Source of the DNA: Candidatus Saccharimonadota bacterium
GTDB taxonomy: Bacteria; Patescibacteriota; Saccharimonadia; Saccharimonadales; Saccharimonadaceae
Assembly (NCBI GenBank): GCA_017406985.1
Contig: JAFQXL010000003.1
Location: 1 to 64,000, forward strand
Direction: 5' to 3'
Length of the DNA stretch: 64,000 bases
Below, one piece after another: positions 1 to 64,000 of this stretch. A program made the translations under genes and the position numbers. The stretch's first letter is position 1; the number at the start of each line of letters is the position of its first letter. The notes under the pieces are model-generated. The model had not been told where the DNA came from and made no database searches. It was given only the letters and a program-made list of their open reading frames with translations.

Positions 1-290
1 AAGGTTATCTTAAGGTTTGGGCTGTTCCAATTTCGCTCGCCACTACTTTCGGAATCATTGGTTATTCTCTTTTCCTCGGCCTACTAAGATGATTCAGTTC
101 GGTCGGTTCCCGTCTATTTACCCTATGTGTTCAGGTAAATGCAATATGACATGACTCATATTAGGTTGCCCCATTCGGAGATTCCCGGATCAAAGCTTGC
201 TCTCAGCTCCCCGAGACTTATCGCAGAGTTCTACGTCCTTCGTCGGTATTGATTGTCAAGGCATCCACTATCAGTGCCCTTATGTACCTT
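1..290 (-). rRNA. rrl: 23S ribosomal RNA, 5' end (partial, runs off the left edge)
   Basis: The reverse complement contains the conserved 5' domain of bacterial 23S rRNA: GTGGATGCC near 260-268, then GAAGGACGT, CTCCGAATGGGG, and TAGTGGCGAGCGAA near the left edge. The 5' end at about 290 is set by comparison with known 23S 5' ends and is good to perhaps 5 nt. The rest of the gene lies outside the window. The region upstream on the same strand holds a promoter and then glyS, not a 16S gene, so this 23S gene is not the second gene of a classical 16S-23S-5S operon. Confidence 0.95.
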
Positions 291-528
291 TTTATGCATT
301 AGACTTAATCAGCAATCGAAGCTCGATTTATCGAACAAGATTACCAATCAAGATGCAAGTCTATTTCTAATCGTTGTCCAAATTGTTAAATGAAACACTG
401 ATTAAATATAGCGCTTTTTACGTATCTCTACGATGCGAGCGCTCTGAATTAACCTATAATGGTTGTTCCTCGCAGTATTCCTCTTTTTCGCAGAGGTTAG
501 CAGGGCTAACTTGCTTAACTTGAAATCT

Positions 529-557
529 ATTGTATCACGTCCAAAATATTTTTTCAA
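529..557 (-). promoter_or_regulatory. sigma-70-type promoter for the 23S rRNA unit
   Basis: Reading the minus strand, TTGAAA (552-557) is followed by a 17-nt spacer and TACAAT (529-534), close to consensus. The predicted start lies near 521, giving a leader of about 230 nt before the 23S 5' end. Two small hairpins sit at the start of the leader: GTTAGC/GCTAAC at 496-510 and CCTCT/AGAGG at 480-496. I see no coding potential in 290-585 and could not identify an antitermination box with confidence. Confidence 0.75.
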
Positions 558-585
558 GACCTTTTTTCGACTTTTTTGAGATTTT

Positions 586-1914
586 TTACAATTCAGTCGA
601 TTTAACTCGAATTTGTTCAGTCGTATCGCGATCACGAACCGTTACTGTCCCGTCTTCTAGGGTATCAAAGTCAATTACAACACATTTCGGCGTTCCGATT
701 TCGTCTTGTTTTAAATAGCGTTTTCCGATATTCCCCGAATCGTCCCAAGTTACATTTCCATATTTCTCGCGTAAGTTATTATAAACTTCGCGCGCTTTCT
801 CGACGAGCTCAGGTTTATTTTTGAGCAGTGGCGAAACGCAAAATCTATATGGCGCAAGATTTTCCGGAAGTTTTAAGACAACTCGCGTTTTTCCGTCTTT
901 CTCTTCTTCGCTATAAGAGCTACAGAGAACCGCCATGATTAAACGTTCAACCCCAAAAGATGGCTCGATTACGTGTGGAACAAAAGATTCTCCCGTATTT
1001 TTATCGCGATATTCCATCTTTTTTCCAGATTCTCGCTCAATATTTTTCAAATCAAAGTCCGTTCGATAAGCAATCCCCATCAATTCTTCTCGTCCAATCG
1101 GATAGTCAAATTCAACATCAACCGTCCTTTTACTATAATGTGCCCGGTCTTCCTCTGGAACTTCAAGCTCATGGATTTTCTCAGGACTAATCTTCATTTT
1201 CTCTTCTAGGAAGAAATGGACATCTTTCAGTAAGCTTTCGAAACTCTCTTTCCAAGCATCCGGACGGACAAAATATTCAATTTCCATCTGTTCAAACTCT
1301 CGCGAACGGAACACAAAGTCACGCGGAGAAATCTCATTTCGAAACGCCTTTCCCTGTTGCGCTAGCCCGAACGGCAGATTTGGATAAATCGTATCGACAA
1401 CATTTTTATAATTCGTAAAGATTCCTTGCGCAGTCTCTGGACGAAGATAAGCAATACTCGTATCGTCGACAATCGGTCCGACGTGAGTCGAGAACATCAT
1501 ATTAAACTGGCGTACCGCCCCCCAAGCCATCTGTCCGCAAGTCGGACATTTAATCCCCGCTCCGACAATCTGTTCTTTTGTTACATTTGCCGGAAAATCG
1601 CCGAGTTTATCCGCGCGAAAACGCCCGTGACAATTAACACATTCAATTAGAGGATCAGAAAAAGTCGCCGTATGTCCGCTCGCTACCCAGGTTTTCGGAT
1701 TCATTAAAATCGCCGCATCCACTCCGAACATATCTTCTCTACCTTCAACCCAGAACTTCCACCATTCATTCATAATTTTCTTCTTCAAAGCTACACCAAG
1801 CGGTCCATAATCCCATGTCCCCGCCATTCCGCCATAGACATCAGAACCAGGAAAAATAAATCCGCGACGCTTACATAAACTAACAATATCTTCTAATTTC
1901 GTTTCTCTAGCCAT
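586..1914 (-). CDS. glyS: glycyl-tRNA synthetase, single-chain dimeric type
   Basis: Charges tRNA-Gly with glycine in the cytoplasm. This is the eukaryote/Gram-positive-like single-polypeptide (alpha2) class II enzyme, 442 aa, not the alpha2-beta2 type. The N-terminus has the family pattern RRGFIFPGSDVYGG and DYGPLG. Two CxxC pairs (ECVNC and KCPTC) form a zinc site at roughly residues 92-130. Motif 2 is seen in FRNEISPRDFVFRSREFEQ and motif 3 in EPSFGVERL. The C-terminal third is the anticodon-binding domain. The frame is open 7 codons further upstream, but MARETKLED is the natural start: two TATAAT hexamers sit directly before it and the longer version would begin inside the promoter. Confidence 0.96.
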   Translation of the reverse strand: MARETKLEDIVSLCKRRGFIFPGSDVYGGMAGTWDYGPLGVALKKKIMNEWWKFWVEGREDMFGVDAAILMNPKTWVASGHTATFSDPLIECVNCHGRFRADKLGDFPANVTKEQIVGAGIKCPTCGQMAWGAVRQFNMMFSTHVGPIVDDTSIAYLRPETAQGIFTNYKNVVDTIYPNLPFGLAQQGKAFRNEISPRDFVFRSREFEQMEIEYFVRPDAWKESFESLLKDVHFFLEEKMKISPEKIHELEVPEEDRAHYSKRTVDVEFDYPIGREELMGIAYRTDFDLKNIERESGKKMEYRDKNTGESFVPHVIEPSFGVERLIMAVLCSSYSEEEKDGKTRVVLKLPENLAPYRFCVSPLLKNKPELVEKAREVYNNLREKYGNVTWDDSGNIGKRYLKQDEIGTPKCVVIDFDTLEDGTVTVRDRDTTEQIRVKSTEL

Positions 1915-1923
1915 AATATTATA

Positions 1924-1929
1924 ATTATA
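1924..1929 (-). promoter_or_regulatory. leaderless -10 element of glyS
   Basis: TATAAT on the minus strand ends 9 nt before the glyS ATG. A second TATAAT (1918-1923) ends 3 nt before it. There is no Shine-Dalgarno sequence. The upstream element would start transcription at or next to the ATG. Confidence 0.55.
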
Positions 1930-1933
1930 ACAC

Positions 1934-1969
1934 AAAAAATGTTAGTGTCTTTAAGAAGAGACACTAACA
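1934..1969 (-). terminator. intrinsic terminator after the surface-protein gene
   Basis: A perfect 11-bp stem (1940-1950 with 1959-1969, 8-nt loop) is followed on the minus strand by six T (1934-1939). It lies downstream of the gene ending at 2011 and directly upstream of the glyS promoter. Confidence 0.9.
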
Positions 1970-2010
1970 TAAGCGAGTTCGTGGTTTTTTAAAGTTTAAG
2001 GCTTTGCTTT

Positions 2011-2937
2011 TTAACGGCGTTTCGAGCTGTTTTTCTTGTTGCGTTTAACAATAATCATTATTCCGAAGAACGCACAGACAAAGAGTAATGCGAGTCCAGT
2101 CGAAACTAAATCAGATTTCGAAAGATTAAGTCCGCCGAAGATTGAACCAGTATTCGGAACATCCGGTGCTTCTGGAACTTCATAATAGATAGTTCTCGAA
2201 CGGTTTGCATCGATAATCGTTCCTGAAGCGTCATAAGGCGTAGCTACAATCTTATAATTCCCTGTCGGGACGCCATATTTCGCTAAAGGTAAAGTAACAT
2301 CAGTCGTCGCACCTTCGTTTAAGACTAATTCTATCGGCTCGTCGAAGATTGCGTTTCCAGCTTCGTCAAAGACTTGGAAAAGTGTCTTATAAACTCCTGG
2401 GCTTTCAAGGACGGTTACAATCGGGTTTCCAGTATTTTCTTCAGTTCCTTTAACGACAAAGTCGAAAGAAATTAACTTAAACGCGACAGAATCAGTTGTC
2501 GAACCGGCACCATCCGCTCTAGAAGTTAAGATATAGTCGCCATATTTTCCGCCATAAAGGCTTGCGTCAATCGTCATTGTATGGGTTCCGCTCGCCGTTC
2601 CGGTCGTCGCTACTGGGACTTCTGGAAGATCATAGGTCGTTCTCGTTCCGTCCGGTGCAACATAAATCAGCTGATAAACTAGACGCGAAGCATTACTATA
2701 AACGGTTGACACCGGAATATTAAGCCCGACGACATTCTCATTATCCGACGGTTTCTCAATCGTCACCGATGGCGTTTCCCCGACAACCACTAACTGGACA
2801 GTTACATCTGCCGAGTCTGGGCTTTCTACGTATGGGGTTGGATCGTTAGTAACGGCAGACGCTCCAAGCGGGATTGTTAAAACCCCAAGTGCAGCGGCGA
2901 TGCCGAAACCACCTAATATTTTTGCAGTTTTTTTCAT
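2011..2937 (-). CDS. secreted surface protein with C-terminal PNTG sorting-like signal
   Basis: 308 aa. It has a signal peptide (KK start, hydrophobic stretch to about residue 28, SASA-type cleavage region) and an extracellular region rich in Val, Thr and Ser that looks like beta-sandwich repeats. The C-terminus reads VPNTG, then a linker, a hydrophobic segment (LVSTGLALLFVCAFFGIMII) and a basic tail (KRNKKNSSKRR). That order is the cell-wall sorting arrangement of sortase substrates, with PNTG in place of LPXTG. It sits downstream of two related-looking surface genes and ends at a strong terminator. The ligand or host-binding role is unknown; display on the cell envelope is inference from the signals. 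Confidence 0.75.
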   Translation of the reverse strand: MKKTAKILGGFGIAAALGVLTIPLGASAVTNDPTPYVESPDSADVTVQLVVVGETPSVTIEKPSDNENVVGLNIPVSTVYSNASRLVYQLIYVAPDGTRTTYDLPEVPVATTGTASGTHTMTIDASLYGGKYGDYILTSRADGAGSTTDSVAFKLISFDFVVKGTEENTGNPIVTVLESPGVYKTLFQVFDEAGNAIFDEPIELVLNEGATTDVTLPLAKYGVPTGNYKIVATPYDASGTIIDANRSRTIYYEVPEAPDVPNTGSIFGGLNLSKSDLVSTGLALLFVCAFFGIMIIVKRNKKNSSKRR

Positions 2938-2978
2938 TTCACACTCGCTTTTTTATTATTTTTATTTTGAAGCCATAA

Positions 2979-3016
2979 AGCTTACCGATTTATTTCGCAG
3001 TTCAAACCGGTAAGCT
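2979..3016 (-). other. inverted repeat between two surface-protein genes
   Basis: A 9-bp perfect stem, AGCTTACCG (2979-2987) with CGGTAAGCT (3008-3016), has a 20-nt loop. It is followed on the minus strand by an interrupted T-rich tract, so it could be a weak terminator of the upstream gene or a partial read-through element for the gene starting at 2937. The 2938-3049 gap holds nothing else that I can name. Confidence 0.45.
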
Positions 3017-3049
3017 CCTACTCAAATTTTTGTTTTCTTGTATCGTCGA

Positions 3050-4018
3050 CTATACAATCAAACGCGATTTCTGAGCACGGCGCTTCCTAATTAGGATTAT
3101 AAGCCATGCAATAATAATTGTCAATAGAATTAGCATAATAATTATGATAAATATTGGCAAAATTAGAACGACCTTTGTTTCTTCGTAAGTTTTATCTAGC
3201 GCAGTTACCGTTGTATGGACGCTAAAGATTCCGAAAATCGGCGTATCTTCCCACTCTAAAGTCGCGTGTCGAGTCGGGGAATCCGGAATAACTGGATATG
3301 GATTATTAATCTCCGCAACCGTTCCGCCAATTAATTTATCGATTTTCATTGCGATACTCGCAGTAAAATCAGTGTTTCCCTCGTTCGCAATATCTGCTTC
3401 AGCGGTAATTTTTCCGTTTGTCATAAAGCTTTTCATATTAAAGCCGGAAATTGTCGCTTTTTCGATAGTTTCTCCAGTTGTCGAGCCATAAAGGATTAAG
3501 CCGACGCGAGAGATTGTTCTAACCCCGGTCGAAGTCGCTTCAGAATCCGGAACGGATTCCGCAAAGATTGTCGCATATTGTCCGCCGTCCGGAATATCCG
3601 CCGGAACAGAGATTTTATATTCAACCTGTTGTCTCTGGTCAGGTTCAAGATTAAAAGTAACCTCTGTTTTCCATTCTTTTTCTGAATCTTTCTTCGCATC
3701 GGCGTTTTGATTAAACGTTACCCAACGCGAAAGCTGCGTTCTATTTGTCTCGGTCGAGAAGTTAACTTCATAAGCCTCGTTCGCGATTGAATATGGCGCC
3801 GCATAAACACGGAATTTAAACGCTTTCGAACCGATATTGTCGACTTCCATTGTATAAGTTAGTTCGTCGCCAGGGTTTAAAGTTACGCGGTTCGCAACCG
3901 GGGAAATCTGAAGCCAGACCGCCGGTTTTTCGTCAGCGTGAACCGAGGCTATCGGGACGATTACGCTCGCGAGAGCGAATACTCCCGTGATAATCGATTT
4001 TAATATTCTTCCTCTCAT
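3050..4018 (-). CDS. membrane-anchored surface protein, DUF916/WxL-interacting-like
   Basis: 322 aa. It has a signal peptide (cleavage near SVHA-DE), an extracellular Ig-like beta-sandwich beginning WLQISPVANRVTLNPGDE with conserved YTMEVDNIGSKAFKFRVYAAPY, and one C-terminal transmembrane helix (residues about 288-312) with a short basic cytoplasmic tail. The phrase pattern 'P...L.PG......V.N.G...F...VYA.PY' recalls DUF916-type proteins that bind WxL proteins or peptidoglycan; family membership is tentative. It is a tandem paralogue of the gene starting at 4967: a single base separates that gene's stop from this ATG, so the two are co-translated. Probable envelope adhesin or wall-binding factor. 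Confidence 0.65.
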   Translation of the reverse strand: MRGRILKSIITGVFALASVIVPIASVHADEKPAVWLQISPVANRVTLNPGDELTYTMEVDNIGSKAFKFRVYAAPYSIANEAYEVNFSTETNRTQLSRWVTFNQNADAKKDSEKEWKTEVTFNLEPDQRQQVEYKISVPADIPDGGQYATIFAESVPDSEATSTGVRTISRVGLILYGSTTGETIEKATISGFNMKSFMTNGKITAEADIANEGNTDFTASIAMKIDKLIGGTVAEINNPYPVIPDSPTRHATLEWEDTPIFGIFSVHTTVTALDKTYEETKVVLILPIFIIIIMLILLTIIIAWLIILIRKRRAQKSRLIV

Positions 4019-4019
4019 T

Positions 4020-4967
4020 TTATTCCTCCACTAATTTCTTTGCCTTACGTTCACGATTTCTCGAGACGAGCCAGAAGATGACCGCGCCGATAAAGAGAAT
4101 GATTAGAACGATAAGCCAAAGCGGACAGACGATTACCATTTTCTCAATCGTCTCGGTTTTTTCATTATAAGTAATATCAAGTTTTACATTAAAGATACCG
4201 AACGCCGGAGTTCCGTCCCATTTTAAGCTAGAATAGCGTTTTGTTTCCGGAAGAGTCGCATAGACCATCGGGTCTTCTTCGTTCGAATAAATCGGTTCAT
4301 TCGAGAAGAGCGGGGTAACTGTCATAATATAACGGACGTTAAGGTCGACGTTACCACAGTTCTCAACTTTACCAGAAGCAGTAATCGGAGGGTTAATTAA
4401 GAGTGTTGGAATATTCTTATCGATAATATTTCCGCAATAGTTTGTCTCGCCGTTTACGGTCGAATAAACAATCGAACCAACTCGAGCTGTCGACTGAACC
4501 GTCGAAACGCCGTCCGCCGTATCTTCAGTCTCGACCATAATCGCCGCGTTCTGCGCGCCGCCCGCTACATCGTTCGGAACCTTAACAGTAAATTCAATCT
4601 CTTCATTCTTTCCCGATTCAAGATAGCCGGTCTCTTTGCTAAAAGTAAACCATTCTGAAATATAAGTATATTTATTAGAGTTCGAATATTCCGGGCTATA
4701 ATCGCCGTTTTCGTTGTCTTTTACATAATATGGCGAAGCATAAACCTTATAGTGAAATGACTCTGTTCCCGAGTTCTGAACCGTAAATTTTCCGCTATAA
4801 GTCGAACCCGGATCAAGATTTCCGATATTCTGCGAAGCTGGAGAAACCCAAAGATAAATCGGTTTTTCCGACGCACTTACTGGAGCCACACCAAAAATTC
4901 CAGAAATACTCATCGCTAGAGCAATCACACCACTACCAAAAACTGTTTTTAAATGACTTTTAGCCAC
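4020..4967 (-). CDS. membrane-anchored surface protein, paralogue of the downstream gene
   Basis: 315 aa. Signal peptide (residues 1-32, VSASE cleavage region), an extracellular domain opening with LWVSPASQNIGNLDPG and HYKVYASPYYV, a second beta-rich domain, then a C-terminal transmembrane helix (LWLIVLIILFIGAVIFWLV) and a basic tail. It aligns in order with the 3050-4018 product (SP...L.PG, V.NSGTESF, VYASPY, GG.Q.A, RVG.I.Y), so the pair arose by tandem duplication. The start codon is GTG, chosen because AAGGAGG sits just upstream and a promoter (4993-5021) precedes it. It is the first gene of this small surface operon. Confidence 0.65.
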   Translation of the reverse strand: MAKSHLKTVFGSGVIALAMSISGIFGVAPVSASEKPIYLWVSPASQNIGNLDPGSTYSGKFTVQNSGTESFHYKVYASPYYVKDNENGDYSPEYSNSNKYTYISEWFTFSKETGYLESGKNEEIEFTVKVPNDVAGGAQNAAIMVETEDTADGVSTVQSTARVGSIVYSTVNGETNYCGNIIDKNIPTLLINPPITASGKVENCGNVDLNVRYIMTVTPLFSNEPIYSNEEDPMVYATLPETKRYSSLKWDGTPAFGIFNVKLDITYNEKTETIEKMVIVCPLWLIVLIILFIGAVIFWLVSRNRERKAKKLVEE

Positions 4968-4992
4968 ATAACCTCCTTTTTCTTTGTATTTA

Positions 4993-5021
4993 ATTATACA
5001 CGAAGAAGCTGCTTTTTACAA
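4993..5021 (-). promoter_or_regulatory. promoter of the paired surface-protein genes
   Basis: On the minus strand, TTGTAA (5016-5021), a 17-nt spacer and TATAAT (4993-4998), followed by AAGGAGG and a GTG start. It lies between the murJ stop and the first surface gene, so this cluster is transcribed separately from ftsH-murJ. Confidence 0.7.
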
Positions 5022-5028
5022 GTGAAAG

Positions 5029-6669
5029 TTAATCTTTTTTCTGCGAAACGTTTCTAAAGAGAATCTTATTTAGATAGCTAAAAATCGGCGCGACCTCCTC
5101 GAGGTCTAAGAGATAGCTCGCCGCTAGATAAACTACGATTGAAACTAGCGAAATTAGACAGAACTTCGGGAAAGTAACGAAGAACGAGTTATCTGTCGCA
5201 AGGAGCGGGAAAAACTTCGTCATAATATAAGCCGTTACGCTCGTCACGACCGTCGCGATTATCATTCGCCATGTTCCCGACCAAAACTTCTTACTAAAGA
5301 TTTTACTCTTCGAACGACGATTTAAAATCCAAAGTAGTAAGAACATCTCGATTACCGCGCCGAGACTCTGCGCCCAACCTAGCCCGTCCGGCCCGAAACC
5401 CATTTTCGTAAATAATACCGAAAGAGCCATTGAAAGTCCAATCGAAATAATCGAAATTCTAAACGGCGTTCTCGTATCTTGTCGCGCATAAAATCCTCGC
5501 GACGCAATATGAAAGACCGACTGCGCAAAAATCGCCACAACCATCGAGCCTAAAACACTCGCAATAATTGGATCGCCACCGTTCTTAATAAAGTTTACGA
5601 CATATCCGCGCGCGAAATAAGCGATCGCCGCGACCGGAAGCGAGATAAAGACAATCATTCGAAGTGCTTTTCTAAATGTATTATTAAACTCTTCTTCGTT
5701 CCCCTCTCCGGTCTCTTCTGTCATTTTCGGGAAAAACGCCGTCGAAATCGCTACTCCGATTAGATTTACCGGCATCTGATGTAGTGTGTTCGCCTGTTGA
5801 TAGCTCCTTAAAGCTCCCGCGCCCATCCTCGAAGAAAGGTTCGTATTAACAATCCCCGAAACATAATCAATTCCCTGATCTAAAGAGCGCGCCGGAAGTA
5901 GTCTCAAAACAGACTTAAAGCCATAGTTCTTCCAATGAATCTTAAATTCATAATCAAATCCTAGTCCGAATAGCCCGACTAATGAAACTAAAACTTGTAG
6001 AACCGCGCCGAAGACAACTCCGAGCGCTACGCCCATAATCCCGCCTTCGAATAGCTGAAATCCAAAAATGTTAATTCCATTCGTAAAGACCGTAATTCCG
6101 ATTAGAATCCCAACATTATAAAGCGCCGGCGCAAGCGAATAGAAGACAAATCGCCCGACCGCCTGTTGCATCGACGATAGAACCGTCGCGATACTAAATA
6201 GAAACGGATTAATCGCAATTACGCGCATCATATTTATCGCAAGAATCGTTCCCGACTCGTCGAGCCCCGGACCGACGACATAACGGATTAAAGGATCCGC
6301 AAAAACCATAATTAAAATCGAAGCAACAAGCGTTACGAGTGCGAACAAATTTATAATCGAACTTGAAAGCTCCCAAGCCGATTTTTTATTTCCCGAAGCA
6401 AGCCTCTGGTTAAAAACCGGAATAAACGAAACCGCAAGCGCGCCAGACGTTAAGATAAAGAACATAAAATCCGGAACCGTAAACGCCGCCGTATAAGCGT
6501 CAATCCCTGTCGGATAAGTATCGAGATAATATGAGTTTAAGAGACGGTCACGAAAAATCCCGAGCAGTGCCGAAATTAAGGTCGATGCGGAAAGCAGAAC
6601 CGCAGCAAATTTAATACTGAGTTTCGAGTTAGCTATCGCAACAACCGAGCGGAACTGGAACTTCTTCAC
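5029..6669 (-). CDS. murJ: lipid II flippase MurJ
   Basis: 546 aa polytopic membrane protein of the MATE-like MVF/MviN family, which flips lipid II across the membrane for peptidoglycan synthesis. Signature stretches include GIFRDRLLNSYYLD near the N-terminus, FTVPDFMFFILTSGALAVSF, and the alternating hydrophobic segments expected of about 14 helices. The start overlaps the ftsH stop by 4 bp (ATGA), so translation is coupled. Presence of MurJ together with MurA in the window shows that this organism makes its own peptidoglycan. Confidence 0.93.
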   Translation of the reverse strand: MKKFQFRSVVAIANSKLSIKFAAVLLSASTLISALLGIFRDRLLNSYYLDTYPTGIDAYTAAFTVPDFMFFILTSGALAVSFIPVFNQRLASGNKKSAWELSSSIINLFALVTLVASILIMVFADPLIRYVVGPGLDESGTILAINMMRVIAINPFLFSIATVLSSMQQAVGRFVFYSLAPALYNVGILIGITVFTNGINIFGFQLFEGGIMGVALGVVFGAVLQVLVSLVGLFGLGFDYEFKIHWKNYGFKSVLRLLPARSLDQGIDYVSGIVNTNLSSRMGAGALRSYQQANTLHQMPVNLIGVAISTAFFPKMTEETGEGNEEEFNNTFRKALRMIVFISLPVAAIAYFARGYVVNFIKNGGDPIIASVLGSMVVAIFAQSVFHIASRGFYARQDTRTPFRISIISIGLSMALSVLFTKMGFGPDGLGWAQSLGAVIEMFLLLWILNRRSKSKIFSKKFWSGTWRMIIATVVTSVTAYIMTKFFPLLATDNSFFVTFPKFCLISLVSIVVYLAASYLLDLEEVAPIFSYLNKILFRNVSQKKD

Positions 6670-8600
6670 GAGTGTAACTTCGCTCCTTCCGGAAGCGTCG
6701 TTCCCTTAAGTAATGCCGGTAATTCTTCCTCTTCAAGTGTCTCGCGCTCAAGTAAAGCGTTCGCTAAACGGTCTAGAACTTCGCGGTTCTCTTTCAAGAC
6801 CGCTTCAGCGCGTTTCGCCGCTTCGTCCGAAAGTGTTTTAATTTCTTTATCGATTAACTCCGCGGTTTTCTCAGAATATGGTTTTCCGGTCGAAATCGTA
6901 TAATAGCCGGTCGATTCTTCCGGATAGACAATGTTTCGATTATCCGAGCCCATTCCCTCTTCAACAATCATTTCTTTCGCAAGTTGCGCGACGTTTTTAA
7001 GGTCGCTCGAAGCGCCAGTCGTGATATTATCGTTTCCGAAAACGATTTTCTCAGCAATTCGTCCACCCATCGCGCGCGCCAAAATATCTTTTAATTCATA
7101 AACATTTTTATAGCTTCTATCTTCCGGCGGTAAGAACCACGTTACTCCGCCTGTATGTCCGCGCGGAATAATCGTGACTTTATGAACCGGATCAGAGTCC
7201 GGAAGAACGTGTCCGACAATTGCGTGTCCCGCTTCATGATAAGCGGTTAATTTCTTTTCGTAATCGTTCATAACTTTAGACTGCCTCTTCGGCCCGATCG
7301 CAACTCGCTCAAACGCCTCCGTAACATCGTCACGCGTAATTGTTTTATGCCCTTCGCGCGCGGCGGTAATGGCGGCTTCATTCGCAATATTCGCAAGATC
7401 CGCTCCGGAAGAGCCGGCGGTTTTCTTCGCTAAATCGTCAAGATTTACATCTTCCTCAAGCGGCTTCTTCTTAAAGTGGACTTTTAAGATAGCGAGGCGG
7501 TCTTTTCGCTCCGGAAGCGCAACGTCGACATGGCGGTCAAAACGCCCAGGTCGAAGAAGCGCCTTATCGAGCATGTCGACTCGGTTTGTCGCCGCCATTA
7601 CAATTACGCCACTCTCATTGTCAAACCCGTCCATCTCGACTAAAATCTGGTTTAAAGTCTGCTCGTCTTCCCTACCGGCGCCGCCGCGCGCATCTCTCTT
7701 ATGCGCTACCGCGTCGATTTCGTCGATAAAGATAATCGATGGAGCGTTCTTTTTTGCTTTTGAGAATAAATCGCGGACACGACTTGCGCCTACGCCGACG
7801 AACATCTCGGCGAATTCCGAACCGGAAATCGAGAAGAACGGAACATCTGCCTCTCCCGCGACCGCGCGCGCCATCAAGGTTTTACCAGTTCCTGGGTCCC
7901 CCGCAAGAAGAACTCCGCGCGGGATTTTCGCGCCTAGATTCTCATATTTCTTCGGATTTTTTAAGAAGTCGACAATCTCTTCTAAATCTTGTTTCGCCGC
8001 TTCGTTCCCCGCAACATCAGAAAATGTTACTTTCTTCTTATCCGGACCGTATAATTTTGCTTTCGCTTTTCCGAAACCGAGGTTTTCTTTATTCATTGAC
8101 TGCGCCTGGCGCATCATATACGCGAAGAATACAATAATTGCCACGACCGGAAGCCCGAGCGTTAAAACGTTCAGAATAATATCTGTATAGTTAACCGGCT
8201 CGACATATTCAATTACCGGATATTTCTCTAAACAACTCTTTAGCTCGTCTCCAGAGAGCTCCGCACAGCGATTAACGAGCCCTAAATCATAGAGCGTTCC
8301 CGAACCGTCTTTATAAGAGTGCTCTGTTGGCTGTTCTTTCCCTTTTAGGGTAATGTTTAAATCGTTTCCCGAAACCGTAATTTTCTTAATATCGCCGTTT
8401 TCGTCATTCGCACGCGCAATTACGCTAGAAAGAGCGACTTCCTCGACACTAGTTCTCGGCGCAAAACTTAAAACTAACGCATATCCGAATAAGAATATTA
8501 CGATAAAGAATAATACACTTCTAAACATATTTGAAGAACTCGACTTCTTTAAGCCGTTCTTCTTGTTTTGAGAATTTTTTCTTTCATTTCGTTCAACCAT
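6666..8600 (-). CDS. ftsH: ATP-dependent zinc metalloprotease FtsH
   Basis: 644 aa membrane-bound AAA+ protease that degrades misfolded membrane and regulatory proteins. Two transmembrane helices (about 26-46 and 138-161) flank a periplasmic-side domain. Walker A GDPGTGKT lies at 234-241, Walker B IIFIDEIDA follows, then the second region of homology (ATNRVDMLDKALLRPGRFDR) and the zinc motif HEAGH near residue 455. A TACAAT -10 lies at 8625-8630 and an AGGAG ribosome binding site precedes the ATG, so unlike many neighbours this gene has an ordinary leader. It is co-transcribed with murJ. Confidence 0.97.
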   Translation of the reverse strand: MVERNERKNSQNKKNGLKKSSSSNMFRSVLFFIVIFLFGYALVLSFAPRTSVEEVALSSVIARANDENGDIKKITVSGNDLNITLKGKEQPTEHSYKDGSGTLYDLGLVNRCAELSGDELKSCLEKYPVIEYVEPVNYTDIILNVLTLGLPVVAIIVFFAYMMRQAQSMNKENLGFGKAKAKLYGPDKKKVTFSDVAGNEAAKQDLEEIVDFLKNPKKYENLGAKIPRGVLLAGDPGTGKTLMARAVAGEADVPFFSISGSEFAEMFVGVGASRVRDLFSKAKKNAPSIIFIDEIDAVAHKRDARGGAGREDEQTLNQILVEMDGFDNESGVIVMAATNRVDMLDKALLRPGRFDRHVDVALPERKDRLAILKVHFKKKPLEEDVNLDDLAKKTAGSSGADLANIANEAAITAAREGHKTITRDDVTEAFERVAIGPKRQSKVMNDYEKKLTAYHEAGHAIVGHVLPDSDPVHKVTIIPRGHTGGVTWFLPPEDRSYKNVYELKDILARAMGGRIAEKIVFGNDNITTGASSDLKNVAQLAKEMIVEEGMGSDNRNIVYPEESTGYYTISTGKPYSEKTAELIDKEIKTLSDEAAKRAEAVLKENREVLDRLANALLERETLEEEELPALLKGTTLPEGAKLHS

Positions 8601-8631
8601 AAAAACTCCTACTGTATAATATCTATTGTAC

Positions 8632-8665
8632 CAAAAAATCCTCCATTTTTATAGAGGATTTTTTG
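8632..8665 (-). terminator. terminator of the prepilin-like gene
   Basis: A 12-bp perfect stem (8632-8643 with 8654-8665), 10-nt loop, with A/T tracts on both sides so that it can work in either direction. The right context is the prepilin stop at 8677; the ftsH -10 begins 2 nt beyond its left edge. Confidence 0.88.
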
Positions 8666-8676
8666 TAGTTTTTTAA

Positions 8677-9324
8677 CTAGTTATTCACGCAGAAGGTACC
8701 ACCACCTTCTTTTTTGTACAATACAGCGACTTTGCGTGCACCTGTCGAATAGTAAGCTACCTCACCTTGGCAAGTCGCATTAGTAATAATCGAAATCGAA
8801 TGTCCTTTTGTGCTACCTGTTCCAGAATCTGGAGTAATGGCACTCTCGCCTTCTAGGTTTCCAATCGACTGGTTGTCAAAAGTAACGTTAAAGCGCTGAC
8901 CTTTTGTACAGACCTCAGTAGTTTTCTTTGTAGATGGATCGCATGGCTGAACCCAAAGAGCATACGGCTCACCATCTGGATCTGCGAAGACATCTTGCGA
9001 ACCACCAGAGTTAACGATTAGGTAAGTATCATAGAAATATGCCCACGATTTAACAGTAGTCGAAGTTACTGCGGTTGAACCAGGAGTTGTATGTCCCGCA
9101 ACATAAGTTCCCGTAGTTGGGATTGCGCCACGGTTCGAGCCTTGGTAGTTTTGAAGCGCCGTAACAACACGCGAAATATCGTTAGAGCGTTGTGTATCAC
9201 GCTGTGAGCGCTGAAGCGCCGGTAATGCGATGAAGACCATCATAAAGATAAGACCAGCAATCGCGAGAACTAAGACGACCTCAATAATCGTAAAGCCTTG
9301 TCTTTTATTTGCTATTTTTTTCAT
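8677..9324 (-). CDS. type IV pilin-like prepilin / pseudopilin
   Basis: 215 aa. It starts with a class III prepilin signal: MKKIANKRQG then FTIIEVVLVLAIAGLIFMM, with Gly10/Phe11 as the prepilin-peptidase cut and Glu15 as the conserved position-5 glutamate. The hydrophobic N-terminal helix is followed by an alpha spine (QRDTQRSNDISRVVTALQNYQ) and a beta-rich C-terminal domain. Two Cys pairs (QPCDPSTKKTTEVC; TCQGE with TFCVN) could form disulfides, including a D-region-like one at the C-terminus. It is monocistronic here: promoter upstream, terminator downstream, no pilus assembly gene nearby. Major or minor pilin cannot be decided. Confidence 0.85.
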   Translation of the reverse strand: MKKIANKRQGFTIIEVVLVLAIAGLIFMMVFIALPALQRSQRDTQRSNDISRVVTALQNYQGSNRGAIPTTGTYVAGHTTPGSTAVTSTTVKSWAYFYDTYLIVNSGGSQDVFADPDGEPYALWVQPCDPSTKKTTEVCTKGQRFNVTFDNQSIGNLEGESAITPDSGTGSTKGHSISIITNATCQGEVAYYSTGARKVAVLYKKEGGGTFCVNN

Positions 9325-9405
9325 TTGATCCTTTCTAAATCATTAATATTTCGATTTTCTCCGCTCTACGCTCGAGAATGCGCAAAACGTATAGTTCTTG
9401 TGCTT

Positions 9406-9435
9406 ATTTTAACACAGAATTTAGAAAGAAATCAA
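9406..9435 (-). promoter_or_regulatory. promoter of the prepilin-like gene
   Basis: On the minus strand, TTGATT (9430-9435), an 18-nt spacer and TAAAAT (9406-9411). The leader is about 75 nt long and ends with AAAGGATC before the ATG. Confidence 0.6.
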
Positions 9436-9452
9436 TAGTTTTTTCGCTAAAA

Positions 9453-11432
9453 TCAATATTCCGGAAACGGATCAACTTCGTCATAAACTATGTCGTCTGC
9501 CCAAGGATCAAACGGCTTTTCTTTCGACTTCTCATAATATCCTGCTGAACCATAAGGATTATATCCGAGCTCCGTTAAAAATCTCGACGGCATATTATAA
9601 CTTTTCTGCCCCATCGAATAGCGACTCGAAGCAAACGAAAGATATAATTTCTCTCTTGCCCTAGTCATACCGACATAAGCGAGTCGTCTTTCTTCCTCAA
9701 TTTCCGCTTCGTTATCGTCTCGAATCGACGGGAAAAGCCCTTCTTCCATTCCGACGATAAACACAACCGGGAATTCTAGCCCTTTAGCGGCATGAAGCGT
9801 CATTAAAGTAACTGAATTTTTTGCGCTCTCTTCGTCAGACGAAGACATTAAAACCGCTTCCGCTAAAAACTCTTCTAGATTCTCGAATTGTGACGCGTTA
9901 GAAACCATCATATTTAAGTTCTCGACGTGTTCGTCTCCCGCCGGCGTTCCGTCTTGGACCAACTCGTTTAAACCGAACTTCTGAATTACCGAAAGCGTAA
10001 TTTCCGCCGGAGCGTCCGAAAGATTTACCGAGCGTAAGAAATTCTGTAACTTTAAAATCGAAACTCGCGCTTTCCCTGAAACTACTAACGATAAATCTTC
10101 AGAAATTAAAGGATTTTCCGAACTCGAAATATCTAGCGCGGTTAAGACTTTTGAAATTGACGCCGCCCCGACACCCGATAAAACGTTTTTACAAACCCGC
10201 TCAAGCGAAACTCTATCTCTCGGATTAACTAAAATCTTTAAAATCGCGAGAACATCTTTAATTTCTTTTCGGTCATAGAACCTAACTCCACCGACGATTT
10301 TATATGGAATATGCGTATCTAAAAACGCCTTCTCAAAGTTATAACTCTGCGCGTTTGTTCGATATAAAACCGCAAAATCGGAATAGTTTCTTCCGTTTCT
10401 CATTGAGCCTAAAATCTTATATGCAACATATTTTGCTTCCGCCGTTTCGTCCGGAAGATTTTCTATATCGACCGGTTCGCCGTCCCCCTCTTCTGTAAAT
10501 AAAGTTTTATCCGTCCTTGTCTTATTTTGGCTAATAATTTTCTGCGACGCTTTCAAAATGTTTCCGGTCGAGCGATAATTTTGTTCAAGTTTTATTACAG
10601 TTGCGCCCGGAAAATCCCTCTCAAAGTTCAAAATATTTGTAAAATCCGCCCCTCGCCAAGAATAAATTGACTGCCAGTCGTCCCCGACAACACAAATATT
10701 CCTCTCCTTAGAGACTAAAGCCTTAACTAAACGGTATTGAATATGATTCGTGTCTTGATACTCGTCGATTAAAATATGTTTAAACTTTTTCTGCCATTTT
10801 TCTCTAACTGCTGGATTTTTCTCAAAAAGTTCCGCCGTTTTTAAGAGTAAATCGTCAAAATCGAGCGCCGCCGAATTAGTTTTTGCCTCTTCGTAGAGTT
10901 TAAAAATTTTCGCAATATTTTTCTGATTCGGATAAATCGCGGAAGCCTCGAAACTCTCGACCGTCTCGCCTGCGTTTTTCGCCGAAGAAATTGCCGCTTG
11001 CGCCGACTTCGGTTTTAAGTATTTTGTATCGATTTTTAGCTCTTTCATCGCTCGCTTAATTAAAGCAAGCTGGTCGTCCATATCATAAATCACAAAGTTT
11101 TTCGAAAGTCCTAAAGCCTCGTTTTCTATCCTTAAAATCCGAACACAAATCGAGTGAAATGTCCCCATGTAAGGCATAAAGCTACGCGGAACCTCGCCGA
11201 AGTTCTTCGGATTTAAAAGTTTAAAAAGCCGAGTTCGCATTTCTTTCGCGGCTTTATTCGTAAAAGTTACCGCTAAAATCCCACGCTCGTTAACGCCGTG
11301 AGAAATCAAATTCGCAATTCTATGAGTTAAAGTTTTAGTTTTTCCCGAACCCGCCCCCGCTAAAATCAGAACCGGTCCTTCTAAAGTTTCGACCGCTCGT
11401 TTTTGTTCCGAATTTAACCCTTCAACAAACAT
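9453..11432 (-). CDS. uvrD: UvrD/PcrA-type superfamily 1 DNA helicase
   Basis: About 659 aa 3'-5' helicase used in nucleotide excision repair, mismatch repair and removal of stalled complexes. Motif Q/I: LNSEQKRAV and GAGSGKT; motif Ia TFTNKAAKEM; motif II IDEYQDTN; motif III GDDWQSIYSWRGAD; motif IV QNYRSTGNIL; motif V/VI TLHAAKGLEFPVVF and EEERRLAYVGMTRA. It is shorter than E. coli UvrD (about 720 aa) and lacks a long C-terminal tail. An ATG three codons upstream (11441) is also in frame, but its first two bases are part of the TATAAT, so the MFVEGLNSEQ start is preferred. Confidence 0.95.
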   Translation of the reverse strand: MFVEGLNSEQKRAVETLEGPVLILAGAGSGKTKTLTHRIANLISHGVNERGILAVTFTNKAAKEMRTRLFKLLNPKNFGEVPRSFMPYMGTFHSICVRILRIENEALGLSKNFVIYDMDDQLALIKRAMKELKIDTKYLKPKSAQAAISSAKNAGETVESFEASAIYPNQKNIAKIFKLYEEAKTNSAALDFDDLLLKTAELFEKNPAVREKWQKKFKHILIDEYQDTNHIQYRLVKALVSKERNICVVGDDWQSIYSWRGADFTNILNFERDFPGATVIKLEQNYRSTGNILKASQKIISQNKTRTDKTLFTEEGDGEPVDIENLPDETAEAKYVAYKILGSMRNGRNYSDFAVLYRTNAQSYNFEKAFLDTHIPYKIVGGVRFYDRKEIKDVLAILKILVNPRDRVSLERVCKNVLSGVGAASISKVLTALDISSSENPLISEDLSLVVSGKARVSILKLQNFLRSVNLSDAPAEITLSVIQKFGLNELVQDGTPAGDEHVENLNMMVSNASQFENLEEFLAEAVLMSSSDEESAKNSVTLMTLHAAKGLEFPVVFIVGMEEGLFPSIRDDNEAEIEEERRLAYVGMTRAREKLYLSFASSRYSMGQKSYNMPSRFLTELGYNPYGSAGYYEKSKEKPFDPWADDIVYDEVDPFPEY

Positions 11433-11439
11433 ATCTTTC

Positions 11440-11445
11440 ATTATA
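11440..11445 (-). promoter_or_regulatory. leaderless extended -10 of uvrD
   Basis: TGATATAAT on the minus strand; the hexamer ends 7 nt before the ATG at 11432. No ribosome binding site is present. Confidence 0.6.
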
Positions 11446-11472
11446 TCACAAAATATGTTAAACTTAAGTAGT

Positions 11473-12381
11473 ATGAAACTGCGAAAATCATATATCTTTT
11501 ATATGGCGGGGACGATTGTCCTAGCCGGAATTTTTGCGTTTCTCTCGATTGCAAAATTAGTCGGCGCTAATGCTAGCGCGAACGATAACGAGGCTCGTAA
11601 TCAGAATTTCGTTACGATTCACGACGGCGAAGATACTTTAACGATTAAAACCGACGCAAAAACCGTCGGCGAAGCCTTAAAACGAGCTAAAATCGACATT
11701 AACGAAAACGACCTTGTCGATCCAGAAAAAAACCAAGAAATCGACAGTAATAATTTCCATATCGACCTTTATCGCGCGAGACCGGTTATTATTAAAAACG
11801 GTAACGAGCGAAAATATCTTATGACTGCGCAATATGACCGCGATCTTCTCGCGAAAGAAGCCGGAATTACCCTCGGAAAAAACGATACTCTAAAATCGGT
11901 TCAAGAAAATCGAAATATCCTCGAGACTGGGCTTTCTGAGATTTATGAAGTTTCTCGTGGCGAAAAAGTCGAAGACGGTCCGGAAAAAATTAACGAAAAA
12001 ACCGTTGAAATCAGTAAACTCGAATCTGTAAAAGAAGAAACAAAAGTTGAAACTCCGGTTTCGATTCCTGCCTTTACCACTAATCCGGACGAAGCGACTT
12101 GTAAAGCTTGGATTCGCGCGGCGGGCGTCGCCGAAAAAGACGTCGAAACCGCCTATTGGATGATTACAAAAGAGTCGCACTGTCGCTATAACGCGACAAA
12201 CCGCTCGAGCGGCGCCTACGGAATCCCGCAGGCTCTCCCGGGAAGAAAAATGGCGAGTGCCGGTAGTGACTGGGAAACTAACCCGATAACTCAAATTAAA
12301 TGGATGATTAGTTATGTTAATGGCCGCTATGGTGGTTGGAATGGCGCTAAAGCGTGGTGGGACGCTCATAGGTGGTATTAA
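11473..12381 (+). CDS. Rpf-like cell-wall lysin with DUF348 domain
   Basis: 302 aa. It has an N-terminal signal anchor (YIFYMAGTIVLAGIFAFL) and a DUF348 ubiquitin-like domain (TIHDGEDTLTIKTDAKTVGEALKRA, given here as consecutive parts TIHDGEDTLTIKTD and AKTVGEALKRA). A charged linker leads to a C-terminal lysozyme-like transglycosylase domain of the aggregation-promoting/RpfB kind: AYWMITKESHCRYNATN with the likely catalytic Glu in TKES, then SGAYGIPQALPG and a Trp-rich end. It probably cleaves peptidoglycan glycan strands during growth. The preferred start MKLRKSY lies 8 nt after a TAAACT -10-like hexamer; an in-frame ATG at 11455 is the alternative. The stop overlaps the next start (TAATG). 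Confidence 0.85.
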   Translation: MKLRKSYIFYMAGTIVLAGIFAFLSIAKLVGANASANDNEARNQNFVTIHDGEDTLTIKTDAKTVGEALKRAKIDINENDLVDPEKNQEIDSNNFHIDLYRARPVIIKNGNERKYLMTAQYDRDLLAKEAGITLGKNDTLKSVQENRNILETGLSEIYEVSRGEKVEDGPEKINEKTVEISKLESVKEETKVETPVSIPAFTTNPDEATCKAWIRAAGVAEKDVETAYWMITKESHCRYNATNRSSGAYGIPQALPGRKMASAGSDWETNPITQIKWMISYVNGRYGGWNGAKAWWDAHRWY

Positions 12382-13136
12382 TGCTTCAAAACAATAAATC
12401 TCTCGGACAACATTGGCTTAAAGACCGTTTTATTCTCGACGAAATCGCGGACGAAGCAATTCTTGAGGGGATTGAGACTTGTCTTGAAATCGGACCGGGA
12501 CTCGGAACCTTAACCAGCTCACTCCTCCGCCGTTTTTCTAGAGTTATCGCGGTCGAATTTGACAAAAAACTCGCAAAAAATCTTCCGAACTCTTTTCCGG
12601 GCAAAAACCTCGAGGTCATAAATGCCGACTTTTTAAAATTTGATTTAAACTCCGTTGAAGCGCCCTATGTCGTCGCCGGAAATATCCCTTATTATATAAC
12701 CAGCCCGATTATCTCGAAACTCCTCGAAGCGGAAAATAAGCCGAAGAAAATTGTATTATTAATTCAGAAAGAAGTCGCGGAGAGGATTTTATCTAGCCCG
12801 GGTAAACATACTTATCTTAGCTTATCGGTCCAGAACTTTGCAAAAGTCGAGCCAGGGGTTCTAGTTGAAAAAGATTATTTTACGCCCCCGCCGAAAGTCG
12901 ATTCTGCAACAATTATTCTAACTCCGCGAGAAGAGCCGCTAGTTTCTGCTGAGGTTCTTAAATTCGCAAAACAAGGTTTTTCTAATCCTCGAAAAAAACT
13001 TATTCATAATTTACCTTATGATAAAACTAAACTTATTCCTATCTTAGAAAGTCTTAATCTCGACGAGAATGTTCGCGCCCAAGATCTATCTCACGACGAT
13101 TGGAAAAACTTATATTTAAAATTAAATTCCCGCTAA
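12381..13136 (+). CDS. rsmA: 16S rRNA dimethyladenosine transferase RsmA/KsgA
   Basis: 251 aa Rossmann methyltransferase that dimethylates two adenines in the 3' terminal helix of 16S rRNA late in 30S assembly. Motifs: KSLGQHWL at the N-terminus, LEIGPGLGTLT for SAM, NADFL, the catalytic NIPYY, and FTPPPKVDSA towards the C-terminus. The ATG shares one base with the lysin stop (TAATG), which indicates coupled translation; a GTG three codons upstream is possible but would lie inside the preceding gene. The 3' end overlaps the convergent murA gene by 15 bp. Confidence 0.95.
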   Translation: MLQNNKSLGQHWLKDRFILDEIADEAILEGIETCLEIGPGLGTLTSSLLRRFSRVIAVEFDKKLAKNLPNSFPGKNLEVINADFLKFDLNSVEAPYVVAGNIPYYITSPIISKLLEAENKPKKIVLLIQKEVAERILSSPGKHTYLSLSVQNFAKVEPGVLVEKDYFTPPPKVDSATIILTPREEPLVSAEVLKFAKQGFSNPRKKLIHNLPYDKTKLIPILESLNLDENVRAQDLSHDDWKNLYLKLNSR

Positions 13137-14672
13137 CGGCTGAATATCGGCGCCAAGGTGATTTAATCTGCGCGCAAAATCTTGGTATCCGCGCGAAATC
13201 GAATAAATATTTCGAAGTATCGAAGTCCCCGGCGCGGCGAGCATCGCGATTAAAATTACTACTGCCGGTCTTAAAGCCGGCGGCGCAACTAACTCCGCCG
13301 AACGCCAGTTCGTCGGCCCCTCAACATAAACTCTATGCGCATCGAGCAGCTCGACTTTCGCGTTTAGGCTCGATAAATAGCTCGTATAAATCGCCCTATT
13401 TTCGAACACCCAATCGTGAATTAACGTCCTTCCCTCCGCCGTCGCGGCGATTACACCGAAGAACGGAAGATTATCGATATTAAGCCCAGGAAACGGCATC
13501 GGATGTATCTTATCCATCGGCGCTTTAAGACTCGATTTTTTAATCGTTAAATCGACTAACCTCGTTCGCTCGTTTCTCGAGAAATATTCTTCACTCCTTA
13601 AAATTTCCGCGTTCATCGACTTTAGAACCTCTAGCTCAATCTCTAGAAATTCAATCGGCGCACGCGTAACCGTAATTTCTGATTTTGTCACAAGCGCCGC
13701 CGCAATAAACGACATCGCCTCGATCGGATCTTCACTCGGCCAATATTCAATATCTTCGTTAATCTCTTTACACCCAATAACTTCGAGCGTCGTCGAGCCA
13801 ATTCCCTTAATCTTTACTCCGAGTTTCTCTAAAAAGAAACAAACGTCTTGAACCATGTAGTTCGGACTTGCGCCGATAATTATCGTCTTCCCAGGATAAA
13901 GCGCCGCCGCCATTAAAACATTTTCCGTCACGGTGTCTCCACGCTCGATTAAGACGATTCGTTTTTCTTCATGATTTTTTAATTTTTTCTGCTCGACCGT
14001 CGCGTTATAAAACCCGACTTCCTTCTTCGCGTCAATCTTCAGCCCAAAGCTAGAAAGCGCCCGAAGATGTGGATCTACCGTCCTCGTCCCGAGACTACAT
14101 CCGCCCGCATACGGCAGTTTAAATTCTTCAAATTTATGTAAAAGCGGGCCCATGAACATAATAATTGAACGCGTCCTTCTCGCCGCTTCGACGTCTAATT
14201 CATCTAGTTTTAATTCATGGGGTGATATAATTTCTAAATCCTTATGCCTATTAACCCAACGACATTTTACGCCGATACTCTCTAAAACTTCAATAATTCT
14301 AAAAACTTCTTCAATTCTCGCGACGTGGTGTAAAACTGTTTTTCCGGAGTTTAAAAGCGCCGCGCAGAGTAGCCCTACCGCCGCGTTTTTCGAGGTATTT
14401 ATCGTAATTTCTCCCGACAATGTCTTCCCGCCATTAATCCGATAACTCTGCGAAGAAGAGTCATTTATAGAGAGAATTTGTCCTCCTAGCTCGCTTGAAA
14501 CCTTTTTTACCATCTCTAGTGAAATATTTTGATCGCCTTTTTCAATTCTATGAATCGCAGATTGACTCGTCCCGATTTTCTCGGCGAGCTCGGCTTGAGT
14601 CATTCCCTTTTCTTTGCGCATGTTTTCGATTACGCGACCAATTTCTTGCTGATAGCTAACTTCTTTTTTCAT
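13122..14672 (-). CDS. murA: XRE-type HTH fused to UDP-GlcNAc enolpyruvyl transferase (MurA-like)
   Basis: 516 aa, about 95 longer than ordinary MurA because residues 1-70 form a Cro/CI helix-turn-helix (GMTQAELAEKIGTSQSAIHRIE). Residues 76-516 are an EPSP-synthase-fold MurA, which joins enolpyruvate to UDP-N-acetylglucosamine as the first step of peptidoglycan synthesis. Key residues are kept: Lys95-Asn96 in NTSKNAA, Cys192 in AGGCSLGTRTVDPH (the fosfomycin-target cysteine) and Arg in PALRPAVVIL. It is preceded by TATAAT and AAAGGA. The fusion suggests that the enzyme could bind DNA and sense substrate, but that is inference. Confidence 0.9.
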   Translation of the reverse strand: MKKEVSYQQEIGRVIENMRKEKGMTQAELAEKIGTSQSAIHRIEKGDQNISLEMVKKVSSELGGQILSINDSSSQSYRINGGKTLSGEITINTSKNAAVGLLCAALLNSGKTVLHHVARIEEVFRIIEVLESIGVKCRWVNRHKDLEIISPHELKLDELDVEAARRTRSIIMFMGPLLHKFEEFKLPYAGGCSLGTRTVDPHLRALSSFGLKIDAKKEVGFYNATVEQKKLKNHEEKRIVLIERGDTVTENVLMAAALYPGKTIIIGASPNYMVQDVCFFLEKLGVKIKGIGSTTLEVIGCKEINEDIEYWPSEDPIEAMSFIAAALVTKSEITVTRAPIEFLEIELEVLKSMNAEILRSEEYFSRNERTRLVDLTIKKSSLKAPMDKIHPMPFPGLNIDNLPFFGVIAATAEGRTLIHDWVFENRAIYTSYLSSLNAKVELLDAHRVYVEGPTNWRSAELVAPPALRPAVVILIAMLAAPGTSILRNIYSISRGYQDFARRLNHLGADIQPLAGI

Positions 14673-14690
14673 AAAGTTCCTTTAGAATCA

Positions 14691-15380
14691 TTATATCACA
14701 GTATGAATAATATAGGAAATTTCTGGTAGTAGTTTATTTATTTCTTTAATCGCCAGAACCGTCGGAAGCTCCGCCGTTAAAATTAGCCTCATCGCCTTAA
14801 TATGTTCCGCTTTTATCTTTCCAAGCGGCTCCGGTTTTAAGGCTTTTTCTAAGCTATCCCAAGTATAAACTGTCTCAGGTTTTAATTTTTCCCCGTTTAT
14901 ATCACGGTGTAAATTTATTTCTTCTCCCGAAATCCGCGTTAAATTAAACAGAAAATAAGTCTCGATTAGCTCCAAATTATATCCCTTATCTAACGCCCAA
15001 AAAGACTGATTAACTAAATTAAAAAGTTCCGGCGTATCGACGTCTTCCGACGCTCTGTTCGCGCGTTTTATAATTAAAGAACCGAGGTTAAAGCGGTCTA
15101 AATCTGAAATAATCCCGAGATAGTTCTGAATCATTTTCGCGCTCGTTAAAATCGAAAGTTCGCTTCTTTCGGATTCATGAAGCGTAATCTCTGAAACCGT
15201 AAATATCTCAATCCCGCCCGCAAGCTTCGACTTCTCTTTTCTCACTCCTTTCGCGACGCAAGATTTTCGCCCTTCTGGCGTTAAAAGATTTAAAATTCTA
15301 TCCGTCTCGCCATATTTTGTTCGATGGAGAATAATCGCTTTCGTCCGAAGGTCTGCTCTTTTTTTATTAGAATTTAACAT
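14691..15380 (-). CDS. recO: DNA repair protein RecO
   Basis: 229 aa. An N-terminal OB fold (AIILHRTKYGETDRILNLLTPEGRKSCVAKGVRKEKSK) is recognised in pieces such as KYGETDRIL and GVRKEKSKLAGG. A helical C-terminal half follows. RecO works with RecR to load RecA on gaps coated by SSB. The four-cysteine zinc site of many RecO proteins is absent here (one expects CxxC between the helices; the region reads SGEEINLHRDINGEKL). The gene overlaps the 3' end of the response regulator by 14 bp, so it is the third gene of a kinase-regulator-recO operon. Confidence 0.88.
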   Translation of the reverse strand: MLNSNKKRADLRTKAIILHRTKYGETDRILNLLTPEGRKSCVAKGVRKEKSKLAGGIEIFTVSEITLHESERSELSILTSAKMIQNYLGIISDLDRFNLGSLIIKRANRASEDVDTPELFNLVNQSFWALDKGYNLELIETYFLFNLTRISGEEINLHRDINGEKLKPETVYTWDSLEKALKPEPLGKIKAEHIKAMRLILTAELPTVLAIKEINKLLPEISYIIHTVI

Positions 15381-15750
15381 CAGGACCTGTCCAAAAGCTA
15401 ACTACGTCTCTAATTTCGGCCGGAGTCATTAGCTCTTTATTTAAAATCTCAACTACTCCATAATCTTCAAAATCTTGCGCCGAACCGACAAAAAGCGACG
15501 TTATAAGCGCAATTGGAATCCTTGCCGTCTCTTTATAGCTAACGATTTCATTTAAGAAAGTAAAGCCGTCCGGACCGTCTAATAAGATATCTAGTAAAAT
15601 CATTCTTGGTTTTTCCCTGTCGATTGCGGAAATCGCGGAAATCGCATTATGATAAACCTTTACTCTCGCCATGCCTTTTAAGTATTTTTCATAAAGACTA
15701 CACATGTCGCTATCGTCTTCGATTACATAGACTAAAGGTAACTTTTTCAT
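15367..15750 (-). CDS. single-domain response regulator
   Basis: 127 aa CheY-like receiver without an output domain. The acidic pocket is EDD (residues 11-13), the phospho-acceptor is Asp54 in ILLDILLD, the switch Thr/Ser lies in LITSLF (84-85), and the conserved Lys105 is in LNKEL. With no DNA-binding domain it must act by protein contact or as a phosphate relay. It overlaps the kinase stop by one base and recO by 14 bp. Confidence 0.88.
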   Translation of the reverse strand: MKKLPLVYVIEDDSDMCSLYEKYLKGMARVKVYHNAISAISAIDREKPRMILLDILLDGPDGFTFLNEIVSYKETARIPIALITSLFVGSAQDFEDYGVVEILNKELMTPAEIRDVVSFWTGPDVKF

Positions 15751-16433
15751 TAGAATAAACTCGCTTGTTTAGAAATTGGAAGCCTTAAAATAAAACTCGT
15801 TCCGTCTCGATGTCTTATCGCCGAAACTTCGCCGTTCATAAATCGCGCAAACTTCGAAGCGATATAAAGCCCTAGTCCGCTCGAACCAGGACGCATCGCA
15901 ATCGACGTCGGTTCCAAAATCCATCCGTGTTTTAGCTCCTTCCAGATATTAACCGGAAGTGCCGGCCCAAAATCGCGAACCGAAACTTCAATCTTATCTC
16001 CTCTATCTCGGACAGACAATTCCGAACGCGTCTCTTCGTCAGAATATCTTAATGAATTTGAACAAAAGTTATAAATCACTGAATATAACATTTCCCGGTT
16101 CGCCGTCGCTAGTTTTGAACGGTTCGTATATTTCTCTCTTAAGCTTTTATGATTTTCTCGATAAAGATATCTTAATTCTCTTGCGACATCGTCACAAACT
16201 CCGCGAACCGAAACCGGTTCAAGCGTAAATAATCCATCTTCAAGTCGAGCAACTTTCGTTAAATCGTTAACCTGTCTCATTGCTCGCTCTGTCGTCGAAA
16301 TAATTTTTTCTTTCGCAAACTTAACCGAATCTATATCTTCCGGCTCAATCGAAAGCGCAAGCTGACGTGTTAAAGCTAATGGGCTTTTTAGCTCATGCGC
16401 AACTACAAAAACTCCGTCAACCTCCTTCGCCAT
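15750..16433 (-). CDS. minimal cytoplasmic sensor histidine kinase
   Basis: 227 aa. There is no transmembrane segment, PAS or GAF domain: the protein begins almost directly at the dimerisation helix with His13 in VVAHELKSPLA. The HATPase domain has the N box (YNFCSNSLRYSD), G1 (VRDFGPAL) and G2 (GSSGLGLY). It is therefore a core kinase whose input must come from a partner or from a soluble signal. It is the first gene of the operon with the receiver and recO, read from a leaderless -10. Confidence 0.88.
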   Translation of the reverse strand: MAKEVDGVFVVAHELKSPLALTRQLALSIEPEDIDSVKFAKEKIISTTERAMRQVNDLTKVARLEDGLFTLEPVSVRGVCDDVARELRYLYRENHKSLREKYTNRSKLATANREMLYSVIYNFCSNSLRYSDEETRSELSVRDRGDKIEVSVRDFGPALPVNIWKELKHGWILEPTSIAMRPGSSGLGLYIASKFARFMNGEVSAIRHRDGTSFILRLPISKQASLF

Positions 16434-16441
16434 ATAATCTT

Positions 16442-16447
16442 ATTATA
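16442..16447 (-). promoter_or_regulatory. leaderless extended -10 of the kinase operon
   Basis: TGATATAAT on the minus strand, with the hexamer ending 8 nt before the kinase ATG. It lies 40 nt downstream of the hairpin at 16487-16602. Confidence 0.6.
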
Positions 16448-16486
16448 TCACATCTTTTCTCGGTTCGAAGCGGGATTATCAACAAA

Positions 16487-16602
16487 CTGGTTATTCGTGG
16501 AATAAGTCGCTTAGATTAGTGTTTTCTCGGAGTGCCGCGCTATTATTGATAGAGCAAGCTCCGAAAAACGCTAAGATAAGCGACTTAGACACGAATAACT
16601 AG
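16487..16602 (-). other. long stop-codon-overlapping hairpin, copy A
   Basis: An imperfect inverted repeat of 116 nt fills most of the gap between the kinase operon and the gene ending at 16599. From the outside in: GTTATTCGTG/CACGAATAAC (10 bp), TAAGTCGCTTA/TAAGCGACTTA (11 bp), a GA/GA internal loop, then TTAGTGTTTT paired with AAAACGCTAA and CGGAG/CTCCG, ending in a small GCTAT/ATAG hairpin. The CTAG at the right end contains the TAG stop of the minus-strand gene. No U-tract follows on the minus strand, so it is not an ordinary terminator. Its inner 64 nt (16514-16577) match 58460-58523 without gaps. Confidence 0.85.
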
Positions 16603-17405
16603 GCGTTGAAGCGCATGGTACCGAGAACGCGGTAAAAATCGTCGTTAAACAACATCGCGTCCGTCTGGATTAGCGCTGTTTTATCGCGAATCTTAAAGAT
16701 ACAAACAATTCCCTGTAACCCCGAGTTAAGTTCTCCTCGATAAACATCGACGTTCGTTCCATTAACAATTGTCGTCGAAACCGTCATTAAGTTATCTTGG
16801 ACTTTTGCAGTATACTCTTTCTTAACTTCGTCCGTTAAAATATTCACAATTGAAACTCGAAGCGCCATCACGGTCGTATCTTGAACAACATTAACCTGTC
16901 CAGGATTTAAATATGCGTGAAAATCTTCCGCGCGCGAAGCGTCATCCGGAACATAGACACTCCAAGTTTTTGGATATTCAAAGGTTAAAGAGCCAAAATC
17001 AGACGGCCCCGTAAAAGTCGAATAAGGGTATTTTTCTTTCTCAGCAAACTCGTCTTCGAGCGTCGTTCGAAGCTCATTTTCCGCTTTCGCTACCGCAAGA
17101 TCGATTTTCCCGTTAACATCCGTACTCGCATCTTGCCAATTTATATACATATATATAAATAGCCCTAAGAAAACTACTGTAAGAAGCGATGTAAAAATCA
17201 AACAAATTGTCTTAACTAATCCAGAACGGTCTTTCTTCGCTGGTTGCGGTCCCTGCGGAGCCATCGGCTGTCCCATCATCCCAGGTTGTCCAGGACGAAT
17301 CGGTTGCATAGGACGCGGAGGCATCTGTGGAAGTTGCCCCTGATTGTTCATATTCTGTCCGTAAGCCTGTCCATAGGCTTGTCCAAACTGCCCACTATTA
17401 TCCAT
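16599..17405 (-). CDS. single-pass membrane protein with Gln/Pro/Met-rich N-terminus
   Basis: 268 aa, function not recognised. Residues 1-58 are low-complexity (repeats of FGQAYGQAYGQ and PMQPIRPGQPGMMGQPM) and end in a basic patch (AKKDRSG). One transmembrane helix follows (about 64-88), then an extracellular domain of about 180 aa containing GSLTFEYPKTWSVYVP, a pattern seen in PsbP-like or lipoprotein-type beta domains. The cytoplasmic tail would be disordered. It is preceded by a leaderless -10 and ends inside hairpin A. A membrane-attached, surface-exposed role is inference. Confidence 0.6.
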   Translation of the reverse strand: MDNSGQFGQAYGQAYGQNMNNQGQLPQMPPRPMQPIRPGQPGMMGQPMAPQGPQPAKKDRSGLVKTICLIFTSLLTVVFLGLFIYMYINWQDASTDVNGKIDLAVAKAENELRTTLEDEFAEKEKYPYSTFTGPSDFGSLTFEYPKTWSVYVPDDASRAEDFHAYLNPGQVNVVQDTTVMALRVSIVNILTDEVKKEYTAKVQDNLMTVSTTIVNGTNVDVYRGELNSGLQGIVCIFKIRDKTALIQTDAMLFNDDFYRVLGTMRFNA

Positions 17406-17411
17406 AATTAT

Positions 17412-17417
17412 ATTTTA
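17412..17417 (-). promoter_or_regulatory. leaderless -10 of the Gln/Pro-rich membrane protein gene
   Basis: TAAAAT on the minus strand ends 6 nt before the ATG; no ribosome binding site. It separates this gene from xseAB upstream. Confidence 0.5.
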
Positions 17418-17436
17418 CCGATTCTTACAACCCTCG

Positions 17437-17634
17437 TCAAGATTCTTTTGTAAAATCTTCTTCAATAATCTTGATTTCATTCTTTAATTCTTCCAAATCC
17501 TGCTCGATTTCTTTCGCCATTTTTGTCGCTTCTTTATATTTTGCGCTTGCTTCGTCGAGTCTAAAATCTTCCCCGTAGAACCAATCGACTTTTTCTTCAA
17601 GTTCACTGATTTTTTCGCTTAATTTTTTCTTCAT
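17437..17634 (-). CDS. xseB: exodeoxyribonuclease VII small subunit
   Basis: 65 aa, two-helix coiled-coil protein with the XseB pattern KISELEEKVDWF and LDEASAKYKEATK. It partners XseA in the single-strand exonuclease that degrades DNA to oligonucleotides. The start overlaps the xseA stop by 4 bp, and the length is normal for the family. Confidence 0.9.
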   Translation of the reverse strand: MKKKLSEKISELEEKVDWFYGEDFRLDEASAKYKEATKMAKEIEQDLEELKNEIKIIEEDFTKES

Positions 17635-18719
17635 TTTTTCTCCTTTACCTCACTTATCTTTGCTTTAATTTTCAACTCTTCCGTTTCAATTCCGATTTCT
17701 TCTCCAATCTTAATCTTTCCCGTTATAATCGCGTAACCGTTTTTTAAAACGTTCTCCGGATTAAGACTCTTTAGAACTCGTTTTAAATTATCTACTTTAT
17801 AAATACTACTTTCGATGTTACTTAAAATCTTCGCCGAAATTCCGACCGTCTTAAGTTTTATATCATTCTGAGTTAATTCAATTCTTGAAATAATCTGCGT
17901 TTTAATCCTTAAAATATTATCATGAAGATTAGAGATTTCCGCCTTTTTATCTCTTGTTAACATCTGTGCCGCGTTTGAAGGCGTCGAAGCAACTACGTCC
18001 GCCGCGAGGTCCGAAAGACTTTCGTCGACTTCATGTCCAATTCCGGTAATAACTGGGATTTTCGAGCTAGAGATTTTTCGAACTAACTTCTCGTCATTAA
18101 AACAAGCAAGGTCGTCCGCCGAGCCGCCGCCACGAATAATCGCGATTACCTCGACTTCGCTTCGCTCGTTTAAATATTCTAGCGCCCGAATAATCTGGTC
18201 TGGCGCGGCTAAACCTTGAACTTGCGTATGACAAACGAAAATCTCTAGCCCGCCCCAGCGCTCGTTTATAATCTTGATAAAATCCGCATATCCCGCCGCT
18301 TGCGTAGACGAAATAACCCCAATTCTCGAAAGCTCGCGCGGGAGCGGACGCTTCTTCGCCGCGTCGAAAATCCCCTCTTTTTCTAGCTTCTTTTTTAGCG
18401 CCTCAAAGCTCTTTTTAATATTTCCCTCTCCGACCGGCTGAATCGCTTGAACTGTTAGCGAAAACTTTCCCCAAGCCGTTACTTTCGGAGTTCCTTTAAC
18501 TAGAACTTTCATTCCTTCCGAAAGCTCAACTCTTAAGTTCCAAACCGGAATAAAACAATTTACGCTCGACTCCTCATCCTTCAAATCGAAAAATACCCAT
18601 TTTCCTTGCGAAGTTTTTAAGCTCGTTACTTCCCCCTCGATTACGCATCCGGAATAAGAATATTCTAACGTCTGGTTACAATACGCTATAAACTCTGAAA
18701 CAGTAAATTTATCTTCCAT
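17631..18719 (-). CDS. xseA: exodeoxyribonuclease VII large subunit
   Basis: 362 aa. The N-terminal OB fold (CVIEGEVTSLKTSQGKWVFF) is followed by the catalytic core with GVISSTQAAGYADF, IIRGGGSADDLACFND and ITGIGHEVDESLSDLAADV. It is shorter than E. coli XseA (456 aa) because the C-terminal coiled-coil region is reduced. The ATG lies 10 nt after a TACAAT that overlaps the -10 of the divergent methyltransferase gene. Confidence 0.94.
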   Translation of the reverse strand: MEDKFTVSEFIAYCNQTLEYSYSGCVIEGEVTSLKTSQGKWVFFDLKDEESSVNCFIPVWNLRVELSEGMKVLVKGTPKVTAWGKFSLTVQAIQPVGEGNIKKSFEALKKKLEKEGIFDAAKKRPLPRELSRIGVISSTQAAGYADFIKIINERWGGLEIFVCHTQVQGLAAPDQIIRALEYLNERSEVEVIAIIRGGGSADDLACFNDEKLVRKISSSKIPVITGIGHEVDESLSDLAADVVASTPSNAAQMLTRDKKAEISNLHDNILRIKTQIISRIELTQNDIKLKTVGISAKILSNIESSIYKVDNLKRVLKSLNPENVLKNGYAIITGKIKIGEEIGIETEELKIKAKISEVKEKK

Positions 18720-18725
18720 TTATGC

Positions 18726-18735
18726 TATAATTGTA
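18726..18735. promoter_or_regulatory. overlapping divergent -10 elements (bidirectional promoter)
   Basis: Only 21 bp separate the start codons of xseA and the methyltransferase. The plus strand carries TGCTATAAT (hexamer 18726-18731, 9 nt before ATG) and the minus strand TGATACAAT (hexamer 18730-18735, 10 nt before ATG). The hexamers share two base pairs, and neither has a -35 that I recognise. Confidence 0.65.
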
Positions 18736-18740
18736 TCACA

Positions 18741-19865
18741 ATGAAGCAGAAATATTTAGCTGTACTCGGACGACTTTCTGACCTTTCTCTCGCAGAACTA
18801 TCGGCTCAATTCGGTAACTCCGTTCGTAAAATCGCTCCGAGCCTCGCCGTTTTTGAAAGTGAAACCCGTCCGGATATAAATCGTTTTGGCGGGACGATTA
18901 AGTTCGCCGAACTTCTCTCGACTTCGCCCGTCGATTATCTTCTTTCGCTCGATTTTTCCGGTAAATTTGTTATCGGCGTTTCTGATTTTTCTAAAGGTAG
19001 TAATCGTAAAAAATCTTTAAACGAGGCGATGAAAATTAAAAAGATTTTATCCAGGAAGAACCGTTCTTGCCGCGTCCTCGCTAATTCCGACGCTGTCCTC
19101 TCTTCCGCTACTTCTCACCATAATCAAATGGGCGAAAAACTAGGACATATCGAGTTTATAAAAGTTGGAAAAGAGTGGTATCTTCTTACCGGCGTTCAAA
19201 ATATTACCGCCTATAAAAATCGTGATCAGGCTCGTCCGGCTCGCGACGCGAAAGTCGGGATGCTTCCGCCGAAACTTGCTCAAATTTTAATCAATTTATG
19301 CGGTCCGCTCCCGAAAAATTCGAGAGTCTTAGATCCTTTCTGTGGAACCGGCGTCCTACTTCAAGAAGCTTTACTCGACGGTTATTTAGTTTATGGAACC
19401 GACCTCTCTAGCCGTATGATTGAATATTCCGAAAAAAATCTTAACTGGCTCGAAAAATCTAACTCTCTAGATAAAAATCGTTTTCTATTGTCCGCGGGAG
19501 ATGCGACCGATTTTAAATGGACCGAAAAAATCGATGCAGTCGCTTGTGAAACCTATCTCGGCGCGCCAATGAGTAAACCCCCAGTCGAAATTAAATTAAA
19601 AGAACAGAAGAAGGAGTGTTCGCGTATTATTTTAGGTTTTCTAAAGAACCTTTCCGAACAGATTTCTCCAAAAACTCCGCTCGCCCTCGCTATTCCGGCG
19701 TGGCTTCGACCTTCCGGACGCTATGAACGCTTAAATATCGTTGACAATCTTGAAAATATGGGGTATAATGTAGTGAAGTTAAACCACTTGAGTCAAGAGG
19801 ATATGCTCTACTTTCGGGACGGGCAGGTTGTGGCTCGAGAAATAATAGTATTAAGGAAGAAATAA
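18741..19865 (+). CDS. TRM11-like SAM-dependent RNA/DNA methyltransferase
   Basis: 374 aa. The N-terminal 160 residues contain no clear THUMP motif; the C-terminal Rossmann domain has LDPFCGTGVLLQEAL (SAM motif I) and VYGTDLS. Motif IV, which reads DPPYG in the tRNA guanine-N2 methyltransferase family (Trm11/TrmG10), is replaced by CETYLGAP, so the exact target is uncertain. It is transcribed leaderless and is followed 4 nt later by rpmA, which suggests a link to translation. Confidence 0.75.
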   Translation: MKQKYLAVLGRLSDLSLAELSAQFGNSVRKIAPSLAVFESETRPDINRFGGTIKFAELLSTSPVDYLLSLDFSGKFVIGVSDFSKGSNRKKSLNEAMKIKKILSRKNRSCRVLANSDAVLSSATSHHNQMGEKLGHIEFIKVGKEWYLLTGVQNITAYKNRDQARPARDAKVGMLPPKLAQILINLCGPLPKNSRVLDPFCGTGVLLQEALLDGYLVYGTDLSSRMIEYSEKNLNWLEKSNSLDKNRFLLSAGDATDFKWTEKIDAVACETYLGAPMSKPPVEIKLKEQKKECSRIILGFLKNLSEQISPKTPLALAIPAWLRPSGRYERLNIVDNLENMGYNVVKLNHLSQEDMLYFRDGQVVAREIIVLRKK

Positions 19866-19869
19866 TAAT

Positions 19870-20142
19870 ATGTCACACGTTAAAGCTGGCGGTACCGCCA
19901 AGAACGTCCACAATAATGCTGGACAGCGCCTCGGCGTTAAACGCTTTGGCGGACAAAAAGTCCGAAACGGCGAAGTTTTAGTTCGCCAGACTGGCTCGAC
20001 TAAAATTGCTGGTCCAGGGACTTATATGTCGAAAAACTTTACAATTCACGCTGCGAAAGACGGAATCGTTACTTTCGTCAAAACCAAGAAAACTCATTTC
20101 TCTGGTAAGTCGTTACCTCGCGTCCGCGTAGAAGTTCGCTAA
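19870..20142 (+). CDS. rpmA: ribosomal protein bL27
   Basis: 90 aa protein of the 50S subunit whose N-terminus reaches towards the peptidyl transferase centre. Conserved pieces: HVKAGGTAKN, RLGVKRFGGQ, VLVRQTGSTK and AGPGTYMSKNFTI. There is no N-terminal cleavage extension of the Firmicutes type. It follows the methyltransferase with a short gap and an AGGAAG motif; rplU (bL21), the usual partner upstream, is not here. Confidence 0.95.
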   Translation: MSHVKAGGTAKNVHNNAGQRLGVKRFGGQKVRNGEVLVRQTGSTKIAGPGTYMSKNFTIHAAKDGIVTFVKTKKTHFSGKSLPRVRVEVR

Positions 20143-20149
20143 CACAAAT

Positions 20150-20181
20150 AAAAAATCCGCTCCTTTCGGAGCGGATTTTTT
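20150..20181. terminator. bidirectional terminator between rpmA and the convergent pepN-like gene
   Basis: A perfect 14-bp stem (20150-20163 with 20168-20181) with a TTTC tetraloop and A6/T6 tracts at its base, so it serves both the plus-strand rpmA transcript and the minus-strand aminopeptidase transcript. Confidence 0.95.
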
Positions 20182-22623
20182 CTATTTCTCTTCCATTAGC
20201 CTTCTATGAACCGACTTTTCATCTTCTGAAATCCAGCGCAGCCTTGCGTTAATATCGGCTCTCGCGACTTCAATCGAGCGTTTAAGCGCCGGTTCGTCCG
20301 CTTTCGTGTCGAAAAATTCGAAGAACCTTTCCGCCTGTTCCGGCGTTCTCACTCTCGCCGCCGCAACTCGAACATAATCGTCCATCGATTTATCCGACGT
20401 TAGCCCCTCGACATAGTCCCAATGTAAATATAGCCAAGAAAACGTCTCTTCTCTCGTCCAGAAATTCGAAAGTAGATAAGCTACTAGATAAATATGGTCT
20501 TGCGGACGAACAATTTTCGGCGACTCTAAAAGTTTTAATAACTTTTTCGTATTTTCCGGCTTTCTTGCTTCCGTAATCGCTGAGAGTAATTCGTACTTTA
20601 TCGTCGGGTTCGCTTCTGTTTTATATTTCTCTAAGAATTCGTCGAAAATCTCTTCGTCGCTCGAAATTAATTTAGCGTCGAGAACGTCTCCCCGAATCTC
20701 CGCTTCAATTTTCGAAATATCTGAATTATACATCTTCGAAAGCTTCGCTATTTCTTCCTCTTCTTCTACATAAATTACGAATCCGAGAATAATACTCCTT
20801 AGTTTCGTGTCGTTCGGATCTTCGCCTGCTTTCGGTTTGAACGAAAGTCTTTTTAGATTTGGCTCGATAATATTATGAATATATTGTTTTAAGAGCGGAT
20901 AATATTTCGTATCTGGCGCTGCAAAAATCTTTAAATTATTCATAATTCCAGCGACAATTCCGAAAACCGGCTCGCTTACCTCGTCTTTAAACTTCGGAAG
21001 TAGGTCCATTAAAGAACCGGTCGAGACAATCGGCGTTCTCGAAAGTAAATGTCGATCGAGCAACAATCTAATTCTCTGCTCTAAGTTTAATTTCTCGAAA
21101 TTTTTAACTTTCTCTTCAAATTCTAAACCCGAAAGATTAATTACATAATGTCCCGACATATCGTCCGTAATTTTCGGAAGCGGCCATTTTGTATCGTCCG
21201 TCGCGCCGTTTAGAAGAAATCTTTGTTGCGCCTCGTCAGTTAACATCGGATACCCAGGTTGCATAATCCAAGCGTCCATAAACTCTTTCACATTAAACTT
21301 CGCGTGTGGCTGAAGCGCCGCCCAAAGATCGTCGCCGGTCGTATTTGAATATTTATGTTTCTTAAAGTAAGCTTTAAGTCCCGCGAAGAATGACCTCTCT
21401 CCCATTAGCCTCATTAACATAAAGATTAATCTTGCGCCTTTCGCATAGACAATCGCCGAGTCAAACAAAGTCGCGATTTCTTCTGGGTCATGAACTTCTT
21501 GTTGAACCGACTGAACCCCAGGAAGCGCATCGCGAGATAACGCTGCCGCGCAGTCGTCCGTAAAGAAATCTTGCCAAATCTTCCAATCCGGATGTAATTT
21601 ATCGACGCAGTAATATTGCATCATGTTCGCAAAACTCTCGTTCAGCCATAAATTATCCCACCACTTCATTGTTACAAGATCGCCGAACCATTGATGCGAA
21701 AGTTCATGCGTAATTACGGTCGAAACATATTCTCGATGCGACTTCGGCGTATTCTCGTCCGCGAGTAAACATACTTCTCGATAGGTTACGAGTCCCCAGT
21801 TTTCCATCGCTCCCGCCTCAAAATCTGGAATCGCGACTTGGTCTAACTTCGGCAGAGGATAAGGCATATCGAATAAATCGTCATAAAAATCGAGCGCCTC
21901 CATCGCAATTTCGTTCGGAAACTTTAACATCGAAACCGGCTGATTTAAAGCCGCGTAGGTCGTAACTTCGACTCCATGGAGGTTTTTCGCCGAGACCTTA
22001 TTAAATTTCCCTATCACAAACGCTAAAAGATAAGTCGACATCTTCGGCGTCGTCTCAAATTCGACAATTTTTCGTTTTACTTTTTTCGAAAGATTAACTC
22101 CGCCCTCCGGATTTTCGTCCGGATCGACCGAAGTATATTCTAAAACTTTTTCGCTCTTCGCCGGCATGTTCGAAAGAATAATATCTTCCGAATCCGTATC
22201 GATAATCTTGAGGTCGAACGTCGCTTTCGCTTCCGGCTCGTCGACACAAGGGAATCCTTCTCTCGCATAGTGACTCTCGAACTGCGTCGAAACAATTCTC
22301 TCTTCTTTTGTCTCAAATTCATAAGTCGAGAGATAAACCCCCTCCATATTATGCGTTAATTTAAAACTATATTTAATTTCGATTTCGACCGCCCCGTTTT
22401 CGACATCTAAAATCGATAAAATATCTCCGTCTTGTTCAATATTTTTTCTATCATTATTAACTAAAACATTAATAATTTTTAGATTTTTCGCATGGAGCTT
22501 CAAAATGTCGCCGATTTTTTCTCCGGAAATTAAAACTTTTCCTTGAACTTCTTCAGTATATTTATTAATTCGAAGTTCAATTTTATAATTTTCTGGCTTA
22601 AAGTAATCTAAAAGTCGCTCCAT
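20182..22623 (-). CDS. pepN: M1 family aminopeptidase (aminopeptidase N-like)
   Basis: 813 aa zinc aminopeptidase that trims N-terminal residues from peptides. The substrate-binding motif GAMENWG is present, as is the zinc site HELSHQWFGDLVTMKWW with the third ligand in LNESFA, all near residues 265-330. A C-terminal helical ERAP-like domain completes the fold. There is no signal peptide, so it acts in the cytoplasm, where a cell taking up host peptides would need it. Last gene of the ybaB-recR-rel-pepN operon. Confidence 0.93.
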   Translation of the reverse strand: MERLLDYFKPENYKIELRINKYTEEVQGKVLISGEKIGDILKLHAKNLKIINVLVNNDRKNIEQDGDILSILDVENGAVEIEIKYSFKLTHNMEGVYLSTYEFETKEERIVSTQFESHYAREGFPCVDEPEAKATFDLKIIDTDSEDIILSNMPAKSEKVLEYTSVDPDENPEGGVNLSKKVKRKIVEFETTPKMSTYLLAFVIGKFNKVSAKNLHGVEVTTYAALNQPVSMLKFPNEIAMEALDFYDDLFDMPYPLPKLDQVAIPDFEAGAMENWGLVTYREVCLLADENTPKSHREYVSTVITHELSHQWFGDLVTMKWWDNLWLNESFANMMQYYCVDKLHPDWKIWQDFFTDDCAAALSRDALPGVQSVQQEVHDPEEIATLFDSAIVYAKGARLIFMLMRLMGERSFFAGLKAYFKKHKYSNTTGDDLWAALQPHAKFNVKEFMDAWIMQPGYPMLTDEAQQRFLLNGATDDTKWPLPKITDDMSGHYVINLSGLEFEEKVKNFEKLNLEQRIRLLLDRHLLSRTPIVSTGSLMDLLPKFKDEVSEPVFGIVAGIMNNLKIFAAPDTKYYPLLKQYIHNIIEPNLKRLSFKPKAGEDPNDTKLRSIILGFVIYVEEEEEIAKLSKMYNSDISKIEAEIRGDVLDAKLISSDEEIFDEFLEKYKTEANPTIKYELLSAITEARKPENTKKLLKLLESPKIVRPQDHIYLVAYLLSNFWTREETFSWLYLHWDYVEGLTSDKSMDDYVRVAAARVRTPEQAERFFEFFDTKADEPALKRSIEVARADINARLRWISEDEKSVHRRLMEEK

Positions 22624-22638
22624 TTTCTTCCTTTCTTA

Positions 22639-24099
22639 TTATTTTTTCGGTTTCGGCGGGGTCATTTTCGGAATTACGTCTGAAGATGTCCCGAGTTGTT
22701 GTCTTAATTTATTTCGCGCATGCGGAGTAAAGATTTTCTCGAACCAACTCGGCTTTGCCGTCTGAGCTTTTGAAGTCAAAATCTCGACAATATCTCCATT
22801 CTGGAGTTTCGTATTTAAGTTCGACATTTTCCCGTTAATTTTTACTCCCGTAACGTGTCCGCCAATCTCGCTATGTAGCCGATAAGCAAAGTCGAGCGGT
22901 AAAGCACCTTTCGGCAGGTCGACAATATCCCCCTTCGGCGTATAGATAAAGATTTTATCCGCAAAAAGGTTTAATTTTAATTTATCAAGGTTAACTTTTT
23001 TACCTTCTCGAAGTTGCGCCGCCGCTTGTTGTAACTCCGTAATCCATAAGAGATTCGTCGGGAGATGTTGGATTTTCCCCGTTCGATAACTCTCGGTTAA
23101 CTTCTGTTCGTTATAGTAGAAACTCGCCGCTAACCCGTGTTCCGCATATTCATGCATCTCTTTCGTTCGAATCTGAAATTCAATGATTTTCTTTTCTTTT
23201 GTAATTACCGTTGTATGAATCGACTGATAACCATTTTGTTTCGGAACCGCAATATAATCTTTAATTCTTCCCGAAACCGGCGTATAAAGCGAATGAACCA
23301 ACCCAAGAACAAGATAACAAGTCGTAATATCGTCGACAATAATTCTCATTGCCGTTAAGTCATAAATCGCGTCGATATTTTGATTGTATTTCGCAAGCTT
23401 TCGATGGAGCGAATAAACCGATTTAATTCGCCCATTCATTTCAAATTTAATTCCCTCTGAAGTTAAAAGTTCTCTTACTTCCGACTCAATTTTCGCGAGC
23501 GTCTTTTCCGCGCTTCGGTTTCTCTCGTCGATTAAGTTTTTTAGCTCTTCATATCGCTTTGGGTTAACATAAGAAAACGCAATATCACTCATTTCGACGC
23601 GAAGTCTTCCCATGTTTAGTCGGTCTGCTAGCGGCGCAAAAACTTCAAGCGATTCTTTCGCGATTTTCTTCTGTTTATCCGCCGTAAGAGCCGATAAAGT
23701 TCGAAGATTATGTAGCCTATCTGCTAACTTAATAATTAAAACGCGAATATCCGCTCCTGTCGCGACGAGCAGTCGAAGAAGATTATCTTTTGTCTGCGGG
23801 AGATAAGTATCAATATCTTTCATTCCCTCACGAACTCGCCCGAGTTTCGTTACCCCGTCGACCAGAAACGCGACGCTCTCTCCGAATTCATTTTTAATCT
23901 CGTCTAGCGTCAAGTCCGTATCTTCTACCGTATCATGTAAAACTCCCGCGATAATCGTATCTTCGTCCATCTTCCAGTCTTCTAGGATTTTCATAACCGC
24001 TAGCGGATGGACAATATAGGCGTCTCCGGACTTACGTTTTTGTCCTTCGTGCGCCTTTGTCGCGACTTTAATGGCTTTTTCTACTCTACGTTTCCCCAC
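22639..24099 (-). CDS. rel: (p)ppGpp synthetase/hydrolase, RelA/SpoT family, short form
   Basis: 486 aa alarmone enzyme of the stringent response. The HD hydrolase domain is intact (IVHPLAV, HDTVEDTD, KLADRLHNLRTL), then the synthetase domain (YDLTAMRIIV, KDYIAVPKQNGYQSIHT, EFQIRT) and a TGS domain (FIYTPKGDIVDLPKGALPLDFAYRLH seen in part as DIVDLPKGALPLDFAY). The C-terminal ZBD and ACT domains of full-length Rel (about 740 aa) are missing, so ribosome-linked control must differ. The start is GTG, overlapping the recR stop by one base (TAGTG). Confidence 0.93.
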   Translation of the reverse strand: MGKRRVEKAIKVATKAHEGQKRKSGDAYIVHPLAVMKILEDWKMDEDTIIAGVLHDTVEDTDLTLDEIKNEFGESVAFLVDGVTKLGRVREGMKDIDTYLPQTKDNLLRLLVATGADIRVLIIKLADRLHNLRTLSALTADKQKKIAKESLEVFAPLADRLNMGRLRVEMSDIAFSYVNPKRYEELKNLIDERNRSAEKTLAKIESEVRELLTSEGIKFEMNGRIKSVYSLHRKLAKYNQNIDAIYDLTAMRIIVDDITTCYLVLGLVHSLYTPVSGRIKDYIAVPKQNGYQSIHTTVITKEKKIIEFQIRTKEMHEYAEHGLAASFYYNEQKLTESYRTGKIQHLPTNLLWITELQQAAAQLREGKKVNLDKLKLNLFADKIFIYTPKGDIVDLPKGALPLDFAYRLHSEIGGHVTGVKINGKMSNLNTKLQNGDIVEILTSKAQTAKPSWFEKIFTPHARNKLRQQLGTSSDVIPKMTPPKPKK

Positions 24100-24704
24100 T
24101 ATAAATCCGTCCTATTATTAAGTGCCGCAGAAAGCGTAATCTGGTCCGCATACCCGAGGTCAACCCCGAGCGGTAACCCGCGCGCTAATCTCGTAATCTT
24201 TAAATCTGGATATTTTTCCGAAAGTGTCTTCTGAAGTAAAAGCGCCGTCGATTCTCCCTCAACACTCGGATTCGTCGCGATAATTACCTCTTCCGCCTCG
24301 TCTTCTAAGACGCGCGAAACAAGTTCTTTAATATGTAATTGTTCCGGCGTAATCCCGTCAATCGGCGAAATCGCCCCTCCGAGAACGTGATATGTCCCAG
24401 TATAGGCTTTTGTCGCCTCTATCGCATAAATATCAAGCGGTTCTTCAACTACTAAAATCGTCTTTTTATCGCGCTTCGGATCGCTATATAGCGGCGATAT
24501 CTCTTCGTTCGCGTCTATTAGCGCGAACGTCTTCGGACAATTTTTAACTCCGATATGGAGATTATCTAACGTTTCCGAGATGTTTTTTGAAAGATTTTTG
24601 TCGGAACGAAAAAGGAAATAAGCATATCGCTCCGCCGTTCTCGGACCAACTCCAGGAAGATGTCCGAGCGCCTCAATCGCGTTTTCTAGCGCTTTTGGCA
24701 GCAT
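24099..24704 (-). CDS. recR: recombination protein RecR
   Basis: 201 aa. HhH motif HLPGVGPRTAERYAYFL at the N-terminus, Toprim domain with VVEEPLDIYAIE and the typical HVLGGAISPIDGI, IATNPSVEGESTALLL and TRLARGLPLGVDLGYAD. The central four-cysteine zinc finger of RecR is degenerate: only one Cys remains in NCPKTFALIDANEEISP. RecR acts with RecO, whose gene lies at 14691-15380. It begins directly after the ybaB stop. Confidence 0.94.
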   Translation of the reverse strand: MLPKALENAIEALGHLPGVGPRTAERYAYFLFRSDKNLSKNISETLDNLHIGVKNCPKTFALIDANEEISPLYSDPKRDKKTILVVEEPLDIYAIEATKAYTGTYHVLGGAISPIDGITPEQLHIKELVSRVLEDEAEEVIIATNPSVEGESTALLLQKTLSEKYPDLKITRLARGLPLGVDLGYADQITLSAALNNRTDL

Positions 24705-25013
24705 TTACATCCCCATATTACCAAGCGCTCCGCCGAGCGAAGACATTAACGGCTTCATTTTTTCAGTCGCAATCTCTTGTGCTTTTGCGTATCCGTCGCG
24801 GAAACAATTTTCAATCCAGCGCTCAAGCTCCGAAATATCGTCAAAATCGATTTTCTCCGGATCGAGCGTTACTTTTTTAACTTTAAGCTCTCCAGTAATC
24901 TGAACGACGACCGCTCCGTCGCCCGCTTCGACCTCGACAATCTCGTTTTTAAGATCTTTTTGTGCCTTGCGAAGCTGATTTAACATCTTCATTTGGTCCA
25001 TAGTCTGTCCCAT
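24705..25013 (-). CDS. YbaB/EbfC family nucleoid-associated protein
   Basis: 102 aa DNA-binding protein of the YbaB family, usually next to recR as here. It has the pattern MKMLNQLRKAQKDL, a beta core (VVVQITGELKVKKV) and a Gly/Met-rich end. The start at 25013 (MGQTMDQ) is preferred over 14 codons of upstream open frame because AAGGAG precedes it, with a TACAAT -10 at 25039-25044. First gene of the operon with recR, rel and the aminopeptidase. Confidence 0.9.
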   Translation of the reverse strand: MGQTMDQMKMLNQLRKAQKDLKNEIVEVEAGDGAVVVQITGELKVKKVTLDPEKIDFDDISELERWIENCFRDGYAKAQEIATEKMKPLMSSLGGALGNMGM

Positions 25014-25088
25014 AAAAATAACTCCTTTTCTTTTTTCTATTGTATCATATATCAAGTAGTTTTTTAAGATAAAATCTACCCTAAGGGG

Positions 25089-25117
25089 TTGAATTTTTTA
25101 TTAGTTTAGGATATAAT
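25089..25117 (+). promoter_or_regulatory. promoter of tRNA-Val
   Basis: TTGAAT (25089-25094), a 17-nt spacer and TATAAT (25112-25117). The hexamer ends 8 nt before the tRNA 5' end, so there is almost no 5' leader to process. Confidence 0.85.
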
Positions 25118-25125
25118 AATTTTAT

Positions 25126-25202
25126 GGACGGTTAGCTCAGTTGGCTAGAGCGTGTCTTTGACGTAGACAAGGTCAGAGGTTCAAATCCTCTACCGTCCAC
25201 CA
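25126..25202 (+). tRNA. tRNA-Val (anticodon GAC)
   Basis: 77 nt cloverleaf: acceptor GGACGGT/ACCGTCC, D arm GCTC/GAGC, anticodon stem TGTCT/AGACA with loop TTGACGT, T arm AGAGG-TTCAAAT-CCTCT, and an encoded CCA. Confidence 0.97.
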
Positions 25203-25214
25203 TCGTAGGAAATT

Positions 25215-25245
25215 ACAAAAAAGAGAGCTTGCTCTCGTTTTTTGT
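25215..25245. terminator. terminator after tRNA-Val, shared with the M16 peptidase gene
   Basis: GAGAGC/GCTCTC stem with a TT loop, flanked by A6 and T6 tracts. It can end the plus-strand tRNA transcript and the minus-strand hpf-secA-peptidase operon. Confidence 0.85.
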
Positions 25246-25253
25246 GGTCAATC

Positions 25254-26525
25254 CTAAAATTTTAATTTATCTTCTAAATTGTTAATTAACGCTTTTTCGC
25301 ACGAGCCGACCGCTACAAACGCATGAATTCCGCTCGCCGCAAATTCTCGCGCCAACTCAACTAAAGTCGCTCTGTCGATTTTATTGATTATATTCGGCGT
25401 ATTATCATAATTATTTATCTCTCCAATCGAAAAATAACTCTCCGTATAATAATCCGCAATCTGTCCAACTGTCTGCGCTCCCATTTGGAATCGCCCGAGC
25501 GCATAAGACTTCGCCGCTTCAATATCTTTTTCGTCAATTTCGCCGTTTAAAACTCTTACCATCTCGCTCTGAATTAAACTAAATAGCTCTTCTGCAGATT
25601 CTTCATTTACTTCTCCGTCGAAGTCCCAGCTTGAATAATGAACGCTATGCGAAATGTCCGAGCCCATTGAATAAACCAACCCTCTTCTCCTAGCCTCGCC
25701 GAAAATCCGCGAGGAAACTGTCCCGTTTAGGATATGATTTAGCGCGTCCATCGCGAGCGTCTCATCTGCGCTTAAATGTCTCGAAGTAACTAGAGAAAAC
25801 CCAAACGTAATATTATTCGCGTCTTTTCTTCGAATTAAAACGCTCGGCGAAGAATGCAGCTCGTCTCTTATCGCTTCAAATCTCTTTCCTTCTTTTAGTT
25901 CCCAGCTCTCGAGATTTTTTAAAATCTCTTTTTTACGTTTTTTTACTTGTCCCGCAATAATAAAACGCATATTTTTCGCCGTATGAGTTCGACGATAATG
26001 TTCGCGAATATCTTTTAGCTCAATGTTCGGAAGCGTGTTAATTCTCTCGCGCAAATCCGCTACGTCTTCTCCGATTGCTTTTTGTAACCTCGGCCAAAGT
26101 AATCTCGAATAATCGTTTAAATATCCGGTCAGCTCGCTCTTAACGTTTCCTTTTTCGCTCTTTAATTCTTCTTCATTAAATTTCGGCGACGTAATCGCTA
26201 CTCGCTTTAAGTCTAAAATCCTGTCCCATTCAAAATCCGCGCATTCCGTTTCATAACAAACCGAAAAATCCGAAGTCCAAGCGTTATGATAGGCGCCGTT
26301 TTTCGTGAACTCCGCTTCATAGGTTTTTTCGTCTTTATATTTCGCGTTCGCCCCAAAAGACAAATGTTCTACGACGTGCGCAATTTCATAAAGCTCTGGT
26401 TTTTTCGCATAGCGCATCCCTCCGCGAAAATGAACTCTCACGGTCATAACGGACGCGTTTGGAACATCGATTAAAAGTCCTCGCGCGCCGTTTTTTAATT
26501 CTACTTCTTCGACGCTATGTTTCAT
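25254..26525 (-). CDS. M16 family metallopeptidase
   Basis: 423 aa protease of the pitrilysin/mitochondrial processing peptidase family. The inverted zinc motif HVVEHL is at about residues 49-54, with the later glutamate in EEELKSEKGNVKSEL. The C-terminal inactive-homology domain is present. No signal peptide is visible, so it is probably cytoplasmic. It is the last gene of the operon hpf-secA-peptidase, starting 5 nt after the secA stop; the link with SecA is positional only. Confidence 0.88.
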   Translation of the reverse strand: MKHSVEEVELKNGARGLLIDVPNASVMTVRVHFRGGMRYAKKPELYEIAHVVEHLSFGANAKYKDEKTYEAEFTKNGAYHNAWTSDFSVCYETECADFEWDRILDLKRVAITSPKFNEEELKSEKGNVKSELTGYLNDYSRLLWPRLQKAIGEDVADLRERINTLPNIELKDIREHYRRTHTAKNMRFIIAGQVKKRKKEILKNLESWELKEGKRFEAIRDELHSSPSVLIRRKDANNITFGFSLVTSRHLSADETLAMDALNHILNGTVSSRIFGEARRRGLVYSMGSDISHSVHYSSWDFDGEVNEESAEELFSLIQSEMVRVLNGEIDEKDIEAAKSYALGRFQMGAQTVGQIADYYTESYFSIGEINNYDNTPNIINKIDRATLVELAREFAASGIHAFVAVGSCEKALINNLEDKLKF

Positions 26526-26529
26526 TTAA

Positions 26530-29322
26530 CTAGCGACGACCTTTTTTCTTATTTTGGCGCTGTTTTTTCTTCGACTTCCTAGCCGCATTTCGCTTTGCGT
26601 TCGCAGTTTTATTCTTTCCGGCCGCTTTTTCCGACTTTTCAGAAGAGAATTCTTTATCCATATTCTCGACGCCTTTTGAAATCTCATTCACGCCTTTTTC
26701 TGTCGCCGACTCCGCCATCTTGGTTAATTCAGAATCATATTCTTCGCCGTCTGTAAGTCCTGCTTCGTTCGCATCATGCATCGTTAAGTTCAAGAGATTT
26801 CGAAGCACAACTTCGCGGAGATTCTTCTGTAATCCGTCGAAGAGTTTTTGCGACTCCGAGCGATATTCAACTAACGGATCTCTCTGTCCAACGCTTCGCC
26901 AATGGATTCCTTCGCGAAGATGTTGCATGTTCTCAAGATGTTGCATCCAAAGTCCGTCTAGAACTTTTAGATAAACTTCACGTTCAACTTTTCGCATTAC
27001 GTCCTCGCCGAACTCCGCTTCTTTCATAGCATAAGCTTCTTTAATCGCGGTTAGAGCGAGTTTCGAGCGGTCTTTTTCTTTCCTCATTCGTCCGATTTCT
27101 TCGATTAACTCTTCGTCAAAATCGAACACCGCTTTAAAGTTCTTTACGAAATCTTTATTCGCACGAAGACTAAACATCGTTAAATCTTCCGCCGAGTCGC
27201 GCATTAATCGCTCAATCTCGTCCGAAATATTTTCGCCCTCAAGAATCTTTCGGCGCATCATATAAACAACACGACGATGACGATTAATTACGTTATCATA
27301 TTGAACAACGTTTTTACGCGAGTCGAAGTTAAATCCTTCGATTCGTTTCTGCGCCGACTCTAAAGTCTTTGTTACCGAACGGTTCTGAATCGGAGTATTT
27401 TCGTCGACTCCGAGCCTTTGCATTAAGACCGAAATCCTATCTCCTTGGAAGATTCTCATTAAGTCGTCTTCACAAGATACGAAGAACTGAGTTGTTCCAG
27501 GGTCTCCTTGACGTCCACCACGTCCACGAAGCTGGTTATCAACTCGCCTAGAATCATGACGCTCCGAGCCAATTACGACGAGTCCGCCGAGTTCTTTTAC
27601 GCCTTTACCGAGTTTAATATCAGTACCGCGTCCTGCCATGTTCGTCGCGAGCGTAATCGCGCCTTTTTCGCCGGCTTTCGCGACAATTGCCGCCTCACGT
27701 TCATTATTTTTCGCGTTTAAGATCTCATAGGAAAGTCCCGCTTTATCGAGATATTCCGCAATCTTTTCATTTTTCACAATCGAAGCGGAACCGATTAGAA
27801 CCGGTTGTCCCTTTTCATGATATTTCTTTGTCTCTTCGACAATCGCACGTAATTTTCCGTCTTCCGTTCGATAAATTAAATCGTCCTTATCGACACGCTG
27901 AATCGGACGGTTAGGTGGAATTTGAACAACGTCGAGCGAATAAATCTGTTGAAACTCTTCCGCTTCCGTAAAGGCAGTACCGGTCATACCGGAAAGTTTA
28001 TTATAGAGCCTAAAGAAGTTCTGGAACGAAATTGTCGCGAGCGTCATCGACTCTTCGCGTACCGTTACGCCTTCTTTTGCTTCGATTGCTTGGTGCAAGC
28101 CTTCATTATAACGACGCCCGTGCATAAGACGTCCAGTATGTTCGTCGACAATAATAACTTCACCCGAGTTCGTTACGACATAATCTTTATCGCGTTTAAA
28201 GATAACTTCCGCACGAAGAGCCTGATCCATGTGATAAACTAGGCGGGTATTTGCGCTTGAATAAAGGTTGTCAATTCCGAGGATATTTTGAACTTTATCA
28301 ATTCCCTCGTCGGTTAAAGTTACCGAACGGCGCTTCTCGTCGAGTATATAATCAGACGGGCCGAGTTTTGCCGCGATTTTCGCGAACTGATAATAAGAAT
28401 CCGGATTATCTCCCGCCGGAGCCGAAATAATTAAAGGAGTTCTCGCTTCGTCGATTAAGATTGAGTCGACCTCGTCGACAATCGCGAAATTAAGTTCTCT
28501 CTGGCGAAGATATTGAACTTCATTCACCATGTTATCGCGAAGATAATCAAACCCGAATTCATTGTTCGTTCCATAAGTTACGTCTGCCGCGTAAGCTTCC
28601 TTACGAGTACAAGGTTTTAGATGTCGGAAACGCTCGTCTTCATGTTCTTCATTAACATAATTTTTATCATAGATAAAGCTCGCTTCGGCGATAATTACCC
28701 CGACTGTCATACCGAGAAAATCAAAAACTGGACCGTTCCAGCCCGCATCACGTTGTGCGAGATAATCGTTGACCGTAACGACGTGAACTCCGCGCCCAGT
28801 TAAAGCGTTAAGATAACTCGGCAAAAGCGCAACTAAAGTTTTACCTTCACCCGTCTTCATTTCCGCGACGTTCCCCTCGTGTAAACAGATACCACCGATT
28901 AACTGAACATCGAAATGTCTCATTCCTAAAATACGGTTCGTCGCTTCTCGAACGACCGCGAACGCATCCGCTAAAATATCGTCAAGAACTTTATCTTCCG
29001 GCTTCTTTAAAAGTTTTTTCGCTTTTTTAGCTTTCTTATCCTTTTTCTCGGTCTTTTCCGACTTAACTTTTTCTGAAACTGTCTTATTCGTCTCGGCTTT
29101 AGTTTCTTTTTCTAGTCTCTTCCTTAAAACTTCCGTCTGTTTCGAAAGCTCAGAGTCGGACATCTTCTGATATTTTTCTTCGAGTTTATTGATTTCAACG
29201 GCTTTTTTCGCATAGCGAACGAGCGTCTTTTTCTGAGCGTCGCCAAAAATTCCCTGTAAAACTTTCTCTAAGGTCGTCTTATCTGCAAGTTTATCGGTCG
29301 GTTTCTTCTCTTTTACTTTCAC
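26530..29322 (-). CDS. secA: protein translocase ATPase SecA
   Basis: 930 aa motor of the Sec pathway. Walker A region MKTGEGKTLVA, DEAD-like VDEVDSILIDEARTPL, motif GTNNEFGFDYLRDN, and helicase motif TNMAGRGTDIKLG are all seen. Two deviations: a Lys/Glu-rich insertion of about 35 residues near position 75-110 (KSEKTEKKDKKAKKAKK), and a Lys/Arg/Asn-rich C-terminus without the zinc-binding SecB/SEC-C motif. The start overlaps the hpf stop by 4 bp. Confidence 0.97.
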   Translation of the reverse strand: MKVKEKKPTDKLADKTTLEKVLQGIFGDAQKKTLVRYAKKAVEINKLEEKYQKMSDSELSKQTEVLRKRLEKETKAETNKTVSEKVKSEKTEKKDKKAKKAKKLLKKPEDKVLDDILADAFAVVREATNRILGMRHFDVQLIGGICLHEGNVAEMKTGEGKTLVALLPSYLNALTGRGVHVVTVNDYLAQRDAGWNGPVFDFLGMTVGVIIAEASFIYDKNYVNEEHEDERFRHLKPCTRKEAYAADVTYGTNNEFGFDYLRDNMVNEVQYLRQRELNFAIVDEVDSILIDEARTPLIISAPAGDNPDSYYQFAKIAAKLGPSDYILDEKRRSVTLTDEGIDKVQNILGIDNLYSSANTRLVYHMDQALRAEVIFKRDKDYVVTNSGEVIIVDEHTGRLMHGRRYNEGLHQAIEAKEGVTVREESMTLATISFQNFFRLYNKLSGMTGTAFTEAEEFQQIYSLDVVQIPPNRPIQRVDKDDLIYRTEDGKLRAIVEETKKYHEKGQPVLIGSASIVKNEKIAEYLDKAGLSYEILNAKNNEREAAIVAKAGEKGAITLATNMAGRGTDIKLGKGVKELGGLVVIGSERHDSRRVDNQLRGRGGRQGDPGTTQFFVSCEDDLMRIFQGDRISVLMQRLGVDENTPIQNRSVTKTLESAQKRIEGFNFDSRKNVVQYDNVINRHRRVVYMMRRKILEGENISDEIERLMRDSAEDLTMFSLRANKDFVKNFKAVFDFDEELIEEIGRMRKEKDRSKLALTAIKEAYAMKEAEFGEDVMRKVEREVYLKVLDGLWMQHLENMQHLREGIHWRSVGQRDPLVEYRSESQKLFDGLQKNLREVVLRNLLNLTMHDANEAGLTDGEEYDSELTKMAESATEKGVNEISKGVENMDKEFSSEKSEKAAGKNKTANAKRNAARKSKKKQRQNKKKGRR

Positions 29323-29678
29323 TTTTTCCTCCTAAAAATCGAAAACGGGTTTTTCCTTAAATGCGGGTTACTCTCAATTTTAAAACGGCGAATCTGTCCA
29401 GTCAACTTTGCTTCTAGAATATCAACTCCTGCATAAACATTTGAACATTCGTCTTTCGCCGAAATAACTTTTCCGCCAGGAATCTCTAAGTTTGCCGAAA
29501 TCTCATATTTATTTCCGTGCGCACGGTTAACCTCAGTCACAACGATTTTCGCGACAACATCTTTCTTATTTCCGCGCGGAAGATAGCGGTCAAGCTTCCC
29601 AATGCGTTTAAGCGCATATTTCTTGAAGCTTTCTTCAATCTTATAATTGCTTCCGCTAATATCAATTTTTTCTATCAT
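29319..29678 (-). CDS. hpf: ribosome hibernation promoting factor, short form
   Basis: 119 aa S30AE-domain protein that binds the 30S decoding region and parks ribosomes in stationary phase. It shows KIDISGSNYKIEESFKKYALKRIGKLDRYL in consecutive conserved pieces such as KRIGKLDRYLP and AKDECSNVYAGVDILEAKL. It lacks the C-terminal dimerisation domain of long HPF. TATAAT (29695-29700) and AAAGGAG precede the ATG. Placement upstream of secA is common in bacteria. Confidence 0.92.
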   Translation of the reverse strand: MIEKIDISGSNYKIEESFKKYALKRIGKLDRYLPRGNKKDVVAKIVVTEVNRAHGNKYEISANLEIPGGKVISAKDECSNVYAGVDILEAKLTGQIRRFKIESNPHLRKNPFSIFRRKK

Positions 29679-29720
29679 AAAACTCCTTTGTCTAATTATA
29701 TCATATCTTGCGAGAAAAAC

Positions 29721-32700
29721 TTATCTTAAGACAACTGCTTCTTCTCCGACAATTTTCTTTAACCCTGAAATTAGGCTTTCTCCCGCGTCGACTTTAAATG
29801 GCATCCTAAGCGGTTTCTTTCCTGTTTCATCTTTTAAGACTAAAATTACCTCTGATACACCCATGTTCTTATCGCAAACTTGTTTAATCTTCGTTAAAAT
29901 CTCTACATTATCTGGCTCTGTAATTAGAATATATAATTTCTTTCTCCTCGGGTCGTCTGGACGGTTTATCGCTCGATTTATTTCTTCTTCCGTCTTCGGT
30001 TTTTCCGGTTTTACTTCCGCTTCTGGCTTCGGAGTATATTTTCGGCGCCTCGGCGCATCCGTCGGTTCTGAGATTTTCTCTCCCGTCGAGACATAATTTT
30101 CTAGCGTCTCGTCCGAAATTACAAAAATGTCGTCCGCCACCACTTTAATATCGCTTGTCGGATTCCCCTCTTTATCTACCGCGTTAACCCTCCCAGGAAT
30201 TTTTACAATATTATCAATGACAATTTTTTCTTCATTTTCTTTATAAAGCTTCGGAAAAACTAAAATTTCGCAAGAACTTGTCTTATTCTCAATCGTCACG
30301 AACGCCATCTTCGTCCCGCTCTTCGTTAAAATCGTTCGAACGTTCGTAATAATTCCCCCAACAATTATTTTCTTATTATCATTTTCACTTGATATTACCG
30401 ACATCGGGTGTGTCTGTTCCGTAAAATAAGTTTCATATTTATCAAGCGGATGTGCCGAAAGATAAAGTCCCATTAAATCTCGTTCCCAAAGTAGCTGTTC
30501 TTTTTCAGAAAACTTCTTCGGCGCCTCGACAATCTCCGGCTCTGGAATCTGCCCGACATCCCCCATCATTCCGAATAAATCTGTCTGTCCGTTCGCTTTA
30601 TCTTTTTGAACTTTCGCCCCATAAGCTTGGATATTCTCAAGATTATATAATAAATCCGATCTATCCCCAAAGCTGTCGAACGCCCCGACTTTAATCGCCG
30701 ATTCCCAAGATTTTTTATTGAATTTTGTCGAATCAACTCTCGCCGCAAAATCACAAACCGACTTAAACGGACCGTTTTTATCGCGCTCCGGAATTACAAT
30801 TTCTTCAATCAAAGATTTTCCAACGTTTTTAATTGCCGAAAGACCGAAACGAATCGTATTTTCTCCCCCGACAATCGCAAAATCTGCATAAGACTGGTTA
30901 ATATCTGGCCCTAAAACTTTAATCCCCATACTCTTACATTCGCTCATCTCGATTGCTAAACGGTCTGTAGAACGCATATCTGAGGTCATTAGAGCCGCCA
31001 TGAAAGCATCTGGATAATGTGCTTTAAGATAAGCTGTCCAATATGCGATAAGAGCATAACACGCCGCGTGACTCTTATTAAAACAATAGTTCGCAAATTC
31101 AAGTAACTGTTTCCAGAAAGTCTCCGCAATCTCTTCTGTCGCCCCGCCGATTTCTACCGCGCCTTTAATAAACTTCGGCTTTAGCTCCTCCATCAGCTTA
31201 ACTTTTTTCTTTCCGACGGCTTTCCTTAAAGTATCCGACTCGCCCCCCGTAAATCCACACCATTCTCTCGAAATCTGCATGAATTGCTCTTGATAAATCA
31301 TAATCCCATAAGTTGATTTTAAGGAGTTCTCTAGTCCAGGATGAAGATAAGTAATCGGCTCTTCCCCATGTTTTCGTTTAATAAAACTATCGATAAACTG
31401 CATCGGACCAGGTCGATAAAGCGCCACCATAGCGATAATATCCTCAAAGCTCGAAGCTTTCAAGTCCTTCAAATATCGTTTCATTCCGGCAGATTCTAGC
31501 TGGAACACGCCGGTCGTCTGCGCCGCTTGTAGAAGCTCATAAGTCTTCGGATCGTCAAGCGGAATCGAATAAAGGTCAATGTCGTTTTTATAAACTTTTC
31601 TAATCATGCGCAGGGCATTATTAAGAACCGAAAGGTTCATTAGCCCTAAAAAGTCCATTTTAAGAAGCCCTAGCTCTTCGACTTGCGTCGACGGGAACTG
31701 CGTCGCGATAATTTCTTCGTCGTTCGCTCCTCGTTTTTTCGCAACTTCAAGCGGCAAAAACTTTACTAAGTCGTCCGGCGCAATTACTACGCCACAAGCA
31801 TGAACCCCGTGGCTCCTTACCGTCCCCTCGAGTTTTATCGCAAAATCTAAAACATCTTTTGCTGTCGGATTAGAATTATACTCGTTTCTTAGATCTGGAA
31901 CTTCTTTAATCGCGCGCGTCAGAGGAACATGGTGTCCCATCTCTGGATCTGGCACCATTTTCGCTAGTCTATCCGCCTCCACATACGGAACTTCGAGCAC
32001 CCTCGCGACATCTCTTACCGCCATCTTCCCCATCATTTTACCGAACGTACAAATATTCGAAACTCGTCCTTTTCCATATTTCTCCGTACAATATTCAATT
32101 ACCTCGTCGCGTCTCGTATCTTGAATATCCGTATCAATATCTGGCATCGAAATACGGTCTGGATTTAAGAAACGCTCAAAGAGTAAGTCATATTTCAAAG
32201 GATCAAGCTCCGTAATACGCAGTGCATAAGCTAAAATTGCCCCTGCCGCCGAACCACGTCCTGGTCCATAAACAATCCCCTGTTTCTTTCCCCAGTTGAT
32301 AAAGTCTTGGACAATTAAGAAGTAGCCGTTATAGCCCATCTTGTCGACGACCGAAAGCTCATAGTCTATACGATCAAGAACTTTTTTATCGAGCAATTTT
32401 CGACATGCCTCAACTGATAAATTCGCAGCTTCCTCCTCCGTCTTCCCGCCATAGCGAAAAACCAGTCCTCGAAAAACTAACTTATCAAGATAAGTTTTCT
32501 CCGTTTCGCCCTCTGGAACTTCATATTTCGGAATTAAAATTCGCCCGAGCTGTAACTTCGTCTGGCATCTCTCAGCAATTACTTTCGTATTTTTAATCGC
32601 TTCCGGAAAATCTTTACTCCAGCGTTTTAGAATTTCTTTCGGCGGAATAACGTGAAGTTGAAAATCTTTTAGCGTCATTCTGTTCGTGTCGGAAAGATTC

Positions 32701-33464
32701 GAAGCCGTCCCAATACAAAGCAAAACTTCATGCGCGTCTTGGTCTTCGTGTTTTAGATAATGTCCGTCGCAGGTTACAACGAGCGGCAGTCCCGTCTCTT
32801 TCGCTATTCTCTGTAGCCCCTCGTTAATCTGATTTTGAACGTCCCAATGTGTCGGCGATTCTGGATGCCCGTGGTCTTGCATCTCTAGATAAAATCTATC
32901 TCCATAAACCTTATGATACCATTTAACTAGCTCCATCGCCCCGTCATAGTCGCCGTTTTTTAGTCGAACCGAAATCTCCGAACTCGCGCATCCCGAAAGA
33001 CAAATAATCCCCTCGTTATATTTTTCCATAATCTCATGGTCAATCCTCGGCTTATAATACATACCGGTCGTCTCCGCTTCAGAGGCCAATCGGCAGAGAT
33101 TCTCAAACCCTTGATCATTCATAGCAAGTAGCGTAATATGAAAACGCTCTTTATCATGCGCCGGATCTTTATCTAGCCTACTTCTCGCCGCGACGTATGC
33201 CTCACAACCCAAAATCGGTTTGATTCCGTTCGCTTCCGCTTCTTTATAAAGCTCAACTAAACCCGACATCGTTCCGTGATCCGTTACGGCTACCGCTTCC
33301 ATTCCTTGTTCTTTTACATAACTAACTAAATCCGGAATTTTCGTTAACCCATCAAGCAAGGAATAATGTGTATGGTTATGAAGATGCACAAAATCCTTCG
33401 GCTCAAGCTTCGAACCGTCGACCTCTTCATGCTTCAGAAAAATTACCTCCTCGCTTTTTTTCAT
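29721..33464 (-). CDS. dnaE: DNA polymerase III alpha subunit
   Basis: 1247 aa replicative polymerase. PHP domain starts at FVHLHNHTHYSLLDGL, followed by TDHGTMSG. The palm has GYFLIVQDFINWGK, GPGRGSAAG and the catalytic acidic cluster in MPDIDTDIQD; the finger/beta-binding regions and an OB domain (IIVGGIITNVRTI) follow. The open frame extends 16 codons further upstream, but that part overlaps the promoter and the upstream terminator, so MKKSEEV at 33464 is chosen. Confidence 0.96.
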   Translation of the reverse strand: MKKSEEVIFLKHEEVDGSKLEPKDFVHLHNHTHYSLLDGLTKIPDLVSYVKEQGMEAVAVTDHGTMSGLVELYKEAEANGIKPILGCEAYVAARSRLDKDPAHDKERFHITLLAMNDQGFENLCRLASEAETTGMYYKPRIDHEIMEKYNEGIICLSGCASSEISVRLKNGDYDGAMELVKWYHKVYGDRFYLEMQDHGHPESPTHWDVQNQINEGLQRIAKETGLPLVVTCDGHYLKHEDQDAHEVLLCIGTASNLSDTNRMTLKDFQLHVIPPKEILKRWSKDFPEAIKNTKVIAERCQTKLQLGRILIPKYEVPEGETEKTYLDKLVFRGLVFRYGGKTEEEAANLSVEACRKLLDKKVLDRIDYELSVVDKMGYNGYFLIVQDFINWGKKQGIVYGPGRGSAAGAILAYALRITELDPLKYDLLFERFLNPDRISMPDIDTDIQDTRRDEVIEYCTEKYGKGRVSNICTFGKMMGKMAVRDVARVLEVPYVEADRLAKMVPDPEMGHHVPLTRAIKEVPDLRNEYNSNPTAKDVLDFAIKLEGTVRSHGVHACGVVIAPDDLVKFLPLEVAKKRGANDEEIIATQFPSTQVEELGLLKMDFLGLMNLSVLNNALRMIRKVYKNDIDLYSIPLDDPKTYELLQAAQTTGVFQLESAGMKRYLKDLKASSFEDIIAMVALYRPGPMQFIDSFIKRKHGEEPITYLHPGLENSLKSTYGIMIYQEQFMQISREWCGFTGGESDTLRKAVGKKKVKLMEELKPKFIKGAVEIGGATEEIAETFWKQLLEFANYCFNKSHAACYALIAYWTAYLKAHYPDAFMAALMTSDMRSTDRLAIEMSECKSMGIKVLGPDINQSYADFAIVGGENTIRFGLSAIKNVGKSLIEEIVIPERDKNGPFKSVCDFAARVDSTKFNKKSWESAIKVGAFDSFGDRSDLLYNLENIQAYGAKVQKDKANGQTDLFGMMGDVGQIPEPEIVEAPKKFSEKEQLLWERDLMGLYLSAHPLDKYETYFTEQTHPMSVISSENDNKKIIVGGIITNVRTILTKSGTKMAFVTIENKTSSCEILVFPKLYKENEEKIVIDNIVKIPGRVNAVDKEGNPTSDIKVVADDIFVISDETLENYVSTGEKISEPTDAPRRRKYTPKPEAEVKPEKPKTEEEINRAINRPDDPRRKKLYILITEPDNVEILTKIKQVCDKNMGVSEVILVLKDETGKKPLRMPFKVDAGESLISGLKKIVGEEAVVLR

Positions 33465-33470
33465 ATAATC

Positions 33471-33476
33471 ATTATA
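33471..33476 (-). promoter_or_regulatory. leaderless extended -10 of dnaE
   Basis: TGGTATAAT on the minus strand, hexamer ending 6 nt before the ATG. The TGG begins right after the T-tract of the upstream terminator, so terminator and promoter abut. Confidence 0.65.
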
Positions 33477-33477
33477 C

Positions 33478-33506
33478 CACAAAAAGCGACCCTTAAAGGT
33501 CGCTTT
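33478..33506 (-). terminator. terminator of the histone-H1-like gene
   Basis: Nine-bp stem AAAGCGACC/GGTCGCTTT (33483-33491 with 33498-33506) and a T-run on the minus-strand 3' side. It lies 7 nt after the stop at 33513. Confidence 0.92.
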
Positions 33507-33512
33507 GTTCAA

Positions 33513-33902
33513 TTATTTTGCGACGCGTTTCGCCGACTTTTTTGCCGCCGAAACAGTTCTCTTGGCTCGAGCCGAAGCTGCTTTCCCCTCGCGCTTCGCA
33601 GCGCCAGCGACGCGTTTTGCCGAAGTCTTTGCCGACTTCGCAACTCGCTTCGCCCCAGCTTTAGCTTTTTTACTGTCAGATTTAACGCGGGTAGAAATTT
33701 TCTTACCCTCAACTTGAGCTTTTTTACTCTTCGAACTTAAGGTTTTCTTTGCCTTATTGACTTCTTCCTCCGCACGTTTTAGAGCTTTCTTGCCCTCGCG
33801 CGCTACCTTGTCGCGATTCTTTTTGTCTGAAAAGAATACTCCTGCCGCACCAGCACCAATTCCGAGTAATGTTCCGAGGAAGAATCTACCTTTTTTAGCC
33901 AT
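33513..33902 (-). CDS. Lys/Ala-rich histone-H1-like protein with N-terminal glycine-zipper membrane segment
   Basis: 129 aa. Residues 7-25 (FFLGTLLGIGAGAAGVFFS) are a short hydrophobic Gly-rich segment as in YtxH-type proteins. The rest is a strongly basic Lys/Ala/Ser helix-like region with repeats such as AKSAKTSAKRVAGAAKR and SAAKKSAKRVAK, similar in composition to histone H1 or Hc1-like tails. The likely role is a nucleic-acid or polyanion-binding protein held at the membrane; this is inference from composition. It has its own promoter, ribosome binding site (AAAGGGTG) and terminator, so it is a single-gene unit. Confidence 0.75.
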   Translation of the reverse strand: MAKKGRFFLGTLLGIGAGAAGVFFSDKKNRDKVAREGKKALKRAEEEVNKAKKTLSSKSKKAQVEGKKISTRVKSDSKKAKAGAKRVAKSAKTSAKRVAGAAKREGKAASARAKRTVSAAKKSAKRVAK

Positions 33903-33944
33903 TTCTCACCCTTTCTATTAGGCTTATGTTAATTATTTAACCCT

Positions 33945-33973
33945 ATATTAGCATATTCACTTTTTTAAATCAA
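33945..33973 (-). promoter_or_regulatory. promoter of the histone-H1-like gene
   Basis: TTGATT (33968-33973), 17-nt spacer, TAATAT (33945-33950) on the minus strand; the leader is about 35 nt. Confidence 0.65.
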
Positions 33974-33981
33974 ATCTAAAA

Positions 33982-36495
33982 TTAAAGTTCGCCCCAATTT
34001 TTTCCTATTTTTACATCGACCGCTAATTTAACTTTAAATTGGCTTCCGATTTTTTCCATTATTTCTCTCATAATTTCCGCTACTTCTGAAGCTTTTTCTT
34101 CATTGCATTCAACAATTACCGAATCGTGAATCTGTAAAATCATTTCCGCCCCCTCCGGTAGAGCCTTGTCTAATTTTATCATTGCTTGTTTCATTAAATC
34201 TGCTTCCGTTCCCTGAATCGGCATATTTTGCGCCGCTCGTTCCGCCGAATTTCGAATCAAGAAATTCGAAGAATTAACGTCTGGTGTCGGACGACGTCGC
34301 CCAAAATAAGTTTCGACAAATCCTTTTGTTTTTGCTTGTTCTAAAACTTTATCGAGGTATTCTTTAATCGGGCTTCTTACTCTAAAATAATCGTCAATAA
34401 AACTTTTTGCTTCATAAAAACTCATTCCAGTCGCGTCTGAAAGCCCTTTCGGACTCATTCCATACATAACTCCGAAGTTAATCACTTTCGCCGCGCGCCT
34501 CTGGTCTTTTGAAACCCTTGAGAGCGGAATCTCGAAAACTTCCGCCGCCGTCTTCGTGTGAACATCGACGCCTGAATTAAACGTCTCGATTAACTTTTCG
34601 TCGTCCGCCAACGCTGCCGCAAGCCTAAGTTCGAACTGCGCATAATCCGCCGAAATAAACGTTTTACCTCCTCGTGCAACAAACCCTCGTCGAATCTCTT
34701 TTCCGATTTCCGTTCTAACCGGAATATTCTGTAAATTCGGATTAACGCTCGAAAGACGCCCTGTCGCCGTTACGTCTTGCGTAAAGGTCGTATGGATTAA
34801 ATTATCCGCGTCCGCTAAAGCCGGTAGCGGGATAATATAAGTATTTAAAAGTTTCGAATTTTCGCGATATTCTTGAATCAAAGGAATAATTTCGTGTTCA
34901 TCTTTTAATTTTTCTAGCTCCTTCGCTCCGGTCGAAAATCCGCGCGAAGTTTTTTTAATTCCTTTTGTCGGAAGTTCAAGTTTTTCAAATAGAATATTCG
35001 AAAGCTGAATCGGCGAATTTACATTAAATTCTTCTCCCGCAACTTCAAAAATCTTTTTCTGATTTTCATTTACTTTTTTCTCAAACTGAGTTCTTAATTT
35101 TTCAAAATGTTCTCGATCGATTTTTATTCCCGCTTTTTCCATTTTATATAAAACCGGAATCATCGGTAAATCCATCTCGGTATAAACTTTAAAGAGTTTT
35201 TCGTTTTTATTAAATTCAGCGCGCTCTTCTCTATATTTTTCTTCTAAATCTTCATTAAATTCAAGTCCTAACTGCGTTCCGCTATTTTTTCGCTTTAAAG
35301 GATCAATTAAAAATTCCGCTTGATTTATATCCCAAATTTTTTCCGGTTTTTTAAAAACTTCTTCCGCAAATTTTTCGTCCACGTGCATTTCGGTTTTTAT
35401 ATCGTTTCGAATAATTAAATCTTTCGGGATTTCGATTTTAGCTGCATCTTCTTCCGCTTTTTTCTCTTCGACTTTCCCCATGATTTTTTCAATTCTTGAA
35501 ATAACGTCTTTGTGCGCTCCCTCCGGATCAAGTTTATCGAGTTCGTCGTTATATTTTCGGACTAGCGAGAAAAATTCTAAATCTTTTAGCGCCGAAATAA
35601 TTCTATTTTTATCAATTTTAAGGTCTGGAATCTCTTCTAAACTAACCGGCGCATCCGTCATAATTTTCGCTAATTTATAAGACATGTAGGCCGATTCTTT
35701 TCCCGCGACTAATTTATCGTGAACCGCACCCGAAATCTCATCGATATGATTATAAATTCCGTCTAAATCGCCATACTGCACAAGTAGTTTAACCGCGCCC
35801 TTTTCGCCAATCCCCGGAACCCCAGGAATATTATCCGAATTATCGCCCTTAATCGCCTTTAAATCCAAGAATTGTCGTTTCTTTATTCCATATTTCTCTT
35901 CGACCGCCGGAACATCCATCTCTTCTAGTTTCGAAAATCCCTTTAAAAGCCGATACATTTTTACGTTTTCGTCGACCACCTGTAACATATCTAAATCCGA
36001 CGAAATAATATACACTAACCACTCCGGGCTATCAGGCGATTTATTATTCAAGGAAGCGGGAGCATCGGAACGAGCCGTATTAGAGATACGGCGAGCGAGA
36101 AGCGCATCCGCTGACGCAGAAGAATGAATTGCCTGGTAGGCCAGAGTCCCGATAATGTCATCTGCTTCATAATCATCACACTCCAAAAACCCCCACCCAA
36201 GCGCCGAAATTAGATTACGCAACAAGGGAATCTGCGCAAAAAAGTCTTCTGGTGGTTTTACACGCCCCGCTTTATATTCCGGATAAATTTCTAGCCTTTT
36301 TCTCGTCGAAGTTTTCGCTTTATCCCAAGCCACGACAACTTTATCTGGCGAAAGTCTTCGAACAATCTCCATCGCAATCGTCGCAAATCCATAAACTCCT
36401 GAAGTTGGCGTTCCGTCTTTTCTCGAAAGATTTCCCATCGCATAATATCCGCGATAGAAGACACTTTTTCCGTCGATAATCACCAACTTCTTCAT
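33982..36495 (-). CDS. polA: DNA polymerase I
   Basis: 837 aa. The N-terminal 5'-3' exonuclease has VIIDGKSVFYRGYYA, YEADDIIGTLAYQA, ISSDLDMLQVV and GDNSDNIPGVPGIGEKGA. The middle domain that would hold 3'-5' proofreading is short and without its acidic motifs. The polymerase domain has TGRLSSVNPNLQNIPVR, ADYAQFELRLAA, RRAAKVINFGVMYGMS and QIHDSVIVE. Residues about 123-158 are an insertion of roughly 30 residues where other PolA proteins have a loop of 6-7; see the separate entry. It starts 2 nt after the upstream kinase gene. Confidence 0.96.
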   Translation of the reverse strand: MKKLVIIDGKSVFYRGYYAMGNLSRKDGTPTSGVYGFATIAMEIVRRLSPDKVVVAWDKAKTSTRKRLEIYPEYKAGRVKPPEDFFAQIPLLRNLISALGWGFLECDDYEADDIIGTLAYQAIHSSASADALLARRISNTARSDAPASLNNKSPDSPEWLVYIISSDLDMLQVVDENVKMYRLLKGFSKLEEMDVPAVEEKYGIKKRQFLDLKAIKGDNSDNIPGVPGIGEKGAVKLLVQYGDLDGIYNHIDEISGAVHDKLVAGKESAYMSYKLAKIMTDAPVSLEEIPDLKIDKNRIISALKDLEFFSLVRKYNDELDKLDPEGAHKDVISRIEKIMGKVEEKKAEEDAAKIEIPKDLIIRNDIKTEMHVDEKFAEEVFKKPEKIWDINQAEFLIDPLKRKNSGTQLGLEFNEDLEEKYREERAEFNKNEKLFKVYTEMDLPMIPVLYKMEKAGIKIDREHFEKLRTQFEKKVNENQKKIFEVAGEEFNVNSPIQLSNILFEKLELPTKGIKKTSRGFSTGAKELEKLKDEHEIIPLIQEYRENSKLLNTYIIPLPALADADNLIHTTFTQDVTATGRLSSVNPNLQNIPVRTEIGKEIRRGFVARGGKTFISADYAQFELRLAAALADDEKLIETFNSGVDVHTKTAAEVFEIPLSRVSKDQRRAAKVINFGVMYGMSPKGLSDATGMSFYEAKSFIDDYFRVRSPIKEYLDKVLEQAKTKGFVETYFGRRRPTPDVNSSNFLIRNSAERAAQNMPIQGTEADLMKQAMIKLDKALPEGAEMILQIHDSVIVECNEEKASEVAEIMREIMEKIGSQFKVKLAVDVKIGKNWGEL
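36022..36129 (-). repeat. in-frame palindromic insertion in polA
   Basis: The stretch encodes an extra peptide (residues 123-158, including ALLARRISNTARSDAPASLN) between helix TLAYQA and strand LVYIISSD of the exonuclease domain. At DNA level it contains a hairpin: GCCGTAT (36074-36080), loop TAGAG, ATACGGC (36086-36092), enclosed by AGCGG (36055-36059) and CCGCT (36108-36112). The composition is richer in GC than the flanking gene. The reading frame is kept. A repeat family is suspected, but no second copy was found in this window. Confidence 0.6.
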
Positions 36496-36497
36496 AG

Positions 36498-37073
36498 TTA
36501 AAACTCGATTTTCTTTAAAACTTCGTCAACCCCCGCGTTTAATTCTTCGACTCCTGAATTATTTAAAACATAGAAATCTGCCATCGCGATCGGTCCGCCT
36601 TTTTCGAGATTCTCAATTTCTGAGCGGTCTCGTTCTTGGATTTCTTCCGTATTAAACGGTCTCTCGACGCGTTTTCCGACGCGCTTATGTCGAAGCCCTT
36701 TATCGACTACGACCGCAAGAACGCTAACTTGTCCAGGGAATTCATGTCTTAATGTTTTATATTCTGTCCAAGTATAAAGTCCGTCTAAAATTATTCGTTT
36801 TTGTCCTGCCGAAATTAAATCGCGCGTTTCTGAAATTACTTGTTTTACAACCCAATCTTTCCCTTCTGTTTCTCGAATCATTTCGCGGAATTTCTTTTCG
36901 CTCTCTCCGTCCGGCGTTCGCTCGATTCCCCGTCGCTCCATCTCTTTATAAATCATTCCACCGAAATAAACTTTCGGAAAGCCTTTCGCGGTTAAATGGT
37001 CGACAACTACCGACTTTCCCGAACCGCTCATTCCGACAATTGCTAAAATTTTTACATCTTTTTTCGTATCCAT
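36498..37073 (-). CDS. P-loop nucleotide kinase-like protein (CoaE/UPF0200-like)
   Basis: 191 aa. Walker A GMSGSGKS at residues 14-21, a GGMIYKEMERRGIERTPDGE stretch like the UPF0200/CoaE-type small kinases, and an AAA_18-like layout with a lid region (VERPFNTEEIQERDRSEIE). Substrate not known; dephospho-CoA or a nucleotide are the options suggested by the family. It lies directly upstream of polA (2-nt gap), so the pair is co-transcribed. Confidence 0.65.
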   Translation of the reverse strand: MDTKKDVKILAIVGMSGSGKSVVVDHLTAKGFPKVYFGGMIYKEMERRGIERTPDGESEKKFREMIRETEGKDWVVKQVISETRDLISAGQKRIILDGLYTWTEYKTLRHEFPGQVSVLAVVVDKGLRHKRVGKRVERPFNTEEIQERDRSEIENLEKGGPIAMADFYVLNNSGVEELNAGVDEVLKKIEF

Positions 37074-37079
37074 ACTATA

Positions 37080-37085
37080 AGTATA
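37080..37085 (-). promoter_or_regulatory. leaderless extended -10 of the kinase-polA operon
   Basis: TGATATACT on the minus strand, hexamer ending 6 nt before the ATG. The TGA of the extended element is also the stop codon of the upstream gene (37086-37088). Confidence 0.6.
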
Positions 37086-37523
37086 TCATATCTTAACCTG
37101 ATACCTTCTTATTCCACATTCATAAGCGTTCCCATAAATCTTTCTCGGCGAATCTCGCTCTGATATTTTCATTTTAAATAATATCGTCTGAACTTCACTA
37201 TAATCAAAAATCCGAATACAAGAAAATCCTCTCGTCGTAATTTTCGCGAGCGGCGCCGAAAGAATATATAAAAAAGAGTCATCAACTATAATATATCTAT
37301 CTGAAAAATTATTCGTTACAAAAATATTTATCCCTCGAGAAAAAGCTTTTCTCCTTCGATAATTTTTCATATTTGAAATCATTGGTCGGTTTCTTGAATA
37401 AATTTTTACCTCAGCTTTTATCCCTGCAAAAATCAAAAAGTCTAACGTTTCGTCCGTTATGAAATCGTCAACGAGCTTAATCGACTTATCCGCTCTTTTT
37501 AAAATCCCCAAAATGCCTTGCAT
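37086..37523 (-). CDS. small protein with phospholipase-D-like half site
   Basis: 145 aa, not assigned to a named family. The centre reads NFSDRYIIVDDSFLYILSAPLAKITTRG, here in pieces: DRYIIVDDSFLYILSAPL resembles the 'HDRFIIIDD..VYHIGASL' segment of PLD-like (HKD-derived) domains, but the catalytic histidine position is Ser. It lacks the N-terminal DNA-binding part often joined to such domains. It may be a remnant or a small non-catalytic binding protein. It has its own promoter with a leader of about 50 nt. Confidence 0.5.
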   Translation of the reverse strand: MQGILGILKRADKSIKLVDDFITDETLDFLIFAGIKAEVKIYSRNRPMISNMKNYRRRKAFSRGINIFVTNNFSDRYIIVDDSFLYILSAPLAKITTRGFSCIRIFDYSEVQTILFKMKISERDSPRKIYGNAYECGIRRYQVKI

Positions 37524-37581
37524 TAAACCTTTCTCAAGACATTTCTAGTTTTTATTTTAAACTCTCAAAAACACTATCTTT

Positions 37582-37610
37582 ATTTTACTATATTCACCTC
37601 TGTTTTTCAA
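37582..37610 (-). promoter_or_regulatory. promoter of the PLD-like small gene
   Basis: TTGAAA (37605-37610), 17-nt spacer, TAAAAT (37582-37587) on the minus strand, starting 3 nt beyond the stop of the surface-protein gene. Confidence 0.65.
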
Positions 37611-37612
37611 GC

Positions 37613-39217
37613 TTAAGCGTTTTTATCCGTCGGTTTTTGTAATGGCTGCTCCTGTTCCCAAGGCTTTTTCATTCCGTTATTTTCAACTTGCGAAAGCGCC
37701 TGTTTTTCTTCAAATGTTCGCTTTTCTTTTTTACCTTTTTTCATAATTATAAAGACAATAATAATTCCCGCGACAAACGCTACTCCTAGCGCTCCGAGAA
37801 GCCAATAAAGCCAAGTTTTATCTTCTTTTGTCTCAACAGTGGTCTCTTCCGCTTTTTCTGAATTTTCTTCTTCGCGTGCATATTCCGGCGGTGTTCCTTG
37901 ATTTATTGTCGCTTCAACTCCTCCGACATAAAGTTTATAGCCGTTCGCATAGATATTCGAATTTTCCGTATCTTCATTAACCAAACTCGAAATATAACTA
38001 TCCGAAGTTAAGACAATCGTCGAAGTTTTATCGAGCGTAATATTAATTTCTTTTGCCGTTTTCGCGCTATTAATCGCCCCCATGTAATAGGCTTTTTCGG
38101 TTAAATTCGCGCTTAAAGTCGAAACGCCGTCGATAATTATATCCCCGAAAATCCCGTCGTCTTTCGCATAAAGCGTTACGTTTCCGCCATTCTTTCCGCT
38201 CGTTCCCCATTTTCCGCTTGTCGCTTTCAGAAACGCCCCCGAAGCATCATTATTAACATAAGTATTATGCTCTAGGTCGATTAACGCTGTTGTGTTCGTT
38301 ACGAAGAAAATCTCGCCTTTATTATTCGTTATTTTCGAATTTTTCATCGTAAAGTTTCCGGTTCCCTCGTCCGCGTCTCCCGACATCGATTGATAAATAA
38401 AGAACGCTTTATAAGTCTCTGAATTTCCGTTTAATTTTACGTTCGTAACCGTTATATCGTCATTATTTAGCGTTACCGAATTTTTACCCTCGATTACAGC
38501 GCCTTCGCTCGCCGTCGAAATCATTGTCGCGTTCGAAACCGTTACGTTCGCCGTCGAATAAATTACTGGCGAGCCCGTTCCCGAAACCTCATATTTCCCG
38601 CCGTCGACCGTCATGGTTCCTCCGCCTCTGTCCGAGCGAATCGCCGCCGAAGAGTTTCCAGAAGTCGTAATATCTAGGTTCGTCGCGTTTAAAGTTCCTC
38701 CGCCCGTTACCATAATTCCGCCGGAGTTATTCGAAGTTGTATTAATTGTCGTTCCGGAAATATCAATCGTCGAGTCTCCATACGCAAAAACTCCGTTCGC
38801 ATGAGAACCGTTCGTCGTAACCGTTCCGCCCGTAATTTTTATTTTTGAGGAATTATAAGATAAAACCGCCGCGTTCGTTCCGTAAAAATCGGCGTTATCT
38901 CCGCTATTATCGTCGCCAGATTTTACGACCGTCGGATTATTTAAGTTAACTGTTCCACCTGAAACTAAAATCGAGTTTTCGCTCGCCGTCGTCGAAGTAT
39001 AACTTCCGTCCGCTTCCGAAGTCGTTTCCGAAAAAGTTACTGCCCCTTTATAAGAAACCGTCGATTTATTTGAAGAAGAACCTCCCGCGTTCGAAGAGTT
39101 TCCGCTCGGTTTCGCCGGTACCGCAAAAACTAAATTAGACGTTAATACTCCCGCCGTAACGGACATCATTAACGCGCTCGTTATCGCGACCGTCCTTACA
39201 ACAACTTTTTTTCTCAT
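37613..39217 (-). CDS. beta-helix surface protein anchored by a C-terminal membrane helix
   Basis: 534 aa. A signal peptide (residues 1-33) precedes a Ser/Asn/Gly-rich linker, then about 370 residues of short beta-strand repeats (GGTVNLNNPTVVKSGDD, GGTVTTNGSHANGVFAYGD, GGTLNATNLDITTSGNSSAA) typical of right-handed beta-helix, pectate-lyase or adhesin-like folds. Near the end is an acidic linker, a transmembrane helix (WLYWLLGALGVAFVAGIIIV) and an unusually long charged cytoplasmic tail of about 50 residues. No sortase motif. Binding to a host or to polysaccharide is inference. It has a CAGGAGG ribosome binding site. Confidence 0.75.
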   Translation of the reverse strand: MRKKVVVRTVAITSALMMSVTAGVLTSNLVFAVPAKPSGNSSNAGGSSSNKSTVSYKGAVTFSETTSEADGSYTSTTASENSILVSGGTVNLNNPTVVKSGDDNSGDNADFYGTNAAVLSYNSSKIKITGGTVTTNGSHANGVFAYGDSTIDISGTTINTTSNNSGGIMVTGGGTLNATNLDITTSGNSSAAIRSDRGGGTMTVDGGKYEVSGTGSPVIYSTANVTVSNATMISTASEGAVIEGKNSVTLNNDDITVTNVKLNGNSETYKAFFIYQSMSGDADEGTGNFTMKNSKITNNKGEIFFVTNTTALIDLEHNTYVNNDASGAFLKATSGKWGTSGKNGGNVTLYAKDDGIFGDIIIDGVSTLSANLTEKAYYMGAINSAKTAKEINITLDKTSTIVLTSDSYISSLVNEDTENSNIYANGYKLYVGGVEATINQGTPPEYAREEENSEKAEETTVETKEDKTWLYWLLGALGVAFVAGIIIVFIIMKKGKKEKRTFEEKQALSQVENNGMKKPWEQEQPLQKPTDKNA

Positions 39218-39235
39218 AATCCTCCTGTTTATCTT

Positions 39236-39244
39236 ATTATATCA
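39236..39244 (-). promoter_or_regulatory. extended -10 of the beta-helix protein gene
   Basis: TGATATAAT on the minus strand; unlike the leaderless genes it lies 18 nt before the ATG and is followed by CAGGAGG. Confidence 0.6.
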
Positions 39245-39282
39245 AAAAAGCATAAGAATTACCTTAATTTTTCGAAAAATGA

Positions 39283-39288
39283 TACAAT
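39283..39288 (+). promoter_or_regulatory. leaderless extended -10 of trxB
   Basis: TGATACAAT, with the hexamer ending 6 nt before the ATG at 39295 and no ribosome binding site. Confidence 0.6.
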
Positions 39289-39294
39289 ATACTT

Positions 39295-40206
39295 ATGTAT
39301 GATATTACGATTATTGGAGCTGGTGTCGCCGGTTTAACCGCCGCGATTTATGCTCGTCGCGCAAATAAAAAAGTTTTAGTTTTAGAAGAGAAAGTTTGTG
39401 GTGGCCAGATTGTCGAAACTGAAACTATCGAAAATTATCCTGCTTCTCCGTCTATTTCTGGTCCGGAACTCGCGAAAAATATTTATGCCCAAGCGCGTTC
39501 CTTTAATCCTGATTTTGAATATGATAAAGTCGAAAAAATCGAAGAAGAAACCGACGGTTTTAAAATTATTACCGACTTTGACGAATATAAAACTAAAACT
39601 ATTATCGTCGCCGTCGGAACGGACTATCGCCATCTTAATTTAGAAAACGAAGACGCCTTAATCGGACACGGCGTTTCTTTCTGCGCGACTTGTGATGGTA
39701 GCCTTTATAAAGATAAAGAAGTCGCCGTTTTTGGCGGTGGAAACTCTGCGCTTTATTCTGCGCTTTATCTATCGAATCTCGCAAAAAAAGTTACCCTTAT
39801 CCATCGTCGTAACGAATTCCGCGCCGATGCCGCGCTCGTCGAAAAAATTAAAAATAAATCCAACGTAGAATTTGAGCTTGAAAAAGTTGTCGAAAAATTA
39901 AATATGGAAAATAAATCTCTTTCTTCTATTACCTTAAAAGACGTAAAAAACGGCGAAGAAAAAGAACTTAAAATCTCCGCTCTCTTTGTTGAAATTGGAC
40001 GCGTCCCGACTGGAAATAAAATCGTCGAAAATCTCGTCGAGTTAGACGAAGACGGATACATTAAGGCCGGCGAAGACGGAAAAACCTCGAACCCGAGAAT
40101 CTTTGCTGCTGGCGACTGTCGCGCTAAATCCTTAAGACAAATCGTTACTGCTGCCGCCGATGGCGCTTCTAGTGCTTCTAGCGCTATTAACTTCTTGAAC
40201 CAATAA
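39295..40206 (+). CDS. trxB: thioredoxin reductase
   Basis: 303 aa FAD/NADPH flavoenzyme that reduces thioredoxin. FAD motif GAGVAGLTAA (residues 8-17), redox-active CATC at 130-133 in VSFCATCDG, NADPH motif GGGNSA, and the C-terminal FAD motif IFAAGDCRAK. Length is normal for the low-molecular-weight type. A single-gene plus-strand unit, followed by a convergent tRNA gene. Confidence 0.95.
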   Translation: MYDITIIGAGVAGLTAAIYARRANKKVLVLEEKVCGGQIVETETIENYPASPSISGPELAKNIYAQARSFNPDFEYDKVEKIEEETDGFKIITDFDEYKTKTIIVAVGTDYRHLNLENEDALIGHGVSFCATCDGSLYKDKEVAVFGGGNSALYSALYLSNLAKKVTLIHRRNEFRADAALVEKIKNKSNVEFELEKVVEKLNMENKSLSSITLKDVKNGEEKELKISALFVEIGRVPTGNKIVENLVELDEDGYIKAGEDGKTSNPRIFAAGDCRAKSLRQIVTAAADGASSASSAINFLNQ

Positions 40207-40209
40207 AAA

Positions 40210-40285
40210 TGGAGCCATTGACTGGGCTTGAACCAGCGACCTGCTCGTTACGAATGAGCTGCTCTACCAACTGAGCTACAATGGC
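40210..40285 (-). tRNA. tRNA-Thr (anticodon CGT)
   Basis: 76 nt: acceptor GCCATTG/CAATGGC, D arm GCTC/GAGC, anticodon arm GCTCA-TTCGTAA-CGAGC with an A-C mismatch at the last pair, T arm GCTGG/CCAGT-like, encoded CCA. It is transcribed against trxB. Confidence 0.94.
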
Positions 40286-40322
40286 ATCTGCCTTTTATCT
40301 TATCATATTTTTTTAGACTAGT

Positions 40323-41201
40323 CTAGTTACTAACTCGATGATGCGTGACCGGCGAATCTTCCGTTAAAGCTTCGAATTTATAACCATTAGAAAGTCCATA
40401 TTGAATAATTCCCTCGACCGCATCGACCGAAAATCCTTTAATATCATGTTGTAAAATTACCGAAAAACTCCCCTCGCCGCGCCGATCTACCCCGTTAATT
40501 ACGTTCGAAAAAACTACTTCCGCCGTCGAGACATTATTACTCGCATCCCCGCTCGAAACGTTCCAATCGAAATATTTATAACCCCTCCGCTCGACTTCAG
40601 AAGTTAAAAACGTCATAATCCCTTTATTATATCTCGCGCTAATCGCGTTCGAAGAGCCTCCAGGGAACCTGATTAGTTTCGCTTCCTTTCCGGTTATCCT
40701 CGAAACCCTATTCGAAATCGCGTTTAAATCGCTAAAATATGTTTCCGCACTTTGATAAATCGCATAATTATGTGAACAAGTATGGAGCGCAACCGTATGC
40801 CCCTCTTTAAACTCTCTTAAAATTAAATCGTCTGAACCTTTACAAGTTACAAAAAACGTCGCTTTAACGTCATATTTTCCTAAAACATCGAGCAATCTCG
40901 CCGTATGTTCTCCAGGGCCGTCGTCGAACGTTAAATAAACCGTCCTCTCTCCTACTTTTTCTAGTTTTCTCCCCTCGGAAACCGTATCTAACTCGATAAA
41001 ATCCGGAACAACCGTTTCGACTCCTTCGATTATTTCTGACTGTTCTTCTTTCTCATTTTTTCCTCGCTCCTCGACATATTGTACTCCCGAAATAATTAAA
41101 ACCGTAAAAAGCGCCGAAAATATAAACACAAAAACCGGCTTAAGTTTAAATCTCTGTCGAACTTTTCCTTTTTCTATGATATAGTCGACATTTCTTTTCA
41201 T
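40323..41201 (-). CDS. membrane-anchored polysaccharide deacetylase
   Basis: 292 aa. One N-terminal transmembrane helix (about 20-40) and an extracellular NodB homology domain: TFDDGPGEHT (catalytic Asp and first metal Asp), HTCSHNYAIY (metal His), RFPGGSSN and ILQHDIKG. Such enzymes remove acetyl groups from peptidoglycan GlcNAc or from other envelope glycans, which often protects against lysozyme. It starts after a TATACT at 41209-41214 (7 nt before ATG), 16 nt downstream of parB. A perfect 12-nt palindrome spans its stop codon. Confidence 0.88.
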   Translation of the reverse strand: MKRNVDYIIEKGKVRQRFKLKPVFVFIFSALFTVLIISGVQYVEERGKNEKEEQSEIIEGVETVVPDFIELDTVSEGRKLEKVGERTVYLTFDDGPGEHTARLLDVLGKYDVKATFFVTCKGSDDLILREFKEGHTVALHTCSHNYAIYQSAETYFSDLNAISNRVSRITGKEAKLIRFPGGSSNAISARYNKGIMTFLTSEVERRGYKYFDWNVSSGDASNNVSTAEVVFSNVINGVDRRGEGSFSVILQHDIKGFSVDAVEGIIQYGLSNGYKFEALTEDSPVTHHRVSN

Positions 41202-41217
41202 TAATTTTAGTATAACT

Positions 41218-42057
41218 CTAAGCTAGCTTTTTGAGAAGTTCTTTTAGCTCTTCGTCATTTTTACAAGTAATTTTAATTGACCTTCCCGAAATTTTTACTT
41301 TCGCAGCATATTTTTTCGATAAACTATCTTCTTGTCTCGTATAAATCGAAGCTTTAACCGCTCGAATCGAAGATTTTTTCTTCTGTTCGCTCATTACTCG
41401 CTCGACTTTTCTCGCTGTCCACCCTTCTTCAATAATTAGCGGTAAATATTTATCAATTAGCTCCGGCTCCGCGTTGATTAAAGGCCTCATTACCCCTTCG
41501 GTTAGCTTATGCTCGACCATCGCCTTCTTCGCGCTCTCTGGAAGATTAAGTAGCCTCATTGTGTTTACGACCGAGCTTTCGCTCTTCCCGACTCGTTCCG
41601 CAATTTCTTTTGCCTCGAGGTTAAACTGAGTTTTTAGTTTCGCATAAGCCGTCGCCATTTCGATTGCGTTTAAGTCTTCCCTCTGCGCATTCTCAATAAT
41701 CGAAAGCTCAAGCCGGTTCTGCGTATCGAGCGTCCTAATAATCGCCGGAATCGTCGAAAGCCCCGCTTTTTTCGAAGCTCTCCATCTTCTTTCCCCCGCG
41801 ACAATTTTATATTTCTTTCCCTCTTTTACGACTACAATCGGCTGTAAAACACCGTGTTTAGAAATCGAGTTAGCTAACGCGTCTAGCGCCTCTTCGGAAA
41901 ACTCTTTCCTCGGTTGTTCTTCATCCCGAACAACGTCCGAAATCGGAAGCTCTTTTAGAGCGCTCTCTTTTTCGTCTTCCTCTGCTGTTACATCAAAATC
42001 CGTATCGACGAAATCCGTCGGGATTAAACTTTCAAATCCTCTTCCTAGTCCTGCCAT
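41218..42057 (-). CDS. parB: chromosome partitioning protein ParB
   Basis: 279 aa CTP-dependent parS-binding clamp. N-terminal region with GLGRGFESLI, then the nuclease-like domain QPRKEFSEEALDALANSI and GERRWRASKKAGL, the HTH (EIAERVGKSESSVVNTMRLL), and a C-terminal dimerisation domain. AAGGAGG precedes the start. No perfect parS site was seen in the window. Confidence 0.93.
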   Translation of the reverse strand: MAGLGRGFESLIPTDFVDTDFDVTAEEDEKESALKELPISDVVRDEEQPRKEFSEEALDALANSISKHGVLQPIVVVKEGKKYKIVAGERRWRASKKAGLSTIPAIIRTLDTQNRLELSIIENAQREDLNAIEMATAYAKLKTQFNLEAKEIAERVGKSESSVVNTMRLLNLPESAKKAMVEHKLTEGVMRPLINAEPELIDKYLPLIIEEGWTARKVERVMSEQKKKSSIRAVKASIYTRQEDSLSKKYAAKVKISGRSIKITCKNDEELKELLKKLA

Positions 42058-42084
42058 CTTTTACCTCCTTTTTGTTTCCACCCT

Positions 42085-42885
42085 TTAATTTTTTGTTCGC
42101 TCAATTACTTCTCTCGCTAGGTTTTTATAAGCCTTCGCGCCTTTAGAGAATTTATCATACGCCCCGACCGGAACTCCGTGACTCGGCGCCTCCGCTACGC
42201 GAACGTTTCGCGGAATCGTCGTCTTAAAGACTTTATCTTTGAAATATTTTTCGACTTCCTCTAAAACTTGAACCGAAAGCGAAGTCCTTTTATCATACAT
42301 CGTCGCAAGAACCCCGAGTAGTTTCAGCTTCGGGTTCATTCTCTCTCTAACTAGTTTCATTGTCTCGAGTAACTGCGACACGCCCTCCATCGCGTAAAAC
42401 TCCGTCTGAACCGGTAAAAGTAGATAATCTGCCGTAATCATTCCGTTTACCGTTAGAAGTGATAAGCTCGGCGGCGAATCGATAATGATATAATCATAGC
42501 TCCCCTCGATAAGCGATACCGCCTCTTTTAATCTACCGAAGCGATTTTTATCTTTTGCAAGCTCGACTTCCGTGTTCGCAAGTTGTGGCGTTGTCGGCGC
42601 GATGTCGAGGTTTTTATATTTCGTTTCTTGAATAATCGGCAAAAGTCCAATCGAACCTAACATTACTTCCGTCATAGAAGCTCCAGGAACTTGTGAATTC
42701 GGCTCATACGCCTTTTCGAGCGCCTCTTTGTCTATTCCGAGTCCGCTCGTCGCGTTTCCTTGCGGGTCAAAATCAATCAGAAGCGTCCTAAACTTCTCTT
42801 TCGCAAGATAAAACGCTAGGTTGACCGCCGTCGTGGTCTTCCCGACACCTCCTTTTTGGTTAGTAATACAAATAACCTTCGCCAT
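42085..42885 (-). CDS. parA: chromosome partitioning ATPase ParA
   Basis: 266 aa deviant Walker ATPase. KGGVGKTTTAVNLA (Walker A), LLIDFDPQGNATSGL (switch I) and IIIDSPPSLSLLTVN (Walker B/A') are clear. It binds the nucleoid as an ATP dimer and moves ParB-parS complexes. First gene of the parAB operon, with TGGTATAAT whose hexamer (42895-42900) ends 9 nt before the ATG. Confidence 0.94.
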   Translation of the reverse strand: MAKVICITNQKGGVGKTTTAVNLAFYLAKEKFRTLLIDFDPQGNATSGLGIDKEALEKAYEPNSQVPGASMTEVMLGSIGLLPIIQETKYKNLDIAPTTPQLANTEVELAKDKNRFGRLKEAVSLIEGSYDYIIIDSPPSLSLLTVNGMITADYLLLPVQTEFYAMEGVSQLLETMKLVRERMNPKLKLLGVLATMYDKRTSLSVQVLEEVEKYFKDKVFKTTIPRNVRVAEAPSHGVPVGAYDKFSKGAKAYKNLAREVIERTKN

Positions 42886-42936
42886 AATACCCTAATTATA
42901 CCACATTCCGCTTATATTAAAACTTATTTCACGAAA

Positions 42937-43980
42937 CTAACGTAACTTCACCGCTTTTTGAACCTCTAAGAGTTTCTTCTTTGCGACCTCATTCGCATAT
43001 TTCTCGCCGTCTTCTAAAATCTTATAAACTTCTTCGTCCGAAATTTCTGAAACTCGTTTTTGGAAATCTTCAAGATAACCCGAAACGCTCGCCGCTACTT
43101 TTTTCTTTAAGTCGCCATAATGCGTTTCTCCTGCCCAAGTCGAAATTACGTCTTGAAGAGGCGTCCCCGTAACTAACGCTTCGATTTGAAGTAGATTCGA
43201 AATCCCAGGTTGATTTATCATATCAAACGCGATTTTCCCTAGGCTATCCGTCTGCGCCGACATAATCTTTTTTGTTACTCTCGCCGGCTCGTCAGACATC
43301 ATAATCTTCGAATTTTCCGCTTCTGCCGACTTACTCATTTTCTTTTCCGGATTTTGTAAGTCGCGAATCCGAATCCCCGCCGCCTTCTCCGATTCAGAAC
43401 CGTTTGAAACTTCCATAAATTTAACCTGTTCCACCGTCTTTGCCGGAAGAATAAACGTCTCTCCGAACTTATGGTTAAATCTCTCCGCAATATTTCGAGT
43501 AAGCTCAATATGTTGGAACTGATCTTCCCCGACCGGAACATAAGTCGCTCCGTATAATAATATATCCGCCGCCATTAAAATCGGATAATCGAAAATCCCG
43601 ACGTTCGTACTAGCGTCCCCGTTATGCGACTTCTCTTTATATTGAATCATTCTTGAAGTCTCACCCATCGTCGCGACACAGTTTAAAATCCAACAAAGCT
43701 CACTATGCGCCGGAACATAAGACTGTCGATAGATATGAACATTCTTATTTAACTCTAACCCCGCCGCAAGATAATATTTAATTTCTTTAACTAGATTCTT
43801 CTGTAACTCCCCGTCAATATCTGAAATAATTGTATGTAAATCCGGAATAAAAATATTAATTTGATTATTTTTCGAATATTTATTAGAAAGTCTCGTCATC
43901 GGAAGAAGCGCACCTAAAAAATTCCCTAGCGTCATCTCCGAATTAACTCGAATTCCCGTTAAAATTGTTTTTCCTTCCAT
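42937..43980 (-). CDS. trpS: tryptophanyl-tRNA synthetase
   Basis: 347 aa class I synthetase. The HIGH-equivalent is MTLGNFLGAL; the KMSKS loop is KKMSKSAEAENS; the tryptophan pocket contains DYPILMAADILLY and VGEDQFQHIELTR. The start follows a TGATATGAT (hexamer 43987-43992) by 6 nt, so the mRNA is probably leaderless. Confidence 0.95.
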   Translation of the reverse strand: MEGKTILTGIRVNSEMTLGNFLGALLPMTRLSNKYSKNNQINIFIPDLHTIISDIDGELQKNLVKEIKYYLAAGLELNKNVHIYRQSYVPAHSELCWILNCVATMGETSRMIQYKEKSHNGDASTNVGIFDYPILMAADILLYGATYVPVGEDQFQHIELTRNIAERFNHKFGETFILPAKTVEQVKFMEVSNGSESEKAAGIRIRDLQNPEKKMSKSAEAENSKIMMSDEPARVTKKIMSAQTDSLGKIAFDMINQPGISNLLQIEALVTGTPLQDVISTWAGETHYGDLKKKVAASVSGYLEDFQKRVSEISDEEVYKILEDGEKYANEVAKKKLLEVQKAVKLR

Positions 43981-44036
43981 ACCTATATCATATCATAATT
44001 TCTCCGTGTTTTTTCTCGCATTACAAAATTTTGTGC

Positions 44037-44066
44037 TATAATAAGGGTAATATTACTTTAAGGAGG
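44037..44066 (+). promoter_or_regulatory. extended -10 and ribosome binding site of the aquaporin gene
   Basis: TGCTATAAT (hexamer 44037-44042) is followed by a 28-nt stretch and a full AAGGAGG (44060-44066) 4 nt before the ATG, one of the strongest ribosome binding sites in the window. Confidence 0.7.
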
Positions 44067-44070
44067 TAAA

Positions 44071-44979
44071 ATGGCTAATACAAAGTCAAAGAAGACAACT
44101 TCGAAAAAGACGTCTTCAAAGCCAAAAGCTGTTGCAGGAAAGTCCGTAAAGACCGAAAGAGCAGAAACAGCTACAACGTCCGCTTCCGCGATCGCCTCTA
44201 AAGGCGGAAATCCACTTAAGGGTTTCTTCGCGAAAAAGTGCGACAAAGACGAAAATATTTTAACTATCTTTAAGAGCCCGAGAATCTGGGGCGCGCTCGT
44301 TGGTGAGCTCGTAGGGACTATGCTTCTTACAATCCTCATGATTACTCTTGGCGTTTATCAGCCTCTCTATATCTTAATCGGCGTTATCGCGATTACGATG
44401 GCTGTTTACGCTTTCTCCGGTGCCCATCTTAACCCGGCTGTTACTGTCGGTATGATGGCGACTCGCCGTGTCTCCGCGATTCGTGGCGTCCTCTACATCG
44501 TCGCTCAAATCGTCGGTGCTTGGCTCGGTCTTATCATTATGAGTGGCTTCCGCACTATGGGCGAAGACGCTACCGAGCTTCCGGCAATTACCGCTCTTAC
44601 CGACGCAACTCTCTGGAAAAACATTTTCATCGAGTTTCTCGGTGCCGCAGTTATCGGATTCTTCTTCTGCCGTGCGCAGAGCTATCGAACCCCGAAAGGC
44701 GCATTTACTTATGCTGCTGTAGTCGCAGGTGGTCTTACCCTTGCGGTTCTCTTCGCGGTCGTTATTTCTAGTAACTATGTTGGTTTATCAAGTAACTTTG
44801 TCTTAAACCCGGCTATCGCTATTATGGAACAGATTTTCCCGTCCGTCTCTGATGGATTCGGCGAACTTATGGGAAGCGTCGCACAGTCTTCGCTTGTCTA
44901 TATTCTCGTTCCTATGATTGGTGCGGTCGGTGGCTTCTTCCTTGCTGATGCTTCGAAGAAACTTTCTGGCGAAGAATAA
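44071..44979 (+). CDS. MIP family channel (aquaporin/glycerol facilitator) with basic N-terminal extension
   Basis: 302 aa. Residues 1-60 are a Lys/Ser/Thr/Ala-rich extension (SKKTTSKKTSSKPKAVAGKS) not found in ordinary aquaporins. The channel follows, with the two half-helix motifs HLNPAVTVG and VLNPAIAIM and six transmembrane segments. The residues around the selectivity filter cannot be placed with confidence, so water and glycerol transport cannot be told apart. Strong ribosome binding site and terminator: a well-expressed single gene. Confidence 0.88.
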   Translation: MANTKSKKTTSKKTSSKPKAVAGKSVKTERAETATTSASAIASKGGNPLKGFFAKKCDKDENILTIFKSPRIWGALVGELVGTMLLTILMITLGVYQPLYILIGVIAITMAVYAFSGAHLNPAVTVGMMATRRVSAIRGVLYIVAQIVGAWLGLIIMSGFRTMGEDATELPAITALTDATLWKNIFIEFLGAAVIGFFFCRAQSYRTPKGAFTYAAVVAGGLTLAVLFAVVISSNYVGLSSNFVLNPAIAIMEQIFPSVSDGFGELMGSVAQSSLVYILVPMIGAVGGFFLADASKKLSGEE

Positions 44980-44995
44980 GATCTACCTAGAAATT

Positions 44996-45029
44996 AAAAA
45001 TACTCTCGCGATTTCGCGAGAGTATTTTT
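44996..45029. terminator. terminator between the aquaporin and grpE genes
   Basis: Perfect 16-bp stem with a TT loop (44996-45011 with 45014-45029) and A5/T5 ends, functional in both directions. Confidence 0.95.
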
Positions 45030-45043
45030 ATATTTTAAACTTC

Positions 45044-45505
45044 TTATACTTTTTTGACTCGAACCATCGCCGGTCTTAGAACTTCCCCGTTATATAAATA
45101 TCCAGGGCGTAGTTCTTCGGCGATTACCTCTTTCTCTCCGTCCCCCTCTTCCATCGAAATCGCGTCGTGAAAATCTGGATTAAATTCGGCGCCGTTCTCT
45201 GCTTGGATTTTAGAAAGTCCGAGTTCATTCATTGTCTTTTCTAGCGTCTTTAAAATCGGCGCTAAAGCCTCCGGATTACTCGAAATCGCTCTCGACATAT
45301 CGTCGATTAACGGTAAAAACTTCATGACCGTCGCGTCCGTCGCAAGCTTCTTCGCCTGCTCTCTCTGCAGCTCAACTTGTTTTCTAAAATTCTCGAAATC
45401 CGCTCGTGTCCTCTGTAAATCGGCCAAAAGTTCATCTTTTTCAGTCTGTAATTTTACAATTTCGACGCTAACCTCAGGGCTATTTTTCTTTGGTTTTAGT
45501 TCCAT
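45044..45505 (-). CDS. grpE: nucleotide exchange factor GrpE
   Basis: 153 aa DnaK cochaperone. Long N-terminal coiled coil (EKDELLADLQRTRADFENFR), then LPLIDDMSRAIS, FNPDFHDAI and the beta wing ending LRPAMVRVKK. The start at MELKPKK is chosen since GGAAGGAG precedes it and it clears the hrcA stop (45519); the longer frame would overlap hrcA. dnaK and dnaJ do not follow in this operon. Confidence 0.93.
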   Translation of the reverse strand: MELKPKKNSPEVSVEIVKLQTEKDELLADLQRTRADFENFRKQVELQREQAKKLATDATVMKFLPLIDDMSRAISSNPEALAPILKTLEKTMNELGLSKIQAENGAEFNPDFHDAISMEEGDGEKEVIAEELRPGYLYNGEVLRPAMVRVKKV

Positions 45506-45518
45506 TTTTCTCTCCTTC

Positions 45519-46259
45519 CTATAACGTATTTTCAAGAATGTTCCCCGCGTGGCGGACAAGACTCATTGTCTCGGCATAATTCTGACGCGTCGGGCCAAGA
45601 ACTCCGATATAACTATTGTCTGAATACGGGCTTCTAAACTTAGAAATAATTAGACTAACTCCGCTTGACTTCCCAATCGGGTTTTCTGCGCCGATAAAGA
45701 TATTTAACGGCTCTCCAGGTCGCACCTCTCTAAGCCACGGCTCTAGATTATCAAGTAGCTTCGCTACTCCTTGAATCTTCGAATTGTCCATAAATTCCGG
45801 CTGTGAAAAAAGTCGGCTAATCCCCGAAAGATAAAGCTGTTCGCCGATTGTCCCGAGTCCAAGATTTCCCGTTAGCTCCGCTAACATATCGACTGCGCTT
45901 CGAATCGCGAAATCGGTTCGCTCTTGCGAGCTAATCCGAACTTCAAGCGCGTGAACGTTTCGGTTTGGCGCCGAGCCAGTCCCAAGCGCTCTCGCCGGCT
46001 CAAATTTAACATTTTCTGTCTGTTCTGTTAAAGCGTTCACATAAAAACGATAACCCGCGTCGGTCGGGATTCGACCGGCAGAAGTATGTGGCTGCGCGAT
46101 TAGTCCGGCTTCTTCGAGTTTTGCCATCTCCGCGCGAATTGTCGCGCTCGAAACATCAAAAAGCTTCGCGAGCGTAACGCTCCCGACCGGAGTCGCCACC
46201 TCGGCATATTCTTCAATAATCGCGAATAAAATTTGCTTTTGACGCTCAGTTATATCCAT
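45519..46259 (-). CDS. hrcA: heat-shock repressor HrcA
   Basis: 246 aa transcription repressor that binds CIRCE. N-terminal winged helix with ITERQKQILFAIIEEY and SSATIRAEMAKLEEAGL, followed by HTSAGRIPTDAGYRFYV; the C-terminal part is shorter than in Bacillus (about 340 aa). The start MDITERQ lies 6 nt after TATAAT; the open frame begins 8 codons earlier but those lie in the promoter. A CIRCE element overlaps the promoter, so the gene represses itself and grpE. Confidence 0.93.
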   Translation of the reverse strand: MDITERQKQILFAIIEEYAEVATPVGSVTLAKLFDVSSATIRAEMAKLEEAGLIAQPHTSAGRIPTDAGYRFYVNALTEQTENVKFEPARALGTGSAPNRNVHALEVRISSQERTDFAIRSAVDMLAELTGNLGLGTIGEQLYLSGISRLFSQPEFMDNSKIQGVAKLLDNLEPWLREVRPGEPLNIFIGAENPIGKSSGVSLIISKFRSPYSDNSYIGVLGPTRQNYAETMSLVRHAGNILENTL

Positions 46260-46265
46260 AACCCT

Positions 46266-46303
46266 ATTATACCGCTCTAGCACTCTAACGTCAAGACTGC
46301 TAG
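46266..46303 (-). promoter_or_regulatory. CIRCE operator and promoter of hrcA-grpE
   Basis: On the minus strand CTAGCAGTC, a 9-nt spacer and GAGTGCTAG (46277-46303) match the CIRCE consensus with three changes. The spacer TTGACGTTA holds the -35 TTGACG (46289-46294), 17 nt from TATAAT (46266-46271), which ends 6 nt before the hrcA ATG. HrcA bound here would cover the -35. The operator begins 4 nt after... the lepA stop codon region ends at 46309, so it sits wholly in the 47-nt gap. Confidence 0.9.
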
Positions 46304-46306
46304 TGT

Positions 46307-48085
46307 CTAATCTCTTTTCAGCATAACCGTAAACGCTTCGCTCGGAATATCGATTTTTCCAAACCGTTTCATTCGCGCTTTTCCGCGTTTCTGTTTTTCG
46401 AGAAGTTTCGCTTTTCTATCTCTATCGCCAGTATGGATTTTTACCGTAACGTCTTTTCGATAAGCGCCAATCGTCTCGCGCGCAATAATCCTCGCCCCGA
46501 TCGCCGCCTGAAGCGCAACTTCATAATTCTGACGCGGAATTACCTCTTTTAATTTCTTCGTAATCTCTCGCCCAATCGCGTCCGACTCTGTTTTATGACA
46601 CATAATCGCGAGCGCATCGATTTTATTCCCGCCGACTAGAAAATCGACTCGAACTAGATCTTCCGTGCGATAATCTGAAATCTCATAATTAAACGACGCA
46701 TATCCCGAAGTTAAAGATTTCAATTGATCATAAAAATCGGTAAGAAGATTCGCCATCGGCGCTTCAAAATTAATTACGGCGCGGTCTTCAAGATAAGAAA
46801 TATTCTTATGAAGTCCACGTTTCTCAACAATTAAATTCAAAACATTCCCAATCATCGAAACCGGTAAAATTATTTCCCCTTTAACCCAAGGCTCACGAAT
46901 CTCTAGAACTTCGCTCATATCCGGTAAATCCGAAGCCGACTTAATCTCCATTTCTTCCCCGTTCTGTAAAACGACTTCATAGTTCGTCGACGGATTCGTT
47001 ACGACAAGGTCTAGGTTAAATTCTCTCTCTAGCCTTTCCCTAATAATATCCATATGAAGAAGCCCAAGAAACCCAATCCTAAGTCCAAATCCTAAAACTG
47101 GCGAATTTTCCGGCTCAAATCTAAGCGCCGAATCAGACAGCGCTAACTTCTCGACCGCCTCTTTTAAGTCTTTATACTGGTCATTAGAAACCGGGAAAAA
47201 TCCCGCATAGACAAACGGTAAAACGTTCTTATATCCAGGGAGCGGCTCGATCGCCGGTTTTTTCTGTAGAGTTACCGTATCGCCGACCTTTGCTTCGCGC
47301 GTCGTCTTTAAATTCGTAACAATATAACCGACTTCCCCGTCGGAAAGCCCTTCTTTCGGAGACATTTTCGGTTTTAAAACCCCGACTTCGAGCGCAATTC
47401 CGTTCGTATTATTTTCCATCATGTGAATATTCGCATTCTTTAAAATCTCCCCGTTAAAAACGCGAACATAAAGAACAACTCCGCGATAATCGTCAAAATA
47501 TGAGTCGAAAATTAAAGCTCTCGTCGCCGTCTCGGCAGAGATTTTCGGCGCTTTCCCCCGCTCGATAATCGCCTCTAAAACTTTCTCAACATTAAGCCCG
47601 GTTTTCGCCGAAACCGGAATAATTTCGGACGGATCACAGCCTAAAAGATTTACAATTTCGTTCGTAACTTTTTCGACATTCGCCGCCGGAAGGTCAATTT
47701 TATTAATCACCGGAATTATCGTTAAATCCTGTTCTAAGGCGAGATAAACGTTCGCGAGCGTCTGCGCCTGAATCCCTTGCGTCGCATCGACAACGAGAAT
47801 CGCGCTCTCGACCGCCTGAAGACTTCTCGAAACTTCGTATGAAAAATCAACGTGCCCCGGAGTATCGATTAAATTTAGCTCAAACCCCTTATAATTCATT
47901 TGAACCGGCGCGAGTTTAATCGTAATCCCCTTTTCTCGCTCTAACTCCATCGAATCGAGCAACTGACTCTTCATTTCGCGCTTCTCGACCGTCCCCGTAA
48001 TCTCCATCATCCTGTCCGCAAGAGTAGATTTTCCGTGGTCTATATGCGCAATAATACAAAAATTTCGGATTTTATCAACGTTCAT
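46307..48085 (-). CDS. lepA: elongation factor 4 (LepA)
   Basis: 592 aa translational GTPase that acts on stalled ribosomes. G1 AHIDHGKST, G3 DTPGHVDF, G4 NKIDLP; the C-terminal LepA-specific domain ends with RKAKLLEKQKRGKARMKRFG. Length is normal. Read from a -35/-10 pair (48094-48122) with the hexamer 8 nt before the ATG. Confidence 0.96.
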   Translation of the reverse strand: MNVDKIRNFCIIAHIDHGKSTLADRMMEITGTVEKREMKSQLLDSMELEREKGITIKLAPVQMNYKGFELNLIDTPGHVDFSYEVSRSLQAVESAILVVDATQGIQAQTLANVYLALEQDLTIIPVINKIDLPAANVEKVTNEIVNLLGCDPSEIIPVSAKTGLNVEKVLEAIIERGKAPKISAETATRALIFDSYFDDYRGVVLYVRVFNGEILKNANIHMMENNTNGIALEVGVLKPKMSPKEGLSDGEVGYIVTNLKTTREAKVGDTVTLQKKPAIEPLPGYKNVLPFVYAGFFPVSNDQYKDLKEAVEKLALSDSALRFEPENSPVLGFGLRIGFLGLLHMDIIRERLEREFNLDLVVTNPSTNYEVVLQNGEEMEIKSASDLPDMSEVLEIREPWVKGEIILPVSMIGNVLNLIVEKRGLHKNISYLEDRAVINFEAPMANLLTDFYDQLKSLTSGYASFNYEISDYRTEDLVRVDFLVGGNKIDALAIMCHKTESDAIGREITKKLKEVIPRQNYEVALQAAIGARIIARETIGAYRKDVTVKIHTGDRDRKAKLLEKQKRGKARMKRFGKIDIPSEAFTVMLKRD

Positions 48086-48093
48086 TATCTGTT

Positions 48094-48122
48094 ATTTTAC
48101 AATATTTCCCTAAAAATCTCAA
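48094..48122 (-). promoter_or_regulatory. promoter of lepA (near-leaderless)
   Basis: TTGAGA (48117-48122), 17-nt spacer, TAAAAT (48094-48099); the hexamer ends 8 nt before the ATG and no ribosome binding site is present. Confidence 0.65.
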
Positions 48123-48125
48123 CTC

Positions 48126-48755
48126 TTAAGCTATCTTAAAAATCATATTTATAAGAAGCATTAAAAGCGGAATTACGCTAATCCCCGTACAAACTAAATC
48201 TAAAATCGCATATTTCTTAATCTTATCGTTCATCGCATTAAGCGATCTAACCGCAAAGAAAACACTAATAATCGCAAGAAAGAACAAAACTCCGTAAATC
48301 CACCCCATAAACCAATGCGCTCGATAAAGCGTCGCGATTAAAATAATCAAATATATTACCGAAAATCCCGCCGAAATCGCCGAAATCCCGAAAAATATCT
48401 TCATAGTCCCGCTTGAAGCCGGTTGTTTCATAATCGAGCTTTTTTTCGCCGTTTCCCCGCTCGAAAAATACCCCGTAACGTTCATATCTGGGCGAATATC
48501 CGCCTCTTCAACTGTCTCCGCCGTTACAGCCTGCTCCTCTGTCGGAACCCCCGTAGCGGCTCTCCTCGCCTCAATTTCGGCCTGTTTTTTCTGCATTAAA
48601 GCCTCCTGTTCAAGCGGATCGACATAATAATCCTCTTTTTTCTCTTTCGCCTCAGCCGAAGCCGCTTTTATCGCAGTCGAATCAATCGCCTTAACAGCAT
48701 TCTCACCCTGTCCGCCTAAAGTCGTCGGAGTTATCTCAGGAGCTTCTTTATCCAT
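48126..48755 (-). CDS. membrane protein with acidic/Ala-rich cytoplasmic region
   Basis: 209 aa, family not recognised. A charged N-terminal half (with KAASAEAKEKKEDYYVDP and a polar linker up to about residue 115) is followed by three to four hydrophobic helices (KIFFGISAISAGFSVIYLII, WIYGVLFFLAIISVFFAV, LVCTGISVIPLLMLLINMIF). The start MDKEAPE follows TGTTATAAT (hexamer 48762-48767) by 6 nt; 12 additional upstream codons are open but lie in the promoter. No hint to function in the neighbours lepA and rpsU. Confidence 0.7.
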   Translation of the reverse strand: MDKEAPEITPTTLGGQGENAVKAIDSTAIKAASAEAKEKKEDYYVDPLEQEALMQKKQAEIEARRAATGVPTEEQAVTAETVEEADIRPDMNVTGYFSSGETAKKSSIMKQPASSGTMKIFFGISAISAGFSVIYLIILIATLYRAHWFMGWIYGVLFFLAIISVFFAVRSLNAMNDKIKKYAILDLVCTGISVIPLLMLLINMIFKIA

Positions 48756-48803
48756 AGAATCATTATAACATAACCTTTTTAATTTTTTCAACTACGTTTA
48801 GGG

Positions 48804-48832
48804 TTGAAAAAAATCACAATATCTGATATAAT
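48804..48832 (+). promoter_or_regulatory. promoter of rpsU, near-leaderless
   Basis: TTGAAA (48804-48809), 17-nt spacer, TATAAT (48827-48832) with an extended TGA. The hexamer ends 8 nt before the rpsU ATG, with no ribosome binding site, although a ribosomal protein gene would be expected to have one. Confidence 0.8.
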
Positions 48833-48840
48833 CTCGATAT

Positions 48841-49059
48841 ATGTCTATAAAAGTTACTAGGAAAGATCAGAACGAAGCGAACGAGAATATTATTCGTCGT
48901 TTTAATCGTAAGGTTTTACAGAGCGGAATTATGCCGCTCGCGAAGTCTCAGCTTCGCTTCTCTAAGCCGATTTCGAAGCGTGAACGCCGCCGTAAGGCGA
49001 TTCTCCGCGAAATCCGTAAGGCGGAGAAAACTGAGCGAATTAAGCTCGGACTTAAATAA
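48841..49059 (+). CDS. rpsU: ribosomal protein bS21
   Basis: 72 aa basic protein of the small subunit, next to the anti-Shine-Dalgarno end of 16S rRNA. It aligns by IIRRFNRKVLQSGIM and the basic C-terminus KRERRRKAILREIRK. Monocistronic with its own promoter and terminator. That the ribosomal protein closest to the anti-Shine-Dalgarno sequence is itself read without a Shine-Dalgarno site is of interest. Confidence 0.9.
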   Translation: MSIKVTRKDQNEANENIIRRFNRKVLQSGIMPLAKSQLRFSKPISKRERRRKAILREIRKAEKTERIKLGLK

Positions 49060-49061
49060 CA

Positions 49062-49092
49062 AAAATAATCCCTTAAAACGGGATTATTTTTT
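49062..49092 (+). terminator. terminator of rpsU
   Basis: Eleven-bp stem (49062-49072 with 49080-49090), 7-nt loop, then T's. It lies 3 nt after the rpsU stop. Confidence 0.92.
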
Positions 49093-49102
49093 ATCGTCGC
49101 AC

Positions 49103-50194
49103 CTACTTCGACAGCGCGTCAAACTTCGCTTTCATCGTCGGATTCCCCCTCGTCAGCTTTTTAATCGTCAAGTCTTCCGCCTTATTATTCGCAAGCCGGA
49201 GATTATTCTCCGAAGAAAGTAACGCATCTTTCGTTTTCTGAAGATGGTCAATCGTCTTATCAATCTCATCAATCGCGCTCTGAAACTTCTTCGACGCTAG
49301 CTGATAATTTCGCGCAAACCCCTCTTTAAACGCCTCAATGTTCTCCTCAAAATGCGTAATATCGAGGTTCTGTTCTCGCGCTAAAACTAATTCCTTCTTC
49401 GCCGAAACCGAATTCAAAGCCGAATTTCGAAGTAGTGTAATCATCGGGATAAAAAACTGCGGCCGAATTACATACATCTTCTCGTATCGATGCGAAACAT
49501 CGACAATTCCCGTATTATAAAGCTCTGAATCGGACTCGAGAAGCGACACTAAAACCGCATATTCACATCCTTTTTCTCGCCTATCTTTATCTAATTCCTT
49601 GAAAAAATCCTCATTTTTATGTTTCGTCGCCGTCGTATCCATCTCATTTTTCATTTCAAACATAATCGAGATAAACTCCACCCCATCTTCGAAATCTCGA
49701 AAGATAAAATCTCCTTTCGAGCCGCTCTTCGCGTCGTTGTCTTTCTCAAAATATGCTTTCGGAAACGCCATCGCCCTAATTTTATCAAACTCGTCGTGAC
49801 AGAACTGTTCTAAACTCTCCCCGACCATCTTTGTCGACTGTTTCGCCTTAAAATCTTTTAACTGTTCAATCTGTTCCTCTTTGAGCGCTAGCGCCCTCTC
49901 ATATCTCTCTTTCAAGGTCGCCATTTTCGAAGTCGCCTCTGAAACCGCTAATTTCTTCTCTGTCTCGAAGCTCGAAATTTTTGCCTCTAACTTCGAAATT
50001 TCCGCGTCTTTCTCGTTCTTCAATTTTAAATATTCCGCCGCCGACTTCGCATGAAGCACCTCTGTTGCGTCATGAATTTTCTTCTCAATATCACTATTAA
50101 ATTCGCTGTCCCGAACCTGTCTAACAATCTCGGCATACGAGTTTTCATCAATTTTAAACGTTTTCCCGCAATTTGGACATTTTATCTCTGACAT
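49103..50194 (-). CDS. DUF2130 family protein (zinc ribbon, coiled coil, nuclease-like domain)
   Basis: 363 aa. N-terminal CPNCGKTF half zinc ribbon, a long coiled coil (about residues 40-130, for example [22 protein letters not shown] in part), then a restriction-endonuclease-fold-like domain with [11 protein letters not shown] and [12 protein letters not shown] (possible D...ExK-type catalytic pattern, GD..F and E.K), and [19 protein letters not shown]. Function unknown for the family. Its TGGTATAAT (hexamer 50201-50206) lies over the sufU stop codon, 6 nt before the ATG. Confidence 0.85.
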
Positions 50195-50201
50195 ACTCTA
50201 A

Positions 50202-50591
50202 TTATACCATTTCTAGGCTTTTCCAAGCCAATTCTGCACATTTTACCCTCGCCGGCATTCTAGACACACATTTCATTGCTTCCGCCTCAAAAAGCCCCGA
50301 AAAATCGCCAGAACCCCCTAAAATCATTGTTTTAAATTGGTTAAACAATTTTTTCGCCTCTAAAACCGTCTTTCCCTTAACCGTAGCAATAAAAAGGTCT
50401 GCCGAAGCTTGAGAAATCGCACAGCCTACTCCCGAAAATCGCCCGTCTAAAATTTTCCCGTCTTGAACTTTCAGATAGATTAAAAGCTCGTCTCCGCAGC
50501 TCGAATTAACAAGAGAAATCGATTTTACCCCCTTTAAATCCCCTCGAAATTCCGGATGCGAGCTCCTCTCAAGTAAAATCTCATCGTACAT
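50202..50591 (-). CDS. sufU: Fe-S cluster assembly / sulfur-transfer protein SufU
   Basis: 129 aa IscU-like protein. Cys32 in NSSCGDE, Cys57 in GVGCAISQAS and a Cys near the C-terminus in KCAELAW match the zinc/cluster ligands of SufU, which accepts sulfur from SufS. Its start overlaps sufS by 11 bp. Last gene of the suf operon. Confidence 0.93.
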   Translation of the reverse strand: MYDEILLERSSHPEFRGDLKGVKSISLVNSSCGDELLIYLKVQDGKILDGRFSGVGCAISQASADLFIATVKGKTVLEAKKLFNQFKTMILGGSGDFSGLFEAEAMKCVSRMPARVKCAELAWKSLEMV

Positions 50592-51720
50592 TTTTTACCC
50601 CCATCTTCTCTCTTACGCTAGAAACCGCCTCGACTAGCCTTGAAACGTCCTCCAAGTTGTTAAAAATCGAAAACGATACCCGAACGACCGGTCCCCACCC
50701 CTTATATCTTAAAAACGGCTCCGCGCAAAGATACCCCGCTCGAACCGAAATTCCCGAGTCCGCTAAAACTTGCGCAACGTCGTGCGGATGGACATCTTTC
50801 ATCTGAAAAGTTAAGATTGGGCCGTTCGAAGCTAAAACCTTTACCCCTGGAACTTTCAAAAGCCTCTTTTTCGCCATCTCTTTCATTTTCGACACTTTTA
50901 AAGCCTCTTTTAAAATATCTCTCGAGAGCCAAAAATCAACTGCTCTTGAAAGCCCATAAATCCCCCCGATATTAAGCGTTCCCGCCTCTAATCTCTCTGG
51001 GATTTCTGCTAAACTTGGCTTCCCCTCAGGCGAGACCGCCTCGACCATTTCCCCTCCATAAAACAACGGTCGAAGCTTCTCTGCTAGCTCTTTTTTAATT
51101 ACAAGTCCCCCAATTCCCATCGGCGCCCCGAATTTATGCCCGGAAAACGCCATAAAATCGATTTTAAGTGCTTTTAAGTCAACACTAGTATGACACAGCA
51201 TCTGCGCCATATCGACCCCTAAAATCGCTTTTGGACACATTTTGCGCACCTTTTTGATGCGTTTTGTAAAATCTTTCCCCGTTACGTTCGAAACCCCAGT
51301 TAGAGAAATTACTTCCGCCGCAAACAGCTCCCTTGCATCCATTTTCTTCGCAATGATTACATTCTTATACCTCTGTTTAAACGGCAAAATATTTGAGTGA
51401 TGGCTTTCAATATCAACTACCACTCTTGAATTTTTAGAAACTACTCCGAACCCGTCCGAACCTCGAAGTAGCCCGCTTGCGACTAAATTTAGCGCTTCCG
51501 TCGTGCCTCTCGTAAAAATTACCGTATAACTTTCGTCCGCTCGAGCGAGCTTTAAAAGTTTCTTTCGACAGACCTCTACCTCTGTTTCTGCCTGAACACT
51601 TTTTTTATACAACCCGCGTAAGGGGTTCGCATTAACCAGTTCATAAAACTCCGCTTCCACCTTTATCGCCTCGGGGATTTTCGTCATTGTCGCCGCATTG
51701 TCTAAATAAACTTCTCTCAC
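50581..51720 (-). CDS. sufS: cysteine desulfurase SufS
   Basis: 379 aa PLP enzyme that releases sulfur from cysteine for cluster assembly. YLDNAATM at the N-terminus, RGTTEALNLVA, SGHKFGAPMGIGGL with the PLP lysine, and the active-site Cys in RAGYLCAEPFLRY. Overlaps both neighbours (4 bp with sufB, 11 bp with sufU). Confidence 0.95.
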   Translation of the reverse strand: MREVYLDNAATMTKIPEAIKVEAEFYELVNANPLRGLYKKSVQAETEVEVCRKKLLKLARADESYTVIFTRGTTEALNLVASGLLRGSDGFGVVSKNSRVVVDIESHHSNILPFKQRYKNVIIAKKMDARELFAAEVISLTGVSNVTGKDFTKRIKKVRKMCPKAILGVDMAQMLCHTSVDLKALKIDFMAFSGHKFGAPMGIGGLVIKKELAEKLRPLFYGGEMVEAVSPEGKPSLAEIPERLEAGTLNIGGIYGLSRAVDFWLSRDILKEALKVSKMKEMAKKRLLKVPGVKVLASNGPILTFQMKDVHPHDVAQVLADSGISVRAGYLCAEPFLRYKGWGPVVRVSFSIFNNLEDVSRLVEAVSSVREKMGVKNVR

Positions 51721-53042
51721 GCCGTCCCCTCTATTTCCATCTTAATCAAGTTATTCATTTCCATCGCATATTCAACCGGCAATTCCTTCGAAACCTCTGT
51801 TGTAAACCCGGAAACAAGCATTCCTCTCGCTTTTTCTTCTGAAATTCCCTTCGACTGAAGATAAAATAGCGCTTCTTCCGATAATTTCCCGACACTCGCC
51901 TCATGCGCGACTTCCGCCCCGTCCGACAAGACTTTCACCTCTGGAATTGCATTCGAAACCGACTCGGAATCTAAAATTAACGACTTGCAATTTGTATAAC
52001 TCTTCACCCCCGATACTCCCGGCGCGACATAAGCTAAAGTCCGCGTCGTCGAAATCCCGCCGTCTTTTACAATTGACCTCATATCAATCGTTGAACAAGT
52101 ATCGGAAGCGAGATGAATAACTTTTGCTCCCGTGTCTAAGTTTTGTCCCGAAGAAGCGAGCGAAACCCCAATATATTCCGCTTTCGCCCCTGTTCCATTT
52201 AAGACTGTCGTCGGATATAACATCGAAACTTTCGACCCAAAATTCCCCGTCACCCAAAGAATTTCGCCCCCTTCCTCGACGATTGCTCTTTTTGTGTTCA
52301 AGTTATACATATTTTTTGACCAACTCTCGACCGTCGAAAATTTCATTTTCGCATTCTTCCCGACATAAACCTCGACGCACCCCGCATGAAGGTTCGCCAC
52401 GTTATATTTCGGCGCCGAACACCCCTCGATAAAATGTAGGCTCGCCCCCTCATCAACGATAATTAGAGTATGTTCAAACTGTCCCGCCCCTGGCGCGTTC
52501 AACCGATAATAAGACTGTAAAGGAAATTCTACCTCTGTTTCTGGCGGGACATAAATAAACGAACCTCCCGAGAAGACCGCCGCATGTAGCGCTTGAAACT
52601 TATGGTCTTCCGGCGGAACTAGCTTTAAAAAGTGTTCTCGAACCAGTTTTTCATATTTTTTCGACCTCAAGGCTTCTTCTATTGGCAGATAAACTACCCC
52701 TGTTTTTTCAACTTCTCTCTTAATATTATGATAAACTATCTCTGAATCATATTGTGCTCCTACCCCCGCTAAATTCTCTTTTTCTGCCTCTGGAATCCCG
52801 AGCGAATCGAACGTCTCTCGAATTTCTTTCGGAACCTTATCCCAGTTCGAGACCATCTCTGTTTTAGGCTTCACGTAAGTCTCGATCTCCGCTAAATTTA
52901 ACTCCGAAATATCCGGTAAATAGCTCGGCATCTCTAAAGAACTCCAAGCCTTAAGCCCCCTAAGCCTCATTTCTAAAACCCAAGAAGGCTCGTTTTTCGC
53001 CTTAGAAAGCCCTCTAACTAGTTTCTCCGTTAAACCCTTCAT
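51717..53042 (-). CDS. sufB: Fe-S cluster scaffold protein SufB
   Basis: 441 aa beta-helix scaffold. Recognised by FEHTLIIVDEGASLHFIEGC, NLHAGCVEVYVGKNAKMKF and WSKNMYNLNTKRA, all of SufB rather than SufD type. No sufD gene follows, so SufB probably forms a homodimer with SufC, as in minimal SUF systems. Confidence 0.93.
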   Translation of the reverse strand: MKGLTEKLVRGLSKAKNEPSWVLEMRLRGLKAWSSLEMPSYLPDISELNLAEIETYVKPKTEMVSNWDKVPKEIRETFDSLGIPEAEKENLAGVGAQYDSEIVYHNIKREVEKTGVVYLPIEEALRSKKYEKLVREHFLKLVPPEDHKFQALHAAVFSGGSFIYVPPETEVEFPLQSYYRLNAPGAGQFEHTLIIVDEGASLHFIEGCSAPKYNVANLHAGCVEVYVGKNAKMKFSTVESWSKNMYNLNTKRAIVEEGGEILWVTGNFGSKVSMLYPTTVLNGTGAKAEYIGVSLASSGQNLDTGAKVIHLASDTCSTIDMRSIVKDGGISTTRTLAYVAPGVSGVKSYTNCKSLILDSESVSNAIPEVKVLSDGAEVAHEASVGKLSEEALFYLQSKGISEEKARGMLVSGFTTEVSKELPVEYAMEMNNLIKMEIEGTA

Positions 53043-53809
53043 GACACCCCCCTAGAGTCCGAGACCTCATTTAAAATCGCTCTAATTCCCTCTTTTTCAA
53101 CTCTCTTGACTAATCCCGCATCAGAGGTCATATAAACCGAGCCTTTTTCAATTAAAATCGCCTTATCGACTTTTAAATGCCTCAAAACCTTTAAATTATG
53201 CGAAATAATTAAATAAGAACAGCCCGTTTCTCTCTGATATTTTGCTAAAATCTTCGAAATCTCCTCTGAAGAGTCTAAATCGAGCCCCGAATCTATCTCG
53301 TCTAAAATCAAAAGTTTCGGCCTTAAGGCTAAAGTTAAAGCAATCTCGTTTTTCTTCCTTTCTCCCCCCGAAAACCCGACGTTCGCTTCTCTTTCATAAA
53401 ACCAGACATTTTCCGTTCCGTTCTCTAAAATCTTCTCGCGAACCTTATCAATCGGAATAAATCCTTTCTTTTTCTCTTCCATACTCGCCCGAACTATCTC
53501 TGTTGTCGAAACGCCATGAATCTCGATCGGATTCTGAAAAGTCATTAAAAGCCCAAGCTTAGCTCTCTTATCCGGCGATAATTTCAAGAGGTTTTTCCCT
53601 AAAAACCGCGCTGAACCCGAAACCTTAAATTTCGGATCCCCCATTAAACAAGATGCCACGGTCGATTTTCCTGCTCCGTTTCTCCCGAGCAAGACCACCG
53701 TCTCATTAGCGCCAATCGAAAAATCCACCCCCTTAAGAATCTCTTTTTCGGCTCCCCCGACCGGACTCGAACTTTTAACCGTTGTTCTTAATCCCGTGAC
53801 TTCTAGCAT
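53039..53809 (-). CDS. sufC: Fe-S assembly ATPase SufC
   Basis: 256 aa ABC-type ATPase that drives the SufB scaffold. Walker A GRNGAGKS, signature FSGGERKKNE, Walker B LLILDEIDSGLD. First gene of sufC-B-S-U; a TGGTAAAAT hexamer (53816-53821) ends 6 nt before the ATG. Confidence 0.95.
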   Translation of the reverse strand: MLEVTGLRTTVKSSSPVGGAEKEILKGVDFSIGANETVVLLGRNGAGKSTVASCLMGDPKFKVSGSARFLGKNLLKLSPDKRAKLGLLMTFQNPIEIHGVSTTEIVRASMEEKKKGFIPIDKVREKILENGTENVWFYEREANVGFSGGERKKNEIALTLALRPKLLILDEIDSGLDLDSSEEISKILAKYQRETGCSYLIISHNLKVLRHLKVDKAILIEKGSVYMTSDAGLVKRVEKEGIRAILNEVSDSRGVS

Positions 53810-53853
53810 ATCTCTATTTTACCACCTCTTCCCCCTCTAAAAAAGCATAAGAA

Positions 53854-53881
53854 AAACCCTTAAGCTCCCGCTCAAGGGTTT
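53854..53881 (-). terminator. terminator of the HD-domain gene
   Basis: Stem AAACCCTT/AAGGGTTT (53854-53861 with 53874-53881), extended by AGC/GCT, with a run of T on the minus strand 3' side. It separates the HD gene from sufC. Confidence 0.85.
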
Positions 53882-53887
53882 CTGAGG

Positions 53888-54796
53888 TTATCTCTGGATA
53901 ACTCTTTTTAACTCAACTTCCTTCTCGTCGACGAAAAATCGAAATTCACTTAACCCTAAAAAGCCAAGTGTTATCTCCTGTGGAATTAACACCGCTTTCG
54001 GCCAACTCCGAAGTTTAAAGACATCGAATCCTGTTCCGTCCGTATAATATTTCAATCTCGCCCCCTTTGGTTCTGCTAATTTTCCAAACAGTTCATACTT
54101 AACCTCCGTAACTTTCCTCAACTCCTCGATAATCGAACCTGTATTTCTAGTCATTCTCTCCCTGTTTACGTCTAGCTTATCCCCAATCAGAAGCGCCGCA
54201 TCAAGATAGTTCCGTGTCTCCCTTCCGTCCGAATGATTATAAATCGCGTGATAGATCTCCTTAACATCCTCCTCGTCAATATCGACTTTTGAAGATAAAA
54301 GATATTTCTTCGCCATCTCCGCCGAATGAATAGCGTGATTTCGGTTCGATTCCGCCAATCCGACATCGTGAAGCATAGCCGAAATTCTAAGCAAAAGTTT
54401 TAATCTCTGAATTTCGTTATTAGATAAAATACTAAAACCAACGCATTCTTCTAAAAACCTCTCTCCATATTCCGTTACCCTCAAAACATGTCCCCATGCG
54501 TGATCCGCTCCGAACTTCGGGTCCGGATGATCTTCCTGCTTTCGCTCAATCTGATTGATCCATTTCTTCGGAATCGAAGAGTCATTGACGCTATTCATAG
54601 TATTAAGTACTTCCTGTAATCTTCCTACCACGAACGGACACCAACTCGGAACCATATTCTCGTTTACCTCGATACCTGGCGTACGTAAATCATGCGTACA
54701 GAACCATCCCGCATAGCCTTTCTGTTCTCTGACAAACGGACAATCCCGACATTTTCGTATCTCTAAACTAATCTTCGCAACATTATGATTCTTCAT
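53888..54796 (-). CDS. HD-domain phosphohydrolase with N-terminal four-cysteine motif
   Basis: 302 aa. Cys16, Cys19, Cys33 and Cys53 (CRDCPF, WFCTH, PSWCPF) form a probable zinc site. The HD domain follows: HAWGHVLRV, then MLHDVGLAESNRNHAIHSAEM and YHAIYNHSDGRE, that is the H...HD...H...D metal pattern. The C-terminal 90 aa are of unknown function. Substrate unknown; nucleotide or phosphomonoester hydrolysis is typical for HD proteins. The long leader (about 55 nt) with AAGGGG differs from the leaderless neighbours. Confidence 0.75.
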   Translation of the reverse strand: MKNHNVAKISLEIRKCRDCPFVREQKGYAGWFCTHDLRTPGIEVNENMVPSWCPFVVGRLQEVLNTMNSVNDSSIPKKWINQIERKQEDHPDPKFGADHAWGHVLRVTEYGERFLEECVGFSILSNNEIQRLKLLLRISAMLHDVGLAESNRNHAIHSAEMAKKYLLSSKVDIDEEDVKEIYHAIYNHSDGRETRNYLDAALLIGDKLDVNRERMTRNTGSIIEELRKVTEVKYELFGKLAEPKGARLKYYTDGTGFDVFKLRSWPKAVLIPQEITLGFLGLSEFRFFVDEKEVELKRVIQR

Positions 54797-54856
54797 CGTC
54801 TTACCCCCTTTTCTAGTGAAGTTAATGTACGATAAGGTTCTTAACCACCTAAAAAA

Positions 54857-54884
54857 ATTATAACACCTTAATCGCCGTTCTCAA
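54857..54884 (-). promoter_or_regulatory. promoter of the HD-domain gene
   Basis: TTGAGA (54879-54884), 16-nt spacer and TATAAT (54857-54862) on the minus strand, with a leader of about 55 nt containing GGTT/AACC. Confidence 0.6.
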
Positions 54885-54928
54885 AACATAAGCATTGTGC
54901 TATAATAAAGATATAAATAAGGAGAACT

Positions 54929-55147
54929 ATGCCAATTTTTATTAAAACTAGAATCGGCCAAGCTATAGTTACAGCAATAAGTGTAGCTGTCATTTGGGCA
55001 ATCTGCACTCCGCTTTTTGAGATACTTTTCCGTGGCGGAATTAATGAATGGGATACTTATAAATTCGTTATTGAACCTATTATTATCGGTGCGTTTGTTG
55101 GAGTTTTTGAATATGTCTTTCAAATTTCGAGTAAACGCAAAAAATAA
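54929..55147 (+). CDS. small two-helix membrane protein
   Basis: 72 aa. Two hydrophobic segments (AIVTAISVAVIWAICTPLFEI and VIEPIIIGAFVGVFEYVFQI) joined by a polar loop, and a basic C-terminus (SSKRKK). No known family recognised. TGCTATAAT and AAGGAG precede it. It stands alone between the divergent HD gene and tRNA-Asn. Confidence 0.6.
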   Translation: MPIFIKTRIGQAIVTAISVAVIWAICTPLFEILFRGGINEWDTYKFVIEPIIIGAFVGVFEYVFQISSKRKK

Positions 55148-55154
55148 TTCCCTC

Positions 55155-55196
55155 TTGAAAAATTAACTTTTTCGGGTTATAATAGAAAAAGTTAAT
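55155..55196 (+). promoter_or_regulatory. tRNA-Asn promoter within a perfect 12-bp dyad
   Basis: TTGAAA (55155-55160), 17-nt spacer, TATAAT (55178-55183). The arms ATTAACTTTTTC (55162-55173) and GAAAAAGTTAAT (55185-55196) are perfect inverted repeats around the -10, with an 11-nt centre; the right arm ends in the first base of the tRNA. Confidence 0.85.
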
Positions 55197-55270
55197 CCCG
55201 GGTAGCTCAATGGTGGAGCAAGAAGCTGTTAACTTCGAGGTTGCCGGTTCGAGCCCGGCCCCGGGAGCCA
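55196..55270 (+). tRNA. tRNA-Asn (anticodon GTT)
   Basis: 75 nt: acceptor TCCCGGG/CCCGGGA, D arm GCTC/GAGC, anticodon arm AGAAG-CTGTTAA-CTTCG with an A-G pair at the top, T arm GCCGG/CCGGC, encoded CCA. The 5' base is T, which is uncommon for a tRNA outside initiators. Confidence 0.95.
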
Positions 55271-55276
55271 CAATAA

Positions 55277-55302
55277 AAAATAAGGCTTTAGCCTTGTTTT
55301 TT
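55277..55302 (+). terminator. terminator of tRNA-Asn
   Basis: AAGGC/GCCTT stem (55282-55286 with 55291-55295), TTTA loop, flanking A6 and T6 tracts. Confidence 0.85.
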
Positions 55303-55340
55303 GTTGTGGTTTTTTCGCGAAGCGAGTCCTCGAACGGTCC

Positions 55341-55823
55341 TTACCCAAAAATCACCCTAAAAAGCCCTAGCGAAATAAGAAGCATAATTAGCCCCGCCGT
55401 TATCACTCCTAAAATTACCGCAATAATCGACTTTTTAAAATCTAACTTTAAGATACTCGCCGCGAGCGTCCCCGTCCAAGCCCCCGTTCCCGGCATCGGA
55501 ATCGCCACGAAAAGATAAAGCGCTAAATATGCTCCGCCGTGAACTTTCGAAAGCAGTTTATCCCCTGCTTTCTCCCCTTTCTTCAGGAAAAATTTCCCAA
55601 CTTTTTTAAACGTTTTAACCGAACTATTAGAAAGCCACTCTAAAACTCTCCTCGCAAAGAAATAAATAATCGGCACTGGAACGATATTCCCAATCACCGC
55701 GATTAAAAGCACTGCCCACTCCGGTAAGTCTACCCCCATCGCAATCGCAATCGGAATCGCCCCTCGAAGCTCGATTAAAGGCACCATCGAAATCAAGAAA
55801 ACTAACAAAATTTTTAAAATCAT
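55341..55823 (-). CDS. COG2426 small membrane transporter-like protein
   Basis: 160 aa. Family features of the Sm_multidrug_ex group (PF06695): PLIELRGAIPIAIAMG at the N-terminus, a GNIVPVPIIYFFAR segment, IPMPGTGAWTGTLAAS and a C-terminal hydrophobic helix. The family was named for possible small-molecule export, but the substrate is not established. TATACT (55830-55835) ends 6 nt before the ATG. Confidence 0.85.
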   Translation of the reverse strand: MILKILLVFLISMVPLIELRGAIPIAIAMGVDLPEWAVLLIAVIGNIVPVPIIYFFARRVLEWLSNSSVKTFKKVGKFFLKKGEKAGDKLLSKVHGGAYLALYLFVAIPMPGTGAWTGTLAASILKLDFKKSIIAVILGVITAGLIMLLISLGLFRVIFG

Positions 55824-55856
55824 ATCTTTAGTATACTAAATTTCCCGAGAAAATGA

Positions 55857-55862
55857 TATAAT
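55857..55862 (+). promoter_or_regulatory. leaderless extended -10 of metG
   Basis: TGATATAAT with the hexamer ending 7 nt before the ATG at 55870. It lies back-to-back with the TATACT of the divergent gene in a 46-bp gap. Confidence 0.6.
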
Positions 55863-55869
55863 AATCTTA

Positions 55870-57312
55870 ATGAAAACTTATATTACAACTGCGATTCCTT
55901 ATGTTAACGGCGTCCCGCATCTTGGACATGCCGAAGATTATCTTCTCGCCGATATTTTCTCGCGCTATAAAAAACTTCAAGGCGACAAGGTAAAGTTTCA
56001 AGCCGGAACAGACGAACACGGTAATAAAATTGAGAAAAAAGCCGAAGAACTCGGAGTCGACGTTCAAGATTACGTTGACGAAAACGCCCAGAAATTCAAA
56101 GATTTTATTTCTAAACTCGGCGTCGAATATACCGATTTTATCCGTACGACCGACGAAAATCATCTTAAAAATGTCCAGAAAATCTGGGAGAAACTCAGCT
56201 CCCATATCTACGAAGACACTTATAAAGGCTGGTATTGCTCCGGCTGTGAACGCTTTATTACAGATACAGAATATAAGGAAAATAACGGTGTCTGCCCTGA
56301 CCATCAAAAACCTTATGAGGCTCTAGAAGAAACAAATTATTATTACCGTGTTTCCGATTTTAAAGAAGAAATTAAAGCGAAGATCGAAAGTGACGAACTT
56401 AAAATCGTTCCGGATTTTCGTAAAAAAGAAATCTTGAAACTTTTAGTCGACGCTCCGGACGTCTCGATTTCTCGCCCGACTGAACATCTTAAATGGGGCG
56501 TTCCCGTCCCTGGTGACGAAAATCAGGTAATGTATGTCTGGATGGATGCTCTCTCTAACTATATTACCGTCCTCGGTTATCCGGAAAAAGATATTTCCGA
56601 TTTCTGGCCGGCAACGGTTCAGATTGTTGGAAAAGACATCTTAAGATTTCACGCGATTCTCTGGCCGGCGATTTTACTCGGACTCGGTTTAGACCTTCCA
56701 AAAACTCTCTTATGTCACGGTTTTATCTTAAGTAACGGTCAAAAAATGAGTAAGTCTATCGGTAATGTTGTCGATCCACTCGACGTTCTCGAAAAACACG
56801 GGTTAGACGCCTTCCGTTATTTCTTCTCTCGCCATATCGATACCTTTACTGATTCCGATTTTACTTGGGAAAAATATGAAGACGCTTATAATAACGAACT
56901 CGCGAACGACTATGGAAACCTTGTTCAGCGCCTCGCGACTCTGTGTCTTAAAAACGACGTCGATAAGGAATATTTAGAGAAATATAACCCGAAAACTTAC
57001 GAGAAAAAGTCTTTAAATCGCTATTTCTGCGATAAAATGGACAATTTTAAGTTTAGTGAGGGGATTGATTTCGCTTGGGGAGAAATTTCCGAAATTAACA
57101 AAGACCTCGAAGAGACAAAGCCTTGGTCGCTCGCCAAAGAAGACAAGGAAGCGGCGAAACGTATTCTCGGAAATCTCGTTGAAAAATTACTCGAGAAAAA
57201 TGAGATGTTAAAGCCGTTCCTTCCTGCCGCCGAAAAAGTCGAGAAAATCTTTAAAGCGGACAAAATCGAACCTCCGAAGTCCCCTCTCTTCCCAAAAGAG
57301 TTTAAAAAATAG
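55870..57312 (+). CDS. metG: methionyl-tRNA synthetase
   Basis: 480 aa class I synthetase, short form without the C-terminal dimerisation/tRNA-binding domain. HIGH-equivalent HLGHAED, zinc knuckle CSGCERF with CPDH, the KMSKS loop GQKMSKSIGNVVDP, and a helical anticodon domain. The single zinc knuckle and length fit the CPR and Gram-positive small type. Confidence 0.96.
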   Translation: MKTYITTAIPYVNGVPHLGHAEDYLLADIFSRYKKLQGDKVKFQAGTDEHGNKIEKKAEELGVDVQDYVDENAQKFKDFISKLGVEYTDFIRTTDENHLKNVQKIWEKLSSHIYEDTYKGWYCSGCERFITDTEYKENNGVCPDHQKPYEALEETNYYYRVSDFKEEIKAKIESDELKIVPDFRKKEILKLLVDAPDVSISRPTEHLKWGVPVPGDENQVMYVWMDALSNYITVLGYPEKDISDFWPATVQIVGKDILRFHAILWPAILLGLGLDLPKTLLCHGFILSNGQKMSKSIGNVVDPLDVLEKHGLDAFRYFFSRHIDTFTDSDFTWEKYEDAYNNELANDYGNLVQRLATLCLKNDVDKEYLEKYNPKTYEKKSLNRYFCDKMDNFKFSEGIDFAWGEISEINKDLEETKPWSLAKEDKEAAKRILGNLVEKLLEKNEMLKPFLPAAEKVEKIFKADKIEPPKSPLFPKEFKK

Positions 57313-57345
57313 AAAAAGGACCGCGAATTTCGCGGTCCTTAATGT
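57313..57345. terminator. terminator shared by metG and the convergent small operon
   Basis: Eleven-bp stem (57316-57326 with 57330-57340) and ATT loop. On the minus strand it is followed by five T, so it mainly ends the minus-strand transcript; on the plus strand the T-tract is weak. Confidence 0.8.
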
Positions 57346-57362
57346 GCTTGGTGAATAGGTTT

Positions 57363-58103
57363 TTACGGTGCCGAATGACTAGGAGGCTCCAGACCCGGAT
57401 CAGTTGACTGATACCGTCCTGGATTCGGTGCCGGATTCGGAGGAGTTGGGTCTGGAGGAGTTGGCGTCGGAGCCGGAAGCGGTATTACCTCAGGGTGCTC
57501 TTTTTCGAACTCCTTTACGGCGTTCTTTTTTGTCTCATATTCTTGAGACATTTTTTCGAGCTCCGCTTTTTCCTCGTCGGACATCTCCGGATGTTCTTCC
57601 TTAAATAGCTCAATTTCGCAAGCAGCTATCCGTTTTTCGGCAAGCAATATAAGATATTGATGCTTTAAAACGCTCGCTTTCTCTTCCTCAATCTCGCCAC
57701 TTAAAATTTCCTCGTTAGTCTGCCCTGTCTCTTCGTAAAACGTAAGATCTCCTATTTCATAAAATTCATAGGTAGAACCTCCGCCAACTTCAGCATGTCC
57801 TTGATAGGCTGAGCTCTCATACATGTCCTTCTTCGGAGTAACATCCGTATCCGTTGGCAGTTTCGGAGTCGGAGGCTCAGGCGTCAAGACCTCAACCCTA
57901 GATTCCTCCTGAAACGTTGCGCCAAAGATTACAAAACCCGCAAAAGCGATAAAAGCGGCTGTTACACAACCAACTAATATATGTATACGCCTCTGCCGTC
58001 TCTCTTCCTGTTCCTTCTCTTCTTCATATTTCCAATATGTCGAAGAACCAGAGTAATACTTCTTCATTTCATCATCTTCTTCTTTCCTAAACCAATTAAA
58101 CAT
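57363..58103 (-). CDS. single-pass membrane protein with acidic ectodomain and Pro-rich tail
   Basis: 246 aa. A charged cytoplasmic N-terminus (EEEKEQEERRQRR), one transmembrane helix (IHILVGCVTAAFIAFAGFVIF, shown in part), then an extracellular region with a Pro/Thr linker, helical Glu/Lys-rich segments (EEEKASVLKHQYLILLAEKR) and a C-terminal stretch of PAPTPTPPDPTPPNPAPNP. No family recognised. It follows a 35-codon membrane protein gene by 4 nt, with GGGAGGT as ribosome binding site. Confidence 0.6.
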   Translation of the reverse strand: MFNWFRKEEDDEMKKYYSGSSTYWKYEEEKEQEERRQRRIHILVGCVTAAFIAFAGFVIFGATFQEESRVEVLTPEPPTPKLPTDTDVTPKKDMYESSAYQGHAEVGGGSTYEFYEIGDLTFYEETGQTNEEILSGEIEEEKASVLKHQYLILLAEKRIAACEIELFKEEHPEMSDEEKAELEKMSQEYETKKNAVKEFEKEHPEVIPLPAPTPTPPDPTPPNPAPNPGRYQSTDPGLEPPSHSAP

Positions 58104-58107
58104 ACTT

Positions 58108-58215
58108 CTACCTCCCTAATAGCTCGAAAAGCTTTTTGACAGTTTCGTCCATCAACGTTAATGCTACTACTGATGCCACACACCACACTACTCCGGTTAA
58201 AATCAGGTTCAACAT
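58108..58215 (-). CDS. 35-residue membrane peptide, first gene of a two-gene operon
   Basis: MLNLILTGVVWCVASVVALT followed by LMDETVKKLFELLGR: one transmembrane helix and an amphipathic end. The frame is open 29 codons further upstream, but AAGGAGG lies directly before the ATG at 58215 and the upstream part is the leader hairpin. Coupled to the Pro-rich membrane protein; the pair may form a complex, which is inference from the arrangement. Confidence 0.55.
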   Translation of the reverse strand: MLNLILTGVVWCVASVVALTLMDETVKKLFELLGR

Positions 58216-58258
58216 AGTTCGTCCTCCTTGTGCGAAAAACCCAATTTTTAAGTTACTA

Positions 58259-58283
58259 AGGCTCTGTCTATTAGACTCTGCCT
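58259..58283 (-). other. hairpin in the 5' leader of the small membrane operon
   Basis: AGGC/GCCT and GTCT/AGAC stems separated by AGA/AGA symmetric internal loop with an AAT apex, within a leader of about 95 nt between the promoter and the first ATG. No known riboswitch fits. Confidence 0.5.
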
Positions 58284-58315
58284 CAAAGACTAACCCCACC
58301 AAAGGTTATAACTTA

Positions 58316-58344
58316 ATTATAGCATAAAACCCCAAAAAAGTCAA
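58316..58344 (-). promoter_or_regulatory. promoter of the small membrane-protein operon
   Basis: TTGACT (58339-58344), 17-nt spacer, TATAAT (58316-58321) with an extended TGC; close to consensus. Confidence 0.8.
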
Positions 58345-58374
58345 TAATGCTAACGCTTATTTCCCTGCTATCCC

Positions 58375-58406
58375 AATAAAAAACTCCCCAAATACAGAGG
58401 GAGTTT
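58375..58406 (-). terminator. intrinsic terminator of the rpsA transcript
   Basis: AAACTCCC (58381-58388) with GGGAGTTT (58399-58406), followed on the minus strand by a T-run. It lies 125 nt beyond the rpsA stop, behind two other hairpins. Confidence 0.85.
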
Positions 58407-58408
58407 GT

Positions 58409-58434
58409 TCTGAAATCGTCATAGACGTTTCAGA
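58409..58434 (-). other. small hairpin in the rpsA 3' region
   Basis: TCTGAAA/TTTCAGA and CGTC/GACG stems with a single bulged T and an ATA apical loop, between hairpin B and the terminator. Function unknown. Confidence 0.6.
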
Positions 58435-58447
58435 TTTCACGGTTGTT

Positions 58448-58535
58448 CTAGACGTGCGAGATTGACATTTTCTCCGAGTCCGGCGCGATTATACATCGGC
58501 CGGACGAGGAAAAATGTTAAGATTCGTGCGTCTAG
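58448..58535 (-). other. long stop-codon-overlapping hairpin, copy B
   Basis: Imperfect inverted repeat of 88 nt. Outer stem CTAGACG/CGTCTAG contains the TAG stop of rpsA; then TTGACATTTT pairs with AAAATGTTAA, CTC with GAG and GTCCGGC with GCCGGAC, closed by a CGAT-TATAC-ATCG tip. The inner 64 nt (58460-58523) match copy A (16514-16577) at about 43 of 64 positions without gaps. Not a terminator: the terminator lies 42 nt further on. Confidence 0.85.
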
Positions 58536-59581
58536 GCGATCGTGAGGCTTATCTTTCGGCCTTCTTTATCAATATCTAGAACGGTAAAATCTTTACGTTC
58601 ATTAAGCGTAAAAACTTTCTCCGGATCGACATCGTTTCCTTCGCCAAGTTCCGAAACGTGAACAAGCGCTTCGACCGCCGGCGAAATCTGAACGAATGCA
58701 CCAAACGGAGTAATTCGGGTAACAGTTCCTTCGACCTTCGCGCCCTTCTTAAGTTTCTCAACTTCCGAAAGCCACGGATCTTCAGTTAACTGTTTCATCG
58801 AAAGACTTAAGCGTTCTTTGTCGATAGCGATAATTTTCGCTTCGATTTCGTCGCCAACCTTGACATAGTCAGATGGGTTATTAACACGTTCCCAAGAAAT
58901 CTCGGAAATATGGACTAACCCTTCGATTCCGTCGACATTGACGAATACACCAAAATCAACTACACCAGTAACCATACCTTTAACAGTATCCCCGACCGAA
59001 AGTTCCGCAAATCTAGCCGCAAGACCGTCTTTTACCGCCTCTTTTTCAGAGAAGATAAGTTTATTGTCTTTCTTATTTGCGTCTAAGATACGAACCTTAA
59101 TCTGTTTTCCGACAAGCGAGTTAAGACGTTGTAAGATTTCGTCTTTGTCCGCCGAGCCAACGCGCGGGTAGTGTTCCGCCGAAAGCTGCGAAACCGGTAA
59201 GAATCCACGGATTCCTTCATATTCAACCAGAAGTCCGCCACGGTTCGCATCACAAGGCGTAACCTCAACGATCTCTTCCGCCTCAAGTTTAGCCTGGATT
59301 TCGTCCCAGCCTTTATCTTTAACTGCTTTACGAAGTGAAAGTAGAACATATCCATCTTCCATCTCTGCGTCGATTACCGAAGCCGTAACTTCCTGCCCGA
59401 CTTCAAGATTTCGAGCATAAGAAGCTTCACGACGTGGAACAAGTCCGACGCCTTTTGCCCCTAAATCGATTAAAATTTCGTGTTTCTTAACAGATAACAC
59501 TACGCCATCAACGGTATCTCCCGCGACAGCTTGTTTGATAGATTCACCCTCAGAAGCGAGGAGTTCATCAAATTTTGACAT
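58532..59581 (-). CDS. rpsA: ribosomal protein bS1, four-domain form
   Basis: 349 aa with four S1 (OB) repeats, against six in E. coli. Repeat starts: GDTVDGVVLSVKKHEILIDL, IVEVTPCDANRGGLLVEYEG, VGDTVKGMVTGVVDFGVFVN and KVEGTVTRITPFGAFVQI. It binds mRNA and helps initiation, especially on leaders without a Shine-Dalgarno sequence. It has a long leader with its own hairpin and a GAAGGAAGG ribosome binding site. The stop codon forms the base of hairpin B. Confidence 0.94.
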   Translation of the reverse strand: MSKFDELLASEGESIKQAVAGDTVDGVVLSVKKHEILIDLGAKGVGLVPRREASYARNLEVGQEVTASVIDAEMEDGYVLLSLRKAVKDKGWDEIQAKLEAEEIVEVTPCDANRGGLLVEYEGIRGFLPVSQLSAEHYPRVGSADKDEILQRLNSLVGKQIKVRILDANKKDNKLIFSEKEAVKDGLAARFAELSVGDTVKGMVTGVVDFGVFVNVDGIEGLVHISEISWERVNNPSDYVKVGDEIEAKIIAIDKERLSLSMKQLTEDPWLSEVEKLKKGAKVEGTVTRITPFGAFVQISPAVEALVHVSELGEGNDVDPEKVFTLNERKDFTVLDIDKEGRKISLTIA

Positions 59582-59605
59582 TAAATTTTTTCCTTCCTTC
59601 AGGTC

Positions 59606-59644
59606 CGTTCAAGAAAAGAAAATCAGCTTTCCTCCTCTTGAACG
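59606..59644 (-). promoter_or_regulatory. leader hairpin of rpsA, candidate autoregulatory site
   Basis: CGTTCAAGA (59606-59614) pairs perfectly with TCTTGAACG (59636-59644), with further pairing inside. It lies between the TGGTATAAT promoter (hexamer 59664-59669) and the ribosome binding site. S1 represses its own translation in other bacteria, so a role in feedback is plausible but not shown. Confidence 0.5.
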
Positions 59645-59681
59645 AACCCGAATATTAGGACAATTATACCAAACTCCCCTT

Positions 59682-59747
59682 AAAAAGTAAAGTTTAAGTC
59701 TTTACTTTTTACGCATAATAAAAGGCCTCCGAAAAATATCGGAGACC
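59682..59747 (-). terminator. two successive hairpins after the secreted-protein gene
   Basis: GGCCTCCGA/TCGGAGACC (59724-59732 with 59739-59747) followed by T's on the minus strand is the likely terminator of the gene ending at 59838. A second perfect stem AAAAAGTAAAG/CTTTACTTTTT (59682-59692 with 59700-59710) follows as a backup. The remaining 59748-59837 stretch shows no feature that I can support. Confidence 0.75.
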
Positions 59748-59837
59748 AATAAAGGACATTTTTCTAGGAAGTATCAATTTACTACATCTATAAGGTTACG
59801 CGACATTAAGAAAGAATCTGCACCATATCAACGCTCG

Positions 59838-60341
59838 TTACAGATACTGTACTACATACGGGAATTGGATGGTCTCGTTAAGTGGCAAGAAGATACTCTG
59901 CTTGGAGACTTTTACCCATACAGAGGCTACATTCGATCCGCACCAATATTCTCTATAGCTCCCAGAGCTTAGCGCAAATGAATACGGCTCATACCAGACA
60001 ACCTGTCCACTTGTGTCAATCATCTTAACATCAGCATAATAACCCACCGATCCGTTGATGGTAATACGGATATTGCGGTTCATTCCATTCGTAAAGGTAG
60101 TGGTAACTTGCTTCCACGCCCAGTTCACATTTCCTGTCGAATCAGCCAAAGGTTCATCCGGCTCATCCGGCTCCACAGGCTCATCGTAGTCGACGACAGA
60201 CTCGTCCACGACAACATCGAGCTGCTCAACATCGGTAGCTGAGTTCGAATCCAACTCGGCCGCATTAACGGCAAGAGTCGAACCAACCACCATCACAAAA
60301 GCCATCACTACACTTAAAAAACTCATGATCCCTTTTCTCAT
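59838..60341 (-). CDS. small secreted protein with acidic linker
   Basis: 167 aa. Signal peptide to about residue 28 (VNAAELD), an acidic repeat linker (DYDEPVEPDEPDEPLAD), and a beta-rich C-terminal domain of about 95 residues with WAWKQVTTTFTNGMNRNIRI and SYREYWCGSNVASVWVKVS. No membrane anchor or sorting signal, so it is released or wall-trapped. No family recognised. Ribosome binding site GAGGAG; read from a TTGACA promoter (60418-60446). Confidence 0.6.
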   Translation of the reverse strand: MRKGIMSFLSVVMAFVMVVGSTLAVNAAELDSNSATDVEQLDVVVDESVVDYDEPVEPDEPDEPLADSTGNVNWAWKQVTTTFTNGMNRNIRITINGSVGYYADVKMIDTSGQVVWYEPYSFALSSGSYREYWCGSNVASVWVKVSKQSIFLPLNETIQFPYVVQYL

Positions 60342-60417
60342 TACTCATTCTCCTCTCGTAATAAAAATAGCGTAACCGAACTTATATTTTTAAGATACTT
60401 TCTAGAAAAACTCTATC

Positions 60418-60446
60418 ATAATATAGCAATTATTTTATTCTGTCAA
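60418..60446 (-). promoter_or_regulatory. promoter of the small secreted protein gene
   Basis: TTGACA (60441-60446), 17-nt spacer, TATTAT (60418-60423) on the minus strand, with a leader of about 70 nt. Its -35 lies 3 nt from the -35 of the divergent membrane-protein gene. Confidence 0.7.
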
Positions 60447-60449
60447 TAC

Positions 60450-60478
60450 TTGACTAACAGTAGTACAAGTATTATAAA
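60450..60478 (+). promoter_or_regulatory. promoter of the four-helix membrane protein gene, leaderless
   Basis: TTGACT (60450-60455), 17-nt spacer, TATAAA (60473-60478), with the hexamer ending 6 nt before the ATG. The pair with 60418-60446 forms back-to-back divergent promoters. Confidence 0.75.
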
Positions 60479-60484
60479 ATACTT

Positions 60485-61051
60485 ATGGCAAAGGCAAATA
60501 AATCAAACAGTTGTTCAAAAAGAATATTTCCCAAAATAATAGCGATTCTGTTACTTATAATAGGAGTCTTATCCCTAGTCTCTTTCGTTGTTACAATGTT
60601 AAATTATCTTAATTCTCCGTCTTTTAAAAATCCTACCGAAGAACTATCGTCTTATAAACTTTTCAATTCTATAATAATTGTTTCTTCCTTAATTTTCTCA
60701 ATTACATCCATATTATCCGGTATACTAATTTTTCTTGAAAAACATACTCTTTTAACGCGCATAGCCATTATTCTAACTATCTTTAGCTTCGTCGGACTTG
60801 CGCTTCCTTATAACATTTTCTTTAAAAATTATGATCAGAAAACTTGGAACTCGCTAGTCTCTGTTGTCCACACAAACACCGCCACAGATTATAATACCCT
60901 TGAAGCTAAAGACGAAGACGGCGCAGACGCTATAAAAGACTTTCAAAATAATCAAAATAATAACGCCCTTAATATTATGTTAATTACTACTGTTTGGGTA
61001 TTTATCTCTACCACCTTGTCTTCCTATATATTCTTCAAAAAGAAAGAATAA
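60485..61051 (+). CDS. four-helix integral membrane protein
   Basis: 188 aa, no family recognised. Helices at about 17-40, 62-84, 90-112 and 160-180, with a polar loop (residues 113-158, VVHTNTATDYNTLEAKDEDG) facing one side, and basic ends (MAKANKSNSCSKR; FFKKKE). Codon and base use are more AT-rich than in the neighbouring ROK gene. Leaderless start. Confidence 0.65.
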   Translation: MAKANKSNSCSKRIFPKIIAILLLIIGVLSLVSFVVTMLNYLNSPSFKNPTEELSSYKLFNSIIIVSSLIFSITSILSGILIFLEKHTLLTRIAIILTIFSFVGLALPYNIFFKNYDQKTWNSLVSVVHTNTATDYNTLEAKDEDGADAIKDFQNNQNNNALNIMLITTVWVFISTTLSSYIFFKKKE

Positions 61052-61078
61052 TCCCTAGATATTCCCCTAAAAATCGGC

Positions 61079-61084
61079 TATAAT
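61079..61084 (+). promoter_or_regulatory. leaderless -10 of the ROK kinase gene
   Basis: TATAAT ending 6 nt before the ATG at 61091, without a ribosome binding site; it is not extended by TGn. Confidence 0.5.
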
Positions 61085-61090
61085 AAAACT

Positions 61091-61909
61091 ATGTATATCG
61101 CGATTGATATTGGAGGTACAAAAACCCTGCTCGCCCTCTTTTCGAAGAACGGGCGACTTAAAAAACGTCTAAAAATGAAAAGCTGGCAAGAGCCGGAAAA
61201 ATGGGTTAAAGAGCTCGGAAAAAATCTCTCGAGAATTCTTCCCTTGAGAAAAAAATCTATTAAAGCCATAACAATTTCTTATCCAGGCGTTCTCGAAAAT
61301 AATACCCCTAAAAAAGCCGTAAATTTACCCCTCTGGGACGGCAAAAAAATCGCCGAAGATGTAAAAAATTTATTCAGCTCTAAAAAAATTACTGTTCCGA
61401 TTTTCTACAAAAATGATGCCGACCTCGGCGCGCTCTATGAATGTCGAAACTTCTCCGGAAAAACCCTCTATTTAACTTTCGGAACCGGTATCGGTGGCGG
61501 AATCGTTAAAAACGGAAAACTTGCGAAGGAATCCGCCGATTTTGAACCGGGACATCTTAAAAAAACTTATCGAGGTAAGCGCCTCGACTGGGAAAAAATC
61601 TCTAGCTCTAAGGCTATCCGCGCCGCAAATAACGACCTCGACGTCCGTAAAATTTCTGAAAAATCCGCTCTAGACGACGTCGCTTGTCGCTTCTCTGTCG
61701 GTCTAGTTAACCTAATTAAAGAACACGGCCCAGACCAAATTGTCCTCTCCGGCCCGATTATTGAGGTTTTCCCAGGGTTTAAGGACACTCTTAATCGACT
61801 CCTTGAGACAAATTTAAAATTCGACCCCCCAAAAATCTACCCCGCGAAACACCCTCAAGAATCAGTAATTTATGGAGCTTATCTCTATGGTAAGTCCAAA
61901 ACCTCTTAA
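61091..61909 (+). CDS. ROK family sugar kinase
   Basis: 272 aa. The ATP-binding start is IDIGGTKTLLALF; YPGVLENN, KNDADLGALYE, LTFGTGIGGGIV and EPGH follow the ROK layout. The zinc-binding cysteine cluster of many ROK proteins is not seen, and the protein is slightly short. Glucose, GlcNAc or another hexose could be the substrate. The 3' end overlaps the next gene. Confidence 0.85.
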   Translation: MYIAIDIGGTKTLLALFSKNGRLKKRLKMKSWQEPEKWVKELGKNLSRILPLRKKSIKAITISYPGVLENNTPKKAVNLPLWDGKKIAEDVKNLFSSKKITVPIFYKNDADLGALYECRNFSGKTLYLTFGTGIGGGIVKNGKLAKESADFEPGHLKKTYRGKRLDWEKISSSKAIRAANNDLDVRKISEKSALDDVACRFSVGLVNLIKEHGPDQIVLSGPIIEVFPGFKDTLNRLLETNLKFDPPKIYPAKHPQESVIYGAYLYGKSKTS

Positions 61910-62387
61910 ACTCGACATTCCAAAAGACACTTCTCTCCCCGAAACCGCTTATGCTTTTTTATCTGAACTTATCTCTGAGTTTCCTCAATTTAACTTCATT
62001 ATTAGTAGCCGCTTTAAATGGAAATATCCAAAATCTATCTATATTGACGCTAAAACCCCTACACCGCCTCTATATTTTTACCTTCAGACACTCCACGAGC
62101 TCGGACACGCCCTGTCTAACCATAAAGACTATAAAACAGACGTTCGCCGCCTAAAGATGGAATCTGAGGCTTGGGAACGCGCGAGAGAGCTAATAAAAAC
62201 TCACGAAAATTGGACAAAAACTTATGATATAACCTACAACGAAGATTTCGTCGAAGAACAGCTCGACTCTTATCGCGACTGGCTCCACCAGCGATCAAAG
62301 TGTAAAATTTGCGGTCTTACTCGCTTCCAAAAAAAATCCGGTAAGTGGCTCTGTCCTAAATGTGATTTAATAGATAATCGTTCCTAA
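61887..62387 (+). CDS. small HExxH metallopeptidase-like protein with C-terminal zinc ribbon
   Basis: About 166 aa. LHELGHALSNH gives the HExxH zinc signature at about residues 71-80, with a candidate third ligand in ESEAWERA as in gluzincin/ImmA-like enzymes. The C-terminus has CKICGLTRF and CPKCDL, a four-cysteine ribbon. Two starts are possible (61872, 61887), both inside the ROK gene; the overlap is 23-38 bp. The 3' end overlaps mazG-like by 4 bp. Substrate unknown. Confidence 0.6.
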   Translation: MVSPKPLKLDIPKDTSLPETAYAFLSELISEFPQFNFIISSRFKWKYPKSIYIDAKTPTPPLYFYLQTLHELGHALSNHKDYKTDVRRLKMESEAWERARELIKTHENWTKTYDITYNEDFVEEQLDSYRDWLHQRSKCKICGLTRFQKKSGKWLCPKCDLIDNRS

Positions 62388-62791
62388 CGGTTATCGCCGG
62401 AACCGTGGATTTTATCTCGTTTATACCTACTCTCGAGTTTATCAATATTCACTTTCGCCACCTCCGATAACGGCACTTCCAGATATTCCGCAATCATCGC
62501 CACATACCAGAGGACATCGCCTAGCTCTTTAATAATTTCCTCTCTCGAAGCCTTCGAAATAACCCCGCCTTTATCTCTAATAATCTTTTTGAACTTATCC
62601 GCCGCCTCGCCAGCCTCCCCCGGAAGACCTAAAACTTTCTCAATCAGCCCGCCCTCTGTCGCGAGCATAATCCCGTCTTTACTATATTTCATTAGCCCGT
62701 CTTGATATCCTGAAAAAGTATCATATTTTAACGCCGCCGTCTGATAATCATCCATTTCCGTAAGCTTCGGTCGCTTAGCTCGTTTTCTCAT
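62384..62791 (-). CDS. MazG-like nucleotide pyrophosphohydrolase
   Basis: 135 aa all-alpha NTP pyrophosphohydrolase. The metal-binding pattern is seen in GLPGEAGEAADKFKK and KELGDVLWYVAMIAEYL (E..E...E..D). Such proteins hydrolyse nucleoside triphosphates to monophosphates, often as a house-cleaning function. The ATG is preceded by GGAGGTAA and TGGTAAAAT. Upstream lie two copies of TTTGTTCGGTA. Confidence 0.85.
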   Translation of the reverse strand: MRKRAKRPKLTEMDDYQTAALKYDTFSGYQDGLMKYSKDGIMLATEGGLIEKVLGLPGEAGEAADKFKKIIRDKGGVISKASREEIIKELGDVLWYVAMIAEYLEVPLSEVAKVNIDKLESRYKRDKIHGSGDNR

Positions 62792-62826
62792 TTTACCTCC
62801 AGTTACCCCTATTTTACCATAAAAAC

Positions 62827-62872
62827 TTTGTTCGGTAAACTGTTCGTGTCTTTTTCTTTAGTTTGTTCGGTA
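62827..62872. repeat. direct repeat TTTGTTCGGTA, two copies 35 nt apart
   Basis: TTTGTTCGGTA at 62827-62837 and 62862-62872, with a shorter TGTTCG at 62841-62846 between. They lie in the gap between the mazG-like and KGG promoters. They could be operator half-sites or chance. Confidence 0.4.
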
Positions 62873-62892
62873 TTTTTTAGCCTTGAGCGTTA

Positions 62893-62921
62893 TTGACAAA
62901 ACAAAAGCGGTATGATATAAT
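62893..62921 (+). promoter_or_regulatory. consensus promoter of the KGG-repeat gene
   Basis: TTGACA, a 17-nt spacer and TATAAT extended by TGA give a near-perfect sigma-70 promoter, followed by a leader of about 50 nt with AAGGAA. This is the best match to consensus in the window, and coordinates are good to 1-2 nt. Confidence 0.85.
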
Positions 62922-62972
62922 ATAAGCATTAACCTGTTATTTAATTAATTGGTGGGCAGAAAAGGAACTTAA

Positions 62973-63179
62973 ATGTCCGGAACTAAAGCAGGCGGAATTA
63001 AAGCCGCTAAGTCAAACAAGATCAAATACGGTAAGGATTTCTATTCTCGTATCGGTCAAAAAGGCGGTAAACTCGGTCATACTGGTGGCTTCGCCGCAAA
63101 CCCTACCCTTGCTAAATTAGCAGGTGCTAAAGGTGGTCGTCTCTCGAAACGCGGCCCGGCGAAGAAAAACCTCGCCTAA
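62973..63179 (+). CDS. KGG-repeat small basic protein (stress-type)
   Basis: 68 aa, Gly/Lys/Ala-rich. Repeats IGQKGGKLGHTGGF and AGAKGGRLSKRG match the KGG motif of Con-10-like, general-stress and bacterial small basic proteins. Unfolded or loosely folded, binding nucleic acid or polyanions is inference. A consensus promoter and a 15-bp terminator suggest high expression. Confidence 0.8.
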   Translation: MSGTKAGGIKAAKSNKIKYGKDFYSRIGQKGGKLGHTGGFAANPTLAKLAGAKGGRLSKRGPAKKNLA

Positions 63180-63182
63180 ACT

Positions 63183-63220
63183 AAAATATCCCTAGATGTT
63201 GAGATCTAGGGATATTTTTA
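63183..63220 (+). terminator. terminator of the KGG-repeat gene
   Basis: Perfect 15-bp stem (63183-63197 with 63204-63218), GTTGAG loop, T-run at the end. Confidence 0.95.
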
Positions 63221-63233
63221 TTGAATCTTGAGC

Positions 63234-63253
63234 AAAAAAATGCCCTATTGGGC
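63234..63253 (-). terminator. terminator of the tRNA-Ile/tRNA-Ala unit
   Basis: GCCC/GGGC stem (63242-63245 with 63250-63253), TATT loop, and seven T on the minus strand (63234-63240). Confidence 0.75.
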
Positions 63254-63270
63254 GATTTTAACCTAAATTA

Positions 63271-63347
63271 TGGTGGAGCAACAGGGATTCAAACCCTGGA
63301 CCTCCGCCTTGCAAAGGCGGCGCTCTAATCAGCTGAGCTATTGCCCC
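63271..63347 (-). tRNA. tRNA-Ala (anticodon TGC)
   Basis: 77 nt: acceptor GGGGCAA/TTGCTCC with one G-T pair, anticodon arm CCGCC-TTTGCAA-GGCGG, T arm CAGGG/CCCTG, encoded CCA. It is 5 nt downstream of tRNA-Ile. Confidence 0.97.
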
Positions 63348-63352
63348 TAGAT

Positions 63353-63429
63353 TGGTGGGGATATGTGGACTTGAACCACAGACCTCTACATTATCAGTAT
63401 AGCGCTCTAACCAGCTGAGCTATATCCCC
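63353..63429 (-). tRNA. tRNA-Ile (anticodon GAT)
   Basis: 77 nt: acceptor GGGGATA/TATCCCC, anticodon arm CTATA-CTGATAA-TGTAG, T arm TGTGG/CCACA, encoded CCA. This Ile-Ala pair is the one normally found in the 16S-23S spacer, but here it is a separate unit with its own promoter. Confidence 0.97.
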
Positions 63430-63457
63430 ATAAACAAAATATTAAGTTACTTTCCTT

Positions 63458-63486
63458 ATTCTACTCTAATTTGACAAAAAAATCAA
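63458..63486 (-). promoter_or_regulatory. promoter of the tRNA-Ile/tRNA-Ala unit
   Basis: TTGATT (63481-63486), 17-nt spacer, TAGAAT (63458-63463) on the minus strand. The leader before tRNA-Ile is about 20 nt. Confidence 0.65.
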
Positions 63487-63506
63487 GCATAAAAATCATT
63501 CTATGG

Positions 63507-63512
63507 TATAAT
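63507..63512 (+). promoter_or_regulatory. leaderless extended -10 of the small membrane protein gene
   Basis: TGGTATAAT with the hexamer ending 6 nt before the ATG at 63519. Confidence 0.6.
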
Positions 63513-63518
63513 AAAGCT

Positions 63519-63752
63519 ATGGATTGGAATTTTAGTTTCGGCTGGATGTTTTTAGGTTTAATTATCCTTGCCGCTAGCGGCGCTATCGTCGCAAATTATC
63601 AAAAAATCTCGGATCATATGCTCTCCGGTGTTTCTTCTTATGATCGCGTTAAATTCTGGGGAATGATTGGCGTCGGAATCGGTCTCGCCGTCATGGCGAA
63701 CCTTCACACGTTCCTCCTTACTCTCTTCGTAAACCTCGTTTTTAAACGTTAA
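63519..63752 (+). CDS. small two-helix membrane protein
   Basis: 77 aa. Helix 1 (WMFLGLIILAASGAIVANY) and helix 2 (FWGMIGVGIGLAVMANLHTF, extended by LLTLFVNLVF) are joined by a polar loop (QKISDHMLSGVSSYDRVK). The frame is open 16 codons further upstream, but the ATG at 63519 follows the -10 by exactly 6 nt. Its 3' end overlaps the convergent methyltransferase by 11 bp. Function unknown. Confidence 0.6.
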   Translation: MDWNFSFGWMFLGLIILAASGAIVANYQKISDHMLSGVSSYDRVKFWGMIGVGIGLAVMANLHTFLLTLFVNLVFKR

Positions 63753-64000
63753 GTTTTATCTGCCTCGCCCACTCATACATCGCTATCCCACTCGCCACCC
63801 CTACATTAACAGACCGAGTCGAGCCAAAACTCTCGATATACCGAATATCGTCAACTTTTTCTAAAATCTCCGCCGGAATCCCGTCGCTCTCCCCTCCGAA
63901 AATTAACGTCGTTTCCGGTTTAAATTTTTTCGCCCCGAGCGGCTTACACTTCTGGACATTATTCTCTATCGCGACTATATCTCTTCCCCTTGAAAACTCT
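63742..64000 (-). CDS. SpoU/TrmH family RNA 2'-O-methyltransferase, C-terminal part
   Basis: Not listed as a complete frame because it runs off the right edge; 85 codons plus stop are visible. The C-terminal SPOUT motifs are clear: LIFGGESDGIPAEIL (motif 2) and SFGSTRSVNVGVASGIAMYEW (motif 3, seen in part as STRSVNVGVASGIAM). It methylates a ribose in tRNA or rRNA; which one cannot be told from this part. The stop codon lies inside the end of the preceding plus-strand gene. Confidence 0.88.
   Translation of the reverse strand, partial: EFSRGRDIVAIENNVQKCKPLGAKKFKPETTLIFGGESDGIPAEILEKVDDIRYIESFGSTRSVNVGVASGIAMYEWARQIKLNV

Follow-up and report, generated by a model that had tools for sequence, protein, structure and literature searches.

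Within the 64,000-nt stretch of Candidatus Saccharimonadota DNA analyzed here (the window), a long palindrome, copy A (16487-16602, - strand), lies between a membrane-protein gene and a histidine kinase gene, raising the question of what it is and how it came to be there. Its "sense" direction is the - strand, the direction of the upstream membrane-protein gene (16599-17405, - strand, 268 aa), whose stop codon sits in the outer stem; the downstream kinase gene (15750-16433, - strand, 227 aa) has orthologs in 20/20 other same-genus genomes searched. The initial annotation had described nested stems of 10, 11 and about 16 bp with a GA/GA loop, beginning in the TAG stop and ending about 40 nt before the -10 of a leaderless kinase promoter, and all of these features are present. 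The outer stem (16490-16499 / 16590-16599) comprises 10 exact base pairs and continues into the TAG stop (+ strand 16599-16601), followed inward by a middle stem of 11 bp (16503-16513 / 16577-16587), a symmetric GA/GA internal loop (16514-16515 / 16575-16576) and an inner stem of ~16-17 bp, TTAGTGTTTT-(bulged C)-TCGGAG. The inner stem is topped by the apical hairpin GCGCTATTATTGATAGAGC, which belongs to the conserved apical hairpin of the repeat described below (16535-16560, - strand; family consensus on the + strand GAAGCGCTATTAYTGATAGAGCRAG; alignments A3 and A5). Folding of 16460-16630 gave -82.1 kcal/mol against -42.0 +/- 3.8 for shuffled sequences (z = -10.7), a value equaled by 0 of 200 shuffles.

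The gap between copy A and the kinase -10 (TATAAT, extended TGTGATATAAT, 16442-16447, - strand, 8 nt before the ATG at 16433) measures 39 nt, and much of it is occupied by the decayed remnant of a solo right half-copy, distal to the upstream gene (about 16455-16481, - strand), in which TTTTCTCGGTTCGAAGCG is identical to copy C. The leaderless kinase promoter itself (16433-16452), with its extended, TGTGNTATAAT-like -10 a few bases before the ATG, is kept in most same-genus genomes aligned.

Copy A is a member of a dispersed family. Its claimed second copy proved to be a homologous hairpin: copy B (about 58440-58547, - strand; z = -11.2) lies at the rpsA stop codon, before an ordinary terminator. 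The homology of A and B therefore stands, and the count of two does not: the covariance-model search revealed 10 copies in the organism's own 731-kb genome (G000), where strongly diverged copies may have escaped the model, in addition to half-copies that had gone unnoticed. DNA search alone shows 2-3 copies in this genome, among them copy C (G000:C1:36135-36240), which was located with copy A as query and is flanked by an ftsL-like gene and, on the opposite strand, a tRNA-Phe. The covariance model was needed for the rest. This model was built from an alignment of 11 sequences after a DNA search of relatives had supplied eight more homologues, and copy A scores 100.4 bits with it (CM R1). Another strong, near-perfect palindrome of the window, with 24-nt arms and 2 nt between them (44988-45037), is unrelated to the repeat by the searches made.

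In all, 98 distinct copies were collected, full copies measuring ~105-120 nt. Other genomes yield up to 7-9 model matches, and about half of the same-genus genomes sampled carry matches. Among the 295 genomes of the order that were scanned, strong matches come solely from two genera within a single family; one further match is marginal. A 22-base core pattern searched against GTDB genomes returned 27 stretches, all from Candidatus Saccharibacteria and mostly from the ruminant gut. IMG/VR contains no exact match to the core, and a viral carrier of the repeat was rejected on this basis. The literature searched on Saccharibacteria palindromic repeats and tRNA-linked palindromes, with subscription journals mostly outside its coverage, yielded nothing describing such a repeat. 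We conclude that this is a real, lineage-restricted palindromic repeat that is apparently previously undescribed.

Alignment of 58 copies revealed that 96.8% of paired cells hold standard pairs and that in 28 of the 34 pairs both partners have changed; neither any of 500 shuffles nor any slid version of the alignment came near this pairing. The parts that vary little are the T/A runs, the GA/GA loop, the bulged C and the GAAGCGC..GAGCGAG core hairpin. The arms vary yet pair, and the outer ends of the repeat differ between copies.

Comparison of the same locus in relatives, where the initial annotation expected the hairpin to be present or absent as a unit, bore this out: none of the relatives examined has copy A at the orthologous position. 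The order of the membrane-protein and kinase genes is conserved, and in most relatives aligned the kinase starts ~15-45 nt (up to ~110) behind the end of the membrane-protein gene without a hairpin, most of these relatives having a TGTGNTATAAT-like box before the kinase ATG. Relative to such empty sites, the window carries an insertion unit of 146 nt composed of hairpin plus half-copy (16453-16598, - strand); in G020, for example, the empty site (locus L102) reads GCCTAG/TGTGCTATAATTAAGATTATG, with the 146 extra nt of the window falling at the slash. Behind rpsA, 19 relatives are without the hairpin, most having an ordinary terminator soon after the stop codon, and copy B is interposed between these two elements in the window.

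A further genus, g32, contains a 106-nt copy (L124/L125) with terminal inverted repeats ATTTGAAG..CTTCAAAT. It stands behind tRNA-Arg(cct) in G168 and behind tRNA-Val(gac) in G174 with 98% identity, between flanks that share no homology, so the element has been copied as a unit. Terminal inverted repeats, together with presence or absence as a unit at A and B, are MITE-like features; the junctions read show no clean or consistent target-site duplication. Exchange between resident copies also seems to take place. The left part of the tRNA-Ser(gct) copy (L033, G000:C3:494763-494852) is nearly identical to that of the tRNA-Ser(cga) copy (L031, G000:C3:363735-363824), its right arm resembles locus L041 of G021, and its arms no longer pair, so that it is probably a chimera from gene conversion between tRNA-Ser loci.

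The copies have a fixed polarity at gene 3′ ends. On their sense side, 57 of 98 lie directly behind a tRNA or a tRNA-like CCA end, compared with 3 that have one on the opposite side (p = 6e-14), a p-value that, like those that follow, is optimistic because the copies share ancestry and the number of independent cases is overstated. Another 14 of the 98 follow a stop codon and are read in the direction of that gene. The remaining settings include the 3′ end of 16S rRNA (L048), the vicinity of the 16S gene in opposite orientation (L056 and L075), the position behind tmRNA (L072) and positions behind an existing terminator (L026, L070 and L071). One copy (L050, in G013) sits within the RNase P RNA gene (L050:1278-1731), in a peripheral helix that is probably P12, and its sense arm scores no terminator.

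The preference for tRNA genes is matched by a property of the arm that faces them. The sense 5′ arm of the repeat reads CGCC-CATCTC-GGCG-TTTTTT or similar and is located where the tRNA terminator belongs; hairpin-free tRNAs mostly have ordinary terminators at that position. A sense-arm terminator of -4 kcal/mol or better was scored in 44 of 57 tRNA-linked copies versus 0 of 14 protein-gene copies (p = 6e-7). As an internal control, the antisense mirror arm of the same tRNA copies is weaker (median -2.0 versus -5.8, p = 8e-10). The T-run is mostly six long in tRNA copies (36/57) versus five in 14/14 protein-gene copies (p = 1e-5). The pattern of an intrinsic terminator, a GC stem-loop and then a T-run, is thus found in the tRNA-linked copies and absent from the protein-gene copies. 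Because of these contrasts between tRNA and protein-gene copies, between sense and antisense arms and between T-runs, the terminator of the tRNA copies looks maintained where it is useful. In the window, tRNA-Ala(tgc) is followed by a solo left half that looks like an ordinary terminator (TTAAAATCGCCCAATAGGGCATTTTTTT, about 63233-63273, - strand).

Copy A falls into the protein-gene class. The short terminator-like stem-loop in its 5′ arm (CGCTTATCTTAGCG-TTTTT, 16564-16582, - strand) scores weakly, at -3.4 kcal/mol with a T5 run, and pattern scanning gave no terminator at copy A. The initial proposal that the hairpin insulates the kinase operon consequently survives in part: insulation is plausible because the insertion sets 146 nt between stop codon and promoter, which in relatives lie almost side by side, and because both arms carry T-runs, but the terminator of copy A is a weak one. 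The proposal of a long hairpin at the mRNA 3′ end is supported, and the proposed stabilization of the upstream mRNA is conceivable.

Together these observations suggest that copy A is probably one of a set of dispersed, non-coding palindromic repeats spread by insertion, whose tRNA-side 5′ arm has been co-opted as a terminator and which here forms an mRNA 3′-end hairpin. The copies are homologous, their arms remain paired despite varying, and at A and B they are present or absent as units. The repeat would spread, or would have spread, by insertion with some help in trans, and insertions would survive at sites where a stop signal does no harm or is useful. Behind tRNA genes, its 5′ arm would become the terminator of the gene; behind protein genes, copy A included, it would form a strong 3′-UTR hairpin with the stop codon within the outer stem. 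Copy A would separate the membrane-protein gene from the kinase promoter, which nearly abut in most relatives. It would part the upstream mRNA from the next promoter and may shield the 3′ end of that mRNA, and its most probable effect would include keeping read-through off the leaderless kinase promoter.

An unlikely alternative to this reading of a spreading insertion arises from the half-copies. Solo right halves occupy the far side of the full copy in 23 loci, that of copy A among them, and the near side in 0. At their outer ends they match the left arm present at the locus more closely than left arms from elsewhere (p = 4e-5). Tandem half-copy stacks were observed at the right flank of L064, where two types alternate as a higher-order unit, and at the left flank of L149. 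Such one-sided stacks reflect either tandem duplication of right halves or right arms remade from left arms. Under the latter alternative, fold-back (template-switch) synthesis at the central hairpin would regenerate the right arm again and again from the left arm, which lies next to the gene; older right arms would be pushed outward, and the left arm would primarily be a tRNA terminator. The perfect arms would then not be kept by selection on a hairpin, and much of the covariation would therefore represent copying instead of RNA selection. The exclusive placement of the solo right halves, their match to the own-locus left arm, and arms that differ across loci and pair within a locus are all consistent with this process; so are some tRNA-Tyr and tRNA-Leu(gag) copies with a right flank like an inverted tRNA T-arm, although over all loci this likeness is not significant (p = 0.15). 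An extension of the palindrome into the tRNA body was set aside on the same footing, being visible in some Tyr and Leu(gag) copies and not significant overall (p = 0.15). Similar stacks, however, also arise if right halves are simply duplicated in tandem, the arrival of a conserved core at unrelated loci is left unexplained, and the wobble excess described below is unexpected under perfect re-copying. We accordingly give little credence to the repeat being a polar, self-renewing palindrome with its left arm kept and domesticated as a tRNA terminator, its right arm re-copied and a stack left behind.

The strand asymmetry of the repeat raises a second alternative. The whole element folds better on the antisense (+) strand in 92 of 98 copies, by ~9 kcal/mol on average, and wobbles on that strand comprise 132 GU versus 30 AC. 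Both features count against the reading of an inserted repeat that we prefer, because a purely sense-strand RNA function predicts neither, and the bias appears to leave room for a role of the + strand as RNA or as single-stranded DNA. A structured regulatory or small RNA transcribed from the + strand, antisense to the upstream gene, would account for the better fold, for the 132:30 excess of G.U over A.C and for the strong covariation, with the purine-rich internal loops of that strand (the GA/GA loop and a GAA/GA loop) and the bulged C as putative protein- or ligand-binding sites. The wobble excess is nevertheless dominated by a few inherited columns (13 leaning GU, 8 leaning AC); the copies sit at gene 3′ ends and face no fixed gene on the other side, tRNA-hairpin-tRNA arrangements on one strand included; nearly half of the same-genus genomes sampled are without the repeat; and no Rfam family corresponds to it, Rfam 15 giving no match at gathering score for the hairpins of the window. 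Such an RNA is thus quite improbable. The earlier suggestion of an independent small RNA finds no support either, given the lack of an Rfam match and a location that tracks gene 3′ ends, and, as the evidence stands, the hairpin itself does not qualify as a novel type of RNA.

A third alternative concerns tRNA 3′ ends, which are usually discussed as sites of large integrative elements. Direct repeats of tRNA 3′ ends were seen 70-200 nt downstream of the tRNA at tRNA-Leu(gag) in L157 (G168) and L165 (G174), as well as at L145, L053, L041 and L153, some enclosing an inverted T-arm-like stretch; they look like old attachment sites. The hairpins could then be boundary pieces of integrative elements recombining at tRNA 3′ ends, each hairpin being an element end that restores the tRNA terminator. 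Several copies adjoin such repeats: at tRNA-Leu(gag), the G168 element stands directly behind one and its sister G174 has another sequence there, and the region behind tRNA-Phe differs wholly between the two genomes, the hairpin being in G168 only. This origin is nonetheless hard to credit for copies A and B and the 14 of 98 copies at stop codons without a tRNA, for the copy inside the RNase P RNA gene, and for a genome with 10 copies versus a single tyrosine recombinase; we consider it very doubtful. That single recombinase, presumably Xer, is also the ground on which a tRNA-type integrase was rejected as the mover of the repeat.

Searches for a Y1 transposase, a reverse transcriptase and a tyrosine recombinase revealed no mobilizing enzyme. 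A reverse transcriptase was rejected as the driver: it is encoded in 23 of 36 same-genus genomes but does not track the repeat, and G016, G029 and G035, with 7-8 model matches apiece, encode none. The own genome holds two reverse transcriptase genes of ~380 aa (G000:C1:39146-39859 and G000:C3:64239-64877), one of them ~3 kb from copy C. These genes, perhaps diversity-generating retroelements, are frequent in the genus, yet among 24 sampled genera they occur in just one other. A REP-type repeat moved by RAYT or another Y1 (HUH) transposase, with the + strand hairpin as its single-stranded recognition site, would fit a palindrome that lies outside genes, at their 3′ ends, keeps an extrahelical base conserved and folds better on the + strand, but is extremely improbable. 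RAYT/REP identity was rejected, as PF01797 (Y1) gave no match in G000 or in same-genus genomes, those strongly bearing the hairpin included; the one exception, G024, is an assembly with 7% contamination whose own match to the hairpin is weak.

The inserted repeat that we favor has several parallels by description. Rickettsia palindromic elements measure ~100-150 nt, occur in a reduced genome in and next to genes, RNA genes included, and are best known for in-frame insertion into proteins. The likeness lies in size, genome reduction and sites that include RNA genes; unlike them, the repeat described here keeps a fixed polarity and occupies the 3′ ends of genes, tRNA genes for the most part. REP/BIME repeats are extragenic palindromes with many copies at gene 3′ ends, where they act as mRNA stabilizers and attenuators (PMC2267715, PMC12306157). 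They share with the present repeat an extragenic, palindromic, multicopy nature and a location at gene 3′ ends, but REPs are 20-60 nt with a conserved foot tetranucleotide, whereas this repeat is 105-120 nt with variable outer ends, prefers tRNA 3′ ends, has a built-in terminator arm and, within the genus, occurs in genomes that lack a Y1 transposase. Enterobacterial RU (ERIC-like) MITE-type repeats are ~100-170 nt, non-coding and mobile, and occupy many intergenic regions (PMC2759123). Both are small non-coding, mobile-type sequences of similar length, and terminator use behind tRNAs and one-sided half-copy stacks distinguish the repeat here. Inverted DNA-uptake sequences are likewise dispersed repeats whose inverted pairs act as a terminator at gene ends (cited in PMC2267715), but those are 9-12 bases long and serve DNA uptake, whereas the present repeat is a structured 105-120-nt palindrome with its own core.

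The repeat is a new variant among small mobile palindromes (REP-, RPE- and MITE-like), notable for its tRNA 3′ ends, its context-dependent terminator and its one-sided stacks. Within one Saccharibacteria family with reduced genomes, a 0.1-kb palindrome has colonized gene 3′ ends, being terminator-like in the tRNA context and not in the mRNA context, with half-copy stacks on one side. If our reading is true, the family would offer a concrete, countable system for the spread and domestication of small palindromes, and it would carry a caution that strong "covariation" may arise by arm copying and not by RNA function.
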